Shown: piece after piece, positions 1 to 60,741 of the stretch
Position numbering within the stretch: position 1 is the first letter of the stretch
Layout of the letters: each line of letters opens with the position of its first letter
DNA from: Gammaproteobacteria bacterium
GTDB taxonomy: Bacteria > Pseudomonadota > Gammaproteobacteria > UBA9214
DNA: 60,741 nucleotides
Direction of reading: 5' to 3'
Assembly: GCA_029860045.1 (NCBI GenBank)
Contig: JAOUBY010000005.1
Coordinates: 1 to 60,741 of the forward strand
Translations under genes and position numbers: made by a program
The notes under the pieces: generated by a model
The model's input: only the letters and a program-made list of their open reading frames with translations
What the model was told of the DNA's origin: nothing
Databases searched by the model: none

Positions 1-770
1 GGCAGTCCTCGCAGGCACCGGTGGTCTGGATATGACTGGTCGACTTGCCGGTCGCAATGGTGCCGTTGTGACAGGATGAACAGTTGCCGGTCACCGTAGC
101 GTGGTCAAACAGGGCCGGGGTCCAGGCGTTGCTCGTGTGGCAATCGTCACAGGTATTGCTACTGGTGATGTGGGTTGCTGTCTTGCCAACCGCCGTGGTG
201 CCGTTGTGGCAGCTGAAGCAGGTACCCAGCACAGCGGCGTGGTTGACCTGCAGCACCGGGCTCCAGCTGGTCGTACCGTGGCAATCCTCGCAGGCACCGG
301 TGGTCTGGATATGGCTGGTCGACTTGCCAGTCGCTGTGGTGCCGTTGTGACAGGAAGAGCAGCTACCGGTCACCGTAGCGTGATCGAACAAAGCCGGCGT
401 CCAGGCATTGGTCGCATGACAATCATCACAGGTGTCATCACTGGGAATGTGATTGATCGTTTTACCCGTTGCAACCGTGCCATTGTGACAGGAGAAACAA
501 CTGCCGGTGACCGTATTGTGGTCGAACAGGGCCGGCGTCCAGGCATTGCTTGTATGGCAATCGTCACAGCTGTTGCCACTGACAATGTGATTGATCGTTT
601 TACCCGTTGCAACCGTACCATCATGGCAACTGAAACAGCTGCCGGGTGACACGCTGTCATGCACAAACAGCGCGCCGGACCAGCTCGTTGTGTTATGGCA
701 GTCCTCGCACAGAGTGCCGGCTTCTACATGACTGGTCGACTTGCCAGTGGCCTGGCCGCCATCGTGACAG
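1..770 (-). repeat. Internal tandem repeats of a four-heme unit (about 279 bp) in the multiheme gene
   Basis: The DNA around 1-140 recurs at 280-420 with an offset of 279 bp (93 codons, four hemes). A shorter 138-bp repeat (two hemes) is visible around 451 and 589, where gattgatcgttttacccgtt occurs twice. The nucleotide similarity points to recent in-frame duplication of heme modules. Confidence 0.8.
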
Positions 771-1171
771 CTGACACAACTTCCGGTAACGACATCGTGA
801 TTCATACGCACCAGCGGCATCCACTGTGCACTGGAATGACATTCCCCGCACAGGGGCATGGTCTTGATGTGGTCGGCCGGCAGTGTTTGCCCGGTCATCC
901 GGCTGCTGTCGGCATGACAGACATTACACTCTGCCGGCGTTCCCTCGAACACGCCACGCAAATGACAACTGGAACAGTCGGCAGCCTCGTGTGCACCTTC
1001 AAGCGCAAACCCGGTCGACAGGTGCTCAAAGCTGACAGGATTGCGTTCCGCAGCGGCCTGCGGACTGGTAAACATGGCGACGATAGCTACCAGCATCAGG
1101 GCCACACCTGCCCGCAACATAATAGCCGTCATATTTGCGGACATGCTTCGTTCCCGTGTCTTGCTGTTCAT
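1..1171 (-). CDS. Multiheme cytochrome c (cytochrome c3-like repeats), C-terminus beyond left edge
   Basis: The ORF is open from an ATG at 1171 to the left window edge (390 codons) and is absent from the track because it has no stop here. The N-terminus MNSKTRERSMSANMTAIML followed by a hydrophobic stretch ending near SPQAAA looks like a signal peptide, so the protein is exported. I count 14 complete CxxCH heme motifs plus one cut at base 1. Most are spaced about 23 residues apart (CDDCH, CSSCH, CEDCH, CFSCH in rotation). All motifs checked are in one frame, so there is no frameshift. It starts 25 nt after the stop of the 21-heme cytochrome gene and is the last visible gene of that operon. 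A role in periplasmic or outer-surface electron transfer is inference. Confidence 0.88.
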   Translation of the reverse strand, partial: MNSKTRERSMSANMTAIMLRAGVALMLVAIVAMFTSPQAAAERNPVSFEHLSTGFALEGAHEAADCSSCHLRGVFEGTPAECNVCHADSSRMTGQTLPADHIKTMPLCGECHSSAQWMPLVRMNHDVVTGSCVSCHDGGQATGKSTSHVEAGTLCEDCHNTTSWSGALFVHDSVSPGSCFSCHDGTVATGKTINHIVSGNSCDDCHTSNAWTPALFDHNTVTGSCFSCHNGTVATGKTINHIPSDDTCDDCHATNAWTPALFDHATVTGSCSSCHNGTTATGKSTSHIQTTGACEDCHGTTSWSPVLQVNHAAVLGTCFSCHNGTTAVGKTATHITSSNTCDDCHTSNAWTPALFDHATVTGNCSSCHNGTIATGKSTSHIQTTGACEDC

Positions 1172-1196
1172 GGCTTCATACCCGTCATCACCCGCT

Positions 1197-2783
1197 TCAG
1201 CGCATCTCTGCCGATTCAAATGACTCTGCGTCATGGCAGCGCTCACAGTGACGACCGAACTGTCCATCGTGGATGTCATCCTGGCGGTGACATCCGTCGC
1301 AGCTTGTTGTCATGCTGATACGGCGTTTGGCCGGCTGCTTGTGACAGGCGTGGCAATCGATGCCCTGATGCCCTCCATCCAGACGGAAATCGGTACCTGC
1401 ATCATGATCGAACTCCCACAATGACCAGGCGTTCGGGTTGTGGCAGGTCTCACAGTTCGGACCGAGCCGTTGCCGGTGCACATCGCCGTCCTGGTGACAG
1501 GTGTTGCAGTCGCCCGGCGCATCGGTAAACAACGCGGACAAATGACACTCCTCACAGGGAGTAACTGCGTGCAGTCCGATCAGCGGAAAGTTCGTCAGGT
1601 CATGATCGAATCGCAGCTGTCCCGCCCAGCCACTCTCGTTATGGCAACTACCGCACTGCTCGCCCAACTTGCCCGCATGCACGTCATCCGGCTTGTGGCA
1701 GTCCTGACACTGCGTACCCAGTTTCTCCTCTTCCAGCTCACCGCGGTGGCATGCACTGCAGAGCAACTCATCGTGCCGCCCGCGCAGCAGAAAATCCGTC
1801 TTGGCATCATGATCAAAAACCATTTTTTCCCATCCGCTGGTTCGGTGACAGGAATCACAACGCTCACCATATCGCTCCCTGTGCACGTCATCATCGCGGT
1901 GACAGGAAACACAATCGGTTCCCAGTTCACGATCAAATGAACCATCACTGTGGCAGGTGTCGCAGGCAACCTTCCGGTGTTTTCCGGTTAACGGATAATC
2001 AGTATTCCTGTCATGATTGAAGCTGATACGTTTCCAGCCCTTTTCTTGATGACAGTCAGCACACTCCGCACCATAACGGCCTGCATGCACATCATTGAAA
2101 CGGTGACAGGCATGGCACTCCGTAGCCGTATCTTCATACTGTTGGTCAACATGGCAGCTATTGCAGGCCACCTCGGCGTGCTCACCATGCAAGGCGAAAT
2201 CTGTCTCGTTATGGTCGAAGTCCTGTCTGCGCCAACCCTGTGCGGTATGGCAGTCATCGCATTGCTCGCCAAGGTTTTCCCGGTGAATATCATCTTTGCT
2301 GTGACATGAAATACAGCGGTGTTCTGCACTGCGATACTTTTTTCCGATTGCATGGCATGCCACGCAATCTGTTCCGGCATGCGCTCCTTTCAGCGCATAA
2401 TCCGTCTGTTCGTGATCAAACGTTTCCCTGCTGAACTGCACGACAATTGCATCGCGACCCTCGTGATCATCGTGGCAGCTACTGCAGCTTTCCTTGCCTG
2501 CCCGGGTGCGACCGTGAAACCCCTTGTTTTCCTTCACATCGTCAGCCACATCCTCGTGACAATCCAGGCACAGCACATTCTGGCTTCCCTTGCTGAATGG
2601 ACGATGGCAGCGACTGCATTCACTCTCGTACTTCGCATGCCCCTGAATGAGCTTCCCGGGCATCACCAGCGATTCAATGCCGGCGGCATATGCCTTGTCA
2701 CTGTTAGCAAACATCATTACAGGCATGGACATCACCAGAATCAGGACCAGTCTCTTCACAACTACCGTCGTCACACGTGTCAA
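1197..2783 (-). CDS. 21-heme periplasmic cytochrome c
   Basis: The 528-aa protein has a signal peptide (hydrophobic VLILVMSMPVMMF, cleavage near YAAG) and 21 CxxCH motifs by direct count (from CSRCH near residue 56 to CERCH near the C-terminus). From about residue 100 it is built of three-heme repeats of roughly 65 residues carrying the pattern CxxCH-DDVH-CxxCH-xxGW-FDH-TDF-L-GxH. The track start at 2783 is TTG and overlaps the upstream stop in a TTGA arrangement; an in-frame GTG lies slightly downstream. It lies between a b-type membrane protein and a second multiheme cytochrome, suggesting a membrane-to-periplasm electron path. The redox partner and substrate cannot be read from sequence. 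Confidence 0.9.
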   Translation of the reverse strand: MTRVTTVVVKRLVLILVMSMPVMMFANSDKAYAAGIESLVMPGKLIQGHAKYESECSRCHRPFSKGSQNVLCLDCHEDVADDVKENKGFHGRTRAGKESCSSCHDDHEGRDAIVVQFSRETFDHEQTDYALKGAHAGTDCVACHAIGKKYRSAEHRCISCHSKDDIHRENLGEQCDDCHTAQGWRRQDFDHNETDFALHGEHAEVACNSCHVDQQYEDTATECHACHRFNDVHAGRYGAECADCHQEKGWKRISFNHDRNTDYPLTGKHRKVACDTCHSDGSFDRELGTDCVSCHRDDDVHRERYGERCDSCHRTSGWEKMVFDHDAKTDFLLRGRHDELLCSACHRGELEEEKLGTQCQDCHKPDDVHAGKLGEQCGSCHNESGWAGQLRFDHDLTNFPLIGLHAVTPCEECHLSALFTDAPGDCNTCHQDGDVHRQRLGPNCETCHNPNAWSLWEFDHDAGTDFRLDGGHQGIDCHACHKQPAKRRISMTTSCDGCHRQDDIHDGQFGRHCERCHDAESFESAEMR

Positions 2784-3739
2784 TACATATGAACTGCATA
2801 GACATGAATGACACCCGACAGCAACAACATCACGAATAATGGCAGGTGCAGCACATGCCAGAGTGCAAACAGGCGTTCATAAAATGTGAAGCCGGCAACC
2901 CGCCGGATGGTTTCCAGGTAACTTCGCAGATAAAAGCGGCTGCTCTGGCGCAGAGAGTGGAGCTGCCTGTTATCAATCCCGCCCTGCCGCTTGAGAATTC
3001 CGAGTGCACGACGCAGGCGGATACCGGCAACAAGACCGCACCAGCGGGACTTGACCCAGGTTGCAAGCACATGGACAAGACTGCCAATCAGCCCGTGCGG
3101 AAGCTGCAGTGTCTGACGTTCGAGCCGAACCAGGTTTTCACTCAGGGCTGGCATGACATCAAACACAACTTGCATGGATTTCCTCAGTGCTACGGCGTCG
3201 CTGCCCAGGTGCGCAAGATCGGCCTTCCTGCCATACAGACCGTAGTGCACCCGTGTATAAAAATACCTTCCCACCAACCCGCTGGAAGCCACCAGCAGCA
3301 TGCTGAACAGCGCCACATTCCCGTTCATGGAACCCAGCTGGAAGTTACAATGATAAAGAATACAAACCGGTCCAATAATTCCCATCAGCATGTGCATGCG
3401 AAACCAGTGCCGTACACGACCCAGGCGCCGCATCCAGCCGGCATGCTTTCGCAACGGATACAGAAGCAGTAGCAGCATCATGATCGCCCCGGCTATTCCC
3501 AGTGCATATCCCGCGCCCTGCTCCGGTGACAGATAGACATCACCCCGCCGCTGCCAGCCGGCTGCCAATACCGCTGCTACCGCGGCATAGAACAACAGGG
3601 TTCGCCAACCCCGGACCGCCATCGAGCGCAAGCGCTCGTTACGACCCGGATCTGCCTCGTTTGCGGCGGCCCGCGGCAGCTCAACGAGCTGTTCCGCAAC
3701 CAGGCTTCCGGTGCCCGATGATACGTTTTCCGGCTTCAT
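2780..3739 (-). CDS. Polytopic b-type cytochrome-like membrane protein
   Basis: The protein is about 319 aa from the ATG at MKPENVSS; the longer track start at 3766 adds nine residues with no better ribosome site. About five hydrophobic helices are visible (WRTLLFYAAVAAVLAAG, ALGIAGAIMMLLLLLY, MHMLMGIIGPVCILYH, ALFSMLLVASSGLVG, LHLPLFVMLLLSGVIHVY). Paired histidines in helices 3 and 5 (RHWFRMH, YHC; LWHVLH, VIHVYAVH) are suitable heme b ligands, resembling ferric-reductase or b561-type membrane domains. It is the first gene of the minus-strand operon and is translationally coupled to the 21-heme cytochrome. I infer that it passes quinol or cytoplasmic electrons to the periplasmic hemes; the exact family is not certain. 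Confidence 0.75.
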   Translation of the reverse strand: MKPENVSSGTGSLVAEQLVELPRAAANEADPGRNERLRSMAVRGWRTLLFYAAVAAVLAAGWQRRGDVYLSPEQGAGYALGIAGAIMMLLLLLYPLRKHAGWMRRLGRVRHWFRMHMLMGIIGPVCILYHCNFQLGSMNGNVALFSMLLVASSGLVGRYFYTRVHYGLYGRKADLAHLGSDAVALRKSMQVVFDVMPALSENLVRLERQTLQLPHGLIGSLVHVLATWVKSRWCGLVAGIRLRRALGILKRQGGIDNRQLHSLRQSSRFYLRSYLETIRRVAGFTFYERLFALWHVLHLPLFVMLLLSGVIHVYAVHMY

Positions 3740-3960
3740 GTCAGTTTCACCCAGGGTCCACAGCAAACCGGTTTACGCACTGAATTCCGTGAACCCCATC
3801 ACGGATACAGCCCTGTACCACCTCATTAATCGCTGCATATTGACCGTCACTCTGTGTCATTACATGTCCCTGCCAGGCATACGGATCAGACCGTCGCATC
3901 AGTATCCGTGTGCTGCCGACCGGTTTCTGAGAAACGAGTCAAAAATACGTCGCCCGTAAC

Positions 3961-3976
3961 TGTGACCGCCATCACA
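3961..3976. promoter_or_regulatory. CRP/Vfr-type operator, TGTGA-N6-TCACA
   Basis: The sequence TGTGAccgccaTCACA is a perfect two-fold match to the CRP half sites. It is centred about 46 bp before the TSS inferred from the TAGAAT -10 element at 4003-4008. Regulation of the flavoprotein gene, or of both divergent units, is inference. Confidence 0.6.
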
Positions 3977-3980
3977 TTTT

Positions 3981-3994
3981 GGGAATATATTCCC
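3981..3994. promoter_or_regulatory. Perfect 14-bp palindrome GGGAATATATTCCC, possible operator
   Basis: The perfect inverted repeat lies just after the CRP-type site and nine bases before the putative -10 element, a position typical of a repressor operator. The binding protein is not identifiable from the window. Confidence 0.5.
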
Positions 3995-4097
3995 ATTTAT
4001 TGTAGAATGCAATCCATCGTTACATGCCGGTAATCCACTGCCGGCACATTGAGCCCCGGAGCAGAAATCCGGGAGAAAACCGGATCGCTTCCCTGCC

Positions 4098-5399
4098 ATG
4101 ACCGAACACCTGATCATTGTTTATGGCCTTCCGATGCTGTTGATATGGGCCGGCTACCTGACATTGCGCAACCTGAAACAGTCCAGGGCGCATTCACAGA
4201 TGCTGGCCGCGCAGGCAGCCGGACTCACCCAACCGGCATCACTGCATCCCGTGATCAATAGCACTGTGTGTATCGGCTGCAGCTCCTGCATCAGTGCATG
4301 CCCGGAACAGAACGTGCTGGGCCTGATCCGCGACAAGGCCGAACTGATCAACCCCACGCACTGTATCGGACACGGCGCCTGCAATACTGCCTGCCCGATG
4401 AATGCCATCAGCCTGGTATTCGGTACCGCAGAACGCGGCGTGGACATTCCACTAGTGTCTCCGGATTTCGAAACCAACGTACCGGGCATCTATATCGCCG
4501 GTGAACTCGGTGGCATGGGGCTGATACGCAACGCGGTGGAACAGGGGCGCCAGGCAATGGCATCTATTATCCGTTCACGCCGGCAGCAAACCGGGCAGCA
4601 GCTCGATGTGCTGATTGTCGGTGCCGGACCGGCCGGACTGTCGGCCAGCCTGGCCGCACACGAGCAGGGCCTGCGCTACATCACCGTTGAACAGGACTCG
4701 CTGGGCGGCACGGTTGCGCACTTCCCGCGCGGCAAGGTAGTCATGACTGCACCGGTCAAGCTGCCAATCGTCGGGAAAATGAATTTCAGGGAGGTATCCA
4801 AGGAAGCCTTGCTGGAATTCTGGGAGAAAGTCATAGCTGACACTGGCGTTGACATCAATTTCAGCGAACGCGTCGAAACGATCAGTCCGGAAGGTAAAGG
4901 ATTTGCGGTAAAGACGGCATGCAATAGTTACCAGGCCGCGTCCGTGCTGATTGCCATTGGCCGGCGCGGCACACCACGCAGGCTTGGCGTGCCTGGTGAA
5001 GATTCTGCCAAGGTCGTGTACCGGCTGGTTGACCCGGAACAGTATCGCGGGCAAAGCGTGCTGGTCGTTGGCGGGGGCGACAGTGCACTGGAAGCCGCGG
5101 CAAGTATTGCCGAACAACCCGGAACCTGTGTCAGCCTGTCCTACCGCAGCGCATCATTCTCTCGGGCCAAGGAGAAAAACCGTATCCGCGTGGCTGAACT
5201 CAGCGACAGTGGCAGACTGAAAGTGCTGATGTCCTCCAATGTCATGTCCATTAACGATGCTGATGTTGTCATCGAGCAACAGGGCACACAGATACAACTG
5301 GGAAACGACGCGGTTATTGTCTGCGCAGGCGGCATACTGCCCACCGCATTTCTTCAAAAGACCGGCATCGAGGTAGAAACAAAATATGGCACCAGCTGA
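4098..5399 (+). CDS. Membrane-anchored 4Fe-4S ferredoxin / FAD-NAD(P) oxidoreductase
   Basis: The 433-aa protein starts with one hydrophobic helix (residues 4-22). It then has two ferredoxin motifs: CIGCSSCISACP (C58, C61, C64, C68) and CIGHGACNTACP, in which the second cysteine position is a histidine (H92). A Rossmann FAD site VGAGPAG (about 174-180) and an NAD(P) site VGGGDSA (about 323-329) follow in a thioredoxin-reductase-like arrangement. It is divergent from the multiheme operon and overlaps the ankyrin gene by 14 nt. I infer that it exchanges electrons between NAD(P)H or ferredoxin and the membrane chain, possibly the neighbouring b-type protein. The role is uncertain; the fold assignment is strong. 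Confidence 0.85.
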   Translation: MTEHLIIVYGLPMLLIWAGYLTLRNLKQSRAHSQMLAAQAAGLTQPASLHPVINSTVCIGCSSCISACPEQNVLGLIRDKAELINPTHCIGHGACNTACPMNAISLVFGTAERGVDIPLVSPDFETNVPGIYIAGELGGMGLIRNAVEQGRQAMASIIRSRRQQTGQQLDVLIVGAGPAGLSASLAAHEQGLRYITVEQDSLGGTVAHFPRGKVVMTAPVKLPIVGKMNFREVSKEALLEFWEKVIADTGVDINFSERVETISPEGKGFAVKTACNSYQAASVLIAIGRRGTPRRLGVPGEDSAKVVYRLVDPEQYRGQSVLVVGGGDSALEAAASIAEQPGTCVSLSYRSASFSRAKEKNRIRVAELSDSGRLKVLMSSNVMSINDADVVIEQQGTQIQLGNDAVIVCAGGILPTAFLQKTGIEVETKYGTS

Positions 5400-7449
5400 C
5401 ATGACCAGGAGCACCTGGCATACATTCCCCCTGGGCGTCATGGCGACGCTGGCGCGTGTCTGCCTGCTTTGCATGCTGTCAGCACTGTGCAACCCGTCAG
5501 TTACGCTTGCGGACACTACCAAACTGGATGAATACCATGCCGCGGTACGTGTGCGCGACATGGACAGGGCAGCGAAAATTCTCTTGCCGCTGGCCAGGGA
5601 CGGCATGGCGGAGGCCCAGTACCAGCTGGCCGCGCTGTACCGCTCGGGCAATGGAGTAGAAAAGGACCACCGTATGGCATTCCAGTGGCTGCAGAAGGCA
5701 GCTGCACAGGACCATGCACAGGCACAGTACAACCTTGGTGTCATGTACGAACAGGGCTGGGGTACCGAAGCAGATTCGAAGAATGCCTTGCACTGGTACC
5801 GGCTTGCCGCCAGCCACGGACACAAAATGGCTGTCCGTAAACTGGAAGACACTCCTGCAGACAATGCAATTCAGAGTGATGTCAGCGCAGAAGAATTGTT
5901 ACGCCGCGCGGTCATCAGGGACGACCTGTCATCCACCCGTTCCCTGCTTGTGGCCGGCGCGGATGTCGATAGTAGCGACGATTACCAGAGAACAATCCTG
6001 ATGGATGCCGCAGAACTGGGTAACCCCGAGATCTTCGCACTGCTGGTTAGCCACAGCAGAAAACCGGACTTACAGGATGCCAGCGGCGAAACCGCTCTGC
6101 ATATCGCAGTCAGTAACGACCGCCAGCCGATCGTAAAACTACTGCTTTCAGCGGGGGCCAGCGCCGGCATCGCGGATCAACGCGGTAACACGCCACTTAT
6201 GATTGCCGCCGGCAGAAACCAGCTCACCATTTTCAGAGCACTGCTTGACAGTCACTCACGCCCCGAAGCCAGTAACAGCGCCGGACTGACGGCTGCTGAT
6301 ATTGCTGCGCGCAAGCAAAACGAAAAAATCCTGAAACTGTTGTCGGGGCATGGCATATACCCTGCCCGAAGCCATACAAAGTCACCCGCACATGCCTCGG
6401 AACTGCTCGCTCTGCAGGAAGAAACAGCGGCAGACAGACCTTCACCGCAGCATGCCATGTCTCCACTAAACGAGGCAGCATGGCGCGGACAGGAAAACAT
6501 CGTGCGCGAACTCATCAGGCAAGACGCCAGCATCAACAGCCGTGATAGCGAAGGTCATACCGCATTGTCGCGCGCCGCATGGAAGGGACACAGTGCAATT
6601 GTCGAATTACTCCTGGACAGTGGAGCCCGCGCGGACATTGTACTCGATGGCGGCATAACGCCGCTGATGTACGGCACGCTCTCGGGTGATGATGCTACGG
6701 TTGTTGCATTACTGGATAGCGGCGTTGATACCAACGCCCGACAGCACGACGGACGCACCGCATTACACCTGGCTGTAGCCGGCGACTACACAGATATTGT
6801 CCGGCTACTGCTGTTACATCAGGCCGACATCGCGCTGGCCGATTCAGATGACAGAACCGTGCTGATGCTGGCAGCGCAGCTCGACAGTCCGCACATACTG
6901 GGAGACCTGCTGGACCGCAACCCCGCCATCAATGCCCGCGACCGCAATGCACATACGGCACTCTGGCACGCAACCCGCAATGGGCTGCCACGTAACACCG
7001 GTTTACTGCTGCAGCGGGGCGCCGATCCGGAGGTTAGTGACCGCAAGGGTCATACCGCGCTGACACTGGCTGCCTCACGGGCAGACAAGGTAATCGCCAA
7101 GCAGCTGGTCAGGCACAAGGCCGATATCAACGTCCGCACCCATGATGAAAACACGCCCCTGATGCTGGCCGCACAGGCGGGTGCTGACGGGCTTGCACAA
7201 CACCTGATCGATTCCGGCGCCGAGGTGAATGCCAGGAACCGGCAGGGCGATACCGCGCTGATGCTGGCCGTCGCCCGTGGCGAGACGGTAACTGTCCGCA
7301 CCCTGCTGGAAGGCGGCGCGGATCTGCGCATCCGTAACAACAGCCGCGCACGGGCACGCGATATTGCCACCGCCGGGGGTTACGACAATATATTAGATCT
7401 GCTGAATAAACATGAGTCCCGGTCCAGCTGGAAGGCCAAATGGTTCTGA
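5386..7449 (+). CDS. Secreted Sel1-repeat and ankyrin-repeat protein
   Basis: The 687-aa protein has an N-terminal hydrophobic export signal (CLLCMLSALCNPSVTLA). Two Sel1/TPR-like repeats (AEAQYQLAALYRSGNGVEKD, AQAQYNLGVMYEQGWGTEAD, about 75-150) are followed by a long array of ankyrin repeats (TPLMIAA, TALSRAAWKGH, TALHLAVAGDY, TALMLAVARGE and others) to the C-terminus. The ATG at 5386 follows GAGG at a good distance and overlaps the oxidoreductase stop; ATG 5401 is the alternative. It is probably a periplasmic scaffold or partner protein for the upstream redox gene; no enzymatic motif is visible. Confidence 0.85.
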   Translation: MAPADMTRSTWHTFPLGVMATLARVCLLCMLSALCNPSVTLADTTKLDEYHAAVRVRDMDRAAKILLPLARDGMAEAQYQLAALYRSGNGVEKDHRMAFQWLQKAAAQDHAQAQYNLGVMYEQGWGTEADSKNALHWYRLAASHGHKMAVRKLEDTPADNAIQSDVSAEELLRRAVIRDDLSSTRSLLVAGADVDSSDDYQRTILMDAAELGNPEIFALLVSHSRKPDLQDASGETALHIAVSNDRQPIVKLLLSAGASAGIADQRGNTPLMIAAGRNQLTIFRALLDSHSRPEASNSAGLTAADIAARKQNEKILKLLSGHGIYPARSHTKSPAHASELLALQEETAADRPSPQHAMSPLNEAAWRGQENIVRELIRQDASINSRDSEGHTALSRAAWKGHSAIVELLLDSGARADIVLDGGITPLMYGTLSGDDATVVALLDSGVDTNARQHDGRTALHLAVAGDYTDIVRLLLLHQADIALADSDDRTVLMLAAQLDSPHILGDLLDRNPAINARDRNAHTALWHATRNGLPRNTGLLLQRGADPEVSDRKGHTALTLAASRADKVIAKQLVRHKADINVRTHDENTPLMLAAQAGADGLAQHLIDSGAEVNARNRQGDTALMLAVARGETVTVRTLLEGGADLRIRNNSRARARDIATAGGYDNILDLLNKHESRSSWKAKWF

Positions 7450-7450
7450 A

Positions 7451-7464
7451 TTGATCTATGTCAA
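7451..7464 (+). promoter_or_regulatory. FNR/DNR-type box TTGATCTATGTCAA
   Basis: The site begins two bases after the ankyrin gene stop. It lies between convergent genes, so no protein gene is in position to use it. A class II spacing (centre at -41.5) predicts a start near 7499, exactly at the start of a stem-loop and terminator pair. Confidence 0.6.
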
Positions 7465-7498
7465 TGTCTCAGCAGCGCGCACCTGACAGTATGTACCC

Positions 7499-7561
7499 AT
7501 GTTGTGACATTGAGCTTGCAACATCTCCCACACTTCGCGGGCCTTGTGCCCGCGTCTTTTT
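7499..7561 (+). ncRNA. Candidate FNR/DNR-activated small RNA, about 63 nt
   Basis: The predicted start lies about 42 nt from the FNR box centre. The transcript would begin with a stem ATGTTG (7499-7504) pairing with CAACAT (7519-7524). It would then have a single-stranded stretch catctcccacactt and end in a strong terminator hairpin CGCGGGC/GCCCGCG (7536-7554) with a T run (7557-7561). The -10 region is weak (cagtat). An alternative reading is a plain terminator of the ankyrin gene with a fortuitous box. Comparison with FNR-dependent regulatory RNAs such as FnrS is by analogy only. Confidence 0.45.
7536..7561 (+). terminator. Rho-independent terminator after the ankyrin gene / candidate sRNA
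   Basis: Stem CGCGGGC-cttgt-GCCCGCG is followed by gtcTTTTT on the plus strand. Confidence 0.75.
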
Positions 7562-7606
7562 GCCTGTTGACCTGCTCTGGCACACAGGAATCCTTAAGAA
7601 AACCGG

Positions 7607-8065
7607 TTAGCGCGCACTGAGAACGTCGTGAAAGATCGATCGCAGATCGCTCTCCCAGCGCGCAAAGAAAACAGGATCAATCGCATCACCTGCAATCCGG
7701 GCATACACTCCCGGGTTAATCGTCACCAGCACTGTCTGTCCGCCCTCGGCAAAAATGGAGATTTTCGGGGGCATGTAGGGGATCAGCTGCGGCGCCTTCT
7801 CTGTCAACATGCGGATTTCATCGATCTTGCCGGCAAACACGATACGGTACTTGTCAGTCGGGTAACCCATGCCGGTCAGCCCGATATCAATACGCTGCAC
7901 CCGTGATACCGTGTAGCCATGTCCGGTAATGGATTCCTGCAATGCCAGCATGGTCTCGGGAAACGGTAACACCGAACGTATCATGATCATGTCTTCAGCC
8001 GCTGCCGTCACCGTGACCTGTAGTAACAGCCACACCAGCAGCACTTGCAGAGTACTTTTTCTCAC
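7607..8065 (-). CDS. Secreted DUF302 domain protein
   Basis: The protein is 152 aa from a GTG at 8065 that overlaps the upstream stop as GTGA and is preceded by GGAGG; the track start at 8116 lies within the upstream gene. A signal peptide (LQVLLVWLLLQVTVTAAA) precedes a DUF302-like domain (ETMLALQESITGHGYTVSRVQRIDIGL, then a basic/hydrophobic sheet region to the end). DUF302 proteins are small periplasmic or cytoplasmic proteins of unclear role, often near sulfur or copper genes. It is translationally coupled to a cytochrome c-DUF302 fusion, suggesting a shared function. Confidence 0.75.
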   Translation of the reverse strand: MRKSTLQVLLVWLLLQVTVTAAAEDMIMIRSVLPFPETMLALQESITGHGYTVSRVQRIDIGLTGMGYPTDKYRIVFAGKIDEIRMLTEKAPQLIPYMPPKISIFAEGGQTVLVTINPGVYARIAGDAIDPVFFARWESDLRSIFHDVLSAR

Positions 8066-9096
8066 AGCGTCGCCTCCTCCATGATCTCCAGGTACACCGC
8101 GCGCATGCGCCTGCAATATTCATCCAGATCGGAATTGTTAAACAGGTGACTGAGGTACGGGGGGTTAAGGGTACTGATGGTCACCTTGCCGCCCTGCTCC
8201 GTTACCGTGACCCGGCAGGGCAGGAATATACCCACACGCGGGTCAACTGCCAGCGCCTCATACAGGAACCTGAAATTACAGAAATGCAGGATGACCTGCT
8301 GCTGGTTCTCCTGCGCTTTCTCTACCAGTCCGTGTTCCAGGGTATCGGACCGGATCAGGACGAAATTCTGGCTGATGATGGCCTGTTTGAGGTTTTCGAC
8401 GGTTTCCTCAATCGAGTAAGGTGAGTCAACCGTTATTGTCGCCAGTTCACCGGTTTTATCTGCTGCCTTGACGGGGTCCTTGCTCTCGAAGGACCTCACG
8501 TAACTGACCAGGTCATCGATATCGCGCTCGGACAGGCCCTGCTCAAGGAAGGAACGCATTGGCGAGCCTTTACGCCCGAACTGCAAGGTGTGCTTTATCA
8601 TGGCGTCTGTCGCGGCGCGCAGGAAGCCGCTGTTGTTGAGCGCCGGCGCAATAATTGGCTGGTCCCGATGACGTGAAAGGGTAATACCTGTCCCTCTCCC
8701 CCCCTCGCCACTGGCCCCGTGACAACCTGCACAACGGGTGGCAAACAGTGCCTTGCCATGCTGCGCATCGCCCGACACCGGTGTCGACGCGTAAACCGGA
8801 GCCGGTTGCTTCGACCAGCTACGTATGAAGGCCACAATCGCGTTGGTCTGCGCATCACTCAATGCACTGAAGGCAGGCATGACCCGGCCGGGGCGTCCGT
8901 AACGTATGCTGATAGCCAGAAACCGGTCATCGACGCTGTCGAGAAAGGACGGCAACGACAGCGGCACACCGACACCACCACCGCCCTTGTCGCCATGACA
9001 GGCCGCACAGTGGCTTGCATACAGGGCCGTGCCATCCGGCGCAGCAACGGCAACCAGGCTAACAGCAAGTAAAAAAAGTCCAATAATCAAACGCAT
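8062..9096 (-). CDS. Diheme cytochrome c fused to a DUF302 domain
   Basis: The protein is about 344 aa from the ATG at MRLIIGLF (an in-frame GTG nine codons earlier is less likely). A signal peptide ends near VAVAA. Two class I cytochrome c domains follow with CAACH (30-34) and CAGCH (122-126) and likely Met ligands in VMPAF and SPMRSF. A C-terminal DUF302 domain (about 215-330, IEETVENLKQAIISQNFVLIRSD and VGIFLPCRVTV) is attached. The fusion suggests that the DUF302 module senses or delivers something linked to electron transfer. The FNR-like box at 9182 lies about 90 bp upstream. Confidence 0.82.
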   Translation of the reverse strand: MRLIIGLFLLAVSLVAVAAPDGTALYASHCAACHGDKGGGGVGVPLSLPSFLDSVDDRFLAISIRYGRPGRVMPAFSALSDAQTNAIVAFIRSWSKQPAPVYASTPVSGDAQHGKALFATRCAGCHGASGEGGRGTGITLSRHRDQPIIAPALNNSGFLRAATDAMIKHTLQFGRKGSPMRSFLEQGLSERDIDDLVSYVRSFESKDPVKAADKTGELATITVDSPYSIEETVENLKQAIISQNFVLIRSDTLEHGLVEKAQENQQQVILHFCNFRFLYEALAVDPRVGIFLPCRVTVTEQGGKVTISTLNPPYLSHLFNNSDLDEYCRRMRAVYLEIMEEATL

Positions 9097-9181
9097 AATC
9101 AGGATAATCTCCCGTGGGCGCACACCTTTAATAATAAGAAATCAACGTTATAATAATATTATCATATATATGTATGTTTTT

Positions 9182-9195
9182 TTGACGCAGGTCAA
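9182..9195. promoter_or_regulatory. FNR/DNR-like box TTGACGCAGGTCAA
   Basis: A perfect TTGAC-N4-GTCAA palindrome lies between the divergent cytochrome-DUF302 gene and the sulfur globule gene. On the plus strand, CATAAT at 9221-9226 is a plausible -10 element. It could serve both directions. Confidence 0.55.
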
Positions 9196-9272
9196 TGCTC
9201 CTTGGATCCAATTCAGCAATCATAATGCTGTCTATAATTCTGTATGGACTCATTGTAAAGGAGGATTTACCG

Positions 9273-9698
9273 ATGAAAAGCTTGAAAATGACAATTGCAA
9301 TTGCCGCAATCGCCGGACTGGCCGCACTGCCGATGACATCTGCCCATGCATGGGGTGGTTGGGGTCCGTGGAGCGGTAATAATGGCTGGGGCAACGACGG
9401 TTGGGGCGACGGCAGTGGCGACTTCGACGGCGACTTCAACATGGGCTTCAGCGGCGGCGGCCGGGGTTCCGGCTACGGTCGCGGTTACGGTCGTGGTTAT
9501 GGTCGAGGCTATGGTTATGACGGTTATGGGCCGGGTTACGGCTACGGCGGCTATCCGGGCTACGGCTACGGTGGTGGCTACCCGGGCTACGGCTACGGTG
9601 GTGGCTACCCGGGCTACGGCTATGCGCCGTACGGCGGTGTTCCCTATGGCGCACCAGCAGCTCCGGCCGCTCCGGCCGCTCCGGCCGCCAGCCAGTAA
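9273..9698 (+). CDS. Sulfur globule protein (Gly/Tyr-rich envelope protein)
   Basis: The protein is 141 aa from the ATG at 9273, preceded by a strong ribosome site AAAGGAGG; the track start at 9195 is too early. A signal peptide ends at MTSAHA. The mature part is [15 protein letters not shown], an [11 protein letters not shown] segment, then [10 protein letters not shown] and [16 protein letters not shown] repeats and an Ala/Pro tail. This composition and order match the sulfur globule proteins that coat periplasmic sulfur inclusions in Chromatium-type sulfur oxidisers. It implies that the organism deposits elemental sulfur. A terminator follows, so it is probably monocistronic and highly expressed. 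Confidence 0.82.
9555..9625 (+). repeat. Short tandem repeat (27 bp, PGYGYGGGY codons) in the sulfur globule gene
   Basis: The unit ggctacggtggtggctaccc is repeated in register about two and a half times, encoding GYPGYGYGG units. Confidence 0.8.
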
Positions 9699-9760
9699 GC
9701 ACGACCTGCCGTGTCATGCACAGGGATGTGCATGCGCTGGCAAGCCAGCTCTGCGTAAGG

Positions 9761-9798
9761 TATAAAACAGGTCTGTTTTACAGGCCTGTTTTATTTTT
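9761..9798 (+). terminator. Rho-independent terminator after the sulfur globule gene
   Basis: Arms ATAAAACAGG (9762-9771) and CCTGTTTTAT (9785-9794) flank an inner CTG/CAG extension and are followed by TTTT. The A/T-rich symmetric stem could work in both directions. Confidence 0.85.
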
Positions 9799-9827
9799 CA
9801 CACCCCGACTCACTTACCGAGGTCGCA

Positions 9828-10448
9828 ATGAAAATACACCGACTCGCTGTTTTTCTTCTTGCTGTATTCGCGGCAACACAAACTGCCACGGCAGCACCCT
9901 ACCCGTCCGGCCACCAGGCCCCCTGGCAAGCCCCGGCGGCAGATAAAATTGATTCAACCCATCCCGGCGCCATTGTCAGGGCCGGCGTCACCAAGCTCAC
10001 CAATTTCATCAAGAGTGGACGCGCACAGAATCGTGAGCAGGCACTGGCATTCATGGCCACGGAAATCGAGCCCTATTTTGACTTCGGCTACATGACGCGC
10101 TGGGCAGCAGGCCCCGCCTGGAGACGCATGTCTCCGCAGCAACGCGCGGGTATGGAGACCAAGCTGAAAACATCGTTCATGGACACACTGGCGCAAAAAC
10201 TGGTGACCTACACCAACCAGTCGATCCGTTACTTCACGCCACGCGGCCAGGGTAGCAACGATGTCCGTGTCAGTGCCTGGATCATGCAGCCGAATGGCAT
10301 CCCGACCAAGCTGGAATTCCGCTTTTACAGAAGCCAGGACGGATGGAAGATTTTTGACGTCAAGGCCGAGGGTAACAGCGCCGTGGTCTATTACCGCAAG
10401 CAGTTCCGCAACCTGATGCAGCCGGAGCGCCGCTCCCCTTACTACTAG
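9828..10448 (+). CDS. MlaC/Ttg2D-family phospholipid-binding periplasmic protein
   Basis: The 206-aa protein has a signal peptide (LAVFLLAVFAATQTATAAP). Its MlaC-like body shows ALAFMATEIEPYFDFGYMTRWAAGPAWRRMSPQQRAGM, a SVR/YTNQSIRYFTPRG strand region and a C-terminal GWKIFDVKAEGNSAVVYYRKQF typical of the family. MlaC shuttles phospholipids between outer and inner membranes. The mlaEFD partners are not adjacent, so this may be a stand-alone paralogue. The start at 9828 is the only sensible ATG ahead of the signal peptide. Confidence 0.85.
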   Translation: MKIHRLAVFLLAVFAATQTATAAPYPSGHQAPWQAPAADKIDSTHPGAIVRAGVTKLTNFIKSGRAQNREQALAFMATEIEPYFDFGYMTRWAAGPAWRRMSPQQRAGMETKLKTSFMDTLAQKLVTYTNQSIRYFTPRGQGSNDVRVSAWIMQPNGIPTKLEFRFYRSQDGWKIFDVKAEGNSAVVYYRKQFRNLMQPERRSPYY

Positions 10449-10462
10449 TTTGCACTGAAAAT

Positions 10463-10489
10463 GCCGCTCGCATGAGACATGCGGGCGGC
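10463..10489. terminator. GC-rich hairpin without T run after mlaC-like gene
   Basis: GCCGCtCGCATG-aga-CATGCGgGCGGC forms a near-perfect stem 15 nt after the stop. It lacks a U tail, so it may protect the 3' end or act weakly as a terminator. Confidence 0.4.
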
Positions 10490-10699
10490 GCCTGCCGTCC
10501 GGCAACCCCCTGATTCCCATCCACTCTTCTGAATTTCCTACCGGCACTTAATAGATGACGGACAGGTGCCGTTATATATCAGTGTTGTTTGCATAGTCAG
10601 TATTTGACAGGGTCCATGTCGACCCCTGCAGGCACACCTCATCATCAAGACACGCAGGCCCGCACAAGGCAACAGGCCTGCCAAAACAAGGTACCGACG

Positions 10700-12355
10700 A
10701 TGACACCGTATACGAAAACACTGGTTGGCCATCTCACAAACGTCGAGACCGGGTCGCTTTCCGCGCGCCTGGTCGAGGACAACGAGGGCAGACTGCCACG
10801 CATTTCGGCCGATGGAGATGACGATATGAGGGCCCAGCCCGGCTCCTACGTCGCCATCATCCAGGGCGACATCCGGATACTGGCCGTCATCACCTCGATC
10901 TGTGAAATGCCGGACCCGAACGGCTCGGGTAGCTGCAGGAGCATTCAGCTCATCCCGCTGGGCGAAATTGTACGCAGCGGCACCTTTCAGAACGGTATCA
11001 AGAGCTACCCGGTCACCGGCGCCGAAGTACACACCGTCGACAAGGAAGATGTTGAATCGATCTTCATCAAGTTTCGCTCACAGGGTTACGCAGTTGGCAA
11101 TGCCACCGCTGATGAAAGCATTGATGTCTGCCTCGACCCGGCCGCACTGTTTGGCCGTCACTTTGCGATCCTGGGCCAGTCAGGTGCAGGTAAATCCTGG
11201 ACTGTAGCCAACCTGTTGCAACGCGCCGTCAAGACCATGCCCAATGCGCACATCGTCCTGCTCGACCTGCATGGCGAATACAGCTGGCTGAATAATGAGG
11301 GCAAACGGCAGTATGCATTTACTCAGGATACCGCCCGCTATATCGATGCACGCGACCTGGAAATTCCCTACTGGCTGATGACCTTCTCCGAGCTGGTCGA
11401 CCTGCTGATCGATCGCGCCGATGCGTCAGCCTCATCACAGATTTCTTTTCTGCGCGACAGCGTGCATGAGCTGCGCAACAAGGCGAACAAGGACCTCGGC
11501 ATCGGCGATTTATCAATCGACGCGCCGGTCTTCTTCGACCTGCAGGAGTTGTATAAACACTTCGAGGCCGCCAACAAGATGACCTCGAACTTCGGCAAGG
11601 ACAAGGGTCCGCTGGCCGGCCTGTTTGACCAGTTCCTCATGCGCCTGCAGAGCCGCATGAACGATGTGCGTTATGACTTCCTGCTCAATCCGAAGCATCG
11701 CACCTCGTCTGATACGCTGCCCGGCCTGTTGCGGGACTTTGTCGGCCTGGGTGAGCCACGCGCACAGATCACCATTATCGACATGAGTTCGGTGCCGTTT
11801 GATGTGCGCCCTGTAGTAACTGCGCAGGTCGGACGTGTTGCGTTCGAATTCAACTACTGGAACCCGATGTTCAAGGAATTCCCGCTGTTGCTGGTCTGCG
11901 AAGAGGCACATGCCTACATTCCGCGCGATGGCAACTCGCAGTTCGAGGGTACCCGACAGTCCATGCAACGTATCGCCAAGGAGGGACGCAAGTACGGTGT
12001 AGGCCTTGCCGTGGTGACACAGCGTCCGCATGACCTGTCCGAAACGGTACTGGCCCAGTGCAATACCTTCGTTTGCCTGCGCCTGACCAACCCGGACGAC
12101 CAGGATTACGTGCGTGATCTGGTACCGGAAGCCGAGCGTGACTTTATCGACATCCTGTCATCGCTTGGCCAGGGTGAGGCCATGATCATGGGGTTGGCAG
12201 TACCTCTGCCGACTCGCGTACAACTGTTCAAGCCGGACCCGCCACCGAACAGTTCCAGCGTGGATTTCTACCAACACTGGAGCTCCGGGCTGGAAGATCT
12301 CGATGTGGATGATATTGTGAATCGCTGGCGCCGGCAGGACCGCCTGCACCGCTAG
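10700..12355 (+). CDS. HerA-like hexameric ATPase (DUF87 family)
   Basis: The protein is about 551 aa from the ATG at MTPYTKTL; the 37 codons before it in the track are low in plausibility, and an AAGGT-like ribosome site precedes this ATG. An N-terminal beta-barrel (HAS-like) region precedes a Walker A LGQSGAGKSW, a Walker B LLLVCEEAHAYIP and a later arginine-rich QRIAKEGRKYGVGLAVVTQRP motif typical of HerA/FtsK-like translocases. No NurA nuclease, Sir2 or DUF4297 partner lies beside it, so neither a repair nor an anti-phage role can be assigned from context. It converges with the patatin gene, only 17 nt apart. Confidence 0.85.
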   Translation: MTPYTKTLVGHLTNVETGSLSARLVEDNEGRLPRISADGDDDMRAQPGSYVAIIQGDIRILAVITSICEMPDPNGSGSCRSIQLIPLGEIVRSGTFQNGIKSYPVTGAEVHTVDKEDVESIFIKFRSQGYAVGNATADESIDVCLDPAALFGRHFAILGQSGAGKSWTVANLLQRAVKTMPNAHIVLLDLHGEYSWLNNEGKRQYAFTQDTARYIDARDLEIPYWLMTFSELVDLLIDRADASASSQISFLRDSVHELRNKANKDLGIGDLSIDAPVFFDLQELYKHFEAANKMTSNFGKDKGPLAGLFDQFLMRLQSRMNDVRYDFLLNPKHRTSSDTLPGLLRDFVGLGEPRAQITIIDMSSVPFDVRPVVTAQVGRVAFEFNYWNPMFKEFPLLLVCEEAHAYIPRDGNSQFEGTRQSMQRIAKEGRKYGVGLAVVTQRPHDLSETVLAQCNTFVCLRLTNPDDQDYVRDLVPEAERDFIDILSSLGQGEAMIMGLAVPLPTRVQLFKPDPPPNSSSVDFYQHWSSGLEDLDVDDIVNRWRRQDRLHR

Positions 12356-12372
12356 GGAAAACTACCCGGCGG

Positions 12373-13569
12373 CTATCCGGCCGCCTCTTCCTCGATCAGT
12401 TCGTCGCGCCCGATCAGGCGCAGGATCTGCTCGCGCGCGGCAAGCCCGTCCTTGTATCCAAGTTCCATCAGTTCCTTGCAGAACGGCGCGTCAAACATCA
12501 GGTAACTCATCAGTGGTCGGCCCTCGCGCGTCAATGCGCCAATCCCCTTGAGCAGGACGCGTACCGAGCGAGGGAAGTCACCCACGTGCCGGGCCACGAT
12601 CTCGCGCACGTCGGTACTCGGTGAAATTACCAGGTAATCGATCTGGCGCAGCGCTGTATCCTTGTACTCGACGCGGTTGTCCTTTGTTTCGGAGATGGTG
12701 TGGTTGATGCGCCGCATCCGTTCGATGTCAGCATCCAGGCTGTCCATGAACAGGCTGTCAAAGATATAACCGGAAATCTGCCCAAAGGAAGGATATTTGA
12801 CATCACGGTCGTCTTCCGGCGGCATGTCCTGTTTCGGGTTCCTGACACCGATAATCAGCAGGCGGTTGGCACCCATGTGCAAGGCCGGGCTCAGTGGCGC
12901 GGTCTGGCGCATTGAACCATCCCCGAAGAATTCATTGCGCAACTTGACGGCAGGAAACAGCACCGGGATTGCCGAAGACGCCATCAGGTGGTTGAGAGTC
13001 AACTCGGTTGGTTGCCCGATGCGGCGGGTACGCTTCCAGGGCTGCAGCTCCTTCAGCCCCTGGTAGAAGGTGACCGAGTTGTCACTGGTATAGCCGGATG
13101 TAGTTACTGACACGGCGCGCAAGGCGCCGCTGTCTATTGCCTGCTGGATTCTGGCAAAACGGATATGCCGTTCCATCAACTCGCGCAACGGTGAATTGTC
13201 CAGTACCGACCGGGGCTGCTTTTTTGTCAGCCCGCCGAGCAGGAACGTGGTGGCCCAGCGCCAGGCGCTGACGAAGGCCGTCCAGCCATCGGTCTTGAAT
13301 ACCTTGCCGATATGAAAGTTGGCCCAGATCCCCCACAGGCGGTCGACACCTTCCCTGAAACGGTTTGCACTGCTGGCCAGCAAGACGGCATTCAGCGCCC
13401 CTGACGAGGTGCCGCAAATCACCGGAAACGGGTTTTCCGCGTCTTCCGGCAGCATGTCGGCAATCGCCTTCAGTACCCCGGCCTGGTAGGCATTACGCGC
13501 ACCACCGCCCGGCAGGATCAGCCCCGTGACCTGCTCTTCCTGCTTCTTTTTAAATGAAATCCAGTACAT
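12373..13569 (-). CDS. Patatin-like phospholipase
   Basis: The 398-aa protein carries the patatin oxyanion motif GGGARNAY (about 21-28), the nucleophile elbow GTSSG (about 54-58) and the catalytic DG in FFGDGSMRQTAPL, so it should be an active Ser-Asp lipase. No signal peptide is visible, suggesting a cytoplasmic or membrane-peripheral enzyme acting on phospholipids. It is divergent from the cation/proton antiporter. Confidence 0.87.
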   Translation of the reverse strand: MYWISFKKKQEEQVTGLILPGGGARNAYQAGVLKAIADMLPEDAENPFPVICGTSSGALNAVLLASSANRFREGVDRLWGIWANFHIGKVFKTDGWTAFVSAWRWATTFLLGGLTKKQPRSVLDNSPLRELMERHIRFARIQQAIDSGALRAVSVTTSGYTSDNSVTFYQGLKELQPWKRTRRIGQPTELTLNHLMASSAIPVLFPAVKLRNEFFGDGSMRQTAPLSPALHMGANRLLIIGVRNPKQDMPPEDDRDVKYPSFGQISGYIFDSLFMDSLDADIERMRRINHTISETKDNRVEYKDTALRQIDYLVISPSTDVREIVARHVGDFPRSVRVLLKGIGALTREGRPLMSYLMFDAPFCKELMELGYKDGLAAREQILRLIGRDELIEEEAAG

Positions 13570-13589
13570 AGAGCAGTATTTTTTTCCAC

Positions 13590-13603
13590 TTGATTGCTAT
13601 CAT
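13590..13603 (+). promoter_or_regulatory. FNR/DNR-type box TTGATTGCTATCAT with -10 TATAAT
   Basis: Nine of ten half-site bases match. A perfect TATAAT lies at 13625-13630, placing the start about 40-41 bp from the box centre, as in a class II FNR promoter for the antiporter gene. Confidence 0.6.
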
Positions 13604-13702
13604 ATCGGCCTTATACACCATATATATAATGCAAATGGTGAATATTTTCGAATCCCTGGCCGACGTGAAGGCAACGCCAGGCAGCTGCCGGGAAACATAT
13701 CC

Positions 13703-14938
13703 ATGGAAACACACGTATTTTTCCTGCACCTGCTGATTATCCTGCTTAGTGCACGCCTGCTGGCCGAAGTCGCATTAACGCTCGGGGCGCCCGCAGTCAT
13801 AGGTGAACTGACTGCGGGAATCATCCTGGGACCGAGCCTGCTCGGCATACTGGAGCCGAATGAGGTGCTCCGCATGCTGGCCGAGATCGGTATCATCCTG
13901 CTGCTGTTTGAGGTTGGCCTGGAAACCGACGTACGAAAGCTGGCACATGCCGGCAACAAGTCACTGTTAGTGGCAATCGGCGGGTTTGCAGTACCGTTCC
14001 TGCTCGGCTTTATCCTGGCATATCAGTTCTTCGGCCTTTCGCTGCTGGTGTCGCTGTTCATTGGTGGCACGCTCACCGCCACCAGTATCGGCATCACGGT
14101 GCGCGTGCTGTCAGACCTGATGCGCCATAATGAAAAAGAAGGGCAAATTGTCATTGGTGCCGCGGTCGTTGACGACGTACTGGGCGTGGTATTACTCGCA
14201 TTGCTCTATGAGTTTTCCATTGGTGGTGGCATTAATCTGATAAATGCCGGCAAGGTACTGATGTTTATCACGGCATTCTTTGTGCTTGCGCCAATTGCTG
14301 CGAAATTAATTTCGATTTTAATCCACTGGGTCGACCGGACGCACAGGCGACCGGGCCTCATCCCAACGATGATCATATCACTGGTGTTGTTCTTCGCGTG
14401 GCTGGCACACGTCATTGGCGCACCCGAGATACTCGGCGGGTTTGCTGCCGGTCTGGCGCTGTCACGACGTTTCTTTCTACCCTTCGGTATCGCATTAAGT
14501 ACCAGTCGCGCCTTCTCTGACCGCATCGATCTCAAGATGCGGCCCATCATCCAGCTGTTCACCCCCATCTTCTTTGTCATGGTCGGACTGTCCATGAACC
14601 TGAATGAAATCGACTGGTCATCGCCATTTATATGGCAGTTCTCTCTGGTGTTTTTTGGAATTGCGGTACTGGGAAAATTTTCCGGTGCCCTGTTAATCAA
14701 TGAGCCATGGCGCATGCGTTTTATTACCGGACTGGCCATGGTTCCACGCGGTGAAGTCGGACTGATCTTTGCGGAACTGGGCCGTACCGGCGGTATCTTC
14801 AACAATGAAGTCTACGCCGCTATCATTATAGTAATCGCATTGACGACATTGCTTCCGCCTTTTCTGATCAAATGGTTTTATAGCCACTATGGATCAGCCC
14901 TGCCCACGGAACCGACAGGCAGTCGTACAGACAAGTGA
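13703..14938 (+). CDS. Cation:proton antiporter (CPA2, KefB/NapA type)
   Basis: The protein is about 411 aa from the ATG at METHVFF. The track start at 13526 lies upstream of the predicted promoter and inside the divergent patatin gene, so it is rejected. About 12 membrane helices are visible, with the family features GELTAGIILGPSLLG, LLLFEVGLETD and IGAAVVDDVLGVVLL (paired aspartates of the transport site). No RCK/TrkA-N domain is attached. It probably exchanges Na+ or K+ for protons at the inner membrane. The FNR-type box suggests anaerobic induction. Confidence 0.88.
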   Translation: METHVFFLHLLIILLSARLLAEVALTLGAPAVIGELTAGIILGPSLLGILEPNEVLRMLAEIGIILLLFEVGLETDVRKLAHAGNKSLLVAIGGFAVPFLLGFILAYQFFGLSLLVSLFIGGTLTATSIGITVRVLSDLMRHNEKEGQIVIGAAVVDDVLGVVLLALLYEFSIGGGINLINAGKVLMFITAFFVLAPIAAKLISILIHWVDRTHRRPGLIPTMIISLVLFFAWLAHVIGAPEILGGFAAGLALSRRFFLPFGIALSTSRAFSDRIDLKMRPIIQLFTPIFFVMVGLSMNLNEIDWSSPFIWQFSLVFFGIAVLGKFSGALLINEPWRMRFITGLAMVPRGEVGLIFAELGRTGGIFNNEVYAAIIIVIALTTLLPPFLIKWFYSHYGSALPTEPTGSRTDK

Positions 14939-14941
14939 TTG

Positions 14942-14955
14942 TTGATCTGGATCAA
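14942..14955 (+). promoter_or_regulatory. Perfect FNR/DNR box TTGATCTGGATCAA with -10 TATACT
   Basis: The site matches TTGAT-N4-ATCAA exactly. TATACT at 14979-14984 gives a start near 14990, the class II spacing, upstream of the CBS gene. Confidence 0.7.
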
Positions 14956-15041
14956 CTACTGCCAGACAACGATGAAACTATACTGCACCAGAGGCATCAC
15001 CAGACCGGTGGATAACACCGGAAATAAGGAGGGAAGCGCCG

Positions 15042-15500
15042 GTGAAAGCAGCAGAACTCTGTATACGTGAAGTAATCGTCGCGAGTCGGGAAACCTCCAT
15101 AGTGGATGCTGCCCGCCTGATGCGTGAACATCACATCGGCTGCCTGGTTATAACCGACGATATCGCCGGTCATCCCAGTCCGGTCGGGATCCTGACTGAC
15201 CGCGATATCGTGATCGAGGTCATTGCAAAAGACATCCCGCTGAATGACGTCACGGTGGGTGATGTGATGACCTTTGCCCTGCTCAAGGTATCGGAAGACG
15301 AAGAACTCTTTGATGTTGCACAGCGCATGCGTGCGCGCGGTGTGCGACGGGTGCCGGTCATTACTGCCGACACCGGCGCACTGGCCGGCATCATTGCCAT
15401 GGACGACATACTCAGTCTGCTCAGTCAGGAGCTGTCACTGCTGTCCACCCTGACCTCTCGCGAGGCCGAACAGGAAGCCAGAAAACGCCCCCGGGGCTGA
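15042..15500 (+). CDS. CBS-domain pair protein
   Basis: The 152-aa protein has a GTG start preceded by AAGGAGGG. Two CBS motifs are visible (VDAARLMREHHIGCLVI...VGILTDRDIV and ELFDVAQRMRARGVRRVPVI...AGIIAMDDIL). Stand-alone CBS pairs bind adenine nucleotides and act as energy sensors. Its own FNR-type promoter and the neighbouring antiporter and Hsp20 genes suggest an anaerobic stress set; the target protein is unknown. Confidence 0.87.
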   Translation: MKAAELCIREVIVASRETSIVDAARLMREHHIGCLVITDDIAGHPSPVGILTDRDIVIEVIAKDIPLNDVTVGDVMTFALLKVSEDEELFDVAQRMRARGVRRVPVITADTGALAGIIAMDDILSLLSQELSLLSTLTSREAEQEARKRPRG

Positions 15501-15545
15501 CTTATACCGCTCCACGGTCCATCCACTGCCCGACCACGTGTCGCC

Positions 15546-15559
15546 TTGACAGGCGTCAA
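15546..15559 (+). promoter_or_regulatory. FNR/DNR-like box TTGACAGGCGTCAA
   Basis: A perfect TTGAC-N4-GTCAA palindrome. A TATATG-like -10 lies at 15582-15587, in class II position ahead of the Hsp20 gene. Confidence 0.5.
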
Positions 15560-15626
15560 TGCACGCCTGCATGAAATGGTCTATATGTAGTAATGGAAAG
15601 GTAGAGACTAAAAGGAGGTGAGTAGC

Positions 15627-16130
15627 GTGGTAATCGCAACTGAAAAAGAGCAGGGCAAACAGCCACTGGAGCAGCAACCAGTGGAGCGTGGGCTGGGTCC
15701 ACAGGGTGAGCTTGGACGCCGACCAGGGATGTTCGGTCGGCGCGGCTGGTTTGATCCATTCAATCATGACTGGCTGCATGAGTTGGAATCGTTCAGTCCG
15801 TTTGGAGGCAAGGCGCCGAAAGTCGACATGCTGGACAGAAAAGGAGAGATTGTCGTGCGCGCTGAGTTACCCGGTGTCAGCAAGGATGACGTGGAGATCA
15901 CCGTTAGCGGACAACATGTGACGATAAGGGCACAGACGCAGCATGAGGAAAAGACAGAGGAAGACCGCTACTATCACTATGAAATGAGCCATGGTGAGTA
16001 CCAGCGCACCCTGTACCTTCCGGCTGAGGTAGACGACAGCGAGGCAAGGACAAGCTTTGAGGATGGCGTGCTTGAGCTGACCCTCCCAAAGCTGAAAAAG
16101 ACCGAAGAGCACGTCATCAAGGTCAAGTAA
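15627..16130 (+). CDS. Small heat shock protein Hsp20 (alpha-crystallin family)
   Basis: The protein is about 167 aa. The GTG at 15627 sits eight bases after AAAGGAGG and is preferred to the track GTG at 15618, which overlaps the ribosome site. The alpha-crystallin domain spans about 70-165 (PKVDMLDRKGEIVVRAELPGVSKDDVEITV ... DGVLELTLPKL) with a final IKVK. It is an ATP-independent holdase chaperone. An FNR-like box upstream suggests induction under oxygen limitation or NO rather than heat alone. Confidence 0.9.
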   Translation: MVIATEKEQGKQPLEQQPVERGLGPQGELGRRPGMFGRRGWFDPFNHDWLHELESFSPFGGKAPKVDMLDRKGEIVVRAELPGVSKDDVEITVSGQHVTIRAQTQHEEKTEEDRYYHYEMSHGEYQRTLYLPAEVDDSEARTSFEDGVLELTLPKLKKTEEHVIKVK

Positions 16131-16147
16131 GCCTACTCAACACGCAA

Positions 16148-16168
16148 GCGCCCGGCCTGGCCGGGCGC
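16148..16168. terminator. GC hairpin between hsp20 and the convergent coiled-coil gene
   Basis: GCGCCCGGC-ctg-GCCGGGCGC is a perfect nine-bp stem without a T run, placed between convergent genes. Confidence 0.5.
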
Positions 16169-16193
16169 ACTTCCCAGCGCAGACAATTACAAC

Positions 16194-16889
16194 TTATTCA
16201 GCTACAGGTGGCCCTGCATATGGCGGGCGGGGTGGCGGCACGACACGTCGGGGATTTGCCGTTTCGCCAAACAGTTCCGTGCGATATTTTTCGAGCTCTA
16301 CCCAGCGTTCCTCCGGCGTCATGTCTTTTATGTTTGCACGGAAAATCGCCAGTTGCTTGCGGCGTTCCTCTGCCTGCTCGCGCATCTCTTCGTGTCGATT
16401 GGCGAAGTCAATCTGTTGCTGCAGCGTGTTCTCCAGCAACGTTTCATGATTCTTGACCAGATAGTTATGCCGTTCTTCCGCCTGGTTGCGCAAGGCCTCG
16501 TGGCGGCTGATATCGTGCGCCTGTCGATCCTCGGCCTGTTTCAGCCAGGTTTCCATCTGGGCCTCGCGATATTTCTTCCTTGCCTCACGCCACTTCGCTG
16601 CCAGCGCACGACGTTCCTCACGCTGCTTGATATAGGCCTGCCGGTGCGCCTCCATTTGCGCCTGGATCTCCTGCTGATACCTGCTGAGGACTTTATCATT
16701 CGCAGGGAGATTTTCCTGCCGGCGATCAAACGTCTCGCGATAGGCACGGATACGCTGCTCTATCGGGCTTGCCGGTGCTTCCGGTCGTGCATCTGCTGCC
16801 ACCGCATCGGCCGGCGCCGCATCCTCCGCGTACAGTGGAGAAATCGTAATCAGCAGCATCAGTACTGCAGATAGGGGTTTAAGAAACAT
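16194..16889 (-). CDS. Exported Arg/Glu-rich coiled-coil protein of unknown function
   Basis: The protein is about 231 aa from the ATG at MFLKPLSA, which follows GGGAGG at good spacing; the track start at 16949 is upstream of this. A signal peptide ends at SPLYA. The mature part is dominated by a long charged helix (EQRIRAYRETF to EERRKQLAIF) predicted to form a coiled coil, followed by a Pro-rich tail (RRVVPPPRPPYAGPP). I do not recognise the family. It converges with hsp20 and precedes the cytochrome b561 gene region on the same strand. Confidence 0.7.
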   Translation of the reverse strand: MFLKPLSAVLMLLITISPLYAEDAAPADAVAADARPEAPASPIEQRIRAYRETFDRRQENLPANDKVLSRYQQEIQAQMEAHRQAYIKQREERRALAAKWREARKKYREAQMETWLKQAEDRQAHDISRHEALRNQAEERHNYLVKNHETLLENTLQQQIDFANRHEEMREQAEERRKQLAIFRANIKDMTPEERWVELEKYRTELFGETANPRRVVPPPRPPYAGPPVAE

Positions 16890-16983
16890 ATATCCTCCCG
16901 TGATGATGTACATCTGTACTGCACAGAATATCTTCAGTATAGCCAGCACATCCGTGACCGCAATCGGGGCCAGGCAGGCAACA

Positions 16984-17574
16984 TCAGGTTTCCCCGTCGC
17001 GCGCCCGGTTAATAAAAAACATCCTGCGCCACTTGTGCCGGCCTAGCAGTGCGTGTAATACCACCGCACCGACGTGCAACACCAGGTATAACGGTATCAA
17101 GCCCTCACCCACCTCGTGCAATTCCTCAACCAGGTGCAGGATGCCCCCGGCCTCCCTGCCTGGAACAAGGCTGAAGTACAACCAGGTACCGGTTGCAGCC
17201 ATCCATGCAAACAACAGCAGGCCGGCTGCCTGCACCAGCCCGGCCAGCCCGTGATGCAGTGGGCCGTCCGGCAACTTCAGCAACAACATGGCACGAATAT
17301 CATCCCACACCACAGACAGCCTGGGACCGGTCACCGGGAACCAGCTGGAAAACCGGATATTGGCCGGACCGACCAGACCGTACACCAGCCGCAGTGCAAT
17401 AATCACCGCCAGCGCCAGCCCAAGCCAGCTGTGGATGTTATAACCAAACGTCTCACCTTCCTCGACGTCTTCGGCCAGTTCACCGCTCAACCAGGCCGTG
17501 ATCCCGAACAGGACAAGACCAAGGTGAATGATCCGCGTCGTAACATCCAGTTCGCGACCGTTGTTGGGTGACAT
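16984..17574 (-). CDS. Cytochrome b561-type membrane protein
   Basis: The protein is about 197 aa (start at the second ATG, MSPNNG, or two codons earlier). Four helices carry His residues typical of b561/HupC-like diheme cytochromes b (TRIIHLGLVLFG, YNIHSWLGLALAV, HHGLAGLVQAAGLLLF, LYLVLHVGAVVLHALLG). Such proteins link the quinone pool to periplasmic cytochromes c. An FNR-type box with a well-placed -10 precedes it, in line with anaerobic respiration. Confidence 0.85.
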   Translation of the reverse strand: MSPNNGRELDVTTRIIHLGLVLFGITAWLSGELAEDVEEGETFGYNIHSWLGLALAVIIALRLVYGLVGPANIRFSSWFPVTGPRLSVVWDDIRAMLLLKLPDGPLHHGLAGLVQAAGLLLFAWMAATGTWLYFSLVPGREAGGILHLVEELHEVGEGLIPLYLVLHVGAVVLHALLGRHKWRRMFFINRARDGET

Positions 17575-17632
17575 GTGCATGGGGAAATTTCTTCAACCGC
17601 GACCATGCTAGCGCATGGTCTGGACACAGGTA

Positions 17633-17646
17633 TTAACCTGGATCAA
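17633..17646 (-). promoter_or_regulatory. FNR/DNR-type box (TTAACCTGGATCAA, read on plus)
   Basis: Nine of ten half-site bases match. On the minus strand TAGCAT (17610-17605) is a -10 at the class II distance before the cytochrome b561 gene. Confidence 0.5.
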
Positions 17647-17726
17647 ATTATACGGCACAACGCTGCCAGTGGCTGGTACCGGCCGAGCGATTGATCTTGT
17701 TATAGACATTGTACTAGCCGGAGGGT

Positions 17727-18068
17727 TTATACATCGGGACCTGCACCGCCCGTAGCATCCTGCCCCTGCGGTAGCAGTCGCCCATTAACATCACGCTGGT
17801 AATCGATGACGCCTTTCGCCTTGCCCTGAATGTATTCAGTGACACTCAGTCGGGAACCGCCCTGTGAATAGACGATGGCGTAATAGCGGTAGTTCTTGAA
17901 GACTTCCTCGATGTTTTTTTCTTCACCGGCTACCCAGGGCACCCGCTGCGGATCGAATTCATCGTAGAAATAGGGCGTATCGCGGTATACCTGTTCGCCG
18001 GCCAGGGAAAGAAGGGGGAAACAGGCAAGCAGCAGGAGAATGCGTGGCAATAATCCTTTCCCTACCAC
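17727..18068 (-). CDS. Small exported protein of unknown function, end of nir operon
   Basis: The 113-aa protein has a signal peptide (LLPRILLLLACFPLLSLAG) and a mature domain of about 90 residues rich in aromatic residues (YRDTPYFYDEFDPQRVPWV, NYRYYAIVYSQ). The GTG start overlaps the upstream stop by seven bases, so it is translationally coupled to the membrane protein before it. I do not recognise the family. Its position after nirJ suggests a periplasmic role linked to heme d1 or nitrite reductase. Confidence 0.6.
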   Translation of the reverse strand: MVGKGLLPRILLLLACFPLLSLAGEQVYRDTPYFYDEFDPQRVPWVAGEEKNIEEVFKNYRYYAIVYSQGGSRLSVTEYIQGKAKGVIDYQRDVNGRLLPQGQDATGGAGPDV

Positions 18069-18592
18069 GGCACAAAGTTGTTCATGAAGTTCATCGGTTG
18101 CAGGCTCTGACCCATTCTACCCACTTCATGACGCATACCCTCGCCGGTCATTGTCATGCGTTGCATATTGTAGTTCATGCCGGCCATCGAGGAATTCATG
18201 CCGCGCATGTTGACGAGCATCGGCTCCAGGTGTTCCAGTGAATCCATTTTTTGGGACATGTACTCAACCGACTCGGACATATTGTGTACGCGCCGGGTCA
18301 TGGTACGAATATTCTCGGACAGGTAGACCACGCTCTCGGAGATATGCGAAAGGTTTTTTCCCATCTGCGGATCCATGCCCTGCGCCAGGGTATGGATATC
18401 CTTGCTCAGGCTATAGATAAGGAAGAAGCCATAGGCCGCCAGCACCACGAAGGCCAGCATGGCCGGGTAAATAATCAGCTCCCAGCGCCTGGCGCTAGCC
18501 TCGAAGACATTGGCAAAACGCGCCATTGCATCGCCTTCGATAACGATGTCCTTGTTTTTCTTGTCGTCAATACTTACAACCTTGTCACTCAT
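18062..18592 (-). CDS. Membrane-anchored Met-rich coiled-coil protein of unknown function, nir operon
   Basis: The 176-aa protein has a cytoplasmic N-terminus, one helix (LIIYPAMLAFVVLAAYGFFLIY, about 39-60) and a periplasmic helical part with heptad-like MSESVEYMSQKMDSLEHLEPMLVNMRGM and a Met-rich end (MAGMNYNMQRMTMTGEGMRHEVGRMGQ). It starts six bases after the nirJ stop, so it belongs to the same transcript. The methionines could bind copper or form a hydrophobic interface; that is inference. No named family recognised. Confidence 0.65.
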   Translation of the reverse strand: MSDKVVSIDDKKNKDIVIEGDAMARFANVFEASARRWELIIYPAMLAFVVLAAYGFFLIYSLSKDIHTLAQGMDPQMGKNLSHISESVVYLSENIRTMTRRVHNMSESVEYMSQKMDSLEHLEPMLVNMRGMNSSMAGMNYNMQRMTMTGEGMRHEVGRMGQSLQPMNFMNNFVPW

Positions 18593-18597
18593 CTATC

Positions 18598-19806
18598 TCA
18601 CCGTCTGGTCATGGAAACAGGCGCCGCCTCCATAATTATATCACCATTAACTTCTATACTTTCGTTATCTGCCTTTATTTCAGCGTCGGTCAAATAGCAT
18701 GCAGGGTCCTCTGCCCACGGGTCACCGCTCAACTGCAGCGCACGCACACGCGTATTCCCCCCGCATATATCGAAGTAACGGCATGATTTACAACGGCCTT
18801 TAATTTTCCTGGGGGACTGTTTCAGGCCCGCCATGATCGGGTCCGAGGTATCCATCCAGATCTCCGAGAATGCCCTCTCACGTACATTCCCCAGTGAATA
18901 ATGCCACCAGAAGGTATCCGGATGCACATCCCCCAGGTTGTCGATGTTGGCGATATTCACACCGGAACTGTTGCCGCCCCACAGACGCAGTTTCCCGGCA
19001 ATATGACCGGCGCTTTCCGGGTGATGTTCTTTTACCCATTCCAGCAGATAGGCGCCATCGGCATCATTATTGCCGGTCACGAACTCCAGGCTATCACCGC
19101 GCTGCGCATGCTGGTAGGCAGTCTCGAACAGCAGGTCCATGGCATTGCGGGTAATATCGAGTTGCACATCACTGTCACGATTACGGTTACCGCGCCCGGC
19201 ATAATTCAGGTGTGACAGGTAAAACTTGTCGACACCTTCGTCTTTCATCAACTGCAACATGTCCGGCAACTCCGGCGCATTGTCCTCGGTCATGGTGAAA
19301 CGCAGGCCAACCTTGATGTCATGCTCACGACAGCGACGGATACCGTCGAGTGACGCATCGAACGCACCTTGCTTGCGCCGGAATTCATCGTGAGTCTCGC
19401 GCATGCCGTCAATGCTGATACCGACATAGTCATAACCCACGGCGGCGATTTCATTAATATTACTCGCATCGATCAGGGTGCCGTTGCTCGACAAGCCCAC
19501 ATAAAACCCCATGTCTTTTGCGCGTCTGGAGATATCGAAAATATCCGGACGCAACAGCGGCTCGCCGCCGGACAGGATTAATACCGGCACCCCAAACGCC
19601 TTCAGGTCATCCATCACCGTGAACACTTCCGCGGTCGACAACTCACCCTTGAAGTCGATGTCGGCCGATATTGAATAGCAATGCTTGCAGGTCAGGTTGC
19701 AGCGCCGGATCAGGTTCCAGATCACCACCGGACCGGGAGGATTGCGTTTTATGCCAAGTGGTCCCGGATTGACCAGTTCATTCATGAATTGTGAAATACG
19801 GAACAT
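18598..19806 (-). CDS. nirJ: Heme d1 biosynthesis radical SAM protein NirJ
   Basis: The 402-aa protein has the radical SAM motif CNLTCKHC (C36, C40, C43), a GGEPLL motif, and a C-terminal cysteine region CKSCRYFDICGG...PACY for a second Fe-S cluster. NirJ installs the carbonyl groups by removing propionate side chains from 12,18-didecarboxysiroheme in the cytoplasm. It follows nirH by four bases in the usual nirFDLGHJ order, which supports the assignment. Confidence 0.93.
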   Translation of the reverse strand: MFRISQFMNELVNPGPLGIKRNPPGPVVIWNLIRRCNLTCKHCYSISADIDFKGELSTAEVFTVMDDLKAFGVPVLILSGGEPLLRPDIFDISRRAKDMGFYVGLSSNGTLIDASNINEIAAVGYDYVGISIDGMRETHDEFRRKQGAFDASLDGIRRCREHDIKVGLRFTMTEDNAPELPDMLQLMKDEGVDKFYLSHLNYAGRGNRNRDSDVQLDITRNAMDLLFETAYQHAQRGDSLEFVTGNNDADGAYLLEWVKEHHPESAGHIAGKLRLWGGNSSGVNIANIDNLGDVHPDTFWWHYSLGNVRERAFSEIWMDTSDPIMAGLKQSPRKIKGRCKSCRYFDICGGNTRVRALQLSGDPWAEDPACYLTDAEIKADNESIEVNGDIIMEAAPVSMTRR

Positions 19807-19810
19807 AATC

Positions 19811-20329
19811 CTATCCTGTGATGCGCAGCCCGGTTTTCTTCAGGATACGCTTGCTATACAGCACTTCGTGGCCACGGCAGTATTCACCCAGCAGCAGTGC
19901 AATCTGTTCGACGCCCTGCTCGACAGCATCCTGTGTCTTGCCATGTACCATGGCAAACAGGTTGTACGGCCATAACGGCAGGTGGCGCGGTCGCTGGTAA
20001 CAGTGACTGACGAACTCCAGCGCACCGACCCTGGCACCCAGTTCGCCAACAATCTCATCGGGAACATTCCATACTGACATGCCGTTGGCACGATAGCCCA
20101 GCGCATAATGGTTCGGTACTGCTGCGATACGCCGGATCACACCACTTTGCTGCATGGCACGCAGCCGCTCCATGAGTTCCTCCACGGCAAGGTCCAGCTG
20201 CCGCGCCAGCACATCATACGGTTGCTCGGCCAGTGGCAGACCGGCCTGCGTGGCCAGGATAATACGGCGGTCAACCTCGTCTATTGGCCGGTTGTCCTGC
20301 TGCTCCATGGATATGTCTTGTTGTTGCAT
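19811..20329 (-). CDS. nirH: Siroheme decarboxylase subunit NirH (Lrp/AsnC-like)
   Basis: The 172-aa protein has an Lrp-type winged helix start (IDEVDRRIILATQAGLPLAEQPYDVLARQLDL) and a RAM-like domain with HCYQRPRHLPLWPYNLFAMVHGK, the conserved motif of NirD/L/G/H proteins. These are not regulators but subunits that decarboxylate siroheme to 12,18-didecarboxysiroheme. The letter H follows from gene order; the four paralogues are hard to tell apart by sequence alone. Confidence 0.85.
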   Translation of the reverse strand: MQQQDISMEQQDNRPIDEVDRRIILATQAGLPLAEQPYDVLARQLDLAVEELMERLRAMQQSGVIRRIAAVPNHYALGYRANGMSVWNVPDEIVGELGARVGALEFVSHCYQRPRHLPLWPYNLFAMVHGKTQDAVEQGVEQIALLLGEYCRGHEVLYSKRILKKTGLRITG

Positions 20330-20336
20330 ATAGCTC

Positions 20337-20780
20337 TCACACCGCCAGTTTCAAACCGATATAAAATTCCTGCTGCTTGGGCATATCGTAAACCCGGCAG
20401 GCAGTTTCCTGCTCGATGCCCCTGATAACACGTGCAAGCTGTTCGGGATGTTCTGCCGCCACCACGAACCACATATTCAACGGGTGTTCGCGCTCGTAGT
20501 TATGTGCCACCTCGGGGTGCGCATTGACCATCTCCGCCACGGCATCAAACTGTTCTCCGGCAACCTGCATGGCACACAGGGTGACCGCCCCTCCCAGTTG
20601 CTCGGCGTTATACATGGGACCGAAACGGCTCAGCAGCTTTTCATCGAGCAATTTCTGGATGCGCGTCAGCACCTCTGTAACCGTTACTCCAGTCTGGTCA
20701 GCCAGCGCATCAAACGGACGATCGCACACCGGCAGGCCATCCTGCAGGGAGTTGACCAGCTTGCGGTCAAGCTCATCCAC
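20337..20780 (-). CDS. nirG: Siroheme decarboxylase subunit NirG (Lrp/AsnC-like)
   Basis: The protein is 147 aa from a GTG at 20780 preceded by AGGAG. The 52-codon longer track start is a frame-shadow of nirL. Winged-helix VDELDRKLVNSLQDGLPVCDRPF and the paralogue-specific HNYEREHPLNMWFVVAAE motif are present. It overlaps the nirL end by eight bases. It acts with the other three paralogues in heme d1 synthesis; the letter is by position. Confidence 0.83.
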   Translation of the reverse strand: MDELDRKLVNSLQDGLPVCDRPFDALADQTGVTVTEVLTRIQKLLDEKLLSRFGPMYNAEQLGGAVTLCAMQVAGEQFDAVAEMVNAHPEVAHNYEREHPLNMWFVVAAEHPEQLARVIRGIEQETACRVYDMPKQQEFYIGLKLAV

Positions 20781-21282
20781 GTGCAGCTCCTGCCTGATCT
20801 GCCGGCGACGCGTAACGTGCACCGCACTGCTTGAAACCGCGTGTACTGAACAACACATCGTGGTCAACGTCATGCAGCCCGTGTCTATCGATGATTCGCT
20901 CGATACAGCGCAGTACACTGTCGCGCGCACGGCCATGAATCATGCAAAACAGGTTATAGGGCCAGTCCGGCAGGCGGCGGGGGCGCTGATAACACAGTGT
21001 GACGCAGGTTTCGTCGGCCAGTAGTTTTCCAATGCGCTCAATGTCCGCCTCCGGCACATCCCACACCACCATGGCGTTCGCGTCATAACCCAGGGCACGA
21101 TGCCTGACCACGACACCCATACGCTTGATGAGCCCGCTGTCCTGCAATGCCTGCAGGCGCGTGATAACCGCTTGCTGCGTGATACCGAGCTGATCGGCAA
21201 TCACGGCATACGGTTGCGATGCCAGGGGCAAGCCATCCTGGATGGCTGCAATCAGTTGCCGGTCCGTCTCGTTCAACACCAT
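20773..21282 (-). CDS. nirL: Siroheme decarboxylase subunit NirL (Lrp/AsnC-like)
   Basis: The 169-aa protein resembles NirH closely (LNETDRQLIAAIQDGLPLASQPYAVIADQLG; CYQRPRRLPDWPYNLFCMIHGR). The pattern of alternating YQRPR- and HNYxREH-type paralogues (L and H versus D and G) fits the two heterodimers expected of the four-gene set. It overlaps nirD by ten bases. Confidence 0.83.
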   Translation of the reverse strand: MVLNETDRQLIAAIQDGLPLASQPYAVIADQLGITQQAVITRLQALQDSGLIKRMGVVVRHRALGYDANAMVVWDVPEADIERIGKLLADETCVTLCYQRPRRLPDWPYNLFCMIHGRARDSVLRCIERIIDRHGLHDVDHDVLFSTRGFKQCGARYASPADQAGAARG

Positions 21283-21776
21283 AGCGGGAACCCCAGGTCG
21301 ATATAGAATGAACGCTCCAGCGGCAAATCAAGCACCGCCAGGCCAGTAGCCACTTCGACTTCCCCGAGCACCTCCCTGATGCGCGCATCATCCGGTGCTG
21401 TCACAACGAACCACAGGTTCCAGGCATGCTCACGCTGGTAGTTGTGATTTACCTCGGCAAACCCGTTTACAATGGCAGCAACCGCCTCCAGGTCCTGTTC
21501 GGGAACCGCCAGCGCAGCCAGTGTGCTGCTGCCGGCACGGCGCGGCGCGAACACCGGACCAACCCGGCTGATCAGGCCACGCTGTTGCAGCGATGCCAGG
21601 GTTGCCAGCACCTCTGCTTCACTGACTTCCAGTTGCCGCGCGATTTCCGCATACGGCTGCTCACACAGTGGAAAACCACGCTGGTATTCATTCAGCAGGC
21701 ATTTTTCCAGTGCGCTCAATGACAGCGGGATATCCAGCACTGACAGCTTGCCCGTTTTCGGTAGTCTGTTGGTCAT
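21273..21776 (-). CDS. nirD: Siroheme decarboxylase subunit NirD (Lrp/AsnC-like)
   Basis: The protein is about 167 aa from the ATG at MTNRLPK, one base after the nirF stop; the track start at 21839 lies inside nirF. LSALEKCLLNEYQRGFPLCEQPYAEIARQLEV and NHNYQREHAWNLWFVVTAPDD mark it as a NirD/NirG-type paralogue. First of the four decarboxylase genes, so called nirD by order. Confidence 0.83.
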   Translation of the reverse strand: MTNRLPKTGKLSVLDIPLSLSALEKCLLNEYQRGFPLCEQPYAEIARQLEVSEAEVLATLASLQQRGLISRVGPVFAPRRAGSSTLAALAVPEQDLEAVAAIVNGFAEVNHNYQREHAWNLWFVVTAPDDARIREVLGEVEVATGLAVLDLPLERSFYIDLGFPLWC

Positions 21777-21777
21777 G

Positions 21778-23028
21778 TTATAACCCCGTCCGGTGCGCAC
21801 GCGCACTGAAAAAGATGCCGCTTGGTTTTTCAGCAGCAAGTGTCGCCACCTGCGTCAGGCTGCTGGTATCGTAAACCTGCACGGCATCGGCATCGCGCAC
21901 CGAAATCCAGACTGCCTCGCCACGCGGAGTGAATTCCATGTGCAGCACGCCCTTGCCAGGCTTGAAAGTATGCACGATCTGCCTCGAGTGCGTATCGATA
22001 ACCTGTACCGTGTCATTACGCGGGTGCGCAAAATTTACCCACACCCGCCGTCCACCCGGTTCGGCCACGACAAATACCGGCTGTCCGTGCACGGGAATCC
22101 GTGCCACCTGTTGCCAGTCTTCACTGTCAACCACCAGCACTGCATGCTGCCCAACCGCCGGCAGGAAGGCCTCCCGGCCGGCCATCGCCCAGCCTTCCAG
22201 GTGCGGCATCTTGTAGACCGGCAGTTTCTGCTGTCCCCGACCGTAACCATCGAGGATACGCCGGGCAGTTTTCTGCGAACCCCACAGGTCCACCAGCGCC
22301 AGACCATCTTCGCCAAACAGGCCGGCAATGTAAAAACGGCCATCCGGCGAGATCAGTGCATCGTAGGGTAGCCGGCCGATATTGCGGAACACCTGGACAG
22401 CCGGCTTTGCCGGATCAGACAGGTCGGCGATACGAATCTCGCCGGCATCATACAGGGTATAGACAAAGCGCTGGCCGGGCGCATCTACCAGGCCAACCAC
22501 TTTTGATGTGCCACCCTTCGCATCGTGTGCCGGCAAATCGGCAACCAGTTTCAGGCTGCCGGCATCGAACACCTTGACGCCACCCGGTTCATAGTTGGAC
22601 ACCGCGACCAGGCTGCCATCCTGCGAGATTGCGCCGCCGATGCTGTTGCCGGCCTGGACCACACGCTTGACCAGTTCACCGCACAACAGGTCGATCTTGG
22701 ACAGGCCGCCGTCACGGCCGAAAATGTATGCGTAGCGGGCATCGCGTGAAAATACTGCCGAGGCATGCGACAGGTCACCCAGGCCCTCGACCAGGAACAG
22801 GCGCGTCCGCGCCGTGGTATCGACAACCTGCACACTGCCGCTGGCGCGCTCGATGACAACACCAAGGTCACCTGTGCCACGCGTGAGGCACTCGGCATGC
22901 ACAGTAAACGTCAGGCCTGTCAGCAACAGAATGAATAGAAACCATCCAACAAATCGCGCCTGCAAGGCGCTCCTACGCAGGTAGAAACATCCGTAGGAGC
23001 GCCTTGCAGGCGCGATCAACACACTCAC
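21778..23028 (-). CDS. nirF: Heme d1 biosynthesis dehydrogenase NirF
   Basis: The protein is 416 aa from a GTG that overlaps the nirC stop (GTGA). The body is a d1-type eight-bladed propeller without a heme c domain (FSRDARYAYIFGRDGGLSKIDL, NSIGGAISQDGSLVAVSNYEPG, VLHMEFTPRGEAVWISVRD), as in NirF, a periplasmic heme d1 precursor dehydrogenase. A hydrophobic export segment (FVGWFLFILLLTGLTFTVHAEC) follows an unusual 25-residue N-terminal extension that is encoded by a REP inverted repeat. There is no later ATG or GTG before the export segment, so translation through the repeat is likely. Confidence 0.9.
   Translation of the reverse strand: MSVLIAPARRSYGCFYLRRSALQARFVGWFLFILLLTGLTFTVHAECLTRGTGDLGVVIERASGSVQVVDTTARTRLFLVEGLGDLSHASAVFSRDARYAYIFGRDGGLSKIDLLCGELVKRVVQAGNSIGGAISQDGSLVAVSNYEPGGVKVFDAGSLKLVADLPAHDAKGGTSKVVGLVDAPGQRFVYTLYDAGEIRIADLSDPAKPAVQVFRNIGRLPYDALISPDGRFYIAGLFGEDGLALVDLWGSQKTARRILDGYGRGQQKLPVYKMPHLEGWAMAGREAFLPAVGQHAVLVVDSEDWQQVARIPVHGQPVFVVAEPGGRRVWVNFAHPRNDTVQVIDTHSRQIVHTFKPGKGVLHMEFTPRGEAVWISVRDADAVQVYDTSSLTQVATLAAEKPSGIFFSARAHRTGL
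22953..23016. repeat. REP-type element: 25-bp perfect inverted repeat inside nirF
   Basis: Arms ATCGCGCCTGCAAGGCGCTCCTACG (22953-22977, partly quoted as its reverse GTAGGAGCGCC) and the exact complement at 22992-23016 are separated by 14 nt. The GTAGGAGCG...CGCGAT layout is that of mobile REP/BIME sequences and recurs at 39311-39335. Confidence 0.85.
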
Positions 23029-23348
23029 AATCCTTTCCCCTGGCGCAAGGCCTCGACCAGCCAGTGCACATCCTGCTCACTAAGTAAGCCGCGCCACGGC
23101 GGCATCGGCGTGCCAGGCCTGCCTTCGAGTACCGTGTTTACCAGTAGCGCCTGCGGGCGCGCACGCAGCTTGTCAGGTAACAGCGACGGGCCCAGCCCAC
23201 CCTTGCGGGTCATACCATGGCAGGAACCACAATCGTGCTTGAGGAGATGCAGCAGCTCAGCCTGTCTCGCTGCGTCAACGCCAGCTGAAAGCGCGGGCAG
23301 GTTGACCATCATGACCAGGACAAACAGCAGCTTGCTAGTTTTTCTCAC
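23025..23348 (-). CDS. nirC: Cytochrome c NirC
   Basis: The 107-aa protein has a GTG start, a signal peptide (LLFVLVMMVNLPALSAG) and a single heme motif CGSCH (40-44) with a likely Met ligand in TPMPPW. NirC is a periplasmic monoheme cytochrome c55x that donates electrons in heme d1 formation or to NirS. It is the first gene of the nirCFDLGHJ transcript and has a perfect FNR/DNR box and TATATT -10 upstream. Confidence 0.9.
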   Translation of the reverse strand: MRKTSKLLFVLVMMVNLPALSAGVDAARQAELLHLLKHDCGSCHGMTRKGGLGPSLLPDKLRARPQALLVNTVLEGRPGTPMPPWRGLLSEQDVHWLVEALRQGKGL

Positions 23349-23409
23349 ACCTAGTGTCTCGTTGATAATATTATCGATCCTTAATATAACAAGCCGATTA
23401 CTGCACCCC

Positions 23410-23423
23410 TTGATCTATATCAA
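23410..23423 (-). promoter_or_regulatory. Perfect FNR/DNR box TTGATCTATATCAA (nirC promoter)
   Basis: A perfect palindrome; on the minus strand TATATT (23388-23383) is a -10 that places the start about 41 bp from the box centre, ahead of nirC. Confidence 0.75.
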
Positions 23424-23566
23424 TTTCGGACAAGGGCAAGAACCTTGCTCATCCTGATGAACTGGTTAACCATCCAAATGGCTCCTGCCGGTCGGCCCGG
23501 ATCGCTTTCAGAAACCCTGGTAGAGCGTTGGCAATCCCTGCAACCGGCCATAAAATTTGCCCACGG

Positions 23567-23580
23567 TTGATCTACATCAA
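23567..23580 (+). promoter_or_regulatory. Perfect FNR/DNR box TTGATCTACATCAA (nirS promoter)
   Basis: Perfect half sites; TAATAA/AATAAT at 23602-23608 is the -10 at class II distance. The leader to the nirS ATG would be about 165 nt. Confidence 0.75.
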
Positions 23581-23780
23581 GAAGGCAATTAAGTCCGGGT
23601 TTAATAATCACACCGCACTGCGAAATTATCCTGACCGTAGCGGGCGTCAAATTTCTGCCTGAACTGGCTACAACCCGTTACCATCAAACCATAGTAAAAG
23701 TAAGCATTCTCTTCAGAACACAGAAGTCAGTATTATACGCAACGAAATTTACTTTCAGCACTAACTAAGGAGTTTAACCA

Positions 23781-25451
23781 ATGAGCGTGAAGCGCATAAC
23801 AAGGTACGGGGTGGCACTGCTCGCCTCGTGCATGGGCCTGGCAACGACAACCGGTATTGCGTTTGCCAAAAAAGAGGCATTTGTTCCCCTTAACGAAGCA
23901 GAATTCGAACAGGCAAAAAGCATGTATTTCCAGCGCTGTGCCGGCTGCCATGGTGTTCTGCGCAAGGGCGCGACCGGTAAAAGCCTGTTACCACAGCCAA
24001 ACAAAGCCAAAAAGTCCAAGGGCACTCTCAAACTGGGGACGAAACGGCTTACCAAGATCATCAAGCTGGGCACCGAAGGTGGCATGAACAACTTCGATGA
24101 TGTCTTCTCGGACAAGCAAATCGACCTGCTGGCCCGGTATATCCAGATGGAACCGCCGATTCCGCCTGAAATGCCTCTTTCACTAATGAAGGAACGTCAC
24201 AAGGTATACATCGAACCGAAAGATTACCCGAAGAAGCCGCTGCATGGCCGCAACTGGGAGAATTTCTTCGTGGTCATCGAGCGTGATGCCGGCAAGATTG
24301 CCATTATCGATGGTGACAAGCATGAAATTGTTGACCATATTGACACCGGCTATGCGGTACACGTTATCAAGGCGACAGAACATCACGACAAGGAAAAACC
24401 GGTCGGCGGTGTTGCCGGCCGCTTCTGGTATACCCAGGGCCGTGATGGCAAGATGACCAAGATCGATCTGTGGCAAAAGCCTGGCAGTATGCTGGTGGCT
24501 GAGGCGCAGATGGCCTACGATGCACGCGACGTTGCCGTATCCGGTGATGGCAAGTATGTCATCGGTGGCGGGTACTGGCCCCCACACTTCGTAATTCTCG
24601 ACGCAATTACCATGGAGCCACTGAAAGTAGTTTCAACCCGTGGCATCAATATCGATGGTGACTACGTCAACGAGTCTCGCGTGGCCGCGATCTACACCAC
24701 GCCGGGCCAGTCTTCCTTCTGGGTTGCCATGAAGGAACTGGGGCAGATGTGGCAGGTCAACTACACCGACCTCGACAACCTCGCGATCAAACAGGTCAAT
24801 TCGGCGAAGTTCCTGCACGATGGATTCTTCGACCCGACCGGCCGTTACTTCCAGATAGCCGCCAACGCATCGAACAAGATGGTTATCGTCGACTCCAACA
24901 CCGGTAAGCTGGAAGCAATGATCGACACCGCCAAGTTGCCGCACCCGGGTCCGGGCGCCAACTGGAACGACCCGCAATGCGGACCTGTAGGTGGCACCAC
25001 CCACCTCGGCGAAGGCAAGGTCACCGTCTGGGGTAACGATCCCAAGGGTCACAAGAAAGAGGCCTGGAAGATCTGCTACGAAGTTGAAACGGACGGTGCC
25101 GGAGTATTTATCCGTACCCATCCGACATCTGACTTTGTCTGGGCAGACCAGACCAAGCACCCGGAACCTGTAATCCAGCAGAGCGTCAAGGTCATTGACA
25201 AGAAGACACGGAAAGTTGTCAAAACCATTCGGGTGACCGAGGAAGAAGGCAAGGCCGCAGTGCACATGGAGTTCAACAAGGATGGCTCAGAGGTGTGGGT
25301 TTCGGTCTGGAACCGCAAGGACAACAAGAACCCCACTGGTGAAATCGTGGTCTACGATGCCAAGACTCTCAAGGAGAAGAAACGCATCAAGGGCCTGACG
25401 ACACCAACTGGCAAGTTCAATGTTTACAATCGTACCAACCACGTAACGTGA
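23781..25451 (+). CDS. nirS: Cytochrome cd1 nitrite reductase NirS
   Basis: The 556-aa protein has a signal peptide ending near GIAFA, a heme c motif CAGCH (53-57) and a C-terminal d1 propeller. The propeller histidines are in GYAVHVIK (proximal d1 ligand) and in KLPHPGPGANW and AAVHMEFNKDG (substrate pocket). It reduces nitrite to NO in the periplasm. The start follows AAGGAG at good spacing. A strong terminator follows, so nirS is probably transcribed alone from the FNR/DNR promoter. Confidence 0.95.
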   Translation: MSVKRITRYGVALLASCMGLATTTGIAFAKKEAFVPLNEAEFEQAKSMYFQRCAGCHGVLRKGATGKSLLPQPNKAKKSKGTLKLGTKRLTKIIKLGTEGGMNNFDDVFSDKQIDLLARYIQMEPPIPPEMPLSLMKERHKVYIEPKDYPKKPLHGRNWENFFVVIERDAGKIAIIDGDKHEIVDHIDTGYAVHVIKATEHHDKEKPVGGVAGRFWYTQGRDGKMTKIDLWQKPGSMLVAEAQMAYDARDVAVSGDGKYVIGGGYWPPHFVILDAITMEPLKVVSTRGINIDGDYVNESRVAAIYTTPGQSSFWVAMKELGQMWQVNYTDLDNLAIKQVNSAKFLHDGFFDPTGRYFQIAANASNKMVIVDSNTGKLEAMIDTAKLPHPGPGANWNDPQCGPVGGTTHLGEGKVTVWGNDPKGHKKEAWKICYEVETDGAGVFIRTHPTSDFVWADQTKHPEPVIQQSVKVIDKKTRKVVKTIRVTEEEGKAAVHMEFNKDGSEVWVSVWNRKDNKNPTGEIVVYDAKTLKEKKRIKGLTTPTGKFNVYNRTNHVT

Positions 25452-25490
25452 TGTGAGCTTCAGACATCCTGTTACGATGTAAGCAATAAC

Positions 25491-25530
25491 AAGGGCGGAC
25501 ATAATCTAAACATTGTGTCCGCCCTTTTTT
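25491..25530 (+). terminator. Rho-independent terminator of nirS
   Basis: Arms AAGGGCGGACA and TGTCCGCCCTT (11 bp) with a 14-nt loop, followed by T6. Confidence 0.93.
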
Positions 25531-25670
25531 CTCCAGAATTACCTGTTACATGCAAAGTTCGTCCGGTGGATTATTGTCAGGCAGTTTGAGAATCAGCTGA
25601 ATCGCTCATCAACAGATCACTAAACCATGAAAAGACTAGCGGACCATAATTGCAGGCGATTTTTTTCTTT

Positions 25671-25702
25671 CATTTTCAATGGCCGCCAAGCCATTGAAAA
25701 TG
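25671..25702 (+). promoter_or_regulatory. 13-bp perfect inverted repeat in the leader of the NirT-like gene
   Basis: CATTTTCAATGGC-cgccaa-GCCATTGAAAATG forms a perfect 13-bp stem. A competing stem CCGCCA (25683-25688) with TGGCGG (25701-25706) would exclude it, as in a two-state leader. There is no T run after it. Confidence 0.5.
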
Positions 25703-25776
25703 GCGGTACGCCCTTGTTCCACAAGACTCTATAATCTGATATTCCCTGACAACGAACCTTAAGGTAATAAATATCA

Positions 25777-27561
25777 ATGGCCAGTCAGAAACCCATCTTC
25801 GGCTTGATGTCGCGCAAGGTTCTGTTCGGAACCACTCTCGCTGCGGCCCTGTTTTTCATGATAGTCGGTGTCATCTTCTGGGGCGGCTTCAATACGGTTA
25901 TGGAGGCCACCAACACCCTGTCATTCTGTATTTCCTGTCATGAAATGGAAGAAAACGTTTATCAGGAATACACAAAAACCATTCACTACACCAACCGCAG
26001 TGGTGTACGCGCCACCTGCTCCGATTGTCACGTACCTGATCCATGGGTGCACAAGGTTGTGCGTAAAATCCAGGCCAGTAACGAGGTAGTACATAAAGTA
26101 CTGGGTTCGATTAATACCCCGGAGAAGTTCGATAAAAAACGCCTTAAACTGGCAAAAAATGTCTGGCGTGCAATGAAAACGACGGACTCGCGCGAATGCC
26201 GCAACTGTCATGATTTCGATTCCATGAATCCGGAAGATCAGAAAAAACGTTCGCGCAAGCAGCATATCAACGGCATGGAAGCAGGCAATACCTGTATCGA
26301 CTGCCACAAGGGGATAGCGCATACAAAGGTGCACGACCAGCTGACTGATGAAGAATTGACGGCACTGGAACAGCCGCACCCGGAGAACAAGCGCCCGATA
26401 CCGCCACAGTGGCAGGCGTTTATCGATGCCCAGGCCGCCGGCAAGGCCCCTGCAAAAGAAGAGGAAGAAGTCGAGGAAGAGGTCGATGAAACGACCTCCA
26501 CGGCTGTGGAACAGGCCCCTGAAGCCACAACAGAAAGCGCAGCTGCTGCTCCAGCCGCTGCCGCCGCAGCAGCTGCGTCTACCGGCCCTGCAGCGAACAT
26601 CGACTGGTCAGGCATCGAGCCAAGGGAAGTTGTCCTGTTCTACCCCGGCCAGGCTTCAATGGAATGGACCCTGAAAGGCAGTGACCATGGTGGTAAACGT
26701 GCCTTTGTAACGGGTGACCGTTGCTTTGAGTGTCACGAAGATGAGGAAGTTGATATCGGTGATCTGATCATATCCGGTGACAAGGCCGAAGCTACGCCTA
26801 TTCCCGGCAAGCGTGGCAGCATCGCGGTCAACATTCAGGCGGCGCACGACGCCAGTAACCTGTACATGCGCTTCCAGTGGGAAGACGGTGAGCACGCGCC
26901 CATTCCGTTTGCCGACGGTGGCAAGATGGATCCGGACAACCCGGTCAAGCTGGCCATCATGCTGGCCACAGACAATGAAGATGATCCGAAAGTGGAATAT
27001 GCAGAACGTGCAGGTTGCTGGCAGTCCTGTCACCACGATGCCAATTACATGCCTCACCAGCCTGACAAGGCCACCCTGGCGGACAGTCCGCTGGCTGCGC
27101 GACTCGATCTGAGCATGGGCTTCACCAAGTACCTCAAAGAAAGTCGCACTTCAATCGAGATTGAAGGCAAGGAAGGCAAGATGCGCGGTGGCTGGGGCAA
27201 TCTGAAAGATGAAGCCGCGATCCGGGCAGCGCTGGAGAACGGTTCGTTCATGGACCTGCTGCGCTACAAGTCCGGCACCGGTGAATCCGAAGATGGTTAT
27301 ATCCTGGCCGAGCGCGTCATGACCGGCGGTCAGGGGGTGAATTTCACGGGCAGCCTCAAGGATGGTGTATGGACGGTTGAAATGACCCGCAAGCTGACCT
27401 CGGACAAGCCCGGCGACATCAGCATGAGCACTGATGAGTGGTATAACATTGGTTTCGCGATTCACGATGATTACAGCAACAGCCGCTTCCATCATGTGTC
27501 ACTGGGGCTGAAGCTGGGCTTTGATGATGAAGATGCAGAAATCAATGCAATAGGGAAGTAA
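25777..27561 (+). CDS. NapC/NirT-family cytochrome c fused to an ethylbenzene-dehydrogenase-type heme domain
   Basis: The 594-aa protein has an N-terminal membrane anchor (about 15-37) and a NapC/NirT tetraheme domain with CISCH (51-55), CSDCH (81-85), CRNCH (141-145) and CIDCH (173-177). A Glu- then Ala-rich linker (about 228-270) leads to a C-terminal domain with CFECH (316-320), a CWQSCH (CxxxCH, 414-419) motif and the beta-rich layout of EB_dh/cytochrome c-552 heme proteins. NirT-type domains oxidise quinol and reduce periplasmic partners, so this may feed electrons to NirS through its own extra heme domain. Its location directly after nirS supports this. Ends at a terminator. Confidence 0.85.
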   Translation: MASQKPIFGLMSRKVLFGTTLAAALFFMIVGVIFWGGFNTVMEATNTLSFCISCHEMEENVYQEYTKTIHYTNRSGVRATCSDCHVPDPWVHKVVRKIQASNEVVHKVLGSINTPEKFDKKRLKLAKNVWRAMKTTDSRECRNCHDFDSMNPEDQKKRSRKQHINGMEAGNTCIDCHKGIAHTKVHDQLTDEELTALEQPHPENKRPIPPQWQAFIDAQAAGKAPAKEEEEVEEEVDETTSTAVEQAPEATTESAAAAPAAAAAAAASTGPAANIDWSGIEPREVVLFYPGQASMEWTLKGSDHGGKRAFVTGDRCFECHEDEEVDIGDLIISGDKAEATPIPGKRGSIAVNIQAAHDASNLYMRFQWEDGEHAPIPFADGGKMDPDNPVKLAIMLATDNEDDPKVEYAERAGCWQSCHHDANYMPHQPDKATLADSPLAARLDLSMGFTKYLKESRTSIEIEGKEGKMRGGWGNLKDEAAIRAALENGSFMDLLRYKSGTGESEDGYILAERVMTGGQGVNFTGSLKDGVWTVEMTRKLTSDKPGDISMSTDEWYNIGFAIHDDYSNSRFHHVSLGLKLGFDDEDAEINAIGK

Positions 27562-27583
27562 GTACAACCTGACTCGTACCAGG

Positions 27584-27617
27584 GCCGCAGGGACGCATTT
27601 GTCCCTGCGGCTTTTTT
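27584..27617 (+). terminator. Rho-independent terminator after the NirT-like fusion
   Basis: Perfect stem GCCGCAGGGAC/GTCCCTGCGGC with a six-base loop, then T6. Confidence 0.93.
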
Positions 27618-27675
27618 GCGAACTGAGCCTCGGTTATGATTGTCTCAACCACGATCATATGAAGAGAACAAGCCC

Positions 27676-28008
27676 ATGAAGCGTCAATCATTGCTACTGG
27701 TTATTTTGCTGGCAGTTTTTAATCATGGCGTATTCGCCAATGGTGATGATAGCCAGCTGGTGATTATCAAGGATTACAAGTTTGTCCCGCAGGAAGTTAC
27801 CATCAAGCGTGGCCAGACCCTGCGCTGGGAAAATCGTGAAAAACGCCAGTATCACAGCGTCTGGTTCGAGGCGCTGGGCGAAGATGAGCCCGAAGACTAC
27901 CTGTTCCCCGATGATTCCTATGAGCGTGAATTCACGCAAGCGGGTTCTTTTCCCTACCGTTGTGGTCCACACCCTGAAATGACGGGTACGGTACACGTAG
28001 CAGAGTAA
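27676..28008 (+). CDS. Plastocyanin-like cupredoxin
   Basis: The protein is 110 aa from the ATG at MKRQSLLL (the track start 36 nt earlier lies upstream of the GAAGAGAA ribosome site). Signal peptide to about FANG. Type 1 copper ligands are visible: His in QYHSVW and Cys, His, Met in YRCGPHPEM. It is a small blue-copper electron carrier of the periplasm. It lies four bases before nirN, so the two are probably made together and it may donate electrons in this cluster. Confidence 0.87.
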   Translation: MKRQSLLLVILLAVFNHGVFANGDDSQLVIIKDYKFVPQEVTIKRGQTLRWENREKRQYHSVWFEALGEDEPEDYLFPDDSYEREFTQAGSFPYRCGPHPEMTGTVHVAE

Positions 28009-28011
28009 TTC

Positions 28012-29577
28012 ATGCCATACAAAGAAATTTTGTCAAAAGCTGTATTGTTGGGCCTTGCGCTCGCAATAACATCTGTGACTTTCGCGGATGATGTTGCAAA
28101 ACACTATAAAGACAACTGTGCCGTTTGCCACAACGAACATCGCCTGGGCGGCATAGGACCTGCGCTGCTGCCTGGCAATCTTAAACGTCTGCGCAAAAAA
28201 ACCGCTGTTGATGTCATCTCAAATGGTCGCGCTGCTACCCAGATGCCCGCCTTTGCAGAAAAGCTGTCAGAAACAGACATCAAGGCACTGGTTGAATACA
28301 TTTATACGCCGCCTGAAGAAATGCCTGTCTGGGGTCTGGACAAAATAAGTGCCAGTCACATCATCCACAATCATGAATCCGAACTGCCGAACAAGCCGGT
28401 GTTCAAGGTCGATGATCTGTTGAACATGTTCCTGGTCGTGGAACTCGGCGACCACCACGTCACCCTGCTCGATGGGGACCGTATGGAGCCCATACACAGG
28501 TTCAAATCACGCTTTGCCTTGCACGGAGGCCCAAAATATTCATCATCAGGACGTTTTGTCTATTTCGCCTCGCGTGACGGCTGGATCAGCAAGTACGATA
28601 TTTACAATCTAAAACTGGTAGCCGAGATCCGCGCCGGCATCAACACCCGCAACCTCGCGGTATCTGCTGATGGCCGTTATGTGATGGTGGCAAATTACCT
28701 GCCGCATTCACTGGTACTTCTGGATGCGTCCGACCTGAGACCGATCAAGCTGTACGATGTCAGGGACAGCAATGGAAATACTTCCCGCGTCAGTGCCGTT
28801 TATACAGCACCACCGCGCAACAGTTTTATCGCGGCACTCAAGGACATCCAGGAAGTCTGGGAAATATCATACGATAATGACCCGCCAATCGGTTTCGACG
28901 GCTGGGTGCACGATTACCGCACCGATTCCGGCGAAAACGTCGAACCTGAGCCTTTCCCGGTTCGGAAAATCAAGGTTAATGATTACATCGACGATTTCTT
29001 CTTCGACCAGGAGTACGTATCCCTGATCGGGGCCTCTCGCGAAGGCAAGGGACAAGTGGTCGATATGGATATCGGCAGGGTCATCGTCACAGACCTGGAA
29101 CTGCCGGGTATGCCGCACCTTGGCTCGGGAATAACCTGGGAATACAAGGGTCGGCCTGTACTGGCAACGCCGAACCTGAAAAAAGGCGATGTCAGCGTAA
29201 TCGATATGGAAACATGGAAGGCCATCAAACATATTGAAACCCTTGGCCCCGGCTTTTTCATGCGCAGTCATGAAAACACACCTTACGCCTGGGTCGATGT
29301 ATTCTTTGGCCCCAACAAGGATGCGATGCACGTGATTGACAAGAGTACGCTGGAAATCGTCAAGACGCTGCGCCCCGTACCGGGCAAAACAGCGGCACAC
29401 ATCGAGTTCACCCGTGATGGGAAATATGCCCTGCTCAGCATCTGGGACCCGGACGGCGCCGTGATTGTGTACGACGCGGCAACACTGGAGGAAGTAAAGC
29501 GCATACCGATGAACAAACCGTCGGGCAAATACAATGTATACAACAAGACCCGCTATTCAGCGGGGACAAGCCACTGA
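28012..29577 (+). CDS. nirN: NirN-like cytochrome c-d1 domain protein
   Basis: The 521-aa protein has a signal peptide (LLGLALAITSVTFA), a heme c motif CAVCH (36-40) with a likely Met in TQMPAF, and a d1-type propeller (NTRNLAVSADGRYVMVANYLPHS, GMPHLGSGITW, AAHIEFTRDGKYALLSIWD). NirN oxidises dihydro-heme d1 in the last step of cofactor synthesis. It is distinct from NirS, which it resembles, and the genome already has nirS here. A second NirS-like reductase is the alternative reading. The stop touches the convergent peroxidase gene. Confidence 0.8.
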   Translation: MPYKEILSKAVLLGLALAITSVTFADDVAKHYKDNCAVCHNEHRLGGIGPALLPGNLKRLRKKTAVDVISNGRAATQMPAFAEKLSETDIKALVEYIYTPPEEMPVWGLDKISASHIIHNHESELPNKPVFKVDDLLNMFLVVELGDHHVTLLDGDRMEPIHRFKSRFALHGGPKYSSSGRFVYFASRDGWISKYDIYNLKLVAEIRAGINTRNLAVSADGRYVMVANYLPHSLVLLDASDLRPIKLYDVRDSNGNTSRVSAVYTAPPRNSFIAALKDIQEVWEISYDNDPPIGFDGWVHDYRTDSGENVEPEPFPVRKIKVNDYIDDFFFDQEYVSLIGASREGKGQVVDMDIGRVIVTDLELPGMPHLGSGITWEYKGRPVLATPNLKKGDVSVIDMETWKAIKHIETLGPGFFMRSHENTPYAWVDVFFGPNKDAMHVIDKSTLEIVKTLRPVPGKTAAHIEFTRDGKYALLSIWDPDGAVIVYDAATLEEVKRIPMNKPSGKYNVYNKTRYSAGTSH

Positions 29578-30567
29578 TTATTTAATGTACTGTTCCCTGT
29601 TTTTGTCCGTCAACGCCTTCAGGAAACTTGTAATATCACTCACCTGCTGATCATCGAGGTCTTCGTCCAGTTGCAGCTTTCCCATCTGGCGCACGGCTTC
29701 ATCTAGCGTTTTTATTTTTCCGTCATGGAAATAGGGCGCCGTCAGTGCCACGTTACGAAGTGGTGCCACCTTGAAAACCATGCGGTCACTCTCATCCCTG
29801 GTGAGCGCGTACATTCCAGGGTCAGTCTGGTTTTCGTAGGGGTTTTCCCTGCCAAGCGGTTCATACGCATCGCCACCGAGCAGTACTCCATAGTGACATT
29901 CCTTGCAGTCAACCTTGATAAAGGTTTTCAGGCCCCGTTGTTCTGCCTCGCTTAATGCATCGGCCTCGCCATTCATGAAATCATCGAAACGACCTGGCGT
30001 GATCAGCGTTCGCTCGAAGGCCGCGATGGCCTCTGCAATATTCTGGTAGGTAACGGCCGGCTCATCACCAGGGAATGCCTCGGCGAAAGCATCCCGGTAT
30101 TCTGCAATACTCCGTATCTTCTCTTCCACCGCCTGTTCGTCAGGCATTCCCATTTCGATCGGATTAAGAATCGGCGCCTTGGCCTGCTCGACCAGGTCCT
30201 CGGCACGGCCGTCCCAGAACTGGCTGTCCTGCCAGCCCGCATTCAGTACCGTTGGGCTGTTACGGGTCCCCTGCTCGCCTCTGGCGCCGGGTGAGGCATG
30301 CAGGTTATCGACGCCGGCGAAACCATCCTCGAGACGGTGACAGGATGCACAGGACTGGGTGTCATTGATAGACAGGCGTTTCTCAAAATAGAGCTGCTTG
30401 CCCAGTGCAATACGCTCCGGCTTGTCATTTTCTGAACCCGGCATGGCGCCCGGCAATGGTGAAAAAAAGCGGTTAGCGCGGCGGATCAGCAGGTCGGCAT
30501 CATCAGCGAATACAGTAGTTGCCGCCAGTAACAGGAAGGTTATAACGATCCAGGCTATGTGTTTCAT
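29578..30567 (-). CDS. Diheme cytochrome c peroxidase (CcpA/MauG family)
   Basis: The 329-aa protein has a signal peptide (WIVITFLLLAATTVFA) and two heme motifs, CASCH (73-77) and CKECH (about residue 220), with the family stretches RRANRFFSPLP, LGKQLYFEKRLS and NVALTAPYFHDG. It reduces peroxide in the periplasm with electrons from cytochrome c or cupredoxin. Its last base abuts the last base of nirN, so the genes converge with no spacer. Confidence 0.9.
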   Translation of the reverse strand: MKHIAWIVITFLLLAATTVFADDADLLIRRANRFFSPLPGAMPGSENDKPERIALGKQLYFEKRLSINDTQSCASCHRLEDGFAGVDNLHASPGARGEQGTRNSPTVLNAGWQDSQFWDGRAEDLVEQAKAPILNPIEMGMPDEQAVEEKIRSIAEYRDAFAEAFPGDEPAVTYQNIAEAIAAFERTLITPGRFDDFMNGEADALSEAEQRGLKTFIKVDCKECHYGVLLGGDAYEPLGRENPYENQTDPGMYALTRDESDRMVFKVAPLRNVALTAPYFHDGKIKTLDEAVRQMGKLQLDEDLDDQQVSDITSFLKALTDKNREQYIK

Positions 30568-30611
30568 GCTTACTCAGAAGGTGCCCATTCAGGCTGGAAG
30601 CTGCCGGCCGG

Positions 30612-31178
30612 CTACTGCACACCCTTGCTGATCAGGAAGCTGCTGTATTGCTTGTCGGTACCGTTGATATGGTCGATCAGCCAGCTCTTTAAGTAATTGA
30701 AGCCATGGCGCATGGCCAGGTCATGGTCTTCCTCATACTCGGCCAGCACTGCATCGACCTCTCTAATCATCGCATTATGCTGGGCCTTGTGAGCCTCAAA
30801 ATCAGGATAGCCATTCTCCTCCATCAACCCTTCCTCGTAGGAGAAATGTGTCTTGGTATAGTCGACCAGTTCAGCCAGTGCCTCCCGTTCAAATTCCTCA
30901 CCGGTGGAATAATCCACGGCAGTCGCCAGCTGGTTGATCAGATTGATGAGTTTTCTGTGCTGCTGATCGATGGAATCGATGCCAACACTGTACTCATCCC
31001 TCCATTCAATATAGGGTTTTGACGACAGCTTTCTGTAAATAAATGGAATAGCCACCAGGATGGCCACCAGGGCCCAGGTCAGGGGACTGGTGGGTCCGGC
31101 CATGAACCCCAGGATCACTGCTGTGATGAGACTCAGCATGAGCAGCGCAAGCCCGAACATACCCAGATTTTTATTCAT
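30612..31178 (-). CDS. Membrane-bound bacteriohemerythrin
   Basis: The 188-aa protein has two N-terminal helices (FGLALLMLSLITAVILGFMAG and LTWALVAILVAIPFIY). A hemerythrin domain with the full ligand set follows (IDQQHRKLINLINQL, HFSYEEGLMEENGYPDFEAHKAQH, LKSWLIDHINGTD). It binds O2 or NO at a di-iron site. Its likely promoter has a perfect FNR/DNR box, placing it in the nitrite/NO programme. It is followed by the peroxidase on the same strand. Confidence 0.9.
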   Translation of the reverse strand: MNKNLGMFGLALLMLSLITAVILGFMAGPTSPLTWALVAILVAIPFIYRKLSSKPYIEWRDEYSVGIDSIDQQHRKLINLINQLATAVDYSTGEEFEREALAELVDYTKTHFSYEEGLMEENGYPDFEAHKAQHNAMIREVDAVLAEYEEDHDLAMRHGFNYLKSWLIDHINGTDKQYSSFLISKGVQ

Positions 31179-31489
31179 GGAAACACCCTAGCATAATTGT
31201 CGATCTACACAGAGGCCGGCCTCTCCCGTTCGACTGTGGACCTTGCATTAAATAAAACAACTATTGGTAAGAAATTAATCTTTGGTTATAGCAACATCCC
31301 GTTATCATCAGCCCACAACAGGCAACCCGAAATGTACAGGCTTAAGCACCCCCACAACTTGATCTCCATCAAAGCAAATCCCTCCAGAATATCAACCGCA
31401 CAGAATATAGCCCTCAATCCCATGCTGAATGGCGCCTGAATTGAATACCTGGTGTTATTTTCCCCGCTAATTGGGTTAAGATTTCGCTG
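31179..31489. promoter_or_regulatory. Intergenic region before hemerythrin (minus) and a small membrane protein (plus)
   Basis: The 311-base stretch holds one perfect FNR/DNR box (31359-31372) and no supported gene; the 80-aa ORF at 31197 has no ribosome site and spans the box. Confidence 0.55.
31359..31372 (-). promoter_or_regulatory. Perfect FNR/DNR box TTGATCTCCATCAA
   Basis: On the minus strand TACATT (31336-31331) is a -10 at the class II distance for the hemerythrin gene. The plus-strand spacing to a -10 is less good, so control of the small ORF at 31490 is possible but weaker. Confidence 0.65.
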
Positions 31490-31669
31490 ATGGAAATCCT
31501 GTATTTCACACTTGCGGCCATCTTACTGTATTTCGGAGCCGACTGGATACTCAATCGTGCTGAGAAGGCAGCCGGTAAGCGTTTTGAATACCGCAGCCTG
31601 ATATTTTTTGCCATTCTGCTGGTGATGGCTCTGACCTCCTTTGCGTTGGTCAGACAACTGACCGGCTAG
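31490..31669 (+). CDS. Small two-helix membrane protein (59 aa), below track cutoff
   Basis: ATG at 31490, TAG at 31667-31669. Translation begins MEILYFTLAAILLYFGADWILNR and ends in ALTSFALVRQLTG. Two membrane helices (about 3-18 and 37-53) flank a basic loop RAEKAAGKRFEYRS. It precedes the CuA/heme-copper operon in the same direction. Codon pattern and hydrophobic layout make it look real; the family is not named here, and there is only a weak ribosome site. Confidence 0.65.
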   Translation: MEILYFTLAAILLYFGADWILNRAEKAAGKRFEYRSLIFFAILLVMALTSFALVRQLTG

Positions 31670-31753
31670 CTTTTTTTTCAAATACCCCCTGTGGGTCGAT
31701 CACCAGCCAAATACTTGACCGGAGAGGGCTAAAATAACCAATTACAGGCGTTC

Positions 31754-31767
31754 TTGATCCAGATCAA
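31754..31767 (+). promoter_or_regulatory. Perfect FNR/DNR box TTGATCCAGATCAA (heme-copper operon)
   Basis: The site lies about 100 bp before the first gene of the CuA/subunit I operon. Class II spacing predicts a start near 31802; the -10 (tctcat or catacg) is weak. Confidence 0.65.
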
Positions 31768-31862
31768 GGCACCAGACCACCGACAAGGGTTCTCATACGC
31801 AGAGTACAGGCCGCGGCTTACCATCGCGTGCGCAAATATAAACCAAAAGGGAGATGGCCAGT

Positions 31863-32036
31863 ATGTCCGATGCAGAGCACAGCAACCCACCAGACGACGA
31901 AAATGAACGCATACCAGCCATGCAGCAGCTGCTGGACAATCCATTTCTGTTGCTATTCCTCGGAGTTGTCATGCCAACGGTCTTCTACCTGATCTGGGGG
32001 ATCATGGAAATCATCTCCATTCCAATCGCAAAATAA
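31863..32036 (+). CDS. Small single-helix subunit of the heme-copper complex (57 aa)
   Basis: The ATG at 31863 (MSDAEHS) has GGGAGA at suitable spacing; the ATG at 31854 overlaps the ribosome site. An acidic N-terminus precedes one helix (LLLFLGVVMPTVFYLIWGIMEIISI). It is 17 nt upstream of the CuA subunit and is likely a small structural subunit of that complex. Confidence 0.7.
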   Translation: MSDAEHSNPPDDENERIPAMQQLLDNPFLLLFLGVVMPTVFYLIWGIMEIISIPIAK

Positions 32037-32053
32037 CCAAGGGAAACAAAACC

Positions 32054-32587
32054 ATGGCCATTACTCCTCCTCCCGAGCGTGTCTGGTGGAATATACCGAT
32101 CGCGCGTACCGAGATTACCTGGATTGTTATCGCCTTCGCCTGGGGACTGTTGATGTTCTCGGCAATGATCTACTGGCACATCGAGGGTGAACAAAACCTT
32201 TCCAATGAATCCTATCGCACCACACCGGCCGCCTTTTCAGAAAAGGCTAATGCCATGGTGGAGCAATACCAGGTGCGCGAGGAGGCCGGCATGCCTGTCG
32301 TGCACCCGCCACCCGGCAGCGATGTCTACATGATCGCACGCCTGTGGCAGTGGTGGCCTATCCTGGAATTCGAGAAAGACCAGACCTATCGTCTGCATCT
32401 CTCCTCCATGGACTGGCAACACGGATTCTCACTACAGCCGGTCAACATCAACCTGCAGGTCCATCCCAACTACGACATGGTCGTAACACTGACACCCAAT
32501 GAGTCAGGCGAATTCGGGGTGGTGTGTAACGAATTCTGCGGCATTGGCCACCACAACATGATCGGCAAGATCTACGTTACGGAATAA
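32054..32587 (+). CDS. CuA-binding subunit II of a heme-copper oxidoreductase (NorS-like candidate)
   Basis: The 177-aa protein has one N-terminal helix (ITWIVIAFAWGLLMFSAMIYW) and a cupredoxin domain with complete CuA ligands: H123 (WQHGF), C158, C162, H166 and M169 in CNEFCGIGHHNM. It accepts electrons from cytochrome c or cupredoxin and passes them to subunit I, whose gene starts 12 nt later. Length and single helix fit B-type oxidases and sNOR-type NO reductases. Confidence 0.9.
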   Translation: MAITPPPERVWWNIPIARTEITWIVIAFAWGLLMFSAMIYWHIEGEQNLSNESYRTTPAAFSEKANAMVEQYQVREEAGMPVVHPPPGSDVYMIARLWQWWPILEFEKDQTYRLHLSSMDWQHGFSLQPVNINLQVHPNYDMVVTLTPNESGEFGVVCNEFCGIGHHNMIGKIYVTE

Positions 32588-32599
32588 GGGAGACACGAG

Positions 32600-34276
32600 A
32601 TGTCAGACTTCAATCATCGCGTTTGCCCGGCCACCGGGTTACGTATTCACAAGTCCGCTGAAAATCTAATCAAGGCAAATGCCGTTGTAGCCATTGTATT
32701 CCTTGCCGTGGGTGGTTTATTCGGCCTGATGGTCGCACTGACCCGCTGGCCCGGCGTGCACCTGCTGCCGGCCGACTGGTTCTATCTGGTACTCACCGGT
32801 CACGGTCTGGATGTGCTGCTGGTGTGGATTATCTTTTTCGAGATGGCGGTACTGTATTTTGCCTCGGCAATATTGCTCAATTCGCGACTGGCGGGGCCAC
32901 GCTGGGGCTGGGCCGCGTTTGCACTCATGCTGGTCGGCGCCATCATGACAAATGTTGCTGTTTTACAAGGCAATTCCAGTGTCATGTTCACCTCCTACGT
33001 GCCGATGCAGGCCGCGCCACATTTCTACCTGGGGCTGGTGCTGTTCGCGGTCGGTGCCCTGATCGGCTGTTTCGTGTTCTTCGGCACGCTGGTCGTCGCC
33101 AAGCAGGAAAAGACCTACAAGGGCTCGATACCACTGGTCACCTTTGGCGCCATGACCGCAGCCATCATTGCGGTATTTACTATTGCTTCGGGTGCAATCA
33201 TCCTGGTCCCGACCTTCCTGTGGTCGGTAGGCATCATCGGAAATATTGATACCCTGATGTACAAGACCATCTGGTGGGCCATGGGTCATTCCTCCCAGCA
33301 GATCAATGTTGCAGCCCATGTCTCGCTCTGGTATCTGATAGCAGCCGTTGTACTGGGTTCCAAACCGCTGTCCGAAAAAGTCAGCCGCATGGCATTCCTG
33401 ATGTATATCCTGTTCCTGCAACTTGCCAGTGCGCATCACCTGCTGGTTGAGCCGGGCATCAGTTCCTCGTGGAAAATCTTCAACACCAGTTATGCCATGT
33501 ACCTCGCGGTACTCGGCAGCATGATCCATGGCATGTCTATACCGGGTGCAATCGAGTCCGCCCAGCGTGCCCGTGGTTTCACCAACGGCCTGTTCGAGTG
33601 GTTACGCAAGGCACCGTGGGGTAACCCGGCCTTCTCCGGCATGTTCATGTCGCTGGTTATGTTCGGCTTCCTCGGTGGCATCACCGGCGTGGTGTTGGGC
33701 ACCGAACAGATCAACCTGATCATGCACAACACCCTGTATGTCCCGGGTCATTTCCATGCAACCGTGGTAGCCGGCACCACCCTGACCTTCATGGCGGCTA
33801 CCTACCTGATTGTTCCACTGATCTTTCAACGTGAGTTGATCATGAAGGGCCTGGCCAGGTGGCAACCCTACCTGTTCGGTCTCGGAGTGATGGGTATCTC
33901 GGTGTTCATGATGGGTGCCGGTACGCTGGGTGTACCCAGGCGTGTCTGGGACATCACCGGAGCTGACGCCCTGATCAAGTATGACTACTCCGGCGCAGCC
34001 TACCTGATGATGGGCCTGAACGGCATCAGCGCGATTATGGCAGCCCTTGGTGGCCTACTCTTTGTCATCATCATTGTCGGCTCAGTACTGTTTGGCAAAC
34101 GCACCGGTGACAAGCCGCTGGAAGGCATGACCATGACCACCGCCGCCAATTATGGCAGTGATGAACATCCCAAGATTCCAGGGACTGTCGTGCTGGTCGC
34201 GATATTCTTCACGGCCTTTATCCTTTACTACTTCGTCAACTGGAAGTACCTGGCCGAAGTATGGCCACTGCGCTAA
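32600..34276 (+). CDS. Heme-copper subunit I lacking the crosslinked Tyr; candidate sNOR-type nitric oxide reductase
   Basis: The 558-aa protein has about 13 helices. Heme and metal ligands are visible: H68 (TGHGLD), H230, H279-H280 (SAHHLLVEPG), H384 and H386 (PGHFH). The helix VI motif reads GHSSQQ, so the position four after the metal His, normally the crosslinked Tyr of oxygen reductases, is Gln234. The HHLLVEPG stretch resembles B-type (ba3) oxidases. Loss of the Tyr is a hallmark of NO-reducing relatives, and the gene order CuA subunit, subunit I, SenC matches the described sNOR (norSY-senC) arrangement. Together with nirS, hemerythrins and an FNR/DNR box this argues for NO reduction. 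A divergent oxygen reductase remains possible. Confidence 0.8.
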   Translation: MSDFNHRVCPATGLRIHKSAENLIKANAVVAIVFLAVGGLFGLMVALTRWPGVHLLPADWFYLVLTGHGLDVLLVWIIFFEMAVLYFASAILLNSRLAGPRWGWAAFALMLVGAIMTNVAVLQGNSSVMFTSYVPMQAAPHFYLGLVLFAVGALIGCFVFFGTLVVAKQEKTYKGSIPLVTFGAMTAAIIAVFTIASGAIILVPTFLWSVGIIGNIDTLMYKTIWWAMGHSSQQINVAAHVSLWYLIAAVVLGSKPLSEKVSRMAFLMYILFLQLASAHHLLVEPGISSSWKIFNTSYAMYLAVLGSMIHGMSIPGAIESAQRARGFTNGLFEWLRKAPWGNPAFSGMFMSLVMFGFLGGITGVVLGTEQINLIMHNTLYVPGHFHATVVAGTTLTFMAATYLIVPLIFQRELIMKGLARWQPYLFGLGVMGISVFMMGAGTLGVPRRVWDITGADALIKYDYSGAAYLMMGLNGISAIMAALGGLLFVIIIVGSVLFGKRTGDKPLEGMTMTTAANYGSDEHPKIPGTVVLVAIFFTAFILYYFVNWKYLAEVWPLR

Positions 34277-35163
34277 TCAGCAATGGAAATGGCATCCCGG
34301 TGAAGGAGACCCTGGCACTCGTCTACTCGGTGTTCAAGGTCCGCATCGGGACTGCCATCATGCTGACCGCGCTGGCGGGCATCGCCGTGGCGCCCGGGCC
34401 GGCACCGGAGGCATGGCAGATTGCAGTGCTTGCCCTTGCCGTACTGCTGTCCTCGGCCAGTGCCGGCGCCTTCAACATGTACATGGAACGTGACCTCGAT
34501 GCGCGCATGAACCGTACCCGCAACCGGCCGTTTGTAACCGGCCGGTTTGTGGCAAACGGTTACTGGCTATCCGGGATTGTCCTGTTGCTGGTGGTTGCCA
34601 TCGCGGCGGCGGCACTCGCCACCAACGCCATTGCTGCGTTCTACGTGTTCCTGGGCGCCTTTGTCTATGGCGTGGTGTACACCGTCTGGCTGAAACGGCG
34701 CACCTGGATGAATATTGTCGTTGGCGGGCTGGCCGGCAGCTTTGCCATTCTTGCCGGGGCCGCAGCAGTGGACCCCGGACTGGCGCCGGCGCCCCTGATA
34801 CTGGCAGTCGTACTGTTCCTGTGGACCCCGCCCCACTTCTGGAGCCTGGCCTTCAAGTACAAGGATGACTACGCAGCGGCCGGCGTACCCATGTTACCGG
34901 TTGTGGTGAATGACAAGACAGCTGCGAACATCATCCTTGGTCATACTGTCCTGCTGGTTGCACTGTCACTGGCACCCGTCATGTATGGCATGGGCTGGAT
35001 TTACCTGCTGGGCGCCATTACCGGTGGCGGCTGGTTTGTCCGCACCAGCATTGGCCTGGCACGCAACCCGTCAGCAAAGACCGCGATGACCAATTTTCAT
35101 GCCTCGCTGTTACAACTGAGCCTGCTGCTGGTCGGTGCGATCCTTGATGCGTGGCTGGTCTAG
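34261..35163 (+). CDS. ctaB: Protoheme IX farnesyltransferase (heme O synthase, CtaB/CyoE)
   Basis: The 300-aa UbiA-family membrane protein has the prenyl-diphosphate site NMYMERDLDARMNRTRNRP and a second Asp motif in FKYKDDYAAAGVPMLPVV, with about eight helices. It attaches a farnesyl group to heme B to make heme O. It overlaps the end of subunit I by 16 bases, so the two are coupled and the enzyme may carry heme O (or A if ctaA exists elsewhere; none is in this window). Confidence 0.9.
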   Translation: MATALISNGNGIPVKETLALVYSVFKVRIGTAIMLTALAGIAVAPGPAPEAWQIAVLALAVLLSSASAGAFNMYMERDLDARMNRTRNRPFVTGRFVANGYWLSGIVLLLVVAIAAAALATNAIAAFYVFLGAFVYGVVYTVWLKRRTWMNIVVGGLAGSFAILAGAAAVDPGLAPAPLILAVVLFLWTPPHFWSLAFKYKDDYAAAGVPMLPVVVNDKTAANIILGHTVLLVALSLAPVMYGMGWIYLLGAITGGGWFVRTSIGLARNPSAKTAMTNFHASLLQLSLLLVGAILDAWLV

Positions 35164-35292
35164 CATCGTGTCTGCATACACCACTGCGTTACTTTAGTCG
35201 AAACCTAACCAAACACCGGTTTAAGGTAGCATAGTCATGCCAGCATGACATGCCCGCCAGATGATTGTCGAGTCCGATTGCAATACTTACCA

Positions 35293-36123
35293 ATGCGTTC
35301 ATATCAGAAAATATTAAGCCTTGTTCTCACGGTCCTGCTAATAACCGGCGCAGCCTCTGCTGCTGCACAGGAAGCTGCGGCAACTTATGACGAGAAACAG
35401 TCACTCGCGCGCAGCCAGGCCGTGCAGGGCCATACCGTTGGTGATTACACCTTCCTCGATGGCAACGGAAATTCAGTATCGCTGGGCGCGTTGCGTGGCA
35501 AGCCGGTTATCATCAGCCTGATCTACACCAGCTGCTACCATGTCTGCCCGACTGTAACCACCAACCTGGCAAAGGTTATCGGAATCGCACGGGATGCCCT
35601 GGGCAATGACAGCTTCTCGGTGCTGACCATCGGCTTTGACACGGCAGCTGATACGCCGGATCGGATGCGACTGTTCGCCAAACAGAGAAATATTGATCTC
35701 GATAACTGGCATTTTGTCAGCGTAGATACCGACACCCTGCAACGGCTGTCCGATGATGTCGGCTTCAGCTATTTCAGCACCCCCAAGGGTTTTGACCACA
35801 TGATCCAGGCCACCCTGCTTGATGGCGAGGGCAAGGTCTATCGACAGATCTACGGCATGGCCCCGGAACCACCGGCACTGGTCGAGCCGCTCAAGGAACT
35901 GCTGTACGGCAAACAGGTGGCCGCCACACCGATCGAGGGCATGCTGAACAACATCAAGCTGTTCTGTGTCGTGTACGACCCGACCACCGGGATGTACCGT
36001 TTTGACTATTCGATTTTCATCGGCCTGGCCATCGGGCTACTGACGCTGGGTGGCACTGCCTGGTTCATTGTCCGCGCCTGGCGCAGGTCCGCTCCGGGCG
36101 GTCCGGCACGGGGGAACTCATGA
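35293..36123 (+). CDS. Sco1/SenC copper chaperone with C-terminal membrane helix
   Basis: The protein is about 276 aa from the ATG at MRSYQKIL (the track start is 48 nt earlier). Signal peptide to about ASAAAQ, thioredoxin-like fold with the copper motif CYHVC and the later His in GFDHMIQATLLD, then a C-terminal helix (FIGLAIGLLTLGGTAWFIV). Sco proteins load CuA. It overlaps the next gene by four bases and belongs to the heme-copper operon. Confidence 0.9.
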   Translation: MRSYQKILSLVLTVLLITGAASAAAQEAAATYDEKQSLARSQAVQGHTVGDYTFLDGNGNSVSLGALRGKPVIISLIYTSCYHVCPTVTTNLAKVIGIARDALGNDSFSVLTIGFDTAADTPDRMRLFAKQRNIDLDNWHFVSVDTDTLQRLSDDVGFSYFSTPKGFDHMIQATLLDGEGKVYRQIYGMAPEPPALVEPLKELLYGKQVAATPIEGMLNNIKLFCVVYDPTTGMYRFDYSIFIGLAIGLLTLGGTAWFIVRAWRRSAPGGPARGNS

Positions 36124-37703
36124 CTGGCCTGCGCACCGCTGCCCGATCGGTATTTGAATTCGCCGAAAAACTGTTTGACCGGGCCTTTGGTCCTGACTGG
36201 AACCCGCTCTACCACCTGGGCACACTGGGCTGGTTTTTTTACTGGATTGTGATTGTCAGTGGCATCTATCTCTATATCTTTTTTGACACCGGGATCACCC
36301 AGGCCTACGAATCACTGGAATACATCACCAATGTGCAGTGGTATGCCGGGGGGGTCATGCGCAGCCTGCATCGCTATGCCTCGGATGCACTGATCATTGT
36401 CATGATGTTGCACCTGGTGCGTGAATTCGTCATGGACCGTTACCGCGGCGCACGCTGGTTCAGCTGGTTTACCGGGGTGCCATTGATATGGCTGGTATTT
36501 GCCTGCGGCATCAGCGGCTACTGGATGGTATGGGACGTGCTCGCTCAATACATCGCCATTGCCTCGACCGAATGGCTCGATTCACTGGGCATCTTCGGCC
36601 AGTCTATTGCACGCAACTTCCTGAATGAAGAAACATTGAGCGGCCGCTTCTTCACACTCATGGTATTCATTCACATTGCCGTTCCGCTATTCATGCTGCT
36701 GGTCATGTGGATACACATCCAGCGACAGAGAAATGCCCGGGTCAATCCACCCGTCGGCCTGGCTGTCGGCACACTGGGCATGCTACTGGTACTTTCCCTC
36801 ATCGAGCCAGCAGTCAGTCAGGCACCCGCCAACCTGAATATCGCACCGGCCGTTATCGACTTTGACTGGTTCTACCTGGCAGGCTATCCGTTACTGGACT
36901 GGCTGCCCGGCCTGGTTGTCTGGGCACTGGGTGGCGGGGCTACACTGTTACTGCTGGTGATGCCCTGGCTGCCGCCCGGACGTCGCCGCACGGCCGCACA
37001 GGTTGACCTCGACAACTGCAATGGCTGTGGCCGCTGTGTGGAAGACTGCCCGTTCAGCGCCGTGGACCTGCAACAACGTACCGACGGGGCCGCCTTTAGC
37101 GAGGAAGCGATTGTCAGCAATAATCTGTGCACCGGCTGCGGCATCTGTGTCGGCGCCTGCCCCACTTCAACACCCTTCCGGCGCAGCGGCAAACTGGTGC
37201 CCGGGATCAACCTGCCCGACACGGACCTGCACACCCTGCGCGAACAGACGCTGGCCGCGACATCGCCACTGAGCGGGATTGGACGCGTCATGGTATACGG
37301 CTGCGAGCACGGACCGGACCTGGAGAAACTGCGGGACGCAGACACGGCCGTATTGAAACTGCCGTGTATTGCCATGCTGCCGCCCTCTTTTATCGATTTT
37401 CTGATTTCACGCAAGCATGTCGATGGCGTTTTACTGACCGGTTGCGCTGAAGGGGACTGTCACTACCGGCTCGGCCAGCAGTGGGCAGGACAGCGTCTGG
37501 CCGGAGAGCGCGATCCGTACCTGCGTGCGCGGGTGCCGCGCGAGCGGGTCGACACTTTCTGGGCCGGCCTCACCAGCAACAGGAAACTCAGGGACGAGCT
37601 GAAAAACTTCCGCACCCGCCTGTCAGTACTGCCCGCTATCGAGCGCAACAAACGCCAGCCCGTGATCAAACGAGTTATCGAGGGTGACGAAAGCCATGAA
37701 TAG
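36120..37703 (+). CDS. Fusion of bc1-type cytochrome b, 2x[4Fe-4S] ferredoxin and MvhD-like domain
   Basis: In the 527-aa protein residues 30-205 form the four-helix diheme core of cytochrome b, with His pairs H84/H98 and H185/H199, each 14 apart. Two more helices (about 212-228 and 262-283) lead to a ferredoxin domain (C300, C303, C306, C310; C337, C340, C343, C347). Residues 388-455 resemble the MvhD/HdrA-linked iron-sulfur subunit (VYGCEHG, LPCIAML, LLTGCAEGDCHYRLG; C395, C416, C442, C447). The Qo half of cytochrome b is missing. It overlaps senC by four bases. I infer a quinone-linked module exchanging electrons between the membrane and a cytoplasmic Fe-S chain; the direction is unknown. 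Confidence 0.85.
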   Translation: MTGLRTAARSVFEFAEKLFDRAFGPDWNPLYHLGTLGWFFYWIVIVSGIYLYIFFDTGITQAYESLEYITNVQWYAGGVMRSLHRYASDALIIVMMLHLVREFVMDRYRGARWFSWFTGVPLIWLVFACGISGYWMVWDVLAQYIAIASTEWLDSLGIFGQSIARNFLNEETLSGRFFTLMVFIHIAVPLFMLLVMWIHIQRQRNARVNPPVGLAVGTLGMLLVLSLIEPAVSQAPANLNIAPAVIDFDWFYLAGYPLLDWLPGLVVWALGGGATLLLLVMPWLPPGRRRTAAQVDLDNCNGCGRCVEDCPFSAVDLQQRTDGAAFSEEAIVSNNLCTGCGICVGACPTSTPFRRSGKLVPGINLPDTDLHTLREQTLAATSPLSGIGRVMVYGCEHGPDLEKLRDADTAVLKLPCIAMLPPSFIDFLISRKHVDGVLLTGCAEGDCHYRLGQQWAGQRLAGERDPYLRARVPRERVDTFWAGLTSNRKLRDELKNFRTRLSVLPAIERNKRQPVIKRVIEGDESHE

Positions 37704-38199
37704 GGTACTCGCCTACATCGGCCAGGCTATCGCCTACACGCTGTTTGCTTTTGTGATCGGCTATCTAGCCACCTCGCCTCCCTACACCCACCTGGAGCCG
37801 GGCATGGCAGTCATCAAGCTGAGCTTCAGTCACGCAGGTGAGCACATCAAGGAATGCCGGCGGTTAACCCAGGAGGAACTGAATGCGCTGCCACCCAATA
37901 TGCGCAGGCCAACAGACTGCCCACGCGAACGGGTACCGCTACTGGTCGAACTTGAACTGGATGGTGAAACCATTTACCACGAGCTGCTACCCCCCTCCGG
38001 CCTGGCCAGTGACGGTGCCTCAACGGCATATAAAAAATTCCCGATAAGCGCGGGGGAACACCGTATCGTGGCAAGATTGCGTGAAAGAAGGGAGACCGAC
38101 GGTTTTGATTATGAGAAAGCGGGAGAGATCAGCCTGGCACCCCAACAGAATTTTGTAATTGATTTTCGACCCGAACTGGGCGGCTTCCTGTTCCTATGA
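37696..38199 (+). CDS. Membrane-anchored exported protein of unknown function in the heme-copper operon
   Basis: The protein is about 167 aa from the ATG at MNRVLAYI, which overlaps the previous gene end; a GTG 12 nt earlier is in frame. One N-terminal helix (AIAYTLFAFVIGYLATSP) is followed by a periplasmic domain rich in beta patterns (MAVIKLSFSHAGEHIKECRRLT, RVPLLVELELDGETIYHELLPP, ISAGEHRIVARLRER). Two cysteines (ECRRL, TDCPR) could pair. No family recognised. Its tight spacing suggests a role in assembly or electron transfer with the neighbouring complex. Confidence 0.7.
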   Translation: MNRVLAYIGQAIAYTLFAFVIGYLATSPPYTHLEPGMAVIKLSFSHAGEHIKECRRLTQEELNALPPNMRRPTDCPRERVPLLVELELDGETIYHELLPPSGLASDGASTAYKKFPISAGEHRIVARLRERRETDGFDYEKAGEISLAPQQNFVIDFRPELGGFLFL

Positions 38200-38206
38200 G
38201 GTTTCC

Positions 38207-38602
38207 ATGTCGATGATTGAATGGAAAGATGAATTCTCGGTCGGCATCCCCGATGTTGACCACGAACACCAACAGCTTATCGGGCTGATCAACGAACTGC
38301 ACAACGCCATGTCAGGCAAAAACGCCGCCATGACCGTGACAGATTTTCTCGGCGAGATTCACGCGCATGTCGCAGCACACTTCGCGCTGGAAGAAAAAAT
38401 AATGCGCGAGAAGAAATATGACCAGTACGAAGACCACAAGCGAGACCACGAACGTCTGCTCGATGAAATCAGTGACATCATGGATGACTACGAAGAAAAC
38501 GCCTTTTACAGTGACGAGGTGTTTACAAGCACCCTCGAACACTGGTTTAGTGATCACTTCAAGACCAGGGACGCACGCCTGCATAAGCACCTGGGTGTAT
38601 AA
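38207..38602 (+). CDS. Cytoplasmic bacteriohemerythrin
   Basis: The protein is about 131 aa from the ATG at MSMIEWKD; the longer track start overlaps the previous gene. The signature IEWKDEFSVGIPDVDHEHQQLIGLINELH, the HAHVAAHFALEEKIM segment, the HKRDHERL segment and LEHWFSDHFKTRDARL supply a full di-iron ligand set. It starts seven bases after the unknown operon gene, so it is probably co-transcribed with the NO-reductase-like operon as an O2 or NO binding partner. Confidence 0.92.
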   Translation: MSMIEWKDEFSVGIPDVDHEHQQLIGLINELHNAMSGKNAAMTVTDFLGEIHAHVAAHFALEEKIMREKKYDQYEDHKRDHERLLDEISDIMDDYEENAFYSDEVFTSTLEHWFSDHFKTRDARLHKHLGV

Positions 38603-38710
38603 GCTGCCTATCTGCACACAGCACCGCGCCACAAAAGATAGCGACCCCAACCGGGCATCAATAGCGTCCAAAAGCAGCAACCTGAAAGAGCCCGCTTCTC
38701 CAGGCGAGGT

Positions 38711-39124
38711 TTACAGAAATAGCGGGAACAACTTGCTCTTCTCCAGGTTGATGCGATCACTTACAAGAGCAAATATCTCACGCGTCTCCTGCGTGAACTC
38801 ATCATGCCCGGTCGCGTCACCCCCACGGGTGGCATGACACCAGCGCTTTATATAGCTCGATAAAATCGTCCTGAGCTGGTGGGTGTTATTGATAAACCTG
38901 GTGGCAACTTCATTGATGCTCTTGTCCTCATGCGAGAGCAGTTCCGCGTACATCGCCCGGTCCTCATGGTCCAGGTGCGCGCGTATCTTTTCACTGAATC
39001 TTGACAGCAACTCGCAGAACACCGGATTACCCCTCATGTCCGGGTCGGCAATCAATACATCCAGCACCGCACACAAATCAGTGAGCTCCTGGTTTTCCCT
39101 GCTGAATTCCGCAACATCCACCAT
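38711..39124 (-). CDS. Hemerythrin-domain protein (HHE type)
   Basis: The protein is about 137 aa from the ATG at MVDVAEF, preceded by a textbook AAGGAGGAG ribosome site; the 21-codon longer track start is rejected. Histidines and acidic residues in KIRAHLDHEDRAMY, NNTHQLRTI and DRINLEKSKLFPLF fit a divergent HHE four-helix bundle. Such proteins respond to NO or nitrosative stress in other bacteria. An FNR-type box precedes it and it converges with the other hemerythrin. Confidence 0.82.
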   Translation of the reverse strand: MVDVAEFSRENQELTDLCAVLDVLIADPDMRGNPVFCELLSRFSEKIRAHLDHEDRAMYAELLSHEDKSINEVATRFINNTHQLRTILSSYIKRWCHATRGGDATGHDEFTQETREIFALVSDRINLEKSKLFPLFL

Positions 39125-39204
39125 GATTATCTCCTCCTTAACTAAATCCTGAATATTTGTTATCTGTGGGACTCTGAAGCTAGGCAATCAGGCGCGCAAA
39201 ATCA

Positions 39205-39218
39205 ATGATGTAAATCAA
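39205..39218 (-). promoter_or_regulatory. FNR/DNR-type box TTGATTTACATCAT (read on minus)
   Basis: Nine of ten half-site bases match. TAGCTT is a -10 at about the class II distance, ahead of the HHE hemerythrin gene. Confidence 0.55.
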
Positions 39219-39267
39219 CTATCATGAATTTGTCCGCTTGGCCTGAGCTGCGCCAATCAGACACACC

Positions 39268-39335
39268 TGCAGGAGCGCTTCGCAAGTGCGGTCTTTGCCA
39301 CGATATTGGAATCGCGGATGAGATCCGCTCCTACA
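39268..39335. repeat. REP-type pair downstream of the beta-CASP gene
   Basis: On the minus strand TGTAGGAGCGgatctcatcCGCGAT (39335-39311) and a diverged inverted partner (gcaggagcgcttcgcaagtgcg, 39269-39290) resemble the nirF REP. The TAG stop of the beta-CASP gene lies inside the GTAGGAG head. Confidence 0.7.
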
Positions 39336-40722
39336 ATTGATACTCCTGGTGTAACTCCGGCATCTCTACCTGCGTATTTTTCAATAACCGGCTGAATGCC
39401 GTCATGCTGTCCTTCTCGCCATGCACCAGGAAAGTCTTCCCCGGCGTGCCGGTCTGTGCATGCCATGCGCGTAATTCGCTCTGCCCGGCATGTGCTGAAA
39501 ACCCGCCAATGGTGTAGACCTGCGCACGCACCGCGTAGTCCTCGCCATAGATATCCACACTCTTCGCGCCATCGACAATACGCCGTGCCAGCGTGCCATG
39601 GGCCGCATAACCAACGAATACGACACTGCTGTTCTCCCGACCCAGGTTGTACTTCAGGTGATGACGAATGCGGCCGCCGGTACACATGCCGGACCCCGCC
39701 ATGATCACTGCACCGCCGGTGATCTGGTTGATCGCCATCGACTCGGCGGTCTCGCGTGTGAAGTGCAGGCCGGGAAAGTCAAATGGATCGCGGCCGGTAC
39801 GGAACAGTTCATGTGTGTGCTCGTCGTAACAGTCCGGATGACGCTGGAAAATCCGGGTAGCGGAAATGGCCATGGGTGAATCGAGAAATACCTGCAGAAA
39901 CTGTGGCAGGACACCCTGTTCCTTGCCAGCATGCAGGTAGAACAGGATCTCCTGCGAACGCTCCAGTGCAAATGTCGGGATGATCACGTTACCACCGCGT
40001 TGAATGGTGGTATTGATGGCCTCGTACAACTCCTCGACAGACGGCAGCAACTGCTTGTGCTGACGGTCACCGTAGGTCGTCTCCATGACCACCACGTCAA
40101 CTTCCGGCGGGCTGGCCGGGTCACGCAGGATCGGGCGACCACCAAGGCCCAGATCACCTGAAAACAGCAGACGTCGATCACGTCCATCCTCGGACAATTC
40201 CAGCAGGATACTGGCCGAGCCAAGGATATGACCGGCATCGATGAAAGTCGCACGAATACCCGGCGCCAGTTGCAACGGCTGATCGTAATGCGCAACGCGC
40301 CCGAAATTCTCCAGTGCATTGAGTGCATCCAGCGTGGTGTAAAGCGGAACAACTTCCTCACCCGTCTTGCCGCGACGTCGCGCACGACGGTTCCGGTAGC
40401 GCGCCTCTTCCTCCTGCAGGCCGGCCGAATCCATCATGATCAGCCGCGCCAGTTCCCGGCTGGCCGCCGTGGTGATGATCTCGCCGGTAAAACCGCGATT
40501 GACCAGCAGCGGGATACGCCCGCAGTGATCAAGATGGGCGTGGGTCAGCAACAGGTAGTCAACCGATGCAGGATCGAAGCCGAAGTCGCTGGCATTATCC
40601 TCGACCAGCTCGCGGCTACCCTGGTACAACCCACAGTCGACCAGGATGCGCTTGCCCGCGCACTGCAGCAAATGGCATGACCCGGTCACATCCTGCGCGG
40701 CACCATGAAATGACAACTTCAT
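39331..40722 (-). CDS. Metallo-beta-lactamase/beta-CASP RNA-type nuclease
   Basis: The protein is about 463 aa from the ATG at MKLSFHGAA, which overlaps the previous stop (ATGA); the track start at 40788 is rejected. Motif 2 is THAHLDHCGRIPLL, other metal residues are in GSCHLL, DAGHILGSASILL and SAHAG, and the beta-CASP region has ETTYGDR and VIMAGSGMCTGGRIRHHL. The family includes CPSF73-like ribonucleases. Coupled to the LOG-family gene. Confidence 0.9.
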   Translation of the reverse strand: MKLSFHGAAQDVTGSCHLLQCAGKRILVDCGLYQGSRELVEDNASDFGFDPASVDYLLLTHAHLDHCGRIPLLVNRGFTGEIITTAASRELARLIMMDSAGLQEEEARYRNRRARRRGKTGEEVVPLYTTLDALNALENFGRVAHYDQPLQLAPGIRATFIDAGHILGSASILLELSEDGRDRRLLFSGDLGLGGRPILRDPASPPEVDVVVMETTYGDRQHKQLLPSVEELYEAINTTIQRGGNVIIPTFALERSQEILFYLHAGKEQGVLPQFLQVFLDSPMAISATRIFQRHPDCYDEHTHELFRTGRDPFDFPGLHFTRETAESMAINQITGGAVIMAGSGMCTGGRIRHHLKYNLGRENSSVVFVGYAAHGTLARRIVDGAKSVDIYGEDYAVRAQVYTIGGFSAHAGQSELRAWHAQTGTPGKTFLVHGEKDSMTAFSRLLKNTQVEMPELHQEYQL

Positions 40723-41693
40723 ACTTCCGTTTCTCCAGAGAGCATTGGGCGGTTGCACTTGATATACCAGTGCTCTATTCCCTGCCACGCCTCCAGTGCC
40801 GTCTCTGCAAACCAGAAGATGTCACGATCCTCCAGGTCGATGGCACCCTGCTCGAGCAGAAAGTCGAAGTCGATGACCCTTTCCCAGTAGGCCTGGCCAA
40901 CCAGCACGACCGGTAGCGGCTTGATGGTGCGCGTCTGGATCAGGGTCAGCGCCTCGAACAGTTCATCCATCGTGCCGAACCCCCCCGGAAACGCAACCAA
41001 TGCGCGTGCGCGCTGCATAAAGTGCAGCTTGCGCAGGGCGAAGTATCGAAAGCGGAAGCACAGCTCCTGTGAAATATAGGGGTTCGGAAACTGCTCTTCT
41101 GGCAGGTCGATGTTCATGCCGACCGTTTTGGCGCCATGCTCGAACGCACCGCGATTGGTGGCCTCCATAATGCCGGGACCACCACCGGTCATCACCACCA
41201 GTTCACAGTCCAGAGGGCCCTTGCCGAATTCGGCCACGAGGCGGCCAAATTCGCGAGCTTCCGAATAGTAGTGGCTGTTGTCGAGGATATGCCGTGCTAC
41301 CTTGAGGCGCCGCTGCAGGTCTGCATCGTCTGGAGTTTCTGCCAACGCACGCTCGAGCATGTCGATCCTGCGCTGTGCCGCTGACGGCTCGGCTATCCGG
41401 GTGCTGCCAAAAACAACGATGGTGTTATTCACCGAATGTTCACAAAGCAGCAGTTCCGGCTTCAGGTATTCAAGCTGGAGACGCAGCCCACGCGCCTCGT
41501 CACGCTCAAGAAAGGCAACGTCCCGGTCGGCACGACGATAGCTGGGTGCCTCGAGCAGGGCCTGGATACGGTCTGGCGCATGGGGGTCTTCCGCGCCAGC
41601 CTTAGGTTGCGACTCCGGCAGCGGCTCGCGCCGTCGCTCCGGGTCCGGCGGCGGCGGTATATCCGGTGGTGCCTTTTTCCCGATATCACTCAT
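40719..41693 (-). CDS. LOG-family Rossmann protein (TIGR00730-like nucleotide hydrolase)
   Basis: The 324-aa protein has the diagnostic motifs MTGGGPGIMEATNRGA and VAFPGGFGTMDELFEALTLIQT. LOG-like proteins release free bases from nucleoside 5'-monophosphates. A Pro-rich N-terminal tail (APPDIPPPPDPERR) extends it beyond short LOG proteins, and an N-terminal helical region of about 100 residues is shared with larger family members. It is translationally coupled to the beta-CASP nuclease, suggesting a nucleic-acid or nucleotide turnover pair. Confidence 0.88.
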   Translation of the reverse strand: MSDIGKKAPPDIPPPPDPERRREPLPESQPKAGAEDPHAPDRIQALLEAPSYRRADRDVAFLERDEARGLRLQLEYLKPELLLCEHSVNNTIVVFGSTRIAEPSAAQRRIDMLERALAETPDDADLQRRLKVARHILDNSHYYSEAREFGRLVAEFGKGPLDCELVVMTGGGPGIMEATNRGAFEHGAKTVGMNIDLPEEQFPNPYISQELCFRFRYFALRKLHFMQRARALVAFPGGFGTMDELFEALTLIQTRTIKPLPVVLVGQAYWERVIDFDFLLEQGAIDLEDRDIFWFAETALEAWQGIEHWYIKCNRPMLSGETEV

Positions 41694-41762
41694 TCACTTA
41701 CTCCAGCTGACAAGACTCTGCTCATTCACGACCATGGTAGCGGCCATCAACAGTCTGAAACA

Positions 41763-42371
41763 CTACTCCCGGGGCTTGCTCCTGTCTGGTTTCGGGGTCA
41801 ACTTCCGGCGCATCTCTTCGATACCCGTCTGATAGGCCTCTGCATCACCGTAGTCGAAGAAACGCGGATAGCGCGCATGCGCACCGCGCACCCTGCGTGC
41901 ATGACGGATCGGACACCAGTATTGCTCGGTACGCGCAATGATTTCACGCGCATAGGCGACCACGCCGTTGGCATAGCCGCAGTAGGCACAGTTCACCTTC
42001 TCAATGGTATTCAGGTAGGCCAGCTTGTGTCGATCATTGACAAGATAATCGCGGCGACGCACGCGCGTCACGCCGTAGGCACGAAAACAAATATGTTGGT
42101 ACAGTGTAAATGTCAAATCAACCGTGACCAGCGGCACCAGCATGCTGTAGATAACCGGCGCGCTCAGAACCGATGCCAGGCGGGCAGTGAGAATATAGTT
42201 CAGTGAGCTGACACGGAAGCGGCGCTGAAAATCCTGCACCTCCCGGGTAAAACGCACCCTCCCCCCTTCAAAGGTATAACGAAAGCGCTCGCGTGCATCA
42301 TCAAACTGCGTCTCCATCTGCTCCTGGAGATCACGCATATCATCAAGCAGTTCATTGATATCTTTATACAT
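41763..42371 (-). CDS. Conserved-looking protein of unknown function with CxxC pair
   Basis: The 202-aa protein starts with a helical, acidic region (KDINELLDDMRDLQEQMETQFDD) and has a hydrophobic segment (APVIYSMLVPLVTVDLTFTLYQHICF). It then carries NCAYCGYANGVVAYAREI and EQYWCPIRHARRVRG, which could form a metal site from three cysteines and a histidine. I do not recognise the family. It stands alone on the minus strand, separated from its neighbours by short gaps. Confidence 0.7.
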   Translation of the reverse strand: MYKDINELLDDMRDLQEQMETQFDDARERFRYTFEGGRVRFTREVQDFQRRFRVSSLNYILTARLASVLSAPVIYSMLVPLVTVDLTFTLYQHICFRAYGVTRVRRRDYLVNDRHKLAYLNTIEKVNCAYCGYANGVVAYAREIIARTEQYWCPIRHARRVRGAHARYPRFFDYGDAEAYQTGIEEMRRKLTPKPDRSKPRE

Positions 42372-42599
42372 AAGCGGCCACCCTGCTACCTGTACTGCCT
42401 CAATCTAACTATAGCGCAGCCGGCTGCACTGATGACAGCCGTTGATACACATGAGTGAGTACAACATGAAATTGATGGGGGCAGACTTCCTGTGGATTTC
42501 AGATTTAAACTGTCCCGTCACAGGACGCTGCTGACAATCGGCAGGATGGCATATGCTTAAATTTCATGACCGGGCCTCATGGTAAGGCCGGCGTACTTA

Positions 42600-43172
42600 T
42601 TATTTTTTTCCAGGGGGATAACTCGACAGGATGTCGCTGACCAGTTTATTCACAATGTTGGTCATTGTTTCCGGGGTGCTGCTCTCGCCCAGGCGCTCGG
42701 TGCTGGAGCCGCGCCACAGCATGGCATTATCCGGGACATCGAGAATATCGATGGTAAGTACGAACTCATCATAGGAATCGACATCGTAGCCCGGGAATCC
42801 GTATCCGACGCCAACCGCACTGTGCCTGCCGAAGGTACCCATACCGATCGAAAAACCGCTGTTGCTCCCCTCCAGATCGGTACGCGTACCTACCTGGTAG
42901 GCAAGACTGGCATCGGCATTGCTATCCACCACGGCAATGCCGCGTGTTGCCAGGTAGTCGGTAATCGCATTCCTGATGCGTTCATCGACCAGCGGGCTGT
43001 TAACCCGGGTATCGCTGCTTTCCGATTGCGCCGGCGGCGCGATTTGAACGCTTTTTATAGAGGAAAAGTCATAGCCCGCCCGGTAGTCCACGTTGGTCGC
43101 GGTTGCGCAGGCAACCAGCATCGCCGCGAGTACAGGCACGGACATTTTCCCGAAAATATTCTGAAGCTTCAT
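42600..43172 (-). CDS. DUF4136-type lipoprotein
   Basis: The protein is about 190 aa from the ATG at MKLQNIFG, preceded by GAGG. A lipobox MLVACA near residue 20 marks a lipoprotein. The domain starts VDYRAGYDFSSIKSVQI and ends DNAMLWRGSSTERLGES...VNKLVSDILSSYPP, typical of DUF4136. Location is the outer membrane, since Ala follows the lipidated Cys. Function of the family is unknown. Confidence 0.82.
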   Translation of the reverse strand: MKLQNIFGKMSVPVLAAMLVACATATNVDYRAGYDFSSIKSVQIAPPAQSESSDTRVNSPLVDERIRNAITDYLATRGIAVVDSNADASLAYQVGTRTDLEGSNSGFSIGMGTFGRHSAVGVGYGFPGYDVDSYDEFVLTIDILDVPDNAMLWRGSSTERLGESSTPETMTNIVNKLVSDILSSYPPGKK

Positions 43173-43286
43173 GGATACCTCCTCTATGACAGCATATTCA
43201 TGCATCGGCCCGTAGCTGGCAATAACCGGCCTTAAAGCGTTGGACAGCCGGGAAACCAGGTGATTCCCGTACCGTTAACTACCCGG

Positions 43287-44483
43287 TTATTTTTCCACCA
43301 CACGTACACCGTCCGCAATCCGGTCGTCCGGATGCAGAATCACCCGCTCACCCGGCCCGATACCATCAAGAATCTGTGTAGCAAGCCCGTTGCTGCGCCC
43401 TTCACCAACAGTGACAAGACGTGCCTTGCCGGCATCAATGGTGAATACCGACCAGCTATCATCGTGGCGAAACAGGGCGCTTGCCGGCACCTGCAACACA
43501 TCATCATCCTGCCAAAGAACAAACTGCGCCTCGACACGGTAACCATCACCCAGCTGCTGCCAGTCCGAATACGGTGAAACCAGGTCGGCAATTACCCAGA
43601 CACGCTGCTCCTCGACACCCAGCGCAGATATATGCGTGAAACCGGTCGGCTCAATGGTACGCACCACGGCCTCCAGCACCCGGGGACCACCCCATCGTAA
43701 CAGTTGCACCCTGGTACCGGGCTGAATTCGCACGGCATCTGCAGACAGTACGTCGACGGCGACCTCCAGCGCGGAAGGATCACCGATTTCGAGCAACGGC
43801 TCACCGGTTGCCACCACGCCCTCACTCTTGTGGTGAATCTGCAGCACCTGGCTTGCGACCGGCGCCTTTAACGCCACTGTCTCAAGCCCCTCATCGCCGT
43901 CACTGCCTATTGAATACTGGAGTGCTGTCTGCGCTGCCTCTAACTCGTAGCGCGCCACCTCGACGCTAAACTCCGCGGAGCGCAATTGCGCTGCAGCTTC
44001 CCGGGAACGCGTGGCTGCCTGTTCCAGCGCATCGCGCGAAACCAGCGACTGTTCCTGCAATTGCTGCTTGCGCTTGAAGTCATTACTTGCGAACCCGGCC
44101 TCGGCACGCGCCGCGCTCACCTTTTGTTCCGCACTCTTTATCGCGGCATTGGCTGCTGCGACCTGCGCCTCGGCACGTGCGCGGCTGCGCGGATCGAGCA
44201 CCTCTGGACGCAGCGGTTCCATAAATGCCAGCGCCTGTCCCCGTGTTACCGAATCCCCGACTTCCAGCACTATACGCTGCAGGTAGCCGGCAACCGGCGC
44301 CGATATAACAAAGCGGTCCTTGACACGAGTCTGTCCCTCCTCATCGACCGTCACACTGAGTGGCGCACGAACCACCGTCGCGCTCTCAACCAGCAGTGGT
44401 GCCGGCCAGAAGCCCCACGCCAGTGCGGCAGCAATAGCCACGGCCAGCAATATAAACCCGGTTTTTCTTTTCATTGACATCAT
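43287..44483 (-). CDS. HlyD/RND-type membrane fusion protein of an ABC exporter
   Basis: The protein is about 398 aa. The track start is a TTG; an ATG two codons later is preceded by GGA and preferred. One N-terminal helix (TGFILLAVAIAAALAWGFW), a lipoyl-like half (ISAPVAGYLQRIVLEVGDSVTRGQ), a helical hairpin (ARAEAQVAAANAAIKSAEQKVSAA...) and the closing half (LKAPVASQVLQIHHKSEGVV) are in order. It follows the permease by 31 bases and connects it to the periplasm. Confidence 0.9.
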   Translation of the reverse strand: MMSMKRKTGFILLAVAIAAALAWGFWPAPLLVESATVVRAPLSVTVDEEGQTRVKDRFVISAPVAGYLQRIVLEVGDSVTRGQALAFMEPLRPEVLDPRSRARAEAQVAAANAAIKSAEQKVSAARAEAGFASNDFKRKQQLQEQSLVSRDALEQAATRSREAAAQLRSAEFSVEVARYELEAAQTALQYSIGSDGDEGLETVALKAPVASQVLQIHHKSEGVVATGEPLLEIGDPSALEVAVDVLSADAVRIQPGTRVQLLRWGGPRVLEAVVRTIEPTGFTHISALGVEEQRVWVIADLVSPYSDWQQLGDGYRVEAQFVLWQDDDVLQVPASALFRHDDSWSVFTIDAGKARLVTVGEGRSNGLATQILDGIGPGERVILHPDDRIADGVRVVEK

Positions 44484-44514
44484 GTGCAATTCCGATTGCC
44501 GTCTGTTCCGGCCA

Positions 44515-46878
44515 TTACTCCCGCGTCTTCAGGACACCGATCAGGTCCAGCCGGTTCAGTTTACGCCAAAGCAGCGCTCCGGAGACAATGGCTGAGGCCA
44601 GCACCACGCTGGCAGCGAACGCGACCGTGTCGGCCTCCAGCACCAGCGGCACACGATACAGGTCGGAGCGGAATGCGTTTGACAGGTAGCGGCACAACTC
44701 GCGACCAAACAGGTAACCCAGCGGCAGCGCCAGCAGGGTGGCTACTGCCAGTTCGCCCAGCAGGATGTAGGCAACCTCGCCACGGGTAAACCCGAGTACA
44801 CGCAGGCTGGCCAGCTCACGATCGCGCTCTGACAGTGCGATGCGGGCACTGTTATAGACCACACCAAAGGCAATGGCAGCCCCCAGCAGGGCCGTCACAA
44901 AGGAAAAAAACAGGATGGTCTCTTCCATGGTCTTGTGGAAGCTGCGGATCGCCGTCTCACGCACAACCGTGCCGGCAACCCGCGGCATGCCGTCCAGCTC
45001 GCGATAGATACGCTCACTGTGTCGCTCATCGATATCGAGGTAGGCCGCGTTGATTGCATCCCCCTCTTTCAGCAGGCGGTTGACGCTCGCACGCCGCATG
45101 TAGGCCGAGACACCCAGGTATTCGCTGGTCAGCCCGACCACCGGAACTTCCAGTACCGGCCGGTTACCTTCCAGCACTTCCACGGTCAGCTGTTCACCTG
45201 GTTCAATATCCAGCAGCTCGGCAAGAAAATCGGTCAGCACCACCCCCTGTTCCGGCAGCTCCACACGATCGAGGTCGGCATCAAGGATACGACGCAATGT
45301 GCCATCCGGCTCCATGCCCTGAATCGAACCACGGTAGCTGCGGTGTTCGAAACGAAGACGGGCCGGAACCGCGCGCATACCCTCTGCATGCAGTACGCCT
45401 TCCAGACCGGCAAGCGAGTACAGGGCATGTTGCGAGGTCGGTTCGGAAAAACTCACCGTCAGGTCCTGGCTCTGGCTCATGGCGTACTGCACGTCGATCA
45501 TGTAGCTCACTGCATCCTTCTGGAAGTTGGCCACCATGATAATGCCGCAAGCTGCTGCAATACCGCCGACCGACAGCAGGGACTTCAACGGACGTCGCTC
45601 CATGTGGCGTGCGATCATGCGCGTGGGCTGGGAAAACAGGCGTTGCAGGCCAAGCCGCTCGATGAGGGTTTCGTGGTAAACGGTCGGCATTTCCGGACGC
45701 ATGGCTTCCGCCGGTGGTAACTGCACCGCACGACGCACCGCCAGTACCGTACCGGTCATGCCCGCAACGAGACTGACAAGGGTCGCCAGCAAGACTACGT
45801 CGGTATGCAGATGGTAGACGGTAAACGGAAACTTGTAAAATTCCATGTACAGCGTACTCAGCCCCTTGCCCATCCAGGCACCTGCGGCAACCCCACCAGC
45901 GAGTCCGAGCATCACAATCACCAGGACCAGCGCGGCGTAGTGCCGTCCGACAGACAGGTTGCTGTAACCGAATGCCTTGAGTATCGCGATCTGATTGCGC
46001 TGGGTATTGACCAGCCGGGTAATGACCACGTTCAGCAGGAATGCAGCAACACCGAGAAAAATGACCGGAAACACAGCCGCCATGGTCTCAAGGCCCTTGA
46101 GTTCCTCGGAAAGAAAGCGGTGAGAAATCTGGTCCTTGCGCGCATAGGCACCCTGCCCGCCATTACGTGCGATGATCTGGTCAATGTGCTGGATCACATT
46201 TTCGGCATTCGCACCTTCTGCCAGCGTGAAGCTGACATCGTTGAAAGCGCCCTCCATGTTGTAGGCCGCAGCCAGCGCCGCACGACCCATCCATACAATG
46301 CCGTAACGCTTGAAATCCGGGAATACCGCCCCCGGTGCAATTGCATACATGTATTCAGGAGACATGGCCACGCCGACAATGGTCAGTTGCTTGCGCCGAC
46401 CATTGATTGTCGCCGTCAGGTAATCGCCCGGCTGCAAACCGTGTTCACCGGCAAAGCTGTCATTGATCAGGACTTCATCATCACGGCCCGCCTCGACCAG
46501 GCGGCCGCGGCGCAGGTGCAGTGAATTCAGTTCCGGTGGCCGATTTTCAGGTATCGACACCAGTGTCCCGATGACCGGGTCGGCGAACCCGGGCACCTTG
46601 ATGCGCGCCGCGGCTACCACGCGCGTCTGCACACGCTCTACACCGGGAACTGCCAGCAGGCGGCCGACGAGCGTGTCGGGGGCCCGTTTTAACAAGGCAA
46701 ATACGTCTGCAAAGCGCTGCTCACGGTAATAGTCGTCGCGAGCTATCAGCAGCGTATCGTAAGTTGACAGCGACATTACAAACGTAGCAACACCACCGAC
46801 CTGCACCAGGGCAATCGCCAGCACCATGCCGCGCATCTCCAGCAGGTCACGCCACAGTTTCCAGTTCAGGGCGCGCAT
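44515..46878 (-). CDS. FtsX-family ABC transporter permease
   Basis: The 787-aa protein has an N-terminal helix, a periplasmic MacB-like domain (about 45-240), a three-helix FtsX block ([39 protein letters not shown]...), a second periplasmic domain and a second FtsX block near the C-terminus ([30 protein letters not shown]). Such permeases export lipids, lipoproteins or small molecules with MFP and ATPase partners. It is the middle gene of the three-gene exporter; substrate unknown. Confidence 0.88.
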   Translation of the reverse strand: [787 protein letters not shown]

Positions 46879-46880
46879 GC

Positions 46881-47618
46881 CTACCAGCTCAGCTCGCTGG
46901 CCTGCTTGCGCGTCACGTTACGCTGCTCGGAGCCGATCCGGCCATCCATGATATGCACCACACGGTCGGCCATGTCGGCAATACCGGCATTGTGCGTAAT
47001 CAGCGCCGTGGTAGTGCCGAGTTCACGATTGGCACGTTCCAGCGCCTCCAGCACCAGCACACCGGTCTCCGAGTCGAGTGCGCCGGTCGGCTCATCACAC
47101 AGCAACACGGCCGGGTTCTTGGCAACGGCACGGGCAATTGCTACACGCTGCTGCTCACCACCGGACAGCTGCGCCGGGAAGTGATCCATTCGATCCTGCA
47201 GGTTCACCAGCGCCAGTGCATCCTCCGGCGTCATCGGGTCACGTGCAATCTCGGTCACGGCCGCGACATTCTCACGCGCCGTCAGGCTGGGCATCAGGTT
47301 ATAGAACTGGAATACAAAACCGACATGGTAACGACGATACTCGGTCAGGCGGCGCTCATCGGCATGGGTCAGGTCCTGATCACGGTAGTGGACTGAGCCG
47401 TCACTGGCAGTATCCAGGCCACCGAGGATATTCAGCAGGGTGGACTTGCCACTGCCGGACGGACCCAGCAAGACCATCAGCTCACCGGCAAGCAGATCAA
47501 GGTCGACACCGCGCAGTGCATGCACGTCGACCTCGCCCATGTGATAGACCTTGGTCAGGCCACGCACCCGAAACACGGTCTGCGCATCGGACTCCGCAGC
47601 TACTGGAGTACTGTTCAT
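46881..47618 (-). CDS. ABC transporter ATP-binding protein (MacB/LolD type)
   Basis: The protein is about 245 aa from the third in-frame start (MNSTPVAAE); an ATG three codons earlier is also possible. Walker [11 protein letters not shown]-loop [13 protein letters not shown], signature [14 protein letters not shown] and Walker [14 protein letters not shown] are intact. It is two bases before the permease gene. An FNR-like site lies just upstream. Confidence 0.92.
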
Positions 47619-47680
47619 TGCACACATATTCGCCACTGTTGACTACCCGACCAGCATAGTCAACTGCAGCGGGAACGTGT

Positions 47681-47694
47681 TTGAGGCAGATCAA
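47681..47694 (-). promoter_or_regulatory. FNR/DNR-like site TTGAGGCAGATCAA
   Basis: Nine of ten half-site bases match. On the minus strand TATGCT (47658-47653) is a -10 at the class II distance before the ABC exporter operon. It lies in the divergent gap with the rhomboid gene and the match is weaker than at the nir sites. Confidence 0.4.
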
Positions 47695-47743
47695 TACCGG
47701 GGCATACTGGAAAAAGGGATACCCAGCCGCTACCGTGGCGGTC

Positions 47744-48391
47744 ATGTCACACTGGAAACAACCACCGGGCAAACACCCCTCTTTTCGCCGCAGCGCACTG
47801 GCCGCACTGGCATTTATCGCCTTGCTCTGGCTATTCGAGCTACTTGACCGCACGCTCGGTCTGCAGCTTTACCGCTTCGGCGTGTACCCGCATGCGCTCG
47901 AAGGTCTTGTCGGAATCCTGTTCGCGCCACTGATTCATGGCTCGTGGGGTCACCTGCTGTCCAACAGCTTTGCACTGCTGATCCTGCTGACTGCGCTGTT
48001 GTACGGCTACCCGCGCTCGGCACGGCCGGCACTGACGTTCATCTACGCGGGCTCGGGACTGGGCGTATGGCTGTTTGCCCGCGAGAGCTATCACTTCGGA
48101 GCCAGCGGGCTGACACATGGCATCATGTTTTATGTCTTCACCAGTGGCATCCTGCGCCGTGACCGGCCCTCGATTGCACTGTCTCTGATCGTGTTTTTCA
48201 TCTACGGCAGCATGATCTGGAGCATCTTCCCGCAGGAGCCGGGCATCTCCTACGAAAGTCATTTCTTCGGTGCGCTATGCGGCGTGCTTGCCGCATTCCT
48301 GTTCGCCCGGCGCGATCCGCCAGCAGCGGAGAAGCACTATGACTGGGAGGATGAAGAAGACCCGGACGAAGCCGGCGAACAACGGCACTAG
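47744..48391 (+). CDS. Rhomboid-family membrane serine protease
   Basis: The protein is about 215 aa from the ATG at MSHWKQPP. Six or so helices are visible, with HGSWGHLLSNS, the catalytic serine motif GASGLTHG and a C-terminal SHFFGALCG histidine, so the Ser-His dyad is present. It cleaves substrates inside the inner membrane. The acidic tail (DWEDEEDPDEAGE) is unusual. Its end overlaps the end of nnrS by four bases. Confidence 0.87.
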   Translation: MSHWKQPPGKHPSFRRSALAALAFIALLWLFELLDRTLGLQLYRFGVYPHALEGLVGILFAPLIHGSWGHLLSNSFALLILLTALLYGYPRSARPALTFIYAGSGLGVWLFARESYHFGASGLTHGIMFYVFTSGILRRDRPSIALSLIVFFIYGSMIWSIFPQEPGISYESHFFGALCGVLAAFLFARRDPPAAEKHYDWEDEEDPDEAGEQRH

Positions 48392-49566
48392 CCCGGCTGA
48401 CCGTCGACGCGCGGCCGCAACCACATCGGCAGGTAGACCAACAGCAACAGCGTAAAGGACAGCATCCACAGCACCTGCGAAATTCCGATCCACAGCGTGT
48501 AATGGCCTGCATCCAGCAACGGCAACAGGACACGTACCAGTGTGCCAATCAACATAATACTGATCACCTGCGCCACCACCGGCGGCGCCTTGAGACTGCG
48601 GCCGGTATGGCCCAGCGTGACGCGTGCCATCATGCCCAGCGTGAACAGGCCAATGCCACCATAGGTGAAGGCATGCAGGGCAATAAACGGGGAAATACCG
48701 GTTACGAACACGGCGGCCTTGAGCGCAAAACCCACCACCAGCCAGCCGTAACCGAGGTACAACACAGCCAGCAGCGGCACCTTGAAGATACCACTGACAT
48801 ACCAGCCCGTCAGGCGCAGCACATGCAGGAAAAACAGCGCCCCCGCCAGTACCGCGACCAGCAGGCTGTCCGGTTGCAGCACATCCGCGAGCCAGAACAC
48901 CACGAACAGCAGCAGGCTGGTGATATCAAGCCAGGCACGATTGGTGAGTGTGACCGGATGCCCCATGCCGTTTTCGATAAAAAATGGCAGCACGCGGCGC
49001 GCCATGACAAAGATCAGCGCCATCACCAGGTAGACGCCCGAGTAGAGACCGATCTGCACCCCATCGGGGTAGTACCCCAGCAGTCCGGCATAGAACAGCA
49101 GGTTGCTGCACAGTAACAGCACGATCTTGGACAGTATCCCCAGCTGCTTCCACTGGCGCACCTTGAATATCGGGCAGGCCAGCGCCAGCACCAGACCCAC
49201 ACCAAAGGCACAGTCGGCCATAGCGGCCCAGTACAACGGCACATGACTACCGGCCAGCAACAACACGCGTCCCGCCAACCACGCCACCACCAGCAGCAAC
49301 AGGGGCAAACCACGCAGGGTCTGCACACCGGTCCAGTTTTTCACGGCGGTTAGCAGGAAACCGGCGATAACAGCCATGGCATAGCCAAACACCATTTCAT
49401 GGGCATGCCAGACAAGGGGGGACAGTTGCTGCTGCGGCCACGGCCAATCCAGCACGTACACGCCCAGCCAGATCAGCACCGCGACCACGGAAAACACGGT
49501 GGCAACAGTAAAAAACGGGCGGAAACCGAGATTCAGCAGGGCCGTGTTACGGGAAGCAGACGACAC
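48388..49566 (-). CDS. nnrS: NnrS family membrane heme protein
   Basis: The protein is about 392 aa from a GTG at VSSASRN, chosen because NnrS proteins usually begin about ten residues before LGFRPFF; the track ATG at 49623 would add a Pro/Arg-rich tail. Twelve helices with conserved His residues (LVWHAHEMVFGYAMAVIAGFLLTAV, ALHAFTYGGIGLFTLGMMARVTLGHTGR) match NnrS, a heme- and copper-linked protein that protects against nitrosative stress in denitrifiers. It is the last gene of the hydrogenase-side minus strand, but functionally belongs with nir and the NO-reductase-like genes. Confidence 0.9.
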   Translation of the reverse strand: MSSASRNTALLNLGFRPFFTVATVFSVVAVLIWLGVYVLDWPWPQQQLSPLVWHAHEMVFGYAMAVIAGFLLTAVKNWTGVQTLRGLPLLLLVVAWLAGRVLLLAGSHVPLYWAAMADCAFGVGLVLALACPIFKVRQWKQLGILSKIVLLLCSNLLFYAGLLGYYPDGVQIGLYSGVYLVMALIFVMARRVLPFFIENGMGHPVTLTNRAWLDITSLLLFVVFWLADVLQPDSLLVAVLAGALFFLHVLRLTGWYVSGIFKVPLLAVLYLGYGWLVVGFALKAAVFVTGISPFIALHAFTYGGIGLFTLGMMARVTLGHTGRSLKAPPVVAQVISIMLIGTLVRVLLPLLDAGHYTLWIGISQVLWMLSFTLLLLVYLPMWLRPRVDGQPG

Positions 49567-49712
49567 GTCAGGCACTGGGCGCCTGTGGCCCCGGTTTGCA
49601 GGCAACCTGCACCGACAGGGCATATCCGAAATCGGGGGAACTGTAACGCATGGCGCTCATCACCAGCCTGGAGACCGCCGCATGCAGGGCGATACCGCCA
49701 GTACAAACACTA

Positions 49713-50255
49713 TCAGGCGCTTTTATGACCCGCATGCGGCCTGCGCGTCACCACCACCTGGCGCAGGATCATGCCAAAAATCATCAACACCCCGGTGGCA
49801 ATCAGCAAACCAAGCGCAAACCCGCCCATGCCGGCATGCGCCGGTGTCAGCAGCAGGTGCGACATGCCCTGATAGATCGCAAGACTGCCAAAGGCAGCAT
49901 GGCCGAGCCAGGCGTTGTACCCGATTGCCACGGCAATCACCACCACGGCCAGCAGGAACAGGATCGCGCCGACAACAGGCAGTTGCGGAATAGCGAAGCT
50001 CAACATGCCCAGCAGACTGCCGGCAGCAAACAACGCCAGGAAGAACAGTACATCGCGCACACCATGATCGCCGCCGCGTGCCGCCCAGTAACCGGCAGCA
50101 ATCGCCACCAGCAGGTGATCCAGACCAGAGGCCGGATGCATGAAGCCATCAATCAGTCCGGTGCTGGTATGCAGCCCGCCATGTGCAAGTGCATAGGGCG
50201 CGACCAACAGGATAAACAGTGCCAGTACAGTAGTGTGAATGATTCTCAGTTGCAT
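49713..50255 (-). CDS. hupE: HupE/UreJ family membrane protein
   Basis: The 180-aa protein has a signal-like N-terminus (VLALFILLVAPYALA), then HGGLHTSTGLIDGFMHPASGLDHLLVAIAAGYWAA with the HPxxGLDH metal motif and six helices. HupE proteins take up nickel for hydrogenase. It follows hynL by 77 bases on the same strand, supporting that role. Confidence 0.9.
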   Translation of the reverse strand: MQLRIIHTTVLALFILLVAPYALAHGGLHTSTGLIDGFMHPASGLDHLLVAIAAGYWAARGGDHGVRDVLFFLALFAAGSLLGMLSFAIPQLPVVGAILFLLAVVVIAVAIGYNAWLGHAAFGSLAIYQGMSHLLLTPAHAGMGGFALGLLIATGVLMIFGMILRQVVVTRRPHAGHKSA

Positions 50256-50332
50256 CAGGTACTCCGGTTGCTGTGCTTGTTATCGGGCCAGGCCGTCTTC
50301 GCGCTCAAACACCTATATATCGGGCAACCCGG

Positions 50333-52054
50333 TTAGCGCACCTTGACCTGGATCAATTCCTCGCCATTCGGGTCCGTCACATGTACCGCACAGGCGATAC
50401 AGGGATCAAAACTGTGAATGGTGCGCAGGATCTCGATCGGCTGCTGCGGATCATGCAGGGTATGGTTGTCCTGCAGGGCCGCCTCGTAGGCCCCGGGCTG
50501 ACCGCTCTGGTCGCGCGGCCCCGCATTCCAGGTACTTGGTACGACCGCCTGGTAATTCTTGATCTTTTGATCCTCGATCACGATCCAGTGTGCCAGGCCA
50601 CCGCGCGGCGCCTCCATGAAGCCGACGCCTTTCGCCTGGGCCGGCCACGTCTCCGGCTCCCACAGTTTCTCGTTGAAGGTCTTCGTGTCACCGGCCTTGA
50701 TATTGGCCACCAGGTTGTTGAACCAGGTCTGCATCATGTCACCAATAACCTTGGTCTCCAGTCCGCGCGCAGCAGTGCGGCCGAGTGTCGAGAACAGCGC
50801 CTCAACCGGCACGTCTAGCTTGTTCAGGGTCATGTGAACCAGTTCCTTTGTCTGGTCGTGACCGTTGGCGTACAGCATGAGGACCCGCGCCAGCGGACCG
50901 ACCTCCATGGCGTGCCCCTTCCAGCGTGGCGACTTCAGCCAGGAATAGGACTGATCCACATCGAGTTGGTCGTATGGCGGCGTCGGTCCGGAGTAATTCA
51001 GGTTGGTTTCACCGTCATAGGGGTGCAGTGAGCCGTCCTTGCCATTGCTGTAGTCATAGTACGAGTGCGCAACCTGTTCCTGGATCTCTTCGGCGGCATT
51101 CATATCCACCTCGTGAATGGTGGAAAGATCGCGATTGAGGATAGCACCGCCGGGAATCAGGAAACTGGCCGGGTCGTCCATACCCTTCTCGGGGAAATCG
51201 CCATAGGTGAGGAAATTGCCCAGACCCTCGCCGCGTGCGCCCCAGTCCTTGTAAAAACCGGCGATCGCGAGCAGATCCGGTATGTAGACCTGCTCGACAA
51301 AGGTATTCATCTTGTTGATGATCTCCTGCACCTGCGCCAGCCGCTTCGCGTTAATGGCAGAATCGGAATTGAGATCAATCGGACAGGCTACACCACCAAC
51401 CAGGAAATTCGGATGTGGATTCTTGCCGCCAAAGATGGCATGCAACTTGGCCACATCACGCTGCCATGTCAGCGCCTCCAGGTAATGCGACACCGCCATC
51501 AGGTTGGCCTCCGGCGGCAACTTGTAGGCCGGATGCCCCCAGTATCCCTGCGCGAAAATACCCAGCTGACCGGCCTCGACGAAGTCCTTGAGCTTCTTCT
51601 TCATGTCGGCGAAATAGCCGGGTGAGGACTTCGGATAACTGCTGAGGGACTGTGCCAGCGTGGAAGTCGCAGCCGGGTCGGCATTCAGTGCGGACACCAC
51701 GTCCACCCAGTCCAGCGCATGCAGGTGATAGAAGTGCATCACATGATCGTGCACATACTGTGCGCCGTTCATGAGATTGCGAATCAATTGTGCATTCGGT
51801 GGAATGGTGTAGTTCAGCGCATTTTCCACCGATCGAATCGAGGCCAGCCCGTGCACCAGCGTACACACGCCGCAGATGCGTTGCGCAAAAGCCCAGGCGT
51901 CACGTGGATCGCGCCCCTGCAGAATGATCTCGATGCCGCGCACCATGGTGCCGGCCGAGTAGGCCTGGGCAATGCGATTGCCTTCCATCTGCGCCTCGAT
52001 GCGCAGGTGGCCCTCGATGCGGGTAATCGGATCAACGACGACACGTTCACTCAT
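50333..52054 (-). CDS. hynL: NiFe hydrogenase large subunit (Hyn/Isp type)
   Basis: The 573-aa protein has the N-terminal metal pair in RICGVC (C61, C64) and the C-terminal pair in DPCIACAVH (C552, C555). Cleavage after H558 would release a 15-residue peptide. It forms the H2 site with HynS. Unlike ordinary hup operons, isp1 and isp2 lie between hynS and hynL, the arrangement of Thiocapsa-type Hyn hydrogenases (group 1e), which connect H2 to sulfur or quinone metabolism. Confidence 0.95.
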   Translation of the reverse strand: MSERVVVDPITRIEGHLRIEAQMEGNRIAQAYSAGTMVRGIEIILQGRDPRDAWAFAQRICGVCTLVHGLASIRSVENALNYTIPPNAQLIRNLMNGAQYVHDHVMHFYHLHALDWVDVVSALNADPAATSTLAQSLSSYPKSSPGYFADMKKKLKDFVEAGQLGIFAQGYWGHPAYKLPPEANLMAVSHYLEALTWQRDVAKLHAIFGGKNPHPNFLVGGVACPIDLNSDSAINAKRLAQVQEIINKMNTFVEQVYIPDLLAIAGFYKDWGARGEGLGNFLTYGDFPEKGMDDPASFLIPGGAILNRDLSTIHEVDMNAAEEIQEQVAHSYYDYSNGKDGSLHPYDGETNLNYSGPTPPYDQLDVDQSYSWLKSPRWKGHAMEVGPLARVLMLYANGHDQTKELVHMTLNKLDVPVEALFSTLGRTAARGLETKVIGDMMQTWFNNLVANIKAGDTKTFNEKLWEPETWPAQAKGVGFMEAPRGGLAHWIVIEDQKIKNYQAVVPSTWNAGPRDQSGQPGAYEAALQDNHTLHDPQQPIEILRTIHSFDPCIACAVHVTDPNGEELIQVKVR

Positions 52055-52150
52055 AACAACTCCTCGATTAATGCAGGGGCCACAGCTGCCCCTGTAAATA
52101 TTTGCGCCTGCAGAGCCTTTTCTCGCAAAGGCGAGAGCGTTCCTCTTTGC

Positions 52151-53410
52151 TCAATCTTCCGCCAGGTGCTCCGCCAGTGTTTCCGTCAGGCTCAGTACCG
52201 TGATATCCATGCCATTTTCTTCCAGCCCTTCCTCCAGGTGAATACGGCAGTTGGAGCAGGCCGACACCAGCGCATCCGGCTTCACCGCATCCAGCTGCGC
52301 CTGCTTGCGCCTGAATACCTTAAGGCGCAGATCATCGGCACGCTCGTTACTGCTGACACCACCGCCGGCGCCGCAACACCAGTTCATGGTGCCTGAGTCC
52401 GGCATCTCGACGAAATCATCTGCAATCATGTCTATCAGGTTGCGCGGCTGCTCCACCACACCACCACGGCGCGAGATCTGGCAGGGATCGTGATAGGTCA
52501 GGCGCTGTGATTCCTTACCGGTTGTCTTCAGACGTCCCTGCTTGCGCAGGTCATCGAGCAACTCCAGGATATGCACCACCTTGAAGTTATACGGCTTGCC
52601 CACCAGGTTAGGACCTTCCCAGCGTATCGCCATGTAGGCATGGCCACATTCAGGGCTGATGACATTTTTCACCTTGAGCTTGTCTGCTGCATCTACAATG
52701 CGCTGCACCAGCTCCGCGGCAATCTCGGACACACCGATCTGGATACCGCTATTGGTGGCCTCGAAGGCCTCGGAGGAAATCGTCCAGCTCACCCCTGCCT
52801 TGTTGAATATTTTCGCAACAGCACCAATGAACTCCGGGAAATTCATGATCTCCATGGACGACAGTAGCAACATGTAGTCCGCGCCTTCCACATCCACCGG
52901 GATCTCCAGGCCGATGTCCTTTTCCGCATGGCGGATCTGGGCCTGCAGCGCCGGCAGTTTCACACCCATCGGACTGCCGATGGTCACCGCACGCTTGGTG
53001 GCACCGATCAGACCTTCCGGTGCATGTCCCGAGGCGGCCATGCCCTCACGCATCTTGCGAATCATGTAGGTAATGTCATTGCCGACCGGACATACCATGG
53101 AACAGCGCCCGCACATGGTGCAGCTGTCGTAGACCAGGGTTTCCCACTTCTCCAGCTCTTCATCGGTCACCGGCTTGCTGAGGCCGAATGCCTTCGCATA
53201 ACGCCCCCAGAAGGTATATTCCTGCTGCCAGACGCGGCGCAGGGGCTCCAGCTTGTGAATCGGCGTGCGTGTCGGGCATCCGGTCTCGGTATAGAACAGG
53301 CAGGCGTCCGCACACAATCCACAACGCACGCAACTGCTGAAGAATGCGGCCACCGGTGCGTCGATCTGTTCCTTGAACGCATCAATACCTCGTTGCAGAC
53401 TTGCGCTCAT
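52151..53410 (-). CDS. isp2: Isp2, HdrD-like iron-sulfur protein
   Basis: The 419-aa protein has two ferredoxin motifs, CVRCGLCADAC (about 27-37) with a following C and CTMCGRCSMVCP. Two CCG-type cysteine-rich domains follow (SPECGHAY...HDPCQISRRGG, NWCCGAGGG and SACSNCRIHLEEG) as in heterodisulfide reductase subunit D. With Isp1 it links the hydrogenase to a quinone or thiol-type acceptor. Overlaps isp1 by four bases. Confidence 0.92.
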   Translation of the reverse strand: MSASLQRGIDAFKEQIDAPVAAFFSSCVRCGLCADACLFYTETGCPTRTPIHKLEPLRRVWQQEYTFWGRYAKAFGLSKPVTDEELEKWETLVYDSCTMCGRCSMVCPVGNDITYMIRKMREGMAASGHAPEGLIGATKRAVTIGSPMGVKLPALQAQIRHAEKDIGLEIPVDVEGADYMLLLSSMEIMNFPEFIGAVAKIFNKAGVSWTISSEAFEATNSGIQIGVSEIAAELVQRIVDAADKLKVKNVISPECGHAYMAIRWEGPNLVGKPYNFKVVHILELLDDLRKQGRLKTTGKESQRLTYHDPCQISRRGGVVEQPRNLIDMIADDFVEMPDSGTMNWCCGAGGGVSSNERADDLRLKVFRRKQAQLDAVKPDALVSACSNCRIHLEEGLEENGMDITVLSLTETLAEHLAED

Positions 53411-54066
53411 GAGTTGACCCCCCTGTAACCGGAAATTGCCCCGTTGTAATAACGTGCCAGAAACAGCGTGAATGCATGCATCAGCTTGGTGAACGGAAAC
53501 ACCACCATCAGTAACTCCACACTGGCAATGTGAACGGCAATCAGCAGCGGCGGCGTCAGCCCGATGCGATGAAATGCGAAATAACCGGTCACCAGCGGCA
53601 GGATCGTCACCAGCCAGACCAGGTAATCCTGGAAGCGCGACAGGTAACGCATCACCTTGTGGTTGATACGATGCAGCAGCACGGCGACCAGCGCGATCAT
53701 GGTGACCACGGTCACCGCATCAATGAACTGCGTCGGCAGGGCTGGCCAACTGACCCCGAAGGCATCGTCAAACAGCAGGATATGGGGTGCGAAGAAGAAC
53801 AGCGCAATGAAGAACCCGATATGAAAGATATACCCGGCCACAACATTGAAAGTCGAACGCTGCAGCGTATCGCGATTTGGAAACGACCTTGTAATGATGG
53901 TTCGCAGCCCCCCGGCCAGCGCAGAGCCGCGCGGCTCTGCAAGATTCGGCTTGCGGCCCAGCGCCAGTATTTCAAATATCCTCAGCACCCCGCCAAGCAG
54001 AAAAACCACCGTGGCAATCTGCAGCGCCGGCCCGCGTACCCAGATCAACAGTTCAGTCTCAGACAT
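53407..54066 (-). CDS. isp1: Isp1, cytochrome b subunit (NarI/HdrE-like)
   Basis: The protein is about 219 aa. The ATG at MSETELL has AAGGA at good spacing; ATG 54075 touches the ribosome site and lies inside hynS. Five helices include His residues (GYIFHIGFFIALFFFAPHILLF, FAFHRIGLTPPLLIAVHIASVELLMVVFPFTKLMHAFTLF) typical of NarI-like diheme b proteins. It anchors Isp2 and the hydrogenase to the membrane. Confidence 0.9.
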   Translation of the reverse strand: MSETELLIWVRGPALQIATVVFLLGGVLRIFEILALGRKPNLAEPRGSALAGGLRTIITRSFPNRDTLQRSTFNVVAGYIFHIGFFIALFFFAPHILLFDDAFGVSWPALPTQFIDAVTVVTMIALVAVLLHRINHKVMRYLSRFQDYLVWLVTILPLVTGYFAFHRIGLTPPLLIAVHIASVELLMVVFPFTKLMHAFTLFLARYYNGAISGYRGVNS

Positions 54067-54067
54067 G

Positions 54068-55231
54068 TCAGCCATCCTTCTCCAGGTCATCAATACCGAC
54101 CTTCTGATGCGCCTTCACGGCGCGGGTTTTCTTGGCACGGTTGAGTGCGCCAAGCGCCACGCCGGCTGCAGCACCGGCACCGATGGCATACACGGCGGTG
54201 CGCGAAATATCCTCGGTTGACGTGGAAATGGCCTTGTAGAAACCGCCACCGTCCCAGAAGTCGGGCTCGGAGCAACCCAGGCACGGGTGTCCGGCCTCGA
54301 TCGGGAAGCTGGTGCCTTCGTTCCACTTGGTGGTGGCACATGCGTTGTAGGTAGTGGGTCCCTTGCAGCCCAGCTTGTACAGGCACCAGCCCTTCTTCGC
54401 GCCCTCGTCATCAAAGGTCTCTGCGAACAGGCCCTTGTCATAGTACGGCCTGCGATAACAGCGGTCGTGAATGCTCTTGCCGTAGTAGGCCATCGGTCGG
54501 CCCAGTTCGTCCAGCTCCGGAATAGTCCCGAAGGTCAGGAAGTGCGCCAGCACGCCGGTAATCACTACCGGTATGGGCGGACAACCGGGCACATTGATAA
54601 TCGGCTTGTTCTTTACATCGACATCGGTGCTGTGTGCAGTATATACGGCTGAATGGGTATCCGGCTTCCTGTCACCGTATTGCTGCAGGAGATCGCGTAC
54701 CGACAGTGCGCCAGTCGGGTTCGGATCAGCATGCGGAATACCGCCAAATGCCGCACAGCTGCCGACCGAAACAATCGCTGCTGCACCGGCGGCAGTCTCC
54801 AGCAACATGTCCATGTTGCTGATACCGGCAATGGTGGAATAACCCGGGTCACCCACTGGAATGGAGCCGTCCACCACCAGGATGTACTTGCCCCAGTTTT
54901 CCTCCATCGCGGCCTCGCGCGCCGCCTCGGCCGCGGCACCTGAGGCGGCCTGTAGCGTGTGGTGATAGTCCAGCGAAATAGTATCGAAGATCAGACCTTC
55001 CACGGTTGGCGAATGCGAACGGGTCAACGATTCGGTGCAACCCGTGCATTCCTGGAACGACATCCAGATTACCGAGGGACGGCTGGCCTTTTCCAGTGCT
55101 GCGGCAATCACCGGTACCATCGATGGTGGCAAGGCCATCATGGATGCAGTTGCCGCACAAAATTTCAGGAACCCGCGCCGGGAAACGCCGCGCGCGCGCA
55201 GTGCTTCGCCTATGGTCTGGTCTTTCGACAT
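54068..55231 (-). CDS. hynS: NiFe hydrogenase small subunit with Tat signal (Hyn type)
   Basis: The 387-aa protein has a Tat signal SRRGFLKFCAATASM and the Fe-S ligands ECTGCTESL, VGSCAAFGG, GCPPIP, and the medial/distal cluster region HDRCYRRPYY ... CLYKLGCKGPTTYNAC ... HPCLGCSEPDFWD. A C-terminal helix (YAIGAGAAAGVALGAL) anchors it to the membrane. The Tat signal places the active site in the periplasm, consistent with an uptake enzyme. Confidence 0.95.
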   Translation of the reverse strand: MSKDQTIGEALRARGVSRRGFLKFCAATASMMALPPSMVPVIAAALEKASRPSVIWMSFQECTGCTESLTRSHSPTVEGLIFDTISLDYHHTLQAASGAAAEAAREAAMEENWGKYILVVDGSIPVGDPGYSTIAGISNMDMLLETAAGAAAIVSVGSCAAFGGIPHADPNPTGALSVRDLLQQYGDRKPDTHSAVYTAHSTDVDVKNKPIINVPGCPPIPVVITGVLAHFLTFGTIPELDELGRPMAYYGKSIHDRCYRRPYYDKGLFAETFDDEGAKKGWCLYKLGCKGPTTYNACATTKWNEGTSFPIEAGHPCLGCSEPDFWDGGGFYKAISTSTEDISRTAVYAIGAGAAAGVALGALNRAKKTRAVKAHQKVGIDDLEKDG

Positions 55232-55261
55232 CGTGTGTCTCCTGTATAAATGTATCTGTCG

Positions 55262-55666
55262 CTATTCCGCCAGCTGTACGCTCAAGGCCTGCAGGCCTGC
55301 ACGAATATCCTCGTGCTGCGCGGTAACCAGGCGGGGTATTACACACACTTCGATAAACTTGCCGATAATTTCGCCGTCGTTATTGTGGTGAGTAACCAGC
55401 CACACGCCCGGATAGCGTGTCTCGACAACCTCGCTCGGCCCCAGCGCGGACAGGCGCGCCTGCACCTCGCCACGCCCGAGTTGTTCAGCAATCCGGTCTT
55501 CCTCGCCCGGCCCCATCGGAATACTGCGCAGGTCGATGACCATCTCCTGCCCGCTGTCGAGCAGCTGCTGCAGGGCATGACGCACCTCGTGCAACAGTGG
55601 AATTACATTACCGGTGACGACCTTGCCCGGCGTCGCGCTACAACCACTCTCTGTTTGCGTCTGCAT
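55262..55666 (-). CDS. HupH/HyaF-like hydrogenase maturation protein
   Basis: The 134-aa protein contains the HupH C-terminal-type sequence VIPLLHEVRHALQQLLDSGQEMVIDLRSIPMGPGEEDRIAEQLGRGEVQARLSALGPSEVVETRYPGVWLVTH and IIGKFIEVCVIPRLV. It is shorter than full HupH, matching the single-domain forms. These proteins assist small-subunit maturation. It lies between hupD and hynS. Confidence 0.85.
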   Translation of the reverse strand: MQTQTESGCSATPGKVVTGNVIPLLHEVRHALQQLLDSGQEMVIDLRSIPMGPGEEDRIAEQLGRGEVQARLSALGPSEVVETRYPGVWLVTHHNNDGEIIGKFIEVCVIPRLVTAQHEDIRAGLQALSVQLAE

Positions 55667-55675
55667 GGAAATACC

Positions 55676-56203
55676 TCAGCCTGCCGGTGCTGTTGAAGCC
55701 AGCGCGTAATCGGGTGACGGTGCAGAGTGAAGCACCGTCCATTGCCGCAACAGCGCCAGCACTTCGTGCGAGGCACGTGGCAACGCTCGCTTGACCGGGT
55801 TGCTCAGGGTATCTCCCCAGTCGACCTGCTGCGGCTGAATGGCAACCAGTGCGCGGTGGGCGGGCAAGGCCTGCGTGAGATGCGCAATGGCAAGCAGGTC
55901 ACCGAGACTGACCTCGTGTACGCTGCGCTTGGTACGCCCGGCAAAGCGGTCCATGGCGGCGTCTTCAAACACCTGCACTGTGCCGGGGGGGCCCGTTAAC
56001 TCGGCGGCATCGATCACCACCAGGTGATCGGCCTCCTCAATCCATGGGGCCAGCGTGAAGCTCAGCGTACCGCCATCAAGGAACGTGGCATTGGACAGTT
56101 CCGGGCAGTGTTGGCGCAGGTAATCCAGCATGTGCACACCGACGCCCTCGTCCGAGAGCAAGGTGTTACCAATACCCAGAATTAATGTCTTTTTGATTGA
56201 CAT
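55676..56203 (-). CDS. Hydrogenase maturation endopeptidase (HupD/HyaD/HynD)
   Basis: The 175-aa protein starts LILGIGNTLLSDEGVGVHMLDYL, with the nickel-sensing Glu and Asp positions (DEGVG, DAAELTG) and a His in KRSVHEVSLGDLL. It trims the C-terminal peptide of HynL once nickel is inserted. It is the first gene of the minus-strand hydrogenase operon, divergent from hypC, with an FNR-like box between. Confidence 0.9.
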   Translation of the reverse strand: MSIKKTLILGIGNTLLSDEGVGVHMLDYLRQHCPELSNATFLDGGTLSFTLAPWIEEADHLVVIDAAELTGPPGTVQVFEDAAMDRFAGRTKRSVHEVSLGDLLAIAHLTQALPAHRALVAIQPQQVDWGDTLSNPVKRALPRASHEVLALLRQWTVLHSAPSPDYALASTAPAG

Positions 56204-56258
56204 CTAGCCTCCCCTTCGTCCAGAACCTGATTTCTACAGCATGCATATCATGGCTTTA

Positions 56259-56272
56259 TTGACGGAGGTCAA
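56259..56272. promoter_or_regulatory. FNR/DNR-like box TTGACGGAGGTCAA between hupD and hypC
   Basis: A perfect TTGAC-N4-GTCAA palindrome. TTAATT (56295-56300) on plus and TAGAAA (56236-56231) on minus are -10 candidates at the class II distance, so one site could activate both divergent operons. Confidence 0.55.
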
Positions 56273-56357
56273 TTCCGCACCCGATTTTTCATGCTTAATT
56301 AGTCCATCACTTAGAGTTGGTGGTGATCTGGCCATTGTGGCCGCGGGGGTAAATCTG

Positions 56358-56588
56358 ATGTGTCTTGGAATTCCAATGCAAATTCAATCAATTGACGGCT
56401 ATACCGCGCGCTGCGAGGCAAAGGGCGTGCAGCGCGATGTCAGCCTGTTCATGCTGCAGGAAGAGGCGCTCGCCATCGACGACTTCGTGGTGGTACACGT
56501 CGGCTATGCCATCCAGAAGATTACCCCGCAGGAAGCCCGCAGCGCCTGGGAACTGTACGACATCATGCTGGAGTCTCCACATGCATGA
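56358..56588 (+). CDS. hypC: Hydrogenase maturation chaperone HypC
   Basis: The protein is 76 aa from the ATG at MCLGIP. The essential Cys2 must be N-terminal, so the 39-codon extension in the track is rejected; it also spans the FNR-like box. CLGIPMQIQSID and SLFMLQEEALAIDDFVVVHVGYAIQKI are typical. It carries the Fe(CN)2CO moiety with HypD to the large subunit. Confidence 0.93.
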   Translation: MCLGIPMQIQSIDGYTARCEAKGVQRDVSLFMLQEEALAIDDFVVVHVGYAIQKITPQEARSAWELYDIMLESPHA

Positions 56589-56964
56589 ACTAGCCGTTTG
56601 CCAGGCCCTGATTGAGCAAGTCAAATTAGTGGCGCACGAACAGCACGCGCATCGGGTGGTGGAGATCAACATTGACATCGGCCCGCTGTCCGGAGTGGAA
56701 GCGCAGTTGCTGGAGCAGGCCTTCAGCATCGCCAGCGCCGGCACCGTGGCGGACGGGGCGCGATTGATCAGCAAAACCACACCGGTACGCGTAAATTGCC
56801 GCAGCTGCGGCCAGGTCACCGATGCGCTGCCGACACGGCTCATCTGCGCCAACTGCGGCGACTGGCAAACCCGCGTGGTCAGCGGTGATGAGTTGCTGCT
56901 CACCACGGTGGAGGTATCCCGCAACATACCGACGGAAACACCACCAGGAATCACCGAACACTGA
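56581..56964 (+). CDS. hypA: Nickel insertion protein HypA
   Basis: The protein is 127 aa from the ATG at MHELAV, overlapping hypC by eight bases; the longer track ORF is a shadow in front of it. His2 and Glu3 for nickel and the zinc site CRSCGQ...CANCGDW are present. It delivers Ni to the large subunit with HypB. Confidence 0.93.
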   Translation: MHELAVCQALIEQVKLVAHEQHAHRVVEINIDIGPLSGVEAQLLEQAFSIASAGTVADGARLISKTTPVRVNCRSCGQVTDALPTRLICANCGDWQTRVVSGDELLLTTVEVSRNIPTETPPGITEH

Positions 56965-56982
56965 ATTATCCAAGGAGTCCCC

Positions 56983-57780
56983 ATGTGCGATACCTGCGGC
57001 TGTAACGTGACCCATGGCAATGCCCATTTGCTACAACCGGGAGGCAAGCTGGAGCGAACCGACAGCGGTCATGAGTCCGTCTCGGTACTGCGCAACCTGC
57101 TTGCTGAAAATGACCACACTGCGGGTCATAATCGCCAACACTTTGACAGGCATGGTGTGCTGGCTATCAATCTGATGTCCTCGCCGGGTTCCGGCAAGAC
57201 CGCGCTGCTGGAGGCAACCATTGACGCGCTGGGCAAGGAACTCGCCATCGCGGTGATCGAGGGAGACCTGGAAACCGAAAACGATGCAGAGCGCATTCGC
57301 CGCCACGGCGTCAAGGCAATCCAGATCACCACCGGCAGCGCCTGTCATCTGGATGCCCACATGGTGCATGATGCGCTGCACCGGCTCGACCTGGGGCAGC
57401 TGGACATCGTGTTTATCGAGAACGTCGGCAACCTGGTGTGCCCGGCCAGCTTTGACCTCGGCCAGCATCACAACGTCACACTGCTGTCGGTGCCGGAAGG
57501 GGACGACAAACCGGCCAAGTACCCGGTCATGTTCCGCAGCGCCGACCTGGTGCTGCTAAGCAAGAGTGACCTGCTGCCGGTGCTGGATGATTTTCAGCCG
57601 TCCAATGCACGCCGGCATCTGCAGGCACTGGCCAGCAGTGCGCCCATTATCGAAATTTCCTCAAAGACCGGTGCCGGCATGGACGCATGGCTGCACTGGC
57701 TGCTGGAAGAAACGGCGGCACTGGAACACCGTATCGGGGCAATTGACCCGACGACCGCTACCAGCATGCCCGCCCCATGA
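56983..57780 (+). CDS. hypB: Hydrogenase/nickel GTPase HypB
   Basis: The 265-aa protein has the N-terminal metal motif CDTCGC, a P-loop SPGSGKTALLE, the metal/dimer region GSACHLDAHMVHD and NKxD-like SKSDLLP. No long poly-His stretch is present, so it is a nickel inserter rather than a storage form. Overlaps hypD by four bases. Confidence 0.95.
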   Translation: MCDTCGCNVTHGNAHLLQPGGKLERTDSGHESVSVLRNLLAENDHTAGHNRQHFDRHGVLAINLMSSPGSGKTALLEATIDALGKELAIAVIEGDLETENDAERIRRHGVKAIQITTGSACHLDAHMVHDALHRLDLGQLDIVFIENVGNLVCPASFDLGQHHNVTLLSVPEGDDKPAKYPVMFRSADLVLLSKSDLLPVLDDFQPSNARRHLQALASSAPIIEISSKTGAGMDAWLHWLLEETAALEHRIGAIDPTTATSMPAP

Positions 57781-58904
57781 CCGCACTCAGCGCCGCAGAC
57801 TGGCTTGCACGGATCCATGCGCTGGACTTGCCGGAGCGCGTGCGCATTATGAATGTCTGCGGCGGACACGAACGCTCCATTACCATGTCAGGGCTGCGCC
57901 ATGCCCTGCCCGACAACATCGAGTTGATTCCCGGACCCGGCTGCCCGGTATGTATCTGTCCCGAGGAAGACATCTACGAGGCCATCCAGTTGGCCCTGAA
58001 CGAAAATGTCATCCTGGTCGCCTACGGTGACATGCTACGCGTCCCGGTAAACGTACCGCGCGCACAGGCGCGCTCACTGGAGGCCGCACGCACACAGGGC
58101 GCCGATATTCGCCCGGTAGCCTCGCCTACCGAGGCGGCATGCATTGCCCGTGACAATCCGCACCAGCCAGTGGTCTTCTTTGCCGCCGGTTTTGAAACAA
58201 CCACTGCCCCAACCGCTGCGCTGCTGGTTGAAGGCGCGCCGGACAACCTGTTCATCCTGTTGTCCGGACGCCTGACCTGGCCGGCCGTCGCCATGCTGCT
58301 CGACTCCGGTGCCCCCGGGTTTGATGCGCTGGTGGCGCCCGGCCATGTCGCCACCATCATGGGGCCGGAAGAATGGGAGTTTGTCGTCGACAAGCACGGC
58401 ATCCCGGCCGCCGTGGCCGGCTTTACAGCGGAGAGCCTGCTGGCGGCGATGTACTCCACGCTGCGGCAACGCATCGAGGGCCGCTGTTTCCTGGACAACT
58501 GCTATCCCGAGGTGGTGCGCACGGGTGGCAACCGCCTTGCGCAGCAACACATCCGGCACAGCATGGATGTCGGCGATGCCAACTGGCGCGGTGTCGGCGT
58601 GATCCCGGACTCCGGGTTCACGCTCAGGGAAGACTGCAAGGCACACGATGCACGCGTGCACTTCCCGTCCTATGCCGATGACGCACGCAAGCGTGCCGGT
58701 GAAATGCCACCGGGCTGTGATTGTGCAAAAGTGGTGCTGGGCAGGATTTATCCCAATGAATGCCGGCTGTTCGGCGTGGCCTGTCAGCCGCGCCACCCGA
58801 TCGGGCCCTGCATGGTGTCAGATGAAGGTGCCTGCCGCATCTGGTGGTCAGGCGGCATGCGCGAACCGGCCAATACCTCGCAACGCGCACACACGGCAAC
58901 ATGA
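57777..58904 (+). CDS. hypD: Hydrogenase maturation protein HypD
   Basis: The 375-aa protein has the conserved CGGHE motif (MNVCGGHERSI), GPGCPVCICPEEDI, FAAGFETTTAP and the 4Fe-4S cysteines in DNCYPEVVRTGGN, PPGCDCAKVVLG and NECRLFGVAC. It builds the Fe(CN)2CO unit with HypC. Confidence 0.95.
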   Translation: MTALSAADWLARIHALDLPERVRIMNVCGGHERSITMSGLRHALPDNIELIPGPGCPVCICPEEDIYEAIQLALNENVILVAYGDMLRVPVNVPRAQARSLEAARTQGADIRPVASPTEAACIARDNPHQPVVFFAAGFETTTAPTAALLVEGAPDNLFILLSGRLTWPAVAMLLDSGAPGFDALVAPGHVATIMGPEEWEFVVDKHGIPAAVAGFTAESLLAAMYSTLRQRIEGRCFLDNCYPEVVRTGGNRLAQQHIRHSMDVGDANWRGVGVIPDSGFTLREDCKAHDARVHFPSYADDARKRAGEMPPGCDCAKVVLGRIYPNECRLFGVACQPRHPIGPCMVSDEGACRIWWSGGMREPANTSQRAHTAT

Positions 58905-58905
58905 C

Positions 58906-60741
58906 ATGTCAACTTCGGCCACCAGTCTCTCCGCTGTCACACCTGAGGCCCTGCGCCTGCAGGTCAGCGGACAGGTACAGGGTGTCGGATTTCGCCCGTT
59001 CGTCTATCAGCTCGCGCAGGCACTTGGCCTGACCGGCTGGGTACGCAACCGCGTCGGACTGGTGGAAATTCACATCCAGGGCGAACGCGGCACACTGCAA
59101 AGTTTCATGCGCCGACTGTTTGAAAACGCCCCGCCGCTGGCCAGGCCGCAACTGGACAACTGCATGGCCGCGACAACCGCGGACCTGCAGGACTTCCGGA
59201 TTCGCACCAGCTCCGCCCTCGGGCCACGGCGCATTCATATCCCGGTTGACCTGTACACCTGCGATGATTGTCTTGGTGAACTCGAGGATCCGGGGAACCG
59301 GCGCTATCACTACCCGTTTATCAATTGCACCCAGTGTGGCCCGCGCTACACGCTGATACGCAGCATGCCCTATGATCGTCCCGCGACGACCATGGGCGGA
59401 TTTACCCTGTGTGCACAGTGTGAGGCGGAATACTGGCTGCCATCCAACCGGCGTTTTCATGCCGAGCCGGTGGCCTGTCCGGAGTGCGGGCCGTCACTGG
59501 AATTTCATCATGGCGACACCCGCATACATGGCAATGATACTGCGCTCGCAGCAACACTCGCCGCCCTGCGCGCTGGTCAGACTATCGCGATCAAGGGTAT
59601 CGGTGGTTATCACCTCATGTGCGATGCCCGTAATGACCGGGCCATACAGCAACTGCGTACCAGCAAGCCGCGCCCGGACAAGCCGCTGGCGGTAATGTTG
59701 CCGGCGCCGGTCAGCAGGCCGCTGCGATGTGCCAACAACCTGGTATGGCTGTCACGCGACGAGGCCGATCTGCTGCTCTCGCCGCAACGCCCGATCGTAC
59801 TGGCGCGCAAGAAACCGGGCGGCAATGTCTCTGGGCTGGCCGCCCCCGGTCTCGGGGAAATCGGTGTCATGCTGCCTTACAGCCCGCTGCACCACCTGTT
59901 ACTGAATGCATTCGGCGCTCCACTGGTGGCAACCTCTGCCAACATCAGCGGCGAACCGGTGCTGACCGAAAATAGCCAGGTTGAGGACCGGCTTGCACAT
60001 GTCACCGAATGTTTCCTGCATCACAACCGTCCGATTGCGCGCCCGGCAGACGACCCCGTGTATCGCGTCATCCAGGACCGGCCGCGCCTGCTGCGTGGCG
60101 GGCGTGGCTGTGCACCGCTGGAGTACACACTGCCATTTAACCTGCAGCAACCGGTGCTCGCTGTTGGCGGACACATGAAGAACACGGTGGCGCTGGCCTG
60201 GGAAAATCGTATCGTTGTCTCACCGCACATTGGTGATATGGGCAACGCGCGTAGCCTCACGGTATTCAAACAAACCGTTCAGGACCTGCAAACGCTTTAC
60301 CAGGTAGATGCGGCCATCGCGCTGTGTGATGCGCATCCGGGTTATGCAACATCACGCTGGGCAGACACCTGCGGCCTGCCGGTGCAACGCGTATTGCACC
60401 ACCATGCGCATGCCGCGGTCGCCTGTCCGGATGCTGATGCAGCGGCACCTGCGCTGGTGTTTACCTGGGACGGCGTCGGCTATGGGGCAGATGCCACGTT
60501 GTGGGGTGGCGAGGCACTGCTGGGACACCCCGGCCACTGGCAACGTTTTGCCAGCCTGCGGCCATTTTTTCTTCCCGGCGGCGAACGTGCCGGGCGTGAA
60601 CCGTGGCGCAGCGCCGCGGCGCTGTGCTGGGAAACCGGCACATCATGCAATTGCCTGCCCGACAACGCGACACTGGCACAACAGGCCTGGCAACAACGTG
60701 TCAACACACCACAAAGCAGTGCGGCCGGACGACTGTTCGAT
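58906..60741 (+). CDS. hypF: Carbamoyltransferase HypF, cut by right edge
   Basis: Open from the ATG at MSTSATSLSAV, one base after hypD, to the window end (612 codons, no stop), so it is missing from the track. It has an acylphosphatase domain (VSGQVQGVGFRPFVYQ), two zinc fingers (CDDCLGEL...CTQCGPRY and CAQCEAEY...CPECGPSLEF), a YrdC-like domain (IKGIGGYHLMCDA) and the start of the Kae1-like domain (AVGGHMKNTVALA, HHHAHAAV). It makes the cyano ligand precursor for NiFe hydrogenase. Confidence 0.95.
   Translation, partial: MSTSATSLSAVTPEALRLQVSGQVQGVGFRPFVYQLAQALGLTGWVRNRVGLVEIHIQGERGTLQSFMRRLFENAPPLARPQLDNCMAATTADLQDFRIRTSSALGPRRIHIPVDLYTCDDCLGELEDPGNRRYHYPFINCTQCGPRYTLIRSMPYDRPATTMGGFTLCAQCEAEYWLPSNRRFHAEPVACPECGPSLEFHHGDTRIHGNDTALAATLAALRAGQTIAIKGIGGYHLMCDARNDRAIQQLRTSKPRPDKPLAVMLPAPVSRPLRCANNLVWLSRDEADLLLSPQRPIVLARKKPGGNVSGLAAPGLGEIGVMLPYSPLHHLLLNAFGAPLVATSANISGEPVLTENSQVEDRLAHVTECFLHHNRPIARPADDPVYRVIQDRPRLLRGGRGCAPLEYTLPFNLQQPVLAVGGHMKNTVALAWENRIVVSPHIGDMGNARSLTVFKQTVQDLQTLYQVDAAIALCDAHPGYATSRWADTCGLPVQRVLHHHAHAAVACPDADAAAPALVFTWDGVGYGADATLWGGEALLGHPGHWQRFASLRPFFLPGGERAGREPWRSAAALCWETGTSCNCLPDNATLAQQAWQQRVNTPQSSAAGRLFD

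Follow-up and report, generated by a model that had tools for sequence, protein, structure and literature searches.

A Candidate FNR-Type-Driven Small RNA Family in an Uncultured Gammaproteobacterial Lineage

Gene Organization and Predicted Elements of the Locus

The locus occupies positions 7451 to 7561 of contig JAOUBY010000005.1 (assembly GCA_029860045.1; Gammaproteobacteria, UBA9214), of which positions 1 to 60,741 (forward strand) were analyzed and are referred to here as the window; the genome itself is designated G000. Upstream, on the same strand, lies a gene for a protein with Sel1 and ankyrin repeats (5386–7449, +; identified by Pfam) that ends in a TGA codon at 7447–7449. The opposite flank is occupied by a convergent gene (7607–8116, −) for a 169-aa DUF302-like protein, which has no Pfam hit of its own and is weakly similar to the DUF302-bearing neighbor protein in relatives. 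An earlier note on this DNA had placed an FNR-type box 2 nt after the stop codon, with no protein gene following on that strand. Both observations were reproduced: the box, TTGATCTATGTCAA (7451–7464, +), differs from TTGATNNNNATCAA at one position and begins two bases past the TGA, and no plus-strand ORF occurs between it and the convergent gene. Counting from the box center at 7457.5, the class II spacing of −41.5 places the predicted transcription start at 7499, in agreement with the note. The predicted −10 hexamer, CAGTAT (7487–7492, +), sits where the TATAAT match of the homologues peaks (box+36). With only three of six positions matching, it is weak and represents the weakest element of the locus in G000, while being well formed in most of its relatives.

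Together, the class II spacing and the terminator delimit a predicted small RNA (sRNA) of 63 nt (7499–7561, +). Folding of this RNA revealed a 5′ hairpin of 9 bp with an 8-nt loop (7499–7524, +), an open stretch with cucccacacuu, and a 7-bp all-GC terminator helix with its U tail (CGCGGGC-CUUGU-GCCCGCG followed by UCUUUUU; 7536–7561, +). The open stretch contains a C-rich unpaired seed, CUCCCACAC (7525–7533, +), complementary to the Shine-Dalgarno-type sequence GUGUGGGAG. The strong terminator previously proposed to end at 7561 was recovered twice, by folding (z of −4.64 for the terminator alone) and by a separate terminator search independent of the RNA fold. As for the structured nature of the transcript, the RNA as a whole folds with −20.2 kcal/mol (z of −2.95), and its 5′ part alone reached a z of only −0.84. 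The predicted RNA stops about 45 bases short of the end of the convergent gene (7607–8116, −), which makes a cis-antisense action on that gene unlikely.

FNR-Type Boxes of the Window and Candidate Regulators

A survey of the window disclosed 39 boxes with two or fewer mismatches (20.5 expected) and 10 strict TTGAY-N4-RTCAA boxes, the one at 7451 included, compared with 0.1 in base shuffles. Since boxes are this common, a single one proves little, and the case is carried by the conserved arrangement described below. The other strict boxes (at 9182, 14942, 15546, 23410, 23567, 31359, 31754, 50343, and 56259) are found near cytochrome/DUF302, antiporter, CBS-domain, cytochrome c/beta-propeller (cd1 nitrite reductase-like), and hydrogenase-like genes, which gives the region the appearance of an anaerobic-respiration island. 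The box at 9182–9195 is symmetric (TTGACGCAGGTCAA) and is located about 58 bases upstream of a convergent cytochrome c-DUF302 gene (8062–9123, −), so the convergent neighbor of the sRNA may belong to the same regulon.

A protein scoring above the curated FNR cut-off (NF008365) was detected in all 23 genomes compared here, with the N-terminal cysteines present where inspected, and hfq was found in 17 of the 23, including G000. DNR-type and FNR-type boxes look alike, and the two regulators are not separable from the box sequence. Additional genes of the Crp/FNR family occur in G000 (C103; 92 bits, short of the FNR cut-off), and the window contains respiratory genes with boxes, one of them for a cytochrome c/beta-propeller protein resembling cd1-type nitrite reductase. 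These features would fit a promoter controlled by DNR/NNR in response to nitric oxide instead of by FNR in response to oxygen; with an FNR above the cut-off in every genome, we consider such control less likely. FNR is taken below as the more probable activator.

Conservation of the Promoter, Seed, and Terminator

All 23 genomes compared come from five genera of one family, which at the same time makes up the whole order sampled, and the orthologous site in relatives was located via the convergent 169-aa DUF302-like gene, which adjoins the sRNA in 14 genomes. Downstream of this gene, 13 genomes including G000 contain the FNR box, the −10 element, CTCC(C), and the terminator in the same orientation; altogether, 16 loci in 15 genomes share a common layout. 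The box half-sites TTGA and TCAA (eight positions) are invariant in 16/16 loci. Averaged over the loci, the TATAAT match is highest at box+36 (3.88 of 6), which corresponds exactly to −12 to −7 when transcription begins at box+48; the next highest value is 3.06 at box+39, against a background of mostly 0.8–2.4. The best −10 match reached 4.6, as opposed to 2.9 in shuffles (shuffle maximum, 3.75). CTCC is likewise kept in all 16 loci and extends to CTCCCA in most; CUCCCAC/U is the most conserved segment of the transcript and mostly unpaired in the predicted folds. The unpaired stretch catctcccacactt, highlighted in the earlier note, contains this segment. The terminator helix displays three pairs with compensatory changes.

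A blast search with the 131-nt locus gave significant matches outside G000 that span the seed-terminator part only, and the middle of the locus diverges quickly among relatives. Taken alone, this result would have pointed to conservation of the terminator only, but the box proved to be present in the orthologous regions as well. Conservation of the box, stem, and terminator, proposed earlier as a check with retention of the terminator alone as the refuting outcome, was confirmed in part: the box, −10 spacing, and terminator are present in 16/16 loci, whereas the 5′ hairpin is only partly retained. The stem predicted to start at 7499 in G000 occurs also in G009, but other stems appear in some relatives and none in G004, G007, and G013. 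Judged by comparison of the loci, the parts conserved across the family are the promoter, the seed, and the terminator, and the family as a whole does not share the 5′ hairpin that begins at 7499.

We also built a covariance model (R1) from the transcript sequence, leaving out both the box and the promoter. Searched against the 23 genomes, R1 recovered three strong loci absent from its seed set: one in G018 (5.5e-14), which likewise adjoins a DUF302-like gene, one in G011 (2.3e-7), and one in G001 (7.0e-7), where it is a second copy. All three are preceded by a TTGAY-N4-RTCAA box and then by TATAAT or TATAAA. The pattern TTGAYNNNNRTCAA-N47..77-CTCCCA, which leaves aside the longer-spacer variants of genus g5, gave 10 matches in the 23 genomes, 10/10 of them at the sRNA gene, and its reversed control gave none. 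L064 (G001:C166:351-410) and L054 (G011:C207:310-366) form a subtype that combines the seed CUCCCAUA with a long 5′ hairpin; the former is the second copy in G001, which suggests a duplication in part of the genus. The sRNA was not found in 8 of the 23 genomes (G002, G003, G005, G006, G012, G014, G015, and G022). Three of these (G003, G005, and G014) are >90% complete, indicating that the sRNA has been lost or has diverged there.

The predicted RNA measures about 63 nt in G000 and 53–95 nt in relatives, a range that bears on whether the transcript could instead encode a very small protein under the FNR promoter. Open stretches of 20–30 codons do occur in some loci, for example in G016 and G020, whose MIEAPPAFICTSVE frames are similar. 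However, no reading frame is common to the loci, the length differences are accompanied by frame-breaking changes, several transcripts lack any ORF of more than 10 codons, and many frames cross the terminator without a stop. We regard a coding function as extremely improbable.

Changing 5′ Neighbors and Free-Standing Status

Among the readable loci, tblastn placed the ankyrin gene next to the sRNA on the same strand in G000 and G008 only. In G007, G013, G016, G017, G019, G020, and G021, the 5′ neighbor is a divergent pdxH-like gene (a name taken from protein-sequence inspection, not from a family search), and other genes occupy this position in G001, G004, G009, and G010. Thus, the 5′ neighbor varies among lineages and is mostly divergent.

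This variation weighs on the possibility that the locus is simply the terminator of the ankyrin gene, at most a processed 3′ UTR, combined with a chance FNR-like site. The start of the box two bases past the ankyrin stop codon, the abundance of FNR-like sites in the window, and the same ankyrin-box arrangement in G008 would all agree with such an origin. Yet the other readable relatives have no ankyrin gene at this position, and the box, −10, seed, and terminator stay in place despite its absence, which renders the explanation very unlikely. Because the promoter-seed-terminator unit persists while its 5′ neighbor changes, a processed 3′ UTR is disfavored, and the predicted sRNA is a free-standing gene.

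Searches beyond the Family and Other sRNA-Like Elements

When 84,980 species genomes were scanned for the box, the seed, and GCGG, a pattern that misses variants with other spacing, four convincing loci emerged (JAOULY010000001, QIFB01000045, JAUVNM010000193, and CP070821), all members of the sRNA family; the other 17 matches lacked the layout and were discarded. The model search in a class sample of 369 genomes yielded nothing convincing, its other matches being mostly plain terminators without an FNR box. Among the rejected candidates was a locus in G368, a distant member of the same class (L072, C4:3195175-3195233), in which a CUCCC-type stretch (GGAGTCCCACTCCACTT) and a terminator scored 40 bits with R1 without an FNR box. 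DUF302-like loci in ten other families did not contain the box-seed-terminator arrangement. On this comparative evidence, the locus defines a new predicted sRNA family that is lineage-specific as far as searched.

Other sRNA-like elements were noticed in the lineage. Genus g5 has a second one, ...GTGCCAAAGGCAGTCTGTTTTT..CATAGTTATGACTCC(C/T)TCGAGGCGGCC followed by a terminator and without an FNR box, at L067 (G016), L057 (G022), and L069 (G021). Intergenic UCCC stretches before strong terminators, again with no FNR box, occur at L056 (G004:C281:7967-8031), L058 (G012:C63:1560-1618), and L060 (G015:C383:9281-9306) and are possibly other sRNAs of the lineage.

Target Prediction and the fnr Leader

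Exact TGTGGGAG-N3..11-ATG sites (UGUGGGAG before AUG) were overall not commoner than the reversed pattern, which gives no indication of a wide range of targets. In G013, a site in the fnr leader (GUGUGUGGGAGCCGUUGUAUG) stood out. Corresponding leader sites are AUGUGGGAGU in G017 (a 10-nt match), GUGGGAGU in G019, GUGGGAG in G000, and AGUGUGGG in genus g5, although G016 has an exact match of no more than 5 nt. Gene starts were ranked by their duplex energy with each genome's own seed, using samples of ~0.3–0.4 Mb per genome and a simple ORF finder. Among these sampled gene starts, fnr ranked 6/332 in G013, 1/273 in G017, 2/306 in G016, 7/363 in G000, and second of about 323 in G018, which places it in the top 0.3–2% in five genomes from three genera. 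With looser handling of start codons, its rank was 2.7–3.0% in G013, G016, and G000. The combined Fisher p for the fnr ranks was ~6e-5 with one genome per genus, and ~1e-3 without the genus where fnr was first noticed.

Target prediction from the unpaired stretch, as the earlier note had proposed, thus brought fnr to high ranks in five genomes, but about half of the sRNA carriers (G001, G004, and G007–G011) lack the pairing site, as do G003, G005, and G012. In G000, pairing is better for mddA (methanethiol methyltransferase) than for fnr and almost as good for leuA as for fnr, and C-rich seeds such as this one fit many Shine-Dalgarno sites. mddA was set aside as a conserved target, having close homologues only in G001, where the site is missing. 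The mRNA of fnr, with predicted pairing at its ribosome-binding site, is the best candidate target found, and we put it forward tentatively and with low confidence. The pairing is suggestive of an sRNA-based negative feedback on fnr. Two points weaken this reading: half of the carriers lack the site, and C-rich seeds have a general affinity for ribosome-binding sites. In the literature searched, the terms 'fnr mRNA' and 'sRNA' did not occur together in any paper.

Alternatively, the sRNA could be real and FNR-driven and yet act on other mRNAs and not on fnr, as does FnrS, which represses >30 mRNAs for functions dispensable in anaerobiosis (PMC8139620). The missing fnr sites and the competing mddA and leuA sites in G000 speak for this reading, while the high ranks of fnr in three genera, and their p value without the genus of first notice, speak against it. 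We judge the chances of this alternative to be about even.

Proposed Mechanism and Comparison with Known sRNAs

Judging from the conservation of its promoter, seed, and terminator, from the FNR and Hfq genes found, and from the lack of a conserved ORF, the locus is very probably an FNR-type-driven small regulatory RNA gene, which supports the FNR/DNR-activated sRNA first suggested for it. Its expression, oxygen response, Hfq dependence, and targets are what we infer from these sequences. In the proposed mechanism, oxygen limitation would lead a dimer of FNR, or of a related FNR-type regulator such as DNR, to bind the box at 7451–7464 and activate the class II promoter, with transcription beginning near 7499. 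RNA polymerase would halt at the terminator ending at 7561, releasing an RNA of about 63 nt, whose unpaired C-rich CUCCCACAC would pair, probably with Hfq, with ribosome-binding sites of the GGGAG type and block translation of the target mRNAs. The sRNA is thus probably switched on by FNR when oxygen runs out and may lower the expression of other genes, among them perhaps the gene for the sensor. If fnr mRNA were a target, the oxygen sensor would limit its own synthesis via RNA, an RNA-based negative feedback. Only a small number of model bacteria are known to have FNR-driven sRNAs, and the present analysis adds, from sequence alone, a predicted sRNA family that has a clear promoter and belongs to an uncultured lineage of Gammaproteobacteria.

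No Rfam family reaches its threshold at the locus. The only notable weak match is SorX (RF02784; 24.9 bits, E of 2e-4 to 4e-4), which falls below its threshold of 46.6 bits. SorX of Rhodobacter sphaeroides has the same layout of 5′ hairpin, unpaired CUCCC, and terminator; however, it is cut by RNase E from the ompR-1 3′ UTR and answers stress (PMC8625941), whereas the locus described here has its own predicted FNR-type promoter. The resemblance is one of form only, and we do not file the locus as SorX. AniS of Neisseria meningitidis is an anoxia-induced sRNA linked to FNR-repressed genes, with an inferred role of Hfq (PMC4423775). It is betaproteobacterial, and its sequence was compared via the Rfam scan, in which no match exceeded the threshold. 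Anaerobically controlled sRNAs of nitrate-respiring bacteria include PaiI of Pseudomonas aeruginosa, which is NarXL-dependent and 126 nt long, and NarS of Salmonella, which derives from the 3′ end of narK (PMC8139620). In contrast to both, the gene described here stands free, and its box points to direct control of the FNR type. FnrS of Escherichia coli and Salmonella, a free-standing sRNA activated by FNR in anoxia (PMC8139620), gave no Rfam match at the locus at gathering level or at E ≤ 10 and differs in host lineage, neighbors, and sequence; no control by ArcA or CRP is known for the locus described here. Being likewise a free-standing sRNA under predicted FNR-type control, the candidate described here would be a functional analogue of FnrS.
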